A stretch of 14,092 nt of DNA. Source: Blautia sp. GTDB lineage: Bacteria > Bacillota > Clostridia > Lachnospirales > Lachnospiraceae. The notes beneath the pieces were generated by a model. That model was not told where the DNA came from. It worked only from the letters and a program-made list of their open reading frames with translations, and made no database searches. The position numbers and the translations under genes were made by a program. Location of the stretch: the NCBI GenBank assembly GCA_017420455.1, contig JAFOJB010000190.1:1-14092 (forward strand), in the 5' to 3' direction. Positions 1-14,092 of the stretch are shown one piece after another (position 1 is the stretch's first letter; the number at the start of each line of letters is the position of its first letter).

Positions 1-423
1 AGAGTAAAACGTCGTAAACAGTTCCGTGGCTCCATGAAAGGGAAAGCCCTTAGAGGCAACGTAATCAATTATGGCGAATGGGGTCTTGTGGCTGCAGAGC
101 CCTGCTGGATCAAATCCAACCAGATCGAGGCAGCCCGTGTTGCCATGACCCGTTATATCAAGCGTGGTGGTAAAGTCTGGATCAAGATCTTCCCGGACAA
201 GCCTGTTACTGCAAAGCCTGCTGAAACCCGTATGGGTTCCGGAAAAGGAACACTTGAGTATTGGGTAGCAGTAGTAAAACCCGGCCGTGTAATGTTCGAG
301 ATCGCCGGCGTATCTGAGGATATTGCCCGCGAAGCATTACGTCTGGCTATGCACAAGTTACCCTGCAAATGTAAAATCGTTTCTCGTGCAGACTTAGAAG
401 GCGGTGATAACAGTGAAGATTGA
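1..423 (+). CDS. rplP: 50S ribosomal protein L16 (uL16), 5' end outside window
   Basis: L16 sits in the large subunit near the A site and peptidyl-transferase centre, where it helps position the elbow of A-site tRNA. The frame is open from base 1, beginning [20 protein letters not shown], which matches the basic L16 N terminus a few residues after its usual start. About five residues are therefore missing upstream. The 140 visible residues include the conserved [19 protein letters not shown] segment and end in the usual [17 protein letters not shown] tail, close to the normal length of about 144. The ATG at position 34 is internal and is not the start. The gene's last bases contain the ribosome binding site and start of rpmC, so the two overlap and are probably translationally coupled. 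Identity is very secure; only the start is unseen. Confidence 0.97.
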
Positions 424-622
424 TAAATTCGTAGAAGATTTGAGAGCAAAATCCGCAGATGAACTGAACAAGGACCTTGTTTCTGCTAAAAAAGAACTGT
501 TTAATCTGAGATTCCAGAATGCAACGAATCAGCTGGACAATACCGGACGCATCAAAGAGGTCCGCAGAAACATTGCCAGAATCCAGACCGTAATCACTGA
601 AAAGGCTCTTGCTTCCAAATAA
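413..622 (+). CDS. rpmC: 50S ribosomal protein L29 (uL29)
   Basis: L29 is a small helical-hairpin protein at the rim of the peptide exit tunnel next to L23, where trigger factor and SRP dock. The product is 69 residues. It contains the family signature [20 protein letters not shown] and the C-terminal [18 protein letters not shown] helix. I place the start at GTG 413, inside rplP, because an AAGGCGGTGA Shine-Dalgarno-like run at 398-407 is suitably spaced and the protein then begins [10 protein letters not shown], as expected. An in-frame GTG at 404 would add three residues but overlaps that binding site. The 11-base overlap with rplP suggests coupled translation. Confidence 0.95.
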
Positions 623-638
623 TTAGGAGGAAACTATC

Positions 639-893
639 GTGGAAAGAAATCTGAGAAAGACCCGTGTGGGTAAGGTTACGAGCAATAAGATGGATAAGAC
701 CATCGTCGTTGCCATCGAAGACCATGTAAAACATCCTCTTTACAAAAAGATCGTGAAGAGAACATATAAACTGAAGGCTCATGACGAAAACAATGAGTGC
801 AGCATCGGCGATACCGTAAAGGTAATGGAGACCAGACCGCTGTCGAAGGATAAGAGATGGAGACTGGTCGAGATCGTTGAGAAAGTGAAATAA
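639..893 (+). CDS. rpsQ: 30S ribosomal protein S17 (uS17)
   Basis: S17 is a primary 16S rRNA-binding protein of the 5' domain with an OB fold. The 84-residue product has the signature [12 protein letters not shown] (residues 13-24) and the IGDTV and [11 protein letters not shown] motifs (56-60 and 64-74), all typical of bacterial S17. The start is GTG at 639, preceded by AGGAGG at 625-630 with about 8 bases of spacing; no ATG lies near the expected N terminus. It lies 16 bases after rpmC and 13 before rplN in the conserved order L16-L29-S17-L14. Nothing about the protein is unusual. Confidence 0.97.
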
Positions 894-906
894 GGAGGAG
901 ACCAGT

Positions 907-1275
907 ATGGTTCAGCAGGAAACAAGACTCAGAGTTGCCGATAACACTGGTGCAAAAGAAATCCTTTGTATTCGTGTCATGGGCGGTTCGACCAGAAGAT
1001 ATGCCAATATCGGAGACACCATCGTTGCTACTGTCAAAGATGCAACACCAGGCGGCGTTGTAAAGAAGGGCGATGTTGTTAAGGCTGTCGTTGTCCGTTC
1101 TAAGAAGGGTGCTCACAGAAAAGACGGTTCCTATATCCGTTTTGACGAGAACGCAGCCGTCATTATTAAGGATGACCTGACCCCGAGAGGAACTCGTATC
1201 TTTGGACCGGTTGCCAGAGAGCTTCGTGAGAAGAAGTTTATGAAGATCGTTTCCCTGGCTCCGGAAGTATTATAA
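907..1275 (+). CDS. rplN: 50S ribosomal protein L14 (uL14)
   Basis: L14 lies at the subunit interface, contacts L19 and 23S rRNA, contributes to intersubunit bridges and is the docking site of the silencing factor RsfS. The product is 122 residues, exactly the usual bacterial length. It shows ADNTGAKE at 11-18 and [14 protein letters not shown] at 94-107, both hallmarks of the family, and ends in SLAPEVL. It is preceded by AAGGAGGAG at the rpsQ stop. It marks the start of the spc-type section. Confidence 0.98.
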
Positions 1276-1288
1276 TGGAGGGCGCCAA

Positions 1289-1600
1289 ATGTCAGCGATG
1301 AAAATTAAAAAGGGTGATACGGTTGTCGTGATCGCCGGTAAAGATAAAGGTAAAGACGGAAAAGTCATTTCCGTAAATACGAAGGACAATACCGTTATTG
1401 TTGACAACGTGAACATGGTGACAAAGCACACCAAACCGTCCGCAGCAAATCAGAACGGCGGAATCGTTCAGAAAGAAGCTCCTCTTCATATCTCCAACGT
1501 GATGCTTCTGGCAGATGGAAAGCCCACCAGAGTAGGCTTCAGAATGGATGGAGACAAGAAGGTCCGTTTCGCAAAGAAAACCGGAAAGGCTATCGATTGA
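1289..1600 (+). CDS. rplX: 50S ribosomal protein L24 (uL24)
   Basis: L24 is an early assembly initiator that binds the 5' end of 23S rRNA and later lies beside the exit tunnel. The 103-residue protein has an N-terminal KOW motif (roughly residues 5-33, with [16 protein letters not shown]) and the family signature [16 protein letters not shown] at 57-72. ATG 1289 is chosen over the in-frame ATG 1298 because GGAGGG at 1277-1282 is 6 bases away from the former and 15 from the latter. It lies 13 bases after rplN and 21 before rplE. Confidence 0.96.
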
Positions 1601-1621
1601 TCGAGAGAGGAGGCATGACAA

Positions 1622-2161
1622 GTGAACAGATTAAGAGAGTTATACAAAAATGAGATCATGGATGCCATGACCAAGAAGTTCGGTTATAAAAATGTTATGG
1701 AAGTGCCGAAACTCGAAAAAATCGTTGTGAACATGGGCGTTGGCGAAGCAAAAGAAAACGCCAAGCTTCTGGATGCTGCCATGGCAGATATGCAGCTGAT
1801 CACAGGCCAGAAACCGGTTTCCACAAAGGCAAAGAAGTCTGTGGCAAACTTCAAGATCAGAGAGGGTATGGCAATCGGCTGCAAAGTAACGCTCCGCGGC
1901 GACAAGATGTATGAATTTGCAGATCGTCTGATCAACCTGGCCCTTCCCCGTGTACGTGACTTCCGCGGTGTAAACCCCAACGGATTTGATGGCAGAGGAA
2001 ACTTTGCTCTTGGCATCAAGGAACAGCTGATCTTCCCCGAAGTGGAATATGACAAGATCGACAAGGTAAGAGGTATGGATATTGTGTTCGTTACCTCAGC
2101 GAAGACCGATGAGGAAGCGAGAGAGCTTCTGAGACTGTTCAATATGCCGTTTGCGAAATAA
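1622..2161 (+). CDS. rplE: 50S ribosomal protein L5 (uL5)
   Basis: L5 binds 5S rRNA with L18 and forms part of the central protuberance, contacting S13 across the subunit interface and P-site tRNA. The 179-residue length is that of Firmicute L5. Recognisable parts are the N-terminal [32 protein letters not shown] at 33-43, the P-loop-like region [11 protein letters not shown] at 107-117 and a C terminus ending [11 protein letters not shown]. The start is GTG 1622, 8 bases after GAGAGGAGG (1605-1613). Confidence 0.97.
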
Positions 2162-2195
2162 GAGACGCTTCGGATATCAATAGGAGGAAGAATTC

Positions 2196-2381
2196 ATGGC
2201 TAAGACAGCAATGAAAATCAAACAGAGTCGTCCGCAGAAATTCTCCACAAGAGAGTACAACCGCTGCAGGATCTGTGGCCGTCCCCACGCTTACCTGAGA
2301 AAATACGGAATCTGCAGAATCTGTTTCCGTGAACTGGCTTACAAAGGCCAGATCCCGGGAGTGAAGAAAGCTTCATGGTAA
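2196..2381 (+). CDS. rpsZ: 30S ribosomal protein S14, zinc-binding type (uS14)
   Basis: S14 is a late-assembling protein of the 30S head, close to S3 and S10. This is the short 61-residue zinc-ribbon form. Cysteines C24, C27, C40 and C43 form the CRIC-x12-CRIC-like pair of knuckles that hold one zinc ion. The C-terminal [18 protein letters not shown] is the normal end of the family. It follows rplE by 34 bases with AGGAGG at 2182-2187. The cluster therefore encodes the zinc-dependent version; zinc-independent S14 paralogues, where present, are usually elsewhere. Confidence 0.97.
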
Positions 2382-2456
2382 TCTTAAAACGCGAAAAATA
2401 AGTGATAATATTAAAGATAAATATGTCAAGTCAAGTCTAATCAGGAGGATACTAAC
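2382..2456 (+). promoter_or_regulatory. A/T-rich gap before rpsH with a possible extended -10 element
   Basis: This 75-base spacer is clearly more A/T-rich than the flanking genes. It contains TGATAATAT (2403-2411), which fits an extended -10 element (TGn followed by TAATAT). The -35 position, around 2383-2388, reads CTTAAA and is not a recognisable -35 box. AGGAGG at 2443-2448 serves rpsH. An internal promoter is possible but weakly supported; the spacer may simply be untranslated leader. Confidence 0.2.
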
Positions 2457-2858
2457 ATGACAATGAGTGATCCCATTGCAGATATGCTTACAAGAATCCG
2501 TAATGCAAACACTGCAAAACATGATACTGTAGACGTACCTGCTTCCAAGATGAAGATTGCGATCGCAAACATTCTTCTGGACGAGGGATATATCGAGAAA
2601 TACGACCTGATCGAAGAAGGCGTTGCAAAGACCCTTCATATTACACTGAAATACGGTGAGGATAAGAACGAAAAGATCATCACCGGACTGAAGAGAATCT
2701 CCAAACCGGGTCTCCGTATTTATGCCGGAAAGGATGAGCTTCCCAGAGTCCTTGGCGGACTTGGAATCGCTATCATCTCCACAAACAAGGGCGTTATTAC
2801 AGACAAGGAAGCAAGAAAGCTCCATGTTGGCGGCGAAGTTCTTGCATTCGTGTGGTAA
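2457..2858 (+). CDS. rpsH: 30S ribosomal protein S8 (uS8)
   Basis: S8 is a primary 16S binder of the central domain and, in E. coli, the translational repressor of the spc operon. The 133-residue protein shows [18 protein letters not shown] near the N terminus (residues 5-22) and the C-terminal [18 protein letters not shown] (103-120), ending [12 protein letters not shown] 2457 is 8 bases after AGGAGG. The ATG two codons downstream (2463) would give the more usual MSDPIADM start but lies 14 bases from the binding site. Whether this S8 represses the operon here cannot be read from the protein. Confidence 0.96.
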
Positions 2859-2927
2859 ATGTCCGGCGGGCAGCCATCCGGCGCCATTTTCATAGTTAAG
2901 ACAGATTTCACTGAAAACAGAGGAGCA

Positions 2928-2942
2928 GAGAAGAGGCTTCTC
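2928..2942 (+). other. small hairpin in the rpsH-rplF gap
   Basis: GAGAAG (2928-2933) and CTTCTC (2937-2942) form a perfect 6-bp stem around a 3-base AGG loop, about 30 bases before the rplF start. There is no U-run after it, so it is not a terminator. The whole gap is 113 bases, the widest in the rplP-secY section. A role in mRNA processing or start-site exposure is conceivable, but a chance hairpin is equally possible. Confidence 0.25.
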
Positions 2943-2971
2943 CGATAATCTAAGTAGTAGGAGGACAAATT

Positions 2972-3511
2972 ATGTCACGTATCGGAAGACTTCCGGTTGC
3001 AATCCCTGCCGGCGTAGATGTCAAGGTGGCAGAGGGAAATGTAGTAACGGTCAAGGGACCGAAGGGAACTCTGGAAAGAGCTCTTCCCACTGAAATGGAA
3101 ATCAAGATCGAGGAAGGCCATGTGGTCGTTTCAAGACCCAATGACCTGAAGAAGATGAAAGCTCTGCACGGTCTTACCAGAAGCCTGATCCACAACATGG
3201 TTGTAGGCGTGAGCGAAGGCTTCAAGAAGGAACTCGAGGTAAACGGTGTAGGATATAGAGCAGCAAAGCAGGGCAAAAAGCTTACCCTGAACCTTGGTTA
3301 TTCTCATCCGGTAGAGATGGAAGATCCTGAAGGCATCGAGACAGCAGTTGATGGCAACAAGATCATCGTATCCGGTATCAGCAAGGAAAAGGTTGGTCAG
3401 TTTGCAGCGGAGATCAGAGACAAGAGAAGACCTGAGCCGTATAAGGGCAAGGGCATCAAGTACTCCACTGAAGTGATCAGACGTAAAGTTGGTAAGACTG
3501 GTAAGAAATAA
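2972..3511 (+). CDS. rplF: 50S ribosomal protein L6 (uL6)
   Basis: L6 binds 23S rRNA domain VI near the sarcin-ricin loop and the L7/L12 stalk base, affecting elongation-factor action. The 179-residue protein has the two tandem repeats expected: [17 protein letters not shown] at the N terminus, [22 protein letters not shown] in the middle (91-112) and the C-terminal signature [13 protein letters not shown] (152-164). The start ATG has AGGAGG about 9 bases upstream. Its position between S8 and L18 is the canonical one. Confidence 0.98.
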
Positions 3512-3528
3512 TTAAGGAGAGTGAGAAA

Positions 3529-3897
3529 ATGATAAAGAAAGCATCAAGGGCGGAAATTCGTCAGAAAAAGCACAGAAGATTACGTCATAATATCAATGGT
3601 ACGGCTGCACGCCCCCGTCTTTGCGTGTTCCGTTCCAATAAGCATATGTATGCACAGATCATCGACGACAGTGCCGACAAGACTCTTGTATCTGCCTCTA
3701 CTCTCGAAAAGGATGTCAAGGCAGAGCTTACATATACAGATAATGTAGAAGCAGCAGCCCATCTTGGAACCGTGATCGGAAAGAAAGCCCTGGAGGCTGG
3801 CATCGATACCGTTATTTTTGACAGGGGCGGGTATATTTATCACGGAAAAGTAAAAGCACTCGCTGATGCAGCAAGAGAAGCAGGACTTAATTTCTAA
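3529..3897 (+). CDS. rplR: 50S ribosomal protein L18 (uL18)
   Basis: L18 binds 5S rRNA and, with L5, anchors it in the central protuberance. The 122-residue product has a basic N-terminal arm ([13 protein letters not shown]), [20 protein letters not shown] (28-47) and [20 protein letters not shown] (97-116), which are the conserved blocks of bacterial L18. A Shine-Dalgarno site AAGGAGAG overlaps the 17-base gap after rplF. It is followed 19 bases later by rpsE. Confidence 0.97.
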
Positions 3898-3916
3898 GAG
3901 AGGGAGGAAATACAAC

Positions 3917-4426
3917 ATGAAACGCAATCTTATTGACGCCAGCCAGCTGGAACTGGAAGATAAGGTAGTTGCCATCAAGCGTGTTACAAAGGTTGTAAAG
4001 GGCGGTCGTAACTTTCGTTTCACCGCGCTTGTAGTTGTCGGCGACGGCAATGGACACGTTGGAGCAGGCCTTGGTAAAGCTGCTGAAATTCCGGAAGCAA
4101 TCCGCAAGGGCAAAGAAGACGCCATGAAGAAGCTTGTTACCGTTGCAAGAGACGAGCACGGTTCTATTACACATGACTTTATCGGGAAATTCGGAAGCGC
4201 AGAGATGCTGCTGAAGAAGGCGCCCGAAGGTACCGGCGTTATCGCCGGAGGTCCGGCACGTGCGGTTGTGGAGCTTGCAGGTATCAAGAATATCCGTGCA
4301 AAATGCATGGGCTCCAGAAATAAGCAGAACGTAGTTCTGGCTACCATCGAAGGCCTTCGCCAGCTGAAGACTCCGGAAGAAGTTGCCAAGAAGCGCGGCA
4401 AGTCTGTTGACGAGATCAGGGCATAA
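3917..4426 (+). CDS. rpsE: 30S ribosomal protein S5 (uS5)
   Basis: S5 lies at the mRNA entry side of the 30S subunit with S3 and S4 and affects fidelity and helicase activity; spectinomycin resistance maps to it in other bacteria. The 169-residue product shows the dsRNA-binding-like N-terminal domain with [20 protein letters not shown] (34-53), then [19 protein letters not shown] (106-124) and a C terminus ending [15 protein letters not shown] 3917 is chosen because GGGAGG lies just upstream and the protein then starts MKRNLIDAS; the reading frame extends further upstream only into rplR. Confidence 0.97.
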
Positions 4427-4440
4427 GGAGGAGAACAAAA

Positions 4441-4620
4441 ATGGCAGATTTAAAAGTTACATTGGTGAAATCTCCGATCGGTGCAGTTCCGAAGCACAGA
4501 AAGACGGTTGTTGCCATGGGTCTCACCAAAATGCATAAAACCGTCACCATGCCGGATAATGCTGCTACCAGAGGAATGATCCAGCAGGTACGGCACCTGG
4601 TAAAAGTGGAAGAAGCATAA
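4441..4620 (+). CDS. rpmD: 50S ribosomal protein L30 (uL30)
   Basis: L30 is a small protein bound to 23S rRNA domain II/V. The 59-residue product starts MADLKVTLVKSPIGAVPKHR and continues KTVVAMGLTKMHKTVTMPDN, the recognisable core of L30 including the VTLVKSPIG strand and the GLTKMHKTV turn. The length matches bacterial L30 (about 59-60). It sits 14 bases after rpsE with AAGGAGGAG at 4425-4433, and 18 before rplO, in the conserved S5-L30-L15 order. Confidence 0.96.
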   Translation: MADLKVTLVKSPIGAVPKHRKTVVAMGLTKMHKTVTMPDNAATRGMIQQVRHLVKVEEA

Positions 4621-4638
4621 GGAAGGGAGGCACCAGAC

Positions 4639-5079
4639 ATGGAATTATCAAACCTGAGACCTGCGATGGGCTCCAAGCACAGTGATAACTTCAGAAGAGG
4701 CCGCGGCCATGGTTCCGGAAACGGAAAGACAGCCGGTAAAGGCCATAAAGGACAGCTGGCACGTTCCGGCCATAAGAAACCGGGCTTTGAAGGAGGCCAG
4801 ATGCCTCTTTACAGACGTCTGCCGAAGCGCGGCTTTACCTGCAGGAACTCCAAGGAGATCATTGCGATCAACGTTGATGTCCTGAACAGGTTCGAGGACG
4901 GCACGGAAGTGAATGAGGAGATGCTCCTCGCTACAGGCACTATCAGCAAACCTGGCGATGGTGTAAAGATCCTTGGAAATGGCGATCTGACAAAGAAGCT
5001 TAATGTAAAGGTTTCCGCAGTCAGCGAGACAGCAAAATCAAAGATTGAAGCAGCTGGCGGTACAGTAGAGGTGATGTAA
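4639..5079 (+). CDS. rplO: 50S ribosomal protein L15 (uL15)
   Basis: L15 is a late assembly protein of the large subunit that threads a long basic, glycine-rich extension into 23S rRNA. In the 146-residue product this extension covers about residues 19-55 ([20 protein letters not shown], then [20 protein letters not shown]), followed by a globular C-terminal part. GGGAGG at 4625-4630 precedes ATG 4639. The stop codon TAA (5077-5079) shares its last A with the secY ATG in a TAATG overlap, so secY translation is probably coupled. Confidence 0.97.
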
Positions 5080-6395
5080 TGTTCGAAGACCTGAAAAATC
5101 TTTTCAGGGTCAAAGAAATGAGAAGAAAGCTTCTCTACGTACTTGGAATGATCTTTGTCATCCGTATCGGTTCTCAGCTTCCGGTACCTGGCGTAGACAG
5201 CAGCTTCTTTAAAGAATGGTTTCAGAGCAACACGGGGGACGCGTTCAACTTCTTCGACGCGTTCACCGGTGGTTCTTTTGAAAAGATGTCAGTCTTTGCC
5301 CTGAGTATAACACCGTACATTACTTCCTCCATTATCATGCAGCTTCTTACCATTGCAATACCTGCACTGGAAGAAATGCATCGTGATGGCGAGGAAGGAA
5401 GAAAGAAAATTACTGCCATCACTCGTTATGTGACGGTAGGGCTTGCTCTTTTTGAGTCTACAGCAATGGCAATCGGATTCGGCCGTCAGGGCCTGATCCC
5501 GCATATGAATTTCTTCAAGGGTTTCCTTGTTGTCGTATGCCTTACCTGCGGTTCCGCAGTACTTATGTGGATCGGTGAGCAGATTACGGAGAAAGGGATC
5601 GGAAATGGTATTTCCGTAGTTCTCTGTGTAAACATCATCTCCCGTGTCCCCAGCGACCTTGGTCTTCTCTATGAGAACTTCATCAAGGGCAAAACCATTG
5701 CGAAAGGCCTTCTTGCAGGTATCATCATCGCCGCGATCATTATCCTTGTGATCGTCATGGTCCTGATCCTGAATGGAGCGGAAAGAAGAATTCCGGTACA
5801 GTATTCCAGAAAGATGGTAGGAAGAAAGCTGATGGGCGGCCAGTCCACCAACATTCCTCTGAAGGTGAATACCGCGGGCGTTATCCCTGTGATCTTTGCC
5901 TCCTCTATTATGTCGTTCCCGTCGATTATCGCACAGCTTCTTGGAAAGGCCAACGGAACAGGAATCGGAAGCGAGATCTTAAGAGGTCTCTCCTCCAACA
6001 ACTGGTGCAACCCCAGACAGCTGCAGTACAGCTGGGGCCTGATCCTGTACATCGTGCTTTGCGTTTTCTTCGCTTACTTCTATACTTCCATAACCTTCAA
6101 TCCCCTGGAAGTGGCGGACAATATCAAAAAACAGGGCGGTTTTATCCCGGGTATCCGTCCCGGCAAGCCGACCTCCGATTATCTGACGAACATTCTGAAT
6201 TATATCGTATTTATCGGAGCTGTAGGTCTGATCATCGTCTGCATCATTCCGTTCTTCTTTAACGGAATCTTTGGAGCAAATGTTTCCTTCGGCGGAACCT
6301 CTATTATCATTATCGTAGGCGTTATCCTTGAGACTGTGAAACAGGTTGAGTCTCAGATGATCGTCAGGAATTACAAGGGTTTCCTGGAGAAATAA
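5079..6395 (+). CDS. secY: preprotein translocase subunit SecY
   Basis: SecY is the protein-conducting channel in the plasma membrane. It forms SecYEG, receives chains from SecA or from ribosomes, and opens sideways for membrane proteins. The 438-residue product has the ten expected hydrophobic segments, including about 18-38, 72-94, 148-166, 208-232, 266-288, 318-338, 373-394 and 406-422. Conserved motifs are [15 protein letters not shown] (76-90), [14 protein letters not shown] (166-179), the cytoplasmic loop [16 protein letters not shown] (235-250) and [13 protein letters not shown] (353-365), a loop important for SecA and ribosome contact. The ATG overlaps the rplO stop by one base; its binding site AGAGGTGA (5067-5074) lies inside rplO. 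Its place after L15 is the normal one. Confidence 0.98.
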
Positions 6396-6409
6396 TATTC
6401 GCTTGCCTG

Positions 6410-6436
6410 AGGCTGCGGTGCGATGCATTGCAGCCT
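6410..6436 (+). other. 12-bp intercistronic hairpin between secY and adk
   Basis: The sequence AGGCTGCGGTGC (6410-6421) pairs with GCATTGCAGCCT (6425-6436) around a GAT loop. That makes 12 pairs, two of them G-U, with two further G-U pairs possible outside. No U-run follows, so this is not an intrinsic terminator. It lies 14 bases after the secY stop and 35 before the adk start. A role as an mRNA processing or stability element separating secY from adk levels is the simplest guess. Confidence 0.55.
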
Positions 6437-6471
6437 TGATGTCATATAAGGAAACAAGAGGAGGATATAAT

Positions 6472-7116
6472 ATGAAGATCATTATGCTTGGTGCACCTGG
6501 AGCCGGCAAAGGCACACAGGCGAAGAAAATTGCAGAAAAATACGGAATTCCGCATATTTCCACCGGAGATATCTTCCGCGCAAATATCAAGAACGGTACT
6601 GAACTTGGGAAAAAGGCAAAGACGTATATGGATCAGGGGCTCCTGGTTCCGGACGAGCTGACATGTGATCTGGTAGTAGACCGCATCTCTCAGCCGGACG
6701 CAAAGAACGGCTACGTACTGGATGGTTTTCCAAGGACCATTCCCCAGGCAGAGTGTCTGACAGATGCCCTGAATAAGCTTGGAAGCAGGATCGACTACGC
6801 CATCGATGTGGATGTACCGGATGAGAATATCGTAAACCGTATGTCCGGCAGAAGGGCCTGCCTGAAATGCGGCGCTACCTATCACATCGTTTACGCAGCT
6901 CCGAAAAAAGAGGGGATCTGCGATACCTGCGGGGAAGCTCTTGTGCTTCGGGATGACGACAAGCCGGAAACCGTGAAAAAACGTCTCACGGTATACCATG
7001 AACAGACCCAGCCGCTGATCGACTATTACAGTGCACAGGGTGTTCTGAAGACTGTCGATGGGACTAAGGACCTGGAGGAGGTTTTCCAGGAAATCGTCGG
7101 GATTCTCGGAGAATAG
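6472..7116 (+). CDS. adk: adenylate kinase, zinc-containing long form
   Basis: Adenylate kinase catalyses ATP + AMP = 2 ADP in the cytoplasm and balances the adenylate pool. The 214-residue product has the P-loop GAPGAGKGT (7-15), STGDIFR (30-36) in the AMP site, LDGFPRT (83-89) and the LID domain. The LID carries C130-x2-C133 and C150-x2-C153, the four-cysteine zinc site typical of Gram-positive enzymes. ATG 6472 follows AGAGGAGG at 6458-6465; upstream codons in the same frame (from 6403) lie in the hairpin-bearing leader and have no binding site. It lies 76 bases after secY and 10 before map. Confidence 0.97.
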
Positions 7117-7126
7117 GAGAGTTTCT

Positions 7127-7888
7127 ATGTCAGTTACCATAAAGACAGAGCATGAAATCGAATTGATGAGACAGGCCGGACGACTTCTGGAGAAGGTACA
7201 TAATGATCTGGCCGGCTATATCAAACCGGGAATAAGCACCAGACAGCTTGACAAGATCGGAGAAGAGATGATCCGCTCGCTCGGCTGTGTGCCGAATTTT
7301 CTGAATTATAACGGCTTTCCCGGTTCTTTCTGTATCAGCCTGAACGATGAAGTGGTTCACGGAATACCCTCTGACAAAAAGATCATCCACGAAGGGGATC
7401 TGGTGAAGATCGATGCGGGACTGATCTACAGGGGATACCATTCAGACGCTGCCAGGACGTATGCGGTAGGAGAGGTATCAGAGGAAGCAAAGCAGCTTGT
7501 GAGGGTGACCAGGGAGTGTTTTTTTGAAGGACTGAAATTTGCCAGAGCCGGTAATCACCTGCATGATATTTCGAAGGCTGTCGGCGCGCATGCGGCAAAG
7601 TACAGATACGGTATTGTGCGTGATCTGGTGGGACATGGAATCGGAACACATCTGCATGAGGACCCGCAGATTCCGAATTTTCCCCAGAAAAGAAGAGGTA
7701 TCCGGCTTCTTCCGGGAATGACACTGGCAGTAGAACCCATGATCAATCTGGGACGCGCTGACGTAGCCTGGCTGGACGACGACTGGACGGTCGTAACCAT
7801 GGACGGCTCTCTCTCGGCGCATTACGAAAATACCATTCTGATCACGGAAGGGGATCCCGAGATCCTGACGCTTTCCGATCAGGTCTGA
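7127..7888 (+). CDS. map: methionine aminopeptidase, type I
   Basis: This enzyme removes the initiator methionine from nascent proteins after deformylation. The 253-residue product has the pita-bread fold signature and all expected metal and catalytic residues: H78, D96 (KIDAG), D107 (HSD), H170 (VGHGIG), H177, E203 (VEP) and E234 (HYENT). Length fits a type Ia enzyme without an N-terminal zinc finger. AGGAGA at 7115-7120 overlaps the adk stop, 6 bases before ATG 7127, so the two genes are tightly linked. The substrate pocket residues cannot be judged further by eye. Confidence 0.96.
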
Positions 7889-7922
7889 TCCTTCGCTGCG
7901 GCAGAATACAGCGGGTATGGCC

Positions 7923-7940
7923 TGCATGGAGATCCGTGCA
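7923..7940 (+). other. hairpin in the map-infA gap
   Basis: TGCATGG (7923-7929) pairs with CCGTGCA (7934-7940) in seven pairs (one G-U) around AGAT. No U-run follows. The 88-base gap between map and infA otherwise contains only the infA binding site AGGAGG (7965-7970). No KOW-protein gene is present here. Confidence 0.35.
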
Positions 7941-7976
7941 TTATCCTTAATGGAACATCGATACAGGAGGAATATC

Positions 7977-8195
7977 ATGTCGAAATCTGATGTAATTGAA
8001 GTAGAAGGGACAGTTCTCGAAAAGCTCCCGAACGCCATGTTCAAGGTGGAACTGGAGAACAAGCATGTCGTGCTGGCGCATATCAGCGGAAAGCTTCGTA
8101 TGAACTTTATCCGGATCCTGCCGGGCGACAAGGTAACCCTGGAACTTTCCCCCTATGACCTTTCCAAAGGAAGGATCATCTGGAGAGATAAATAA
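7977..8195 (+). CDS. infA: translation initiation factor IF-1
   Basis: IF-1 occupies the A site of the 30S subunit during initiation and assists IF-2 and IF-3. The 72-residue product is an OB-fold S1-type domain. It begins [20 protein letters not shown] and includes [20 protein letters not shown] and [20 protein letters not shown], the conserved IF-1 core, at the exact usual length. ATG 7977 follows AGGAGG at 7965-7970. In-frame codons upstream back to 7917 lack a binding site and are not part of the protein. An intrinsic terminator follows 21 bases after the stop. Confidence 0.98.
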
Positions 8196-8196
8196 A

Positions 8197-8240
8197 GATC
8201 ATAAATAATGATGATCAGGAGGCGCTTCGGCGCCTCTTTT
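8197..8240 (+). terminator. intrinsic terminator after infA
   Basis: A G/C-rich stem, AGGAGGCGC (8217-8225) against GCGCCTCTT (8230-8238), closes on a TTCG tetraloop with a C-G closing pair, the very stable UUCG type. A short T-run ends at 8240. Immediately upstream, GATCAT (8197-8202) and ATGATC (8211-8216) form a second 6-bp hairpin abutting the first. The U-run is short (CUUUUGUU), so read-through into rpmJ is likely to some extent. Confidence 0.88.
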
Positions 8241-8270
8241 GTTACAGTCCACGGCCTCTTTGTATAACGT

Positions 8271-8320
8271 TGAAAAAAAATAAAAAAACACTTGCAAAAC
8301 CCAGGGGGAAGTGTTAGTAT
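8271..8320 (+). promoter_or_regulatory. housekeeping sigma promoter with UP-like A-tract, driving rpmJ-rplQ
   Basis: TTGCAA (8292-8297) and TAGTAT (8315-8320) are separated by exactly 17 bases and match the -35 and -10 consensus at 4 of 6 and 5 of 6 positions. Directly upstream of the -35, 8271-8289 is almost all A with one T and one C, resembling the UP elements of rRNA and ribosomal-protein promoters. Transcription would begin near 8327. A weaker overlapping candidate is TTGTTA (8239-8244) with TATAAC (8263-8268), spacing 18. Placement directly after a terminator supports a real start. Confidence 0.75.
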
Positions 8321-8326
8321 AACCTT

Positions 8327-8419
8327 CAGGCGCGTCCTGTGTATAGAATCAGTGCGCCCTTATGCAGTCAGAACCGGGACACACCCGGGAGCGAGTAACC
8401 AGTAGAGAGGAGGATTCCA
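8327..8419 (+). promoter_or_regulatory. structured 5' leader of rpmJ with possible kissing loops
   Basis: From the predicted transcription start to the rpmJ GTG there are about 93 bases. GGCGC (8329-8333) pairs with GCGCC (8354-8358), leaving a 20-base loop. CCGGG (8374-8378) pairs with CCCGG (8384-8388) around ACACA. The first loop contains TGTGT (8338-8342), the exact complement of the whole second loop, so a five-pair loop-loop contact is possible. AGAGGAGG (8406-8413) precedes the GTG. A leader this long and structured suggests post-transcriptional control; the ligand or protein is unknown. Confidence 0.5.
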
Positions 8420-8533
8420 GTGAAAGTAAGATCATCTGTAAAACCAATCTGTGAAAAGTGCAAGGTTATCAAAAGAAAAGGATCGATCAGGATCATCTGC
8501 GAAAACCCGAAGCACAAACAGCGCCAGGGATGA
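8420..8533 (+). CDS. rpmJ: 50S ribosomal protein L36, zinc-binding (bL36)
   Basis: L36 is the smallest ribosomal protein and binds 23S rRNA near the base of the L7/L12 stalk region. The 37-residue product begins [20 protein letters not shown] and ends KHKQRQG. C11, C14, C27 and H32 form the zinc site of the zinc-dependent (C+) type. The start is GTG 8420, 6 bases after AGAGGAGG (8406-8413). It lies downstream of a terminator and promoter, and is separated from rpsM by an unusually long non-coding stretch. Confidence 0.96.
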
Positions 8534-8587
8534 TGCATAAAGCATTCCGATGCGCTTTTGATCATGCGGCTGCTTTGTTAACATGTA

Positions 8588-8778
8588 TTGCCTAATACCG
8601 AGAGGCAAGAAGGGCAGAACGCCCTGACATTCGGAAAGGCTGCCGGAACGCCGAAAGGCAGCTGGGCGTATTACCGAGGCGCCCCAATTAGGAATGGAAA
8701 GCTCCGGGCTGATGCATCCCATTTCACCTTGCAGGAATCTGCAAGTGATGTACGCCGCGGGAGGCTTTCAGAAGAAAG
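8588..8778 (+). ncRNA. candidate structured RNA between rpmJ and rpsM (possible rpsM leader)
   Basis: The 269-base gap 8534-8802 has no convincing gene but is dense in perfect stems. They are: TTGCCT/AGGCAA (8588-8593/8603-8608); AGGGC/GCCCT (8611-8615/8621-8625); GGCTGCC/GGCAGCT (8638-8644/8657-8663); GGGCG/CGCCC (8664-8668/8680-8684); AATGG/CCATT (8693-8697/8719-8723); a 10-bp stem with one bulge (8724-8734/8739-8748, GAAT loop); and CTTTC/GAAAG (8765-8769/8774-8778). The first and fourth loops both carry TACCGAG. GGCGTA (8665-8670) is also complementary to TACGCC (8751-8756), so an alternative long-range fold exists. I do not recognise a known riboswitch core. A cis-acting leader for rpsM-rpsK-rpsD-rpoA-rplQ is the likeliest role. 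An open frame at 8588-8782 lacks a binding site. Confidence 0.6.
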
Positions 8779-8802
8779 ATAGAATAATGGAGGAAACAGT
8801 AC

Positions 8803-9171
8803 ATGGCTCGTATAGCTGGTGTAGATTTACCAAGAGAGAAACGCATTGAAATCGGTCTTACTTACATTTATGGAATCGGCAGATCCAGTGCAGATAAGAT
8901 CCTTGCTCAGGCCGGAGTAAATCCGGATATCCGCGTAAGAGATCTTTCAGACGAAGACGTGAAGAAGATCAGTTCTGTCATCGAGGAAACGATGATGGTA
9001 GAAGGTGATCTCAGAAGAGAAGTTGCTCTGAATATCAAGAGACTGCAGGAAATCGGATGCTACAGAGGTATCCGCCATCGTAAAGGCCTTCCGGTTCGCG
9101 GTCAGAAGACCAAGACAAACGCCAGAACACGCAAGGGTCCGAAGAGAACTGTAGCAAACAAGAAGAAATAA
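8803..9171 (+). CDS. rpsM: 30S ribosomal protein S13 (uS13)
   Basis: S13 sits at the top of the 30S head, bridges to L5 and 23S rRNA, and its basic tail reaches P-site tRNA. The 122-residue product starts [20 protein letters not shown] and contains the helix-two-turn-helix region ([20 protein letters not shown], 21-40), RRLQ-type helix and [20 protein letters not shown] (86-104 region). It ends in a lysine-rich tail. GGAGG at 8789-8793 lies 9 bases before ATG 8803. It opens the alpha-operon part and follows the structured gap. Confidence 0.97.
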
Positions 9172-9228
9172 GTAATAGAAATCAAGCAGAAGGAAATAAG
9201 TACAAGGAAAGTGTAGGTTAGTTTTAAA

Positions 9229-9621
9229 ATGGCGAAAGTGACGAAAAGAACGACAAAGCGTCGTGTCAAGAAAAACGTTGAACACGGACAGGCACATATC
9301 CAGTCTTCCTTTAACAATACCATTGTCACTCTTACAGACAATGAAGGAAATGCTCTTTCCTGGGCAAGTGCCGGTGGTCTGGGATTCAGAGGTTCAAGGA
9401 AATCTACCCCTTATGCTGCACAGATGGCTGCAGAGACAGCAACCAAGGCTGCTCTGGTTCATGGCCTGAAGACTGTTGATGTTATGGTAAAGGGTCCGGG
9501 AAGCGGCCGTGAAGCTGCGATCCGTGCTCTGCAGGCATGCGGCCTGGAGGTTACCAGCATCCGCGACGTGACACCGGTTCCCCACAATGGATGCCGTCCA
9601 CCGAAGCGTAGAAGAGTCTGA
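9229..9621 (+). CDS. rpsK: 30S ribosomal protein S11 (uS11)
   Basis: S11 is in the 30S platform, near the E site and the anti-Shine-Dalgarno end of 16S rRNA. The 130-residue product shows [18 protein letters not shown] (20-37), [19 protein letters not shown] (47-65), [14 protein letters not shown] (88-101) and the C-terminal [17 protein letters not shown], all diagnostic. The start is ATG 9229. Unlike its neighbours it lacks a good Shine-Dalgarno site: the nearest purine runs are AAGGAAAG (9204-9211) and AGG (9215-9217), too far or too short. It may depend on rpsM translation. Confidence 0.97.
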
Positions 9622-9639
9622 TTAGGAGGTTATTGAGAA

Positions 9640-10233
9640 ATGGCAGTAAATAGAGTTCCTGTCCTGAAGAGATGCAGATCACTGGGCCTGGATCCCATGT
9701 ATCTTGGTATAGATAAAAAATCCACCAGACAGCTGAAACGTGCCAACCGGAAGGTATCCGAGTACGGCCTGCAGCTGAAAGAAAAGCAGAAAGCAAAATT
9801 CATCTACGGCGTTCTGGAAAAACCCTTCCATAATTATTATCTGAAGGCCGTCAGAATGTCCGGAGCTACCGGCGAGAACCTTATGGTCATGCTGGAGAGC
9901 AGACTGGACAACGTTATTTATCGTCTTGGGTTTGCCAGAACCAGAAGAGAGGCACGTCAGATCGTAGATCACAGACATGTTCTTGTAAATGGAAAGATCG
10001 TGAACATTCCCTCTTATCTGGTAAAGGCAGGAGACGAGATCGAGATCAAAGAAAGAGCAAAGAGCTCCGAGAGATACAAACAGATCCTGGAAGTGACAGG
10101 CGGAAGACTTGTTCCTGCATGGCTGGATGTAGATCAGGAGAATCTGAAGGGAACGGTCAGAGAATTGCCCACCAGAGAAGCAATCGATGTTCCCGTTGAC
10201 GAAATGCTTATCGTCGAGTTGTACTCCAAGTAA
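9640..10233 (+). CDS. rpsD: 30S ribosomal protein S4, zinc-free type (uS4)
   Basis: S4 nucleates 30S assembly by binding a five-helix junction in 16S rRNA, and forms the mRNA entry helicase with S3 and S5. In E. coli it represses its own alpha operon, and in Bacillus subtilis its own gene. The 197-residue product has the N-terminal domain ([15 protein letters not shown], then [20 protein letters not shown]) and an S4 RNA-binding domain at about 84-136 ([20 protein letters not shown], then [14 protein letters not shown]). Only one cysteine (C12) is present near the N terminus, so this is the form without a zinc knuckle. AGGAGGT at 9624-9630 precedes ATG 9640. It is the prime candidate for a regulator of the structured gap upstream of rpsM. 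Confidence 0.97.
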
Positions 10234-10292
10234 TCCGGATAAAGCACATTCCGCAGGACTTGTTGACCAAAGATATAGGAGGGAATTATATA

Positions 10293-11252
10293 GTGTTTGA
10301 TTTCAACAAACCGAAGATCGAAATTGCTGAGATATCTGAAGACAAGAAGTTTGGCAGATTTGTGGTAGAACCTCTGGAAAGAGGGTATGGCACAACCCTT
10401 GGCAACTCCCTCAGAAGAATTATGCTGTCCTCCCTTCCGGGCGCGGCAGTAAGTCAGGTTAAGATCGATGGTGTTCTTCATGAATTCAGCTCCATTCCCG
10501 GAGTAAAGGAAGATGTCACGGAGATCATCATGAATCTGAAAAGCCTGGCAATCAAAAACAACAGCTTGGACAACGATCCGAAGACAGCCTACATCGAGTG
10601 TGAAGGAAAAGGTATTGTCACGGCAGCTGAGATTCAGGCAGATCAGGATATCGAGATCATGAATCCGGAGCAGGTGATTGCAACCTTGAACGGCGGGAAG
10701 GATTGCCGGCTGACCATGGAGCTTACGATCACCAAAGGGCGCGGCTATGTCAGCGCCGACAAGGGCAAGACGGATGATATGCCGATCGGCGTTCTTGCGG
10801 TAGATGCGATCTATACTCCTGTGGACAGAGTAAACATGATCGTGGAAAATACCCGTGTAGGCCAGGTTACTGATTATGATAAACTGACACTCGATGTTTA
10901 TACAAATGGTACATTGGATCCTGACGAGGCAGTAAGCCTTGCGGCAAAGGTGCTCAGCGAGCATCTGAGCCTGTTCATCGATCTTTCCGAGAACGCGAAA
11001 AACGCGGAAGTCATGATCGAGAAAGAGAACGATGAAAAGGAAAAGGTACGGGAGATGAGTATCGACGAACTGGAGCTTTCGGTTCGTTCTTACAACTGCC
11101 TGAAGAGAGCAGGAATTAACACAGTAGAAGAGCTCTGCAGCAAAACCTCTGATGATATGATGAAGGTCCGGAACCTGGGAAGAAAGTCCCTGGAGGAAGT
11201 TCTCGCGAAGCTGAAAGAACTTGGCCTTCAGCTGCAGCCCTCGGAGGAATAA
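10293..11252 (+). CDS. rpoA: DNA-directed RNA polymerase alpha subunit
   Basis: The alpha subunit dimerises to scaffold RNA polymerase assembly, and its C-terminal domain contacts UP elements and activators. The 319-residue product has the N-terminal assembly domain with [20 protein letters not shown] (23-42), the GVLHEFS block (60-66) and [19 protein letters not shown] (184-202). A charged linker at about 236-255 leads to the C-terminal domain with [20 protein letters not shown] (260-279) and the helix-hairpin-helix [12 protein letters not shown] (292-303). The start is GTG 10293: AGGAGGG (10278-10284 region) is about 9 bases upstream and the protein then begins [10 protein letters not shown]. 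The upstream in-frame TTG at 10260 would read through the binding site. Confidence 0.97.
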
Positions 11253-11342
11253 AAGGGCTTTTGAGTATACAGCGGGTGCCAGCAGGTTTACAGTAAGTCC
11301 GAACAAGCATGTAGATCTGTCCCGCAGATGGAGGATAAGAAA

Positions 11343-11879
11343 ATGGCAAAGTACAGAAAACTGAGCAGAACAGCTGATCAGAGAAAAGCATTACTTAGGA
11401 ACCAGGTTACCATGCTGCTTTATAGAGGCAAGATCACTACCACTGAAGCAAAGGCAAAAGAGATCCGCAAGATCGCTGAAGGCCTGATCGCCATGGCTGT
11501 TCGTGAGAGAGACAATTTCGAGACCGTTACCGTTACCGCAAAGGTTCCCAGAAAGAACGCGGAAGGCAAAAGGGTGAAAGAGGTTGTAGACGGCAAGAAG
11601 CAGACTGTATATGATGAAGTTCAGAAACAGATCAAAAAGGATGCTCCGAGCAGACTTCATGCCCGCCGTCAGATGCTGAAGGTATTTTATCCGATCAGAG
11701 AAGTGCCTGAGAAGGGTGCTGGAAGAAAGAAAAATACCAAAACTGTAGATCTGGTAGATAAGATGTTTACCGAGATCGCTCCGAAGTACGCGAACCGCAA
11801 CGGCGGTTATACCCGTATCGTAAAGATCGGACCGCGTAAAGGCGATGCCGCGATGGAAGTTATCATCGAGCTGGTATAA
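11343..11879 (+). CDS. rplQ: 50S ribosomal protein L17 (bL17) with lineage insertions
   Basis: L17 lies near the exit-tunnel side of the large subunit beside L22 and L32. The product is 178 residues, against about 120 in Bacillus subtilis. Core blocks are intact: [20 protein letters not shown] (4-23), [12 protein letters not shown] (104-115), and [20 protein letters not shown] with [17 protein letters not shown] (142-178). Two extra segments interrupt them: about 45 residues between roughly 55 and 102, rich in lysine and glutamate, and a shorter one at about 117-135. Long L17 proteins of this kind occur in Lachnospiraceae. GGAGG (11330-11334) is 8 bases before ATG 11343; an in-frame ATG at 11328 overlaps that site and is rejected. 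It is the last gene of the cluster. Confidence 0.95.
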
Positions 11880-11887
11880 GAATATCA

Positions 11888-11920
11888 GGGGGGACGTGGA
11901 TATTTTTCCACGTCCCCTTT
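11888..11920 (+). terminator. intrinsic terminator closing the ribosomal cluster
   Basis: GGGGACGTGGA (11890-11900) and TCCACGTCCCC (11907-11917) form an 11-bp perfect stem around TATTTT, with further G-U and A-U pairs outside (11887-11889 with 11918-11920). The stem is very stable, although the following U-run is only three bases before a C. It begins about 10 bases after the rplQ stop. Confidence 0.88.
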
Positions 11921-11921
11921 C

Positions 11922-11939
11922 AAAATTCAGGCGAATTTT
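11922..11939 (+). repeat. A/T-rich inverted repeat upstream of the surface-protein gene
   Basis: AAAATTC (11922-11928) and GAATTTT (11933-11939) are perfect complements around AGGC. The element starts just two bases after the rplQ terminator and 29 bases before the next start codon. It could be an operator-like site, part of a bipartite terminator, or chance. Convincing -35 and -10 boxes for the next gene are not visible; TAAGAT (11946-11951) is a weak -10 candidate. Confidence 0.35.
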
Positions 11940-11967
11940 ATTCTGTAAGATCAAAGGAAGGAGACAG

Positions 11968-14092
11968 ATGCGTATGAAGAAAAAAATCCTGGCTCTGCTG
12001 CTGGCTGCCGTGATGTCGGCAGCTTCTGTTTCTGTGCCGGCACAGGAGCTTCTTGCCGGTCTGCCGGAAGCGGAAGGAATCTGTGGTCTGGAGGATACAT
12101 CTGCTTCAGAAGCCCTCGAGATGACGGAGGATGCCGGTTTTCAGGATGTGAGGGAGAATACCATTGAAAACAGCGCCTGGCAGTCGGAAGAGGAGACTGC
12201 ACAAGGAAATCCGGACATGATGCAGACGGATGCGGGGGTGTATGGAACACAACGGGAGGGAACAGAACAGGACGCCCTCCTCAGTGAAATGCCGGAGCTT
12301 GACGCCGGGGACTGGCAGGCCGGGCAGGATGAAAATCCGGAAAGTACACAGGAAAAAGTGCCGGACAGCAAGGAGGGAAAACTGCAGGACGCAGCCCCGG
12401 CGGATTCCAGGGAGACCATAGAGCTTCTCTCCGGCGGGGAGAATGAACTGAAGGAGATTTCCACCGGAGTCGCTGCCGCAGCCAGGGTTTCCCTTTCCGC
12501 TGAGCTTCTTACTGCAGAGTCCGAGGAACTGGCCATTGCGTCGAAAAGCAATGGATGGGTCACCGAAGCGGACGGTCAGAAGACCTATTATATCAACGGA
12601 AAGAAGGCAAAAGGCTTCCAGACGATCAAGGGGCTGGTGTATTATTTCGAGCCGGACTCCGGATATCTTCACAAGGGCTGGCTGAAGATTACGACAGACG
12701 GAGTACTGGATACCTATTATATGAGAACCACCAACGGAAGCATGTTCACCGGCATCCGCTCTTCCGCCGGAAAGCTTTATTATTTCCAGAAGAATGGGAA
12801 GCTCCTTCGGAATGCTTCTGAATACAAAATCGGGGACAAGTACTACAATATCGCCGCTTCCGGCGTACTGACAGAGATTCCGGTACCCGGGGCGCCGGAG
12901 CTTGTGAGTGTGGAAAGCAGAAGCTACGATTCCCTGACCTTTACCTGGAAGAGTGTGGCGAATGCCACAAAATACAGGATTTTTTACAAAGAGAAGGGAG
13001 CTTCCCAGTGGAAGAACCTGGGAGATGTGGCCGGCACATCTTTCACGCATCTGAGCTCTTACAGGTTTCCGCTTCATACAGGGACTACCTATGTATATAC
13101 CGCAAGAGCGAAGAACGGTAATATCCTGGGAGGCGTGGACGGGACCGGGATCGAAGGAACTCCTGTACTGAAAACACCGTCCCTTCGTACGGTTCAGTGT
13201 GCTTCCTATAACAGGATGAAGGTTTTCTGGAACGCTGTGGACGGAGCCAACGGGTATGAGGTCTTTCTGAAAAATAACGGAAGCTGGGTATACCTCGGAG
13301 AAACGGATACCCTTTCCTTCTATCATAAAAATACTAAGAAGTATCCGGTCAGTATCGGAAAGCAATATACCTATTCCGTGAAAGCCTGGCGGCTGGTGAA
13401 TGGAAAGAAGGTCTTCAGCGCAATGAATACAAAGGGCTGTACCGGCAAATGCGTGGCAAATACGCCGGTCCTTACCGGACTTTCCGAGGCAGGGGAGAAA
13501 ACCGTGCAGCTTACCTGGAAGACAGCCTCCGGCGCGGATAATTACCGGATCTACCGGATGATCTCCGGTACCGGGAAATGGGTCCAGATCGGCAAAACCG
13601 GAAAATCGGCGGTCAGCTTCACACATGTATCTTCAGAGACATATCCCATCGAATATGGAGTTGATTATATCTATACGGTACGGTCCTACACAGGCAGCAT
13701 CCCGGGAAAGGTAGATATGAACGGCCTCTCCATCTGTCTGGAAGAGCCTGCTCCGCCCATCTCCGCACTGGAACAGGAGATGAATGAAGTGGTAGATGCC
13801 TTTATCGCCCGGGTTTCCAGTGCCAACAGCAGCTCCTATGAGAAGCTGAAGGCCTGCTGGAGCTATTTCATGGGTTCGGATTTCATCCCTTCCATGGAAC
13901 CGGATGTCAGTGAGGAAGGCTGGCAGTACCAGGCCGCGATCGATTATATTACCTATCATGCCGGCGAATGCGCGATGCTTGCCTGCGCCACGGCCGCCTG
14001 CGCGAAGCGTCTGGGATATACCCCTTATGTGTATCACATTCCTTATGATCATTCCTTTGTAATTATCGACGGAATGTACTGGGACAATATGC
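11968..14092 (+). CDS. exported multidomain protein with transglutaminase-like domain, 3' end outside window
   Basis: The frame is open for 708 codons to the window edge. Residues 1-25 look like a signal peptide: basic MRMKKK, hydrophobic ILALLLAAVMSAASVSV, and a probable cut after VPA (25/26). Residues about 26-190 are an acidic, Glu/Gln/Ser-rich, probably unfolded linker. Residues about 195-303 hold aromatic wall- or glucan-binding-like repeats (NGWVTEADGQKTYYINGKK, then KGWLKITTDG, GKLYYFQKNGKLL). Three fibronectin-III-like domains follow at about 308-403, 404-498 and 500-592, each with a Trp in an early strand and a late YxYxVxA-type strand. From about 600 a transglutaminase-like fold begins: GECAML gives a candidate nucleophile C668, and DHSFV a candidate H695. 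The acid may be D706 or lie beyond the window. The substrate is unknown; a surface peptidase or cross-linking role is possible. The start is ATG 11968 or ATG 11974; GGAG at 11960-11963 sits 4 or 10 bases away. It is functionally unrelated to the ribosomal cluster. Confidence 0.85.
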   Translation, partial: MRMKKKILALLLAAVMSAASVSVPAQELLAGLPEAEGICGLEDTSASEALEMTEDAGFQDVRENTIENSAWQSEEETAQGNPDMMQTDAGVYGTQREGTEQDALLSEMPELDAGDWQAGQDENPESTQEKVPDSKEGKLQDAAPADSRETIELLSGGENELKEISTGVAAAARVSLSAELLTAESEELAIASKSNGWVTEADGQKTYYINGKKAKGFQTIKGLVYYFEPDSGYLHKGWLKITTDGVLDTYYMRTTNGSMFTGIRSSAGKLYYFQKNGKLLRNASEYKIGDKYYNIAASGVLTEIPVPGAPELVSVESRSYDSLTFTWKSVANATKYRIFYKEKGASQWKNLGDVAGTSFTHLSSYRFPLHTGTTYVYTARAKNGNILGGVDGTGIEGTPVLKTPSLRTVQCASYNRMKVFWNAVDGANGYEVFLKNNGSWVYLGETDTLSFYHKNTKKYPVSIGKQYTYSVKAWRLVNGKKVFSAMNTKGCTGKCVANTPVLTGLSEAGEKTVQLTWKTASGADNYRIYRMISGTGKWVQIGKTGKSAVSFTHVSSETYPIEYGVDYIYTVRSYTGSIPGKVDMNGLSICLEEPAPPISALEQEMNEVVDAFIARVSSANSSSYEKLKACWSYFMGSDFIPSMEPDVSEEGWQYQAAIDYITYHAGECAMLACATAACAKRLGYTPYVYHIPYDHSFVIIDGMYWDNM

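Follow-up and report, generated by a model that had tools for sequence, protein, structure and literature searches.

The closest described system to the locus considered here is the S4-Clostridia leader, a family reported by Eckert and Weinberg in 2020 (PMC7247131). The passages of that paper drawn on here list the regulated genes as rpsM, rpsK, rpsD, rpoA, and rplQ and, since other leaders have S4 as their ligand, consider it the likeliest one; the paper's own ligand assignments are presented as hypotheses of varying confidence, with S4 coming from gene content. In the same passages, GAAA stands at the molecule's 5' end and is compared with the GUAA of the Firmicutes and Fusobacteriales S4 leaders, and it is called unclear whether the Clostridia motif imitates rRNA. 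According to the sections of PMC7779021 used here, new Rfam families, including r-leaders, derive from that group's alignments, and a figure legend names RF03140; in the sections of PMC11109978 covered, the term rpsM does not appear.

Here, we analyze a window of 14,092 nucleotides from Blautia sp. (contig JAFOJB010000190.1), the whole stretch of DNA under study, in which a long gap between rpmJ and rpsM had been predicted to hold an undescribed structured leader. The gap is real, and its length was confirmed: 269 bases lie between the end of rpmJ (8533) and the start of rpsM (8803). The flanking genes encode L36, S13, S11, S4, RNA polymerase alpha, and L17 (NCBIfam), such that the S4 gene, rpsD, is a member of the operon two genes past rpsM. 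L17 (11343-11879) is 178 aa long, and its match to the family model is split in two, suggestive of an internal insertion. Based on the evidence set out below, we read the gap, with a probability of about 0.72, as the leader of rpsM-rpsK-rpsD-rpoA-rplQ, containing an S4-Clostridia four-way junction and, as a separate putative site, a hairpin termed M3. The features of the locus are as follows.

8534..8802, + strand: whole leader, from the rpmJ stop codon to the rpsM start codon
8789..8793, + strand: Shine-Dalgarno of rpsM, GGAGG, by sequence (unpaired probability 0.85)
8803..9171, + strand: rpsM (S13), first gene 3' of the leader
9229-9621: rpsK, after rpsM
9640-10233: rpsD, after rpsK
10260-11252: rpoA open reading frame, after rpsD
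11343-11879: rplQ, after rpoA

Folding energy by itself makes a weak and unconvincing case, the gap (-85.9 kcal/mol) being only mildly beyond shuffled sequence (mean, -78.9; z, -1.51; 20 of 200 shuffles as stable), and the case for structure therefore comes from comparison among relatives. Could the gap simply encode a small protein? An open frame of 64 aa is present (TTG start, 8588-8782), but the lengths of 31 gaps from the genus fall across all three frames (11, 11, and 9), the longest stop-free stretch in these gaps varies from 33 to 96 aa, and covariation agrees with RNA helices; we regard a coding role as highly improbable. The structure had been drawn as a chain of seven stems. A series of stems is indeed there, but the layout is a junction followed by the bulged hairpin M3 and not a plain chain. 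A hairpin at the 5' end drawn by eye (8539-8544/8571-8576) has a pair probability of 0.01.

The core of the element belongs to a known family.

8634..8692, + strand: Rfam RF03140, S4-Clostridia leader (47.1 bits against a gathering score of 37.5)

This match runs the full length of the model (positions 1-55 of 55), is the sole Rfam match above its own cut-off in the window, and occurs at a single place in the assembly (completeness, 77.9%). It stands before rpsM-rpsK-rpsD-rpoA-rplQ, and the alignment and helix statistics show two adjacent hairpins flanked by GAAAGG, CUGGG, and CCCAAUUAGG. Because the match exceeds the cut-off, “undescribed” was wrong for 8634-8692, a possibility that the original prediction had allowed; the word still fits the junction flanks and M3, since the Rfam scan that it had called for returned RF03140 at 8634-8692 and nothing over M3 (8697-8769). 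Its central proposal, that the segment regulates rpsM-rplQ in cis and perhaps binds S4, is in line with what the portion of PMC7247131 used here proposes. No other leader family in Rfam reached an E value of 1 in the window. A RAGATH-7 match at 2320-2473, among ribosomal protein genes, scored 21 bits against a cut-off of 111.8 and is most likely due to chance. RF03140 was found in 42 of 150 same-family genomes (34 above the cut-off) and class-wide in 6 of 291, of which five belong to the same family and one is a weak match elsewhere.

The 55-position, two-hairpin RF03140 model appears, from the aligned sequences, to be a fragment of a four-way junction composed of P1, P2, P3, and P4. To derive the extended structure, the flanks of the 42 RF03140 matches were compared. 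Upstream of GAAAGG, most of these loci carry UAUUGCUUnnUAAUACCGG...CCGG or a variant, and downstream they carry CAAUUAGGGACAAUAU or a variant; these flanks form a closing helix, P1, and an arm, P2, both beyond the Rfam model, with P3 and P4 being the Rfam hairpins. In the window, the outermost helix, P1a, is weak and P1b is a perfect CCUAAU/AUUAGG.

8585..8697, + strand: extended S4-Clostridia four-way junction (covariance models R1 and R2)
8591..8596, + strand: 5' strand of closing helix P1b, CCUAAU, pairing with AUUAGG 8687-8692 (pair probability 0.66-0.76)
8687..8692, + strand: 3' strand of P1b, AUUAGG, single-stranded in the Rfam model
8598..8634, + strand: P2 arm, CCGA 8598-8601 / UCGG 8631-8634 (pair probability 0.94)
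8611-8615/8621-8625, + strand: inner hairpin of the P2 arm
8638..8663, + strand: P3, first Rfam hairpin, with AAA 8635-8637 just before it (pair probability 0.83-1.0)
8664..8684, + strand: P4, second Rfam hairpin, with UUACCGAG in its loop (pair probability 0.95-1.0)

Since MAFFT on full elements put P1, P2, or P4 strands out of place, the first model was seeded with 13 loop-shortened sequences, and natural sequences were then realigned to the model. Model R1, for which the window was not a seed, places the window at 8585-8697 (25.4 bits; E value, 8e-4). At E values up to 1, it matched 58 of 100 sources. These comprise 40 of the 42 RF03140 loci, one of which is the window, and 18 of 58 named rpsM loci; all were retained, including a few weak matches (E values of 0.05-0.7) and one partial match. 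Among further named loci, 1 of 22 matched. The resulting model R2, with 58 rows that include the window, scores the window at 50 bits.

Across the 58 natural rows, 94.2% of 1609 cells are paired, and in 24 of the 29 pairs both partners change. The covariation score reaches 0.589, compared with 0.224 for shuffled alignments and no more than 0.091 for slid ones. This alignment was fitted to the structure and is hence biased towards it, and so a tree-aware test in the manner of R-scape was written and applied at E<0.05 to two sets, the 58 rows and the 45 non-seed rows. In the 58-row set, 10 of 29 pairs are significant, two of them in P2 (22-90 and 24-87); in the 45-row set, 11 of 29 are significant, one in P1b (16-242) and one in P2 (22-90). 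The P1b pair is significant solely in the 45-row set, and P2 pair 22-90 is significant in both. In neither row set is any pair outside the junction structure significant, and in neither does P1a hold an individually significant pair. A whole-gap alignment of 31 same-genus sequences yielded no pair at E<0.05, the best being a pair of M3 at 0.22. Conservation and covariation of the stems among relatives, on which the prediction could have failed, came out in favor of structure, with significant pairs in the junction and in M3.

R2 is confined to the family in the genomes sampled, a family that most names among the closest rpsM relatives identify as Lachnospiraceae. It matches 46 of 150 same-family genomes, leaving 104 without a match, and 5 of 196 in an order-wide sample, all of the same family; within the genus, it matches 49 of 60 genomes and 30 of 32 better assemblies. 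In each set there is one site per genome, and whole-genome counts for R2 and RF03140 are lower bounds, as the search scores only some candidates. Indeed, six genomes missed in the family and order searches (L190-L193, L038, and L039, the last being one of the rows that built R2) gave direct R2 matches of 41-67 bits. A locus of another family with a weak RF03140 match (L194) gave no R2 match at E values up to 10. Within the searched Rfam release and papers, the junction helices beyond the RF03140 model are undescribed: no description of the enlarged junction or of M3 was found in the open-licence literature, the supplements of PMC7247131, with further borderline stems, lying outside it. With the full junction, the set of positions that S4 might contact is different, and searches can use a longer model.

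An alternative hairpin overlaps P1b.

8588..8608, + strand: alternative hairpin P*, UUGCCU 8588-8593 / AGGCAA 8603-8608, with loop AAUACCGAG; excludes P1b

In the window, the pair probability of P* is 0.01-0.03. Among 30 same-genus gaps, the best stem around ATACCG is at P* in 26 and at P4 in 4, and 29 of the gaps have a stem of at least 5 bp around this word, against 24% with shuffled flanks. Forcing P* costs 1.7 kcal/mol relative to the window's best fold, nothing in one relative (L153), and 6.8 in another (L158); in a third (L159), both forced folds are about 4.4 above the free fold. By these energies, a P1b/P* switch would be possible in some members only, and any function of P* is putative. 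In other relatives (L009, L017, and L021 among them), an upstream AAUAUAC is pairable by eye with a GUAUAUU lying across the 5' strand of P1; this may be a switch of its own, and it is not seen in the window.

The loop word recurs. The 30 genus gaps hold 63 copies of UACCG against 6.3 when shuffled, at least two per gap, in gaps of close relatives and with some copies being part of the junction itself. In the window, the copies (8594-8602 and 8670-8678) lie at the start of P2, this copy also being the P* loop, and in the P4 loop. Local folds of 120 copies of UACCG(A) in 115 gaps put 55 in a hairpin loop, 57 in paired positions, and 8 elsewhere. Often set in loops of different arms, the word looks as if it were a repeated recognition motif. 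In several loci (L046, L050, L051, L054, L059, L085, and several that match model R3), a hairpin with an AUACCG(AG) loop, UUACCGAGG in L050, replaces the junction; this hairpin of junction-less genera is possibly a reduced S4 site.

A second recurrent word stands further upstream.

8566..8572, + strand: GCGGCUG word (M1), counted apart from a like word in P3

GCGGCUG occurs in 32 of the 42 gaps with an RF03140 match, in 33 of the 54 named gaps that are 120 nt or longer, in 28 of the 30 gaps from the genus, and in 18 of the 19 from M3 matches; the shuffled means are 0.20-0.75. It is also present somewhere before rpsM in all 28 M3 loci. It is among the most conserved features of the gap, junction-less genomes included. 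In relatives, it stands before the junction, with a hairpin after it in most cases seen; the window keeps the word and has lost the hairpin. Two words of the window are exact complements of E. coli 16S rRNA, GCGGCUG (8566-8572) to CAGCCGC (522) and CAUUUCACC (8720-8728) to GGUGAAAUG (690), and both may be due to chance. A look for mimicry of the S4 site of 16S rRNA, covering the literal short words CATTTC and GCGGCTG in one E. coli rRNA operon, found neither in the same sense.

M3 lies between the junction and the ribosome-binding site.

8697..8769, + strand: M3 domain, basal stem GAAAGC 8697-8702 / GCUUUC 8764-8769 (pair probability 0.87-0.96)
8713..8752, + strand: M3 core, outer helix 8713-8718/8747-8752 (0.59-0.98), inner helix 8728-8734/8739-8745 (0.71-1.0), single U 8746
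8719-8727, + strand: M3 bulge, CCAUUUCAC, nine bases

The last stem had been predicted to end 10 bases before the rpsM binding site; the last supported stem, that of M3, in fact ends at 8769, about 20 bases 5' of GGAGG. Segments similar to the basal stem are seen by eye in the genus. CCATTTCAC is found near rpsM in 29 of 30 other same-genus gaps (shuffle expectation for CATTTCA[GC], 0.1). The outer helix varies in step, being UGCAUC/GAUGUA in the window and UGCACC/GGUGUA, UAUGUC/GACAUA, UACGUC/GACGUA, or UAUACC/GGUAUA in others.

Other genera carry a sister form, type A, with a ACAUUUCAG bulge (in full, CACAUUUCAG) followed by a purine facing a purine. In 39 rows, this covarying mismatch is A·G in 11, G·A in 27, and A·A in 1, and a GC on the 3' side is constant in all 39. 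The type-A model found one site each in 28 of 150 same-family genomes (28 genera; a lower bound), and all 28 sites lie upstream of rpsM, with the CATTTC word 67-132 nt from its start. Wider sampling gave matches in 4 of 196 genomes across the order and in 1 of 291 across the class; every one belongs to the same family, and M3 was not found outside it in either set. Nine of the 28 genomes have a junction match; direct search of the locus in the other 19 gave a single chance-level junction match (14.2 bits) and, under permissive Rfam filters, no RF03140.

On a tree built from rpsM, 8 pairs of M3 are significant in the 39 type-A rows, the A·G/G·A mismatch among them, and 3 are significant in 30 rows of the window's form; no pair outside the proposed structure is significant in either set. 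Rows were admitted if they had CATTTCA[GC] and at least three inner and three outer pairs. As the word was an entry condition for rows and sites, its constancy there is no evidence; the rule favors the word and the required pairs and leaves the purine mismatch, the fourth pairs, and the 3'-side GC free. An M3 structure score of at least 9 was reached by 38 of 41 CATTTCAG sites, against 4.3% with shuffled flanks, and by 37 of 38 CATTTCAC sites, against 7.0%, in a sample that is not independent, some sites having been taken from model matches. The type-A model gives the window's M3 7.8 bits (E value, 2), under a chance match of 8.5 bits, and so we tie the two forms together by position, CAUUUCA, and like structure; on these grounds they are probably related. 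Aligning both forms together did not give a clean result, and that alignment was left unused.

As a module, M3 is conserved in these leaders and apparently undescribed in the searched Rfam release and papers. A search of 8196-8830 gave no Rfam match over 8697-8769 at E values up to 5, and the M3 part of 20 relatives and of the 19 junction-less loci gave, at E values up to 1, only subthreshold Alpha_RBS matches. Is M3, then, merely neighborhood sequence, with the published two-hairpin motif the only functional part and P1, P2, and M3 no more than surroundings, remnant, or spacer? The Rfam model alone does match well, and the M3 word is near rpsM in just 13 of 42 RF03140-match gaps. This reading is nonetheless quite improbable: P2 pairs are significant in the tree-aware test, M3 pairs are significant on the rpsM tree, including a purine mismatch that was not an entry condition, and M3 precedes rpsM in 19 genomes without the junction.

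A conserved bulge between covarying helices makes M3 look like a putative binding site, probably a second one for a regulator. Which molecule might it bind? One possibility, for which we would give somewhat less than even odds, is that M3 is a new class of regulatory RNA restricted, in the genomes sampled, to one Lachnospiraceae-type family. Its helix, bulged by ACAUUUCAG or CCAUUUCAC, would respond to a second product, so that two sensors would stand in series here and M3 would act without the S4 junction in other genera; S13, S11, L17, RNA polymerase alpha, or another factor would be candidates. Alternatively, M3 could be a second contact for S4 itself, with S4 gripping both the junction and M3, and with the AUACCG hairpin plus M3 serving genomes without the junction. 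S4-like motifs follow rpsM in all 48 loci that extend 1,200 bases or more past it, junction or not (the other 17 of 65 loci are shorter and showed none), and the idea that rpsD is missing where the junction is missing was dropped, as it does not hold in loci long enough. ATACCG also occurs in 12 of 19 M3-match gaps, 18 of which lack the junction, and in 11 it sits in a stem of 5 bp or longer, compared with 34% when the flanks are shuffled. M3 is, however, missing from many junction-bearing genomes, where S4 would thus not need it, and we consider a double S4 contact unlikely.

Building on what was observed, namely, the match to a known family, the larger structure, its conservation and covariation, and the neighboring genes, we propose that the gap would form the 5' or an internal leader of the rpsM-rpsK-rpsD-rpoA-rplQ mRNA. 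In this model, S4 in excess over rRNA would repress the operon by binding to the junction, S4 being the candidate ligand by gene content, and M3 would serve separately as the target of an RNA-binding protein, in all likelihood one that the operon itself encodes. Lying some 20 bases 5' of the Shine-Dalgarno sequence, M3 is well placed for an effect on ribosome entry. The M3 bulge could be paired by eye with an AAAUGG that precedes the Shine-Dalgarno sequence, but this pairing was dropped because many of the M3 genomes compared do not retain AAAUGG. Does the leader act on translation start at all? Consistent sequestration of the Shine-Dalgarno sequence was not found (unpaired probability, 0.85 in the window and a mean of 0.42 over 31 sequences), which, along with the position of the leader within a gene cluster, would suit an action on transcription, through Rho or RNase access or pausing; a simple scan of 8100-8900, however, returned no terminator-like site, and we hold this alternative to be rather doubtful. 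Returning to the model of an S4-bound junction with M3 as a separate site, M3 was found only before rpsM in the 150 family genomes sampled, and a two-input control of the alpha operon can be tested directly. Given that rpoA lies in the same operon, we speculate that the leader may couple ribosome supply to the supply of RNA polymerase.

How does this leader compare with known systems? The Firmicutes rpsD and Fusobacteriales S4 leaders, compared by description only, are similar in S4 autoregulation. The S4 pseudoknot of the E. coli alpha operon (RF00140, Alpha_RBS) shares the operon, action at rpsM, and the ligand, here a proposed one. RF00140 did not match the window at E values up to 1 or 8196-8830 at E values up to 5, and in relatives all of its matches fell under the gathering score of 38, the best (29.0 bits, L041) overlapping the conserved start of rpsM. 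The nearest is S4-Clostridia RF03140, which the leader resembles in sequence and structure across the 55-position model, in its place before rpsM, and in the operon rpsM-rpsK-rpsD-rpoA-rplQ. The RF03140 model, however, has two hairpins and an unpaired CCCAAUUAGG tail, whereas here that tail pairs as the 3' side of closing helix P1b, a P2 arm precedes GAAAGG, and M3 follows. This leader is thus not a new kind of system; it is a known family with an enlarged structure and an extra module.
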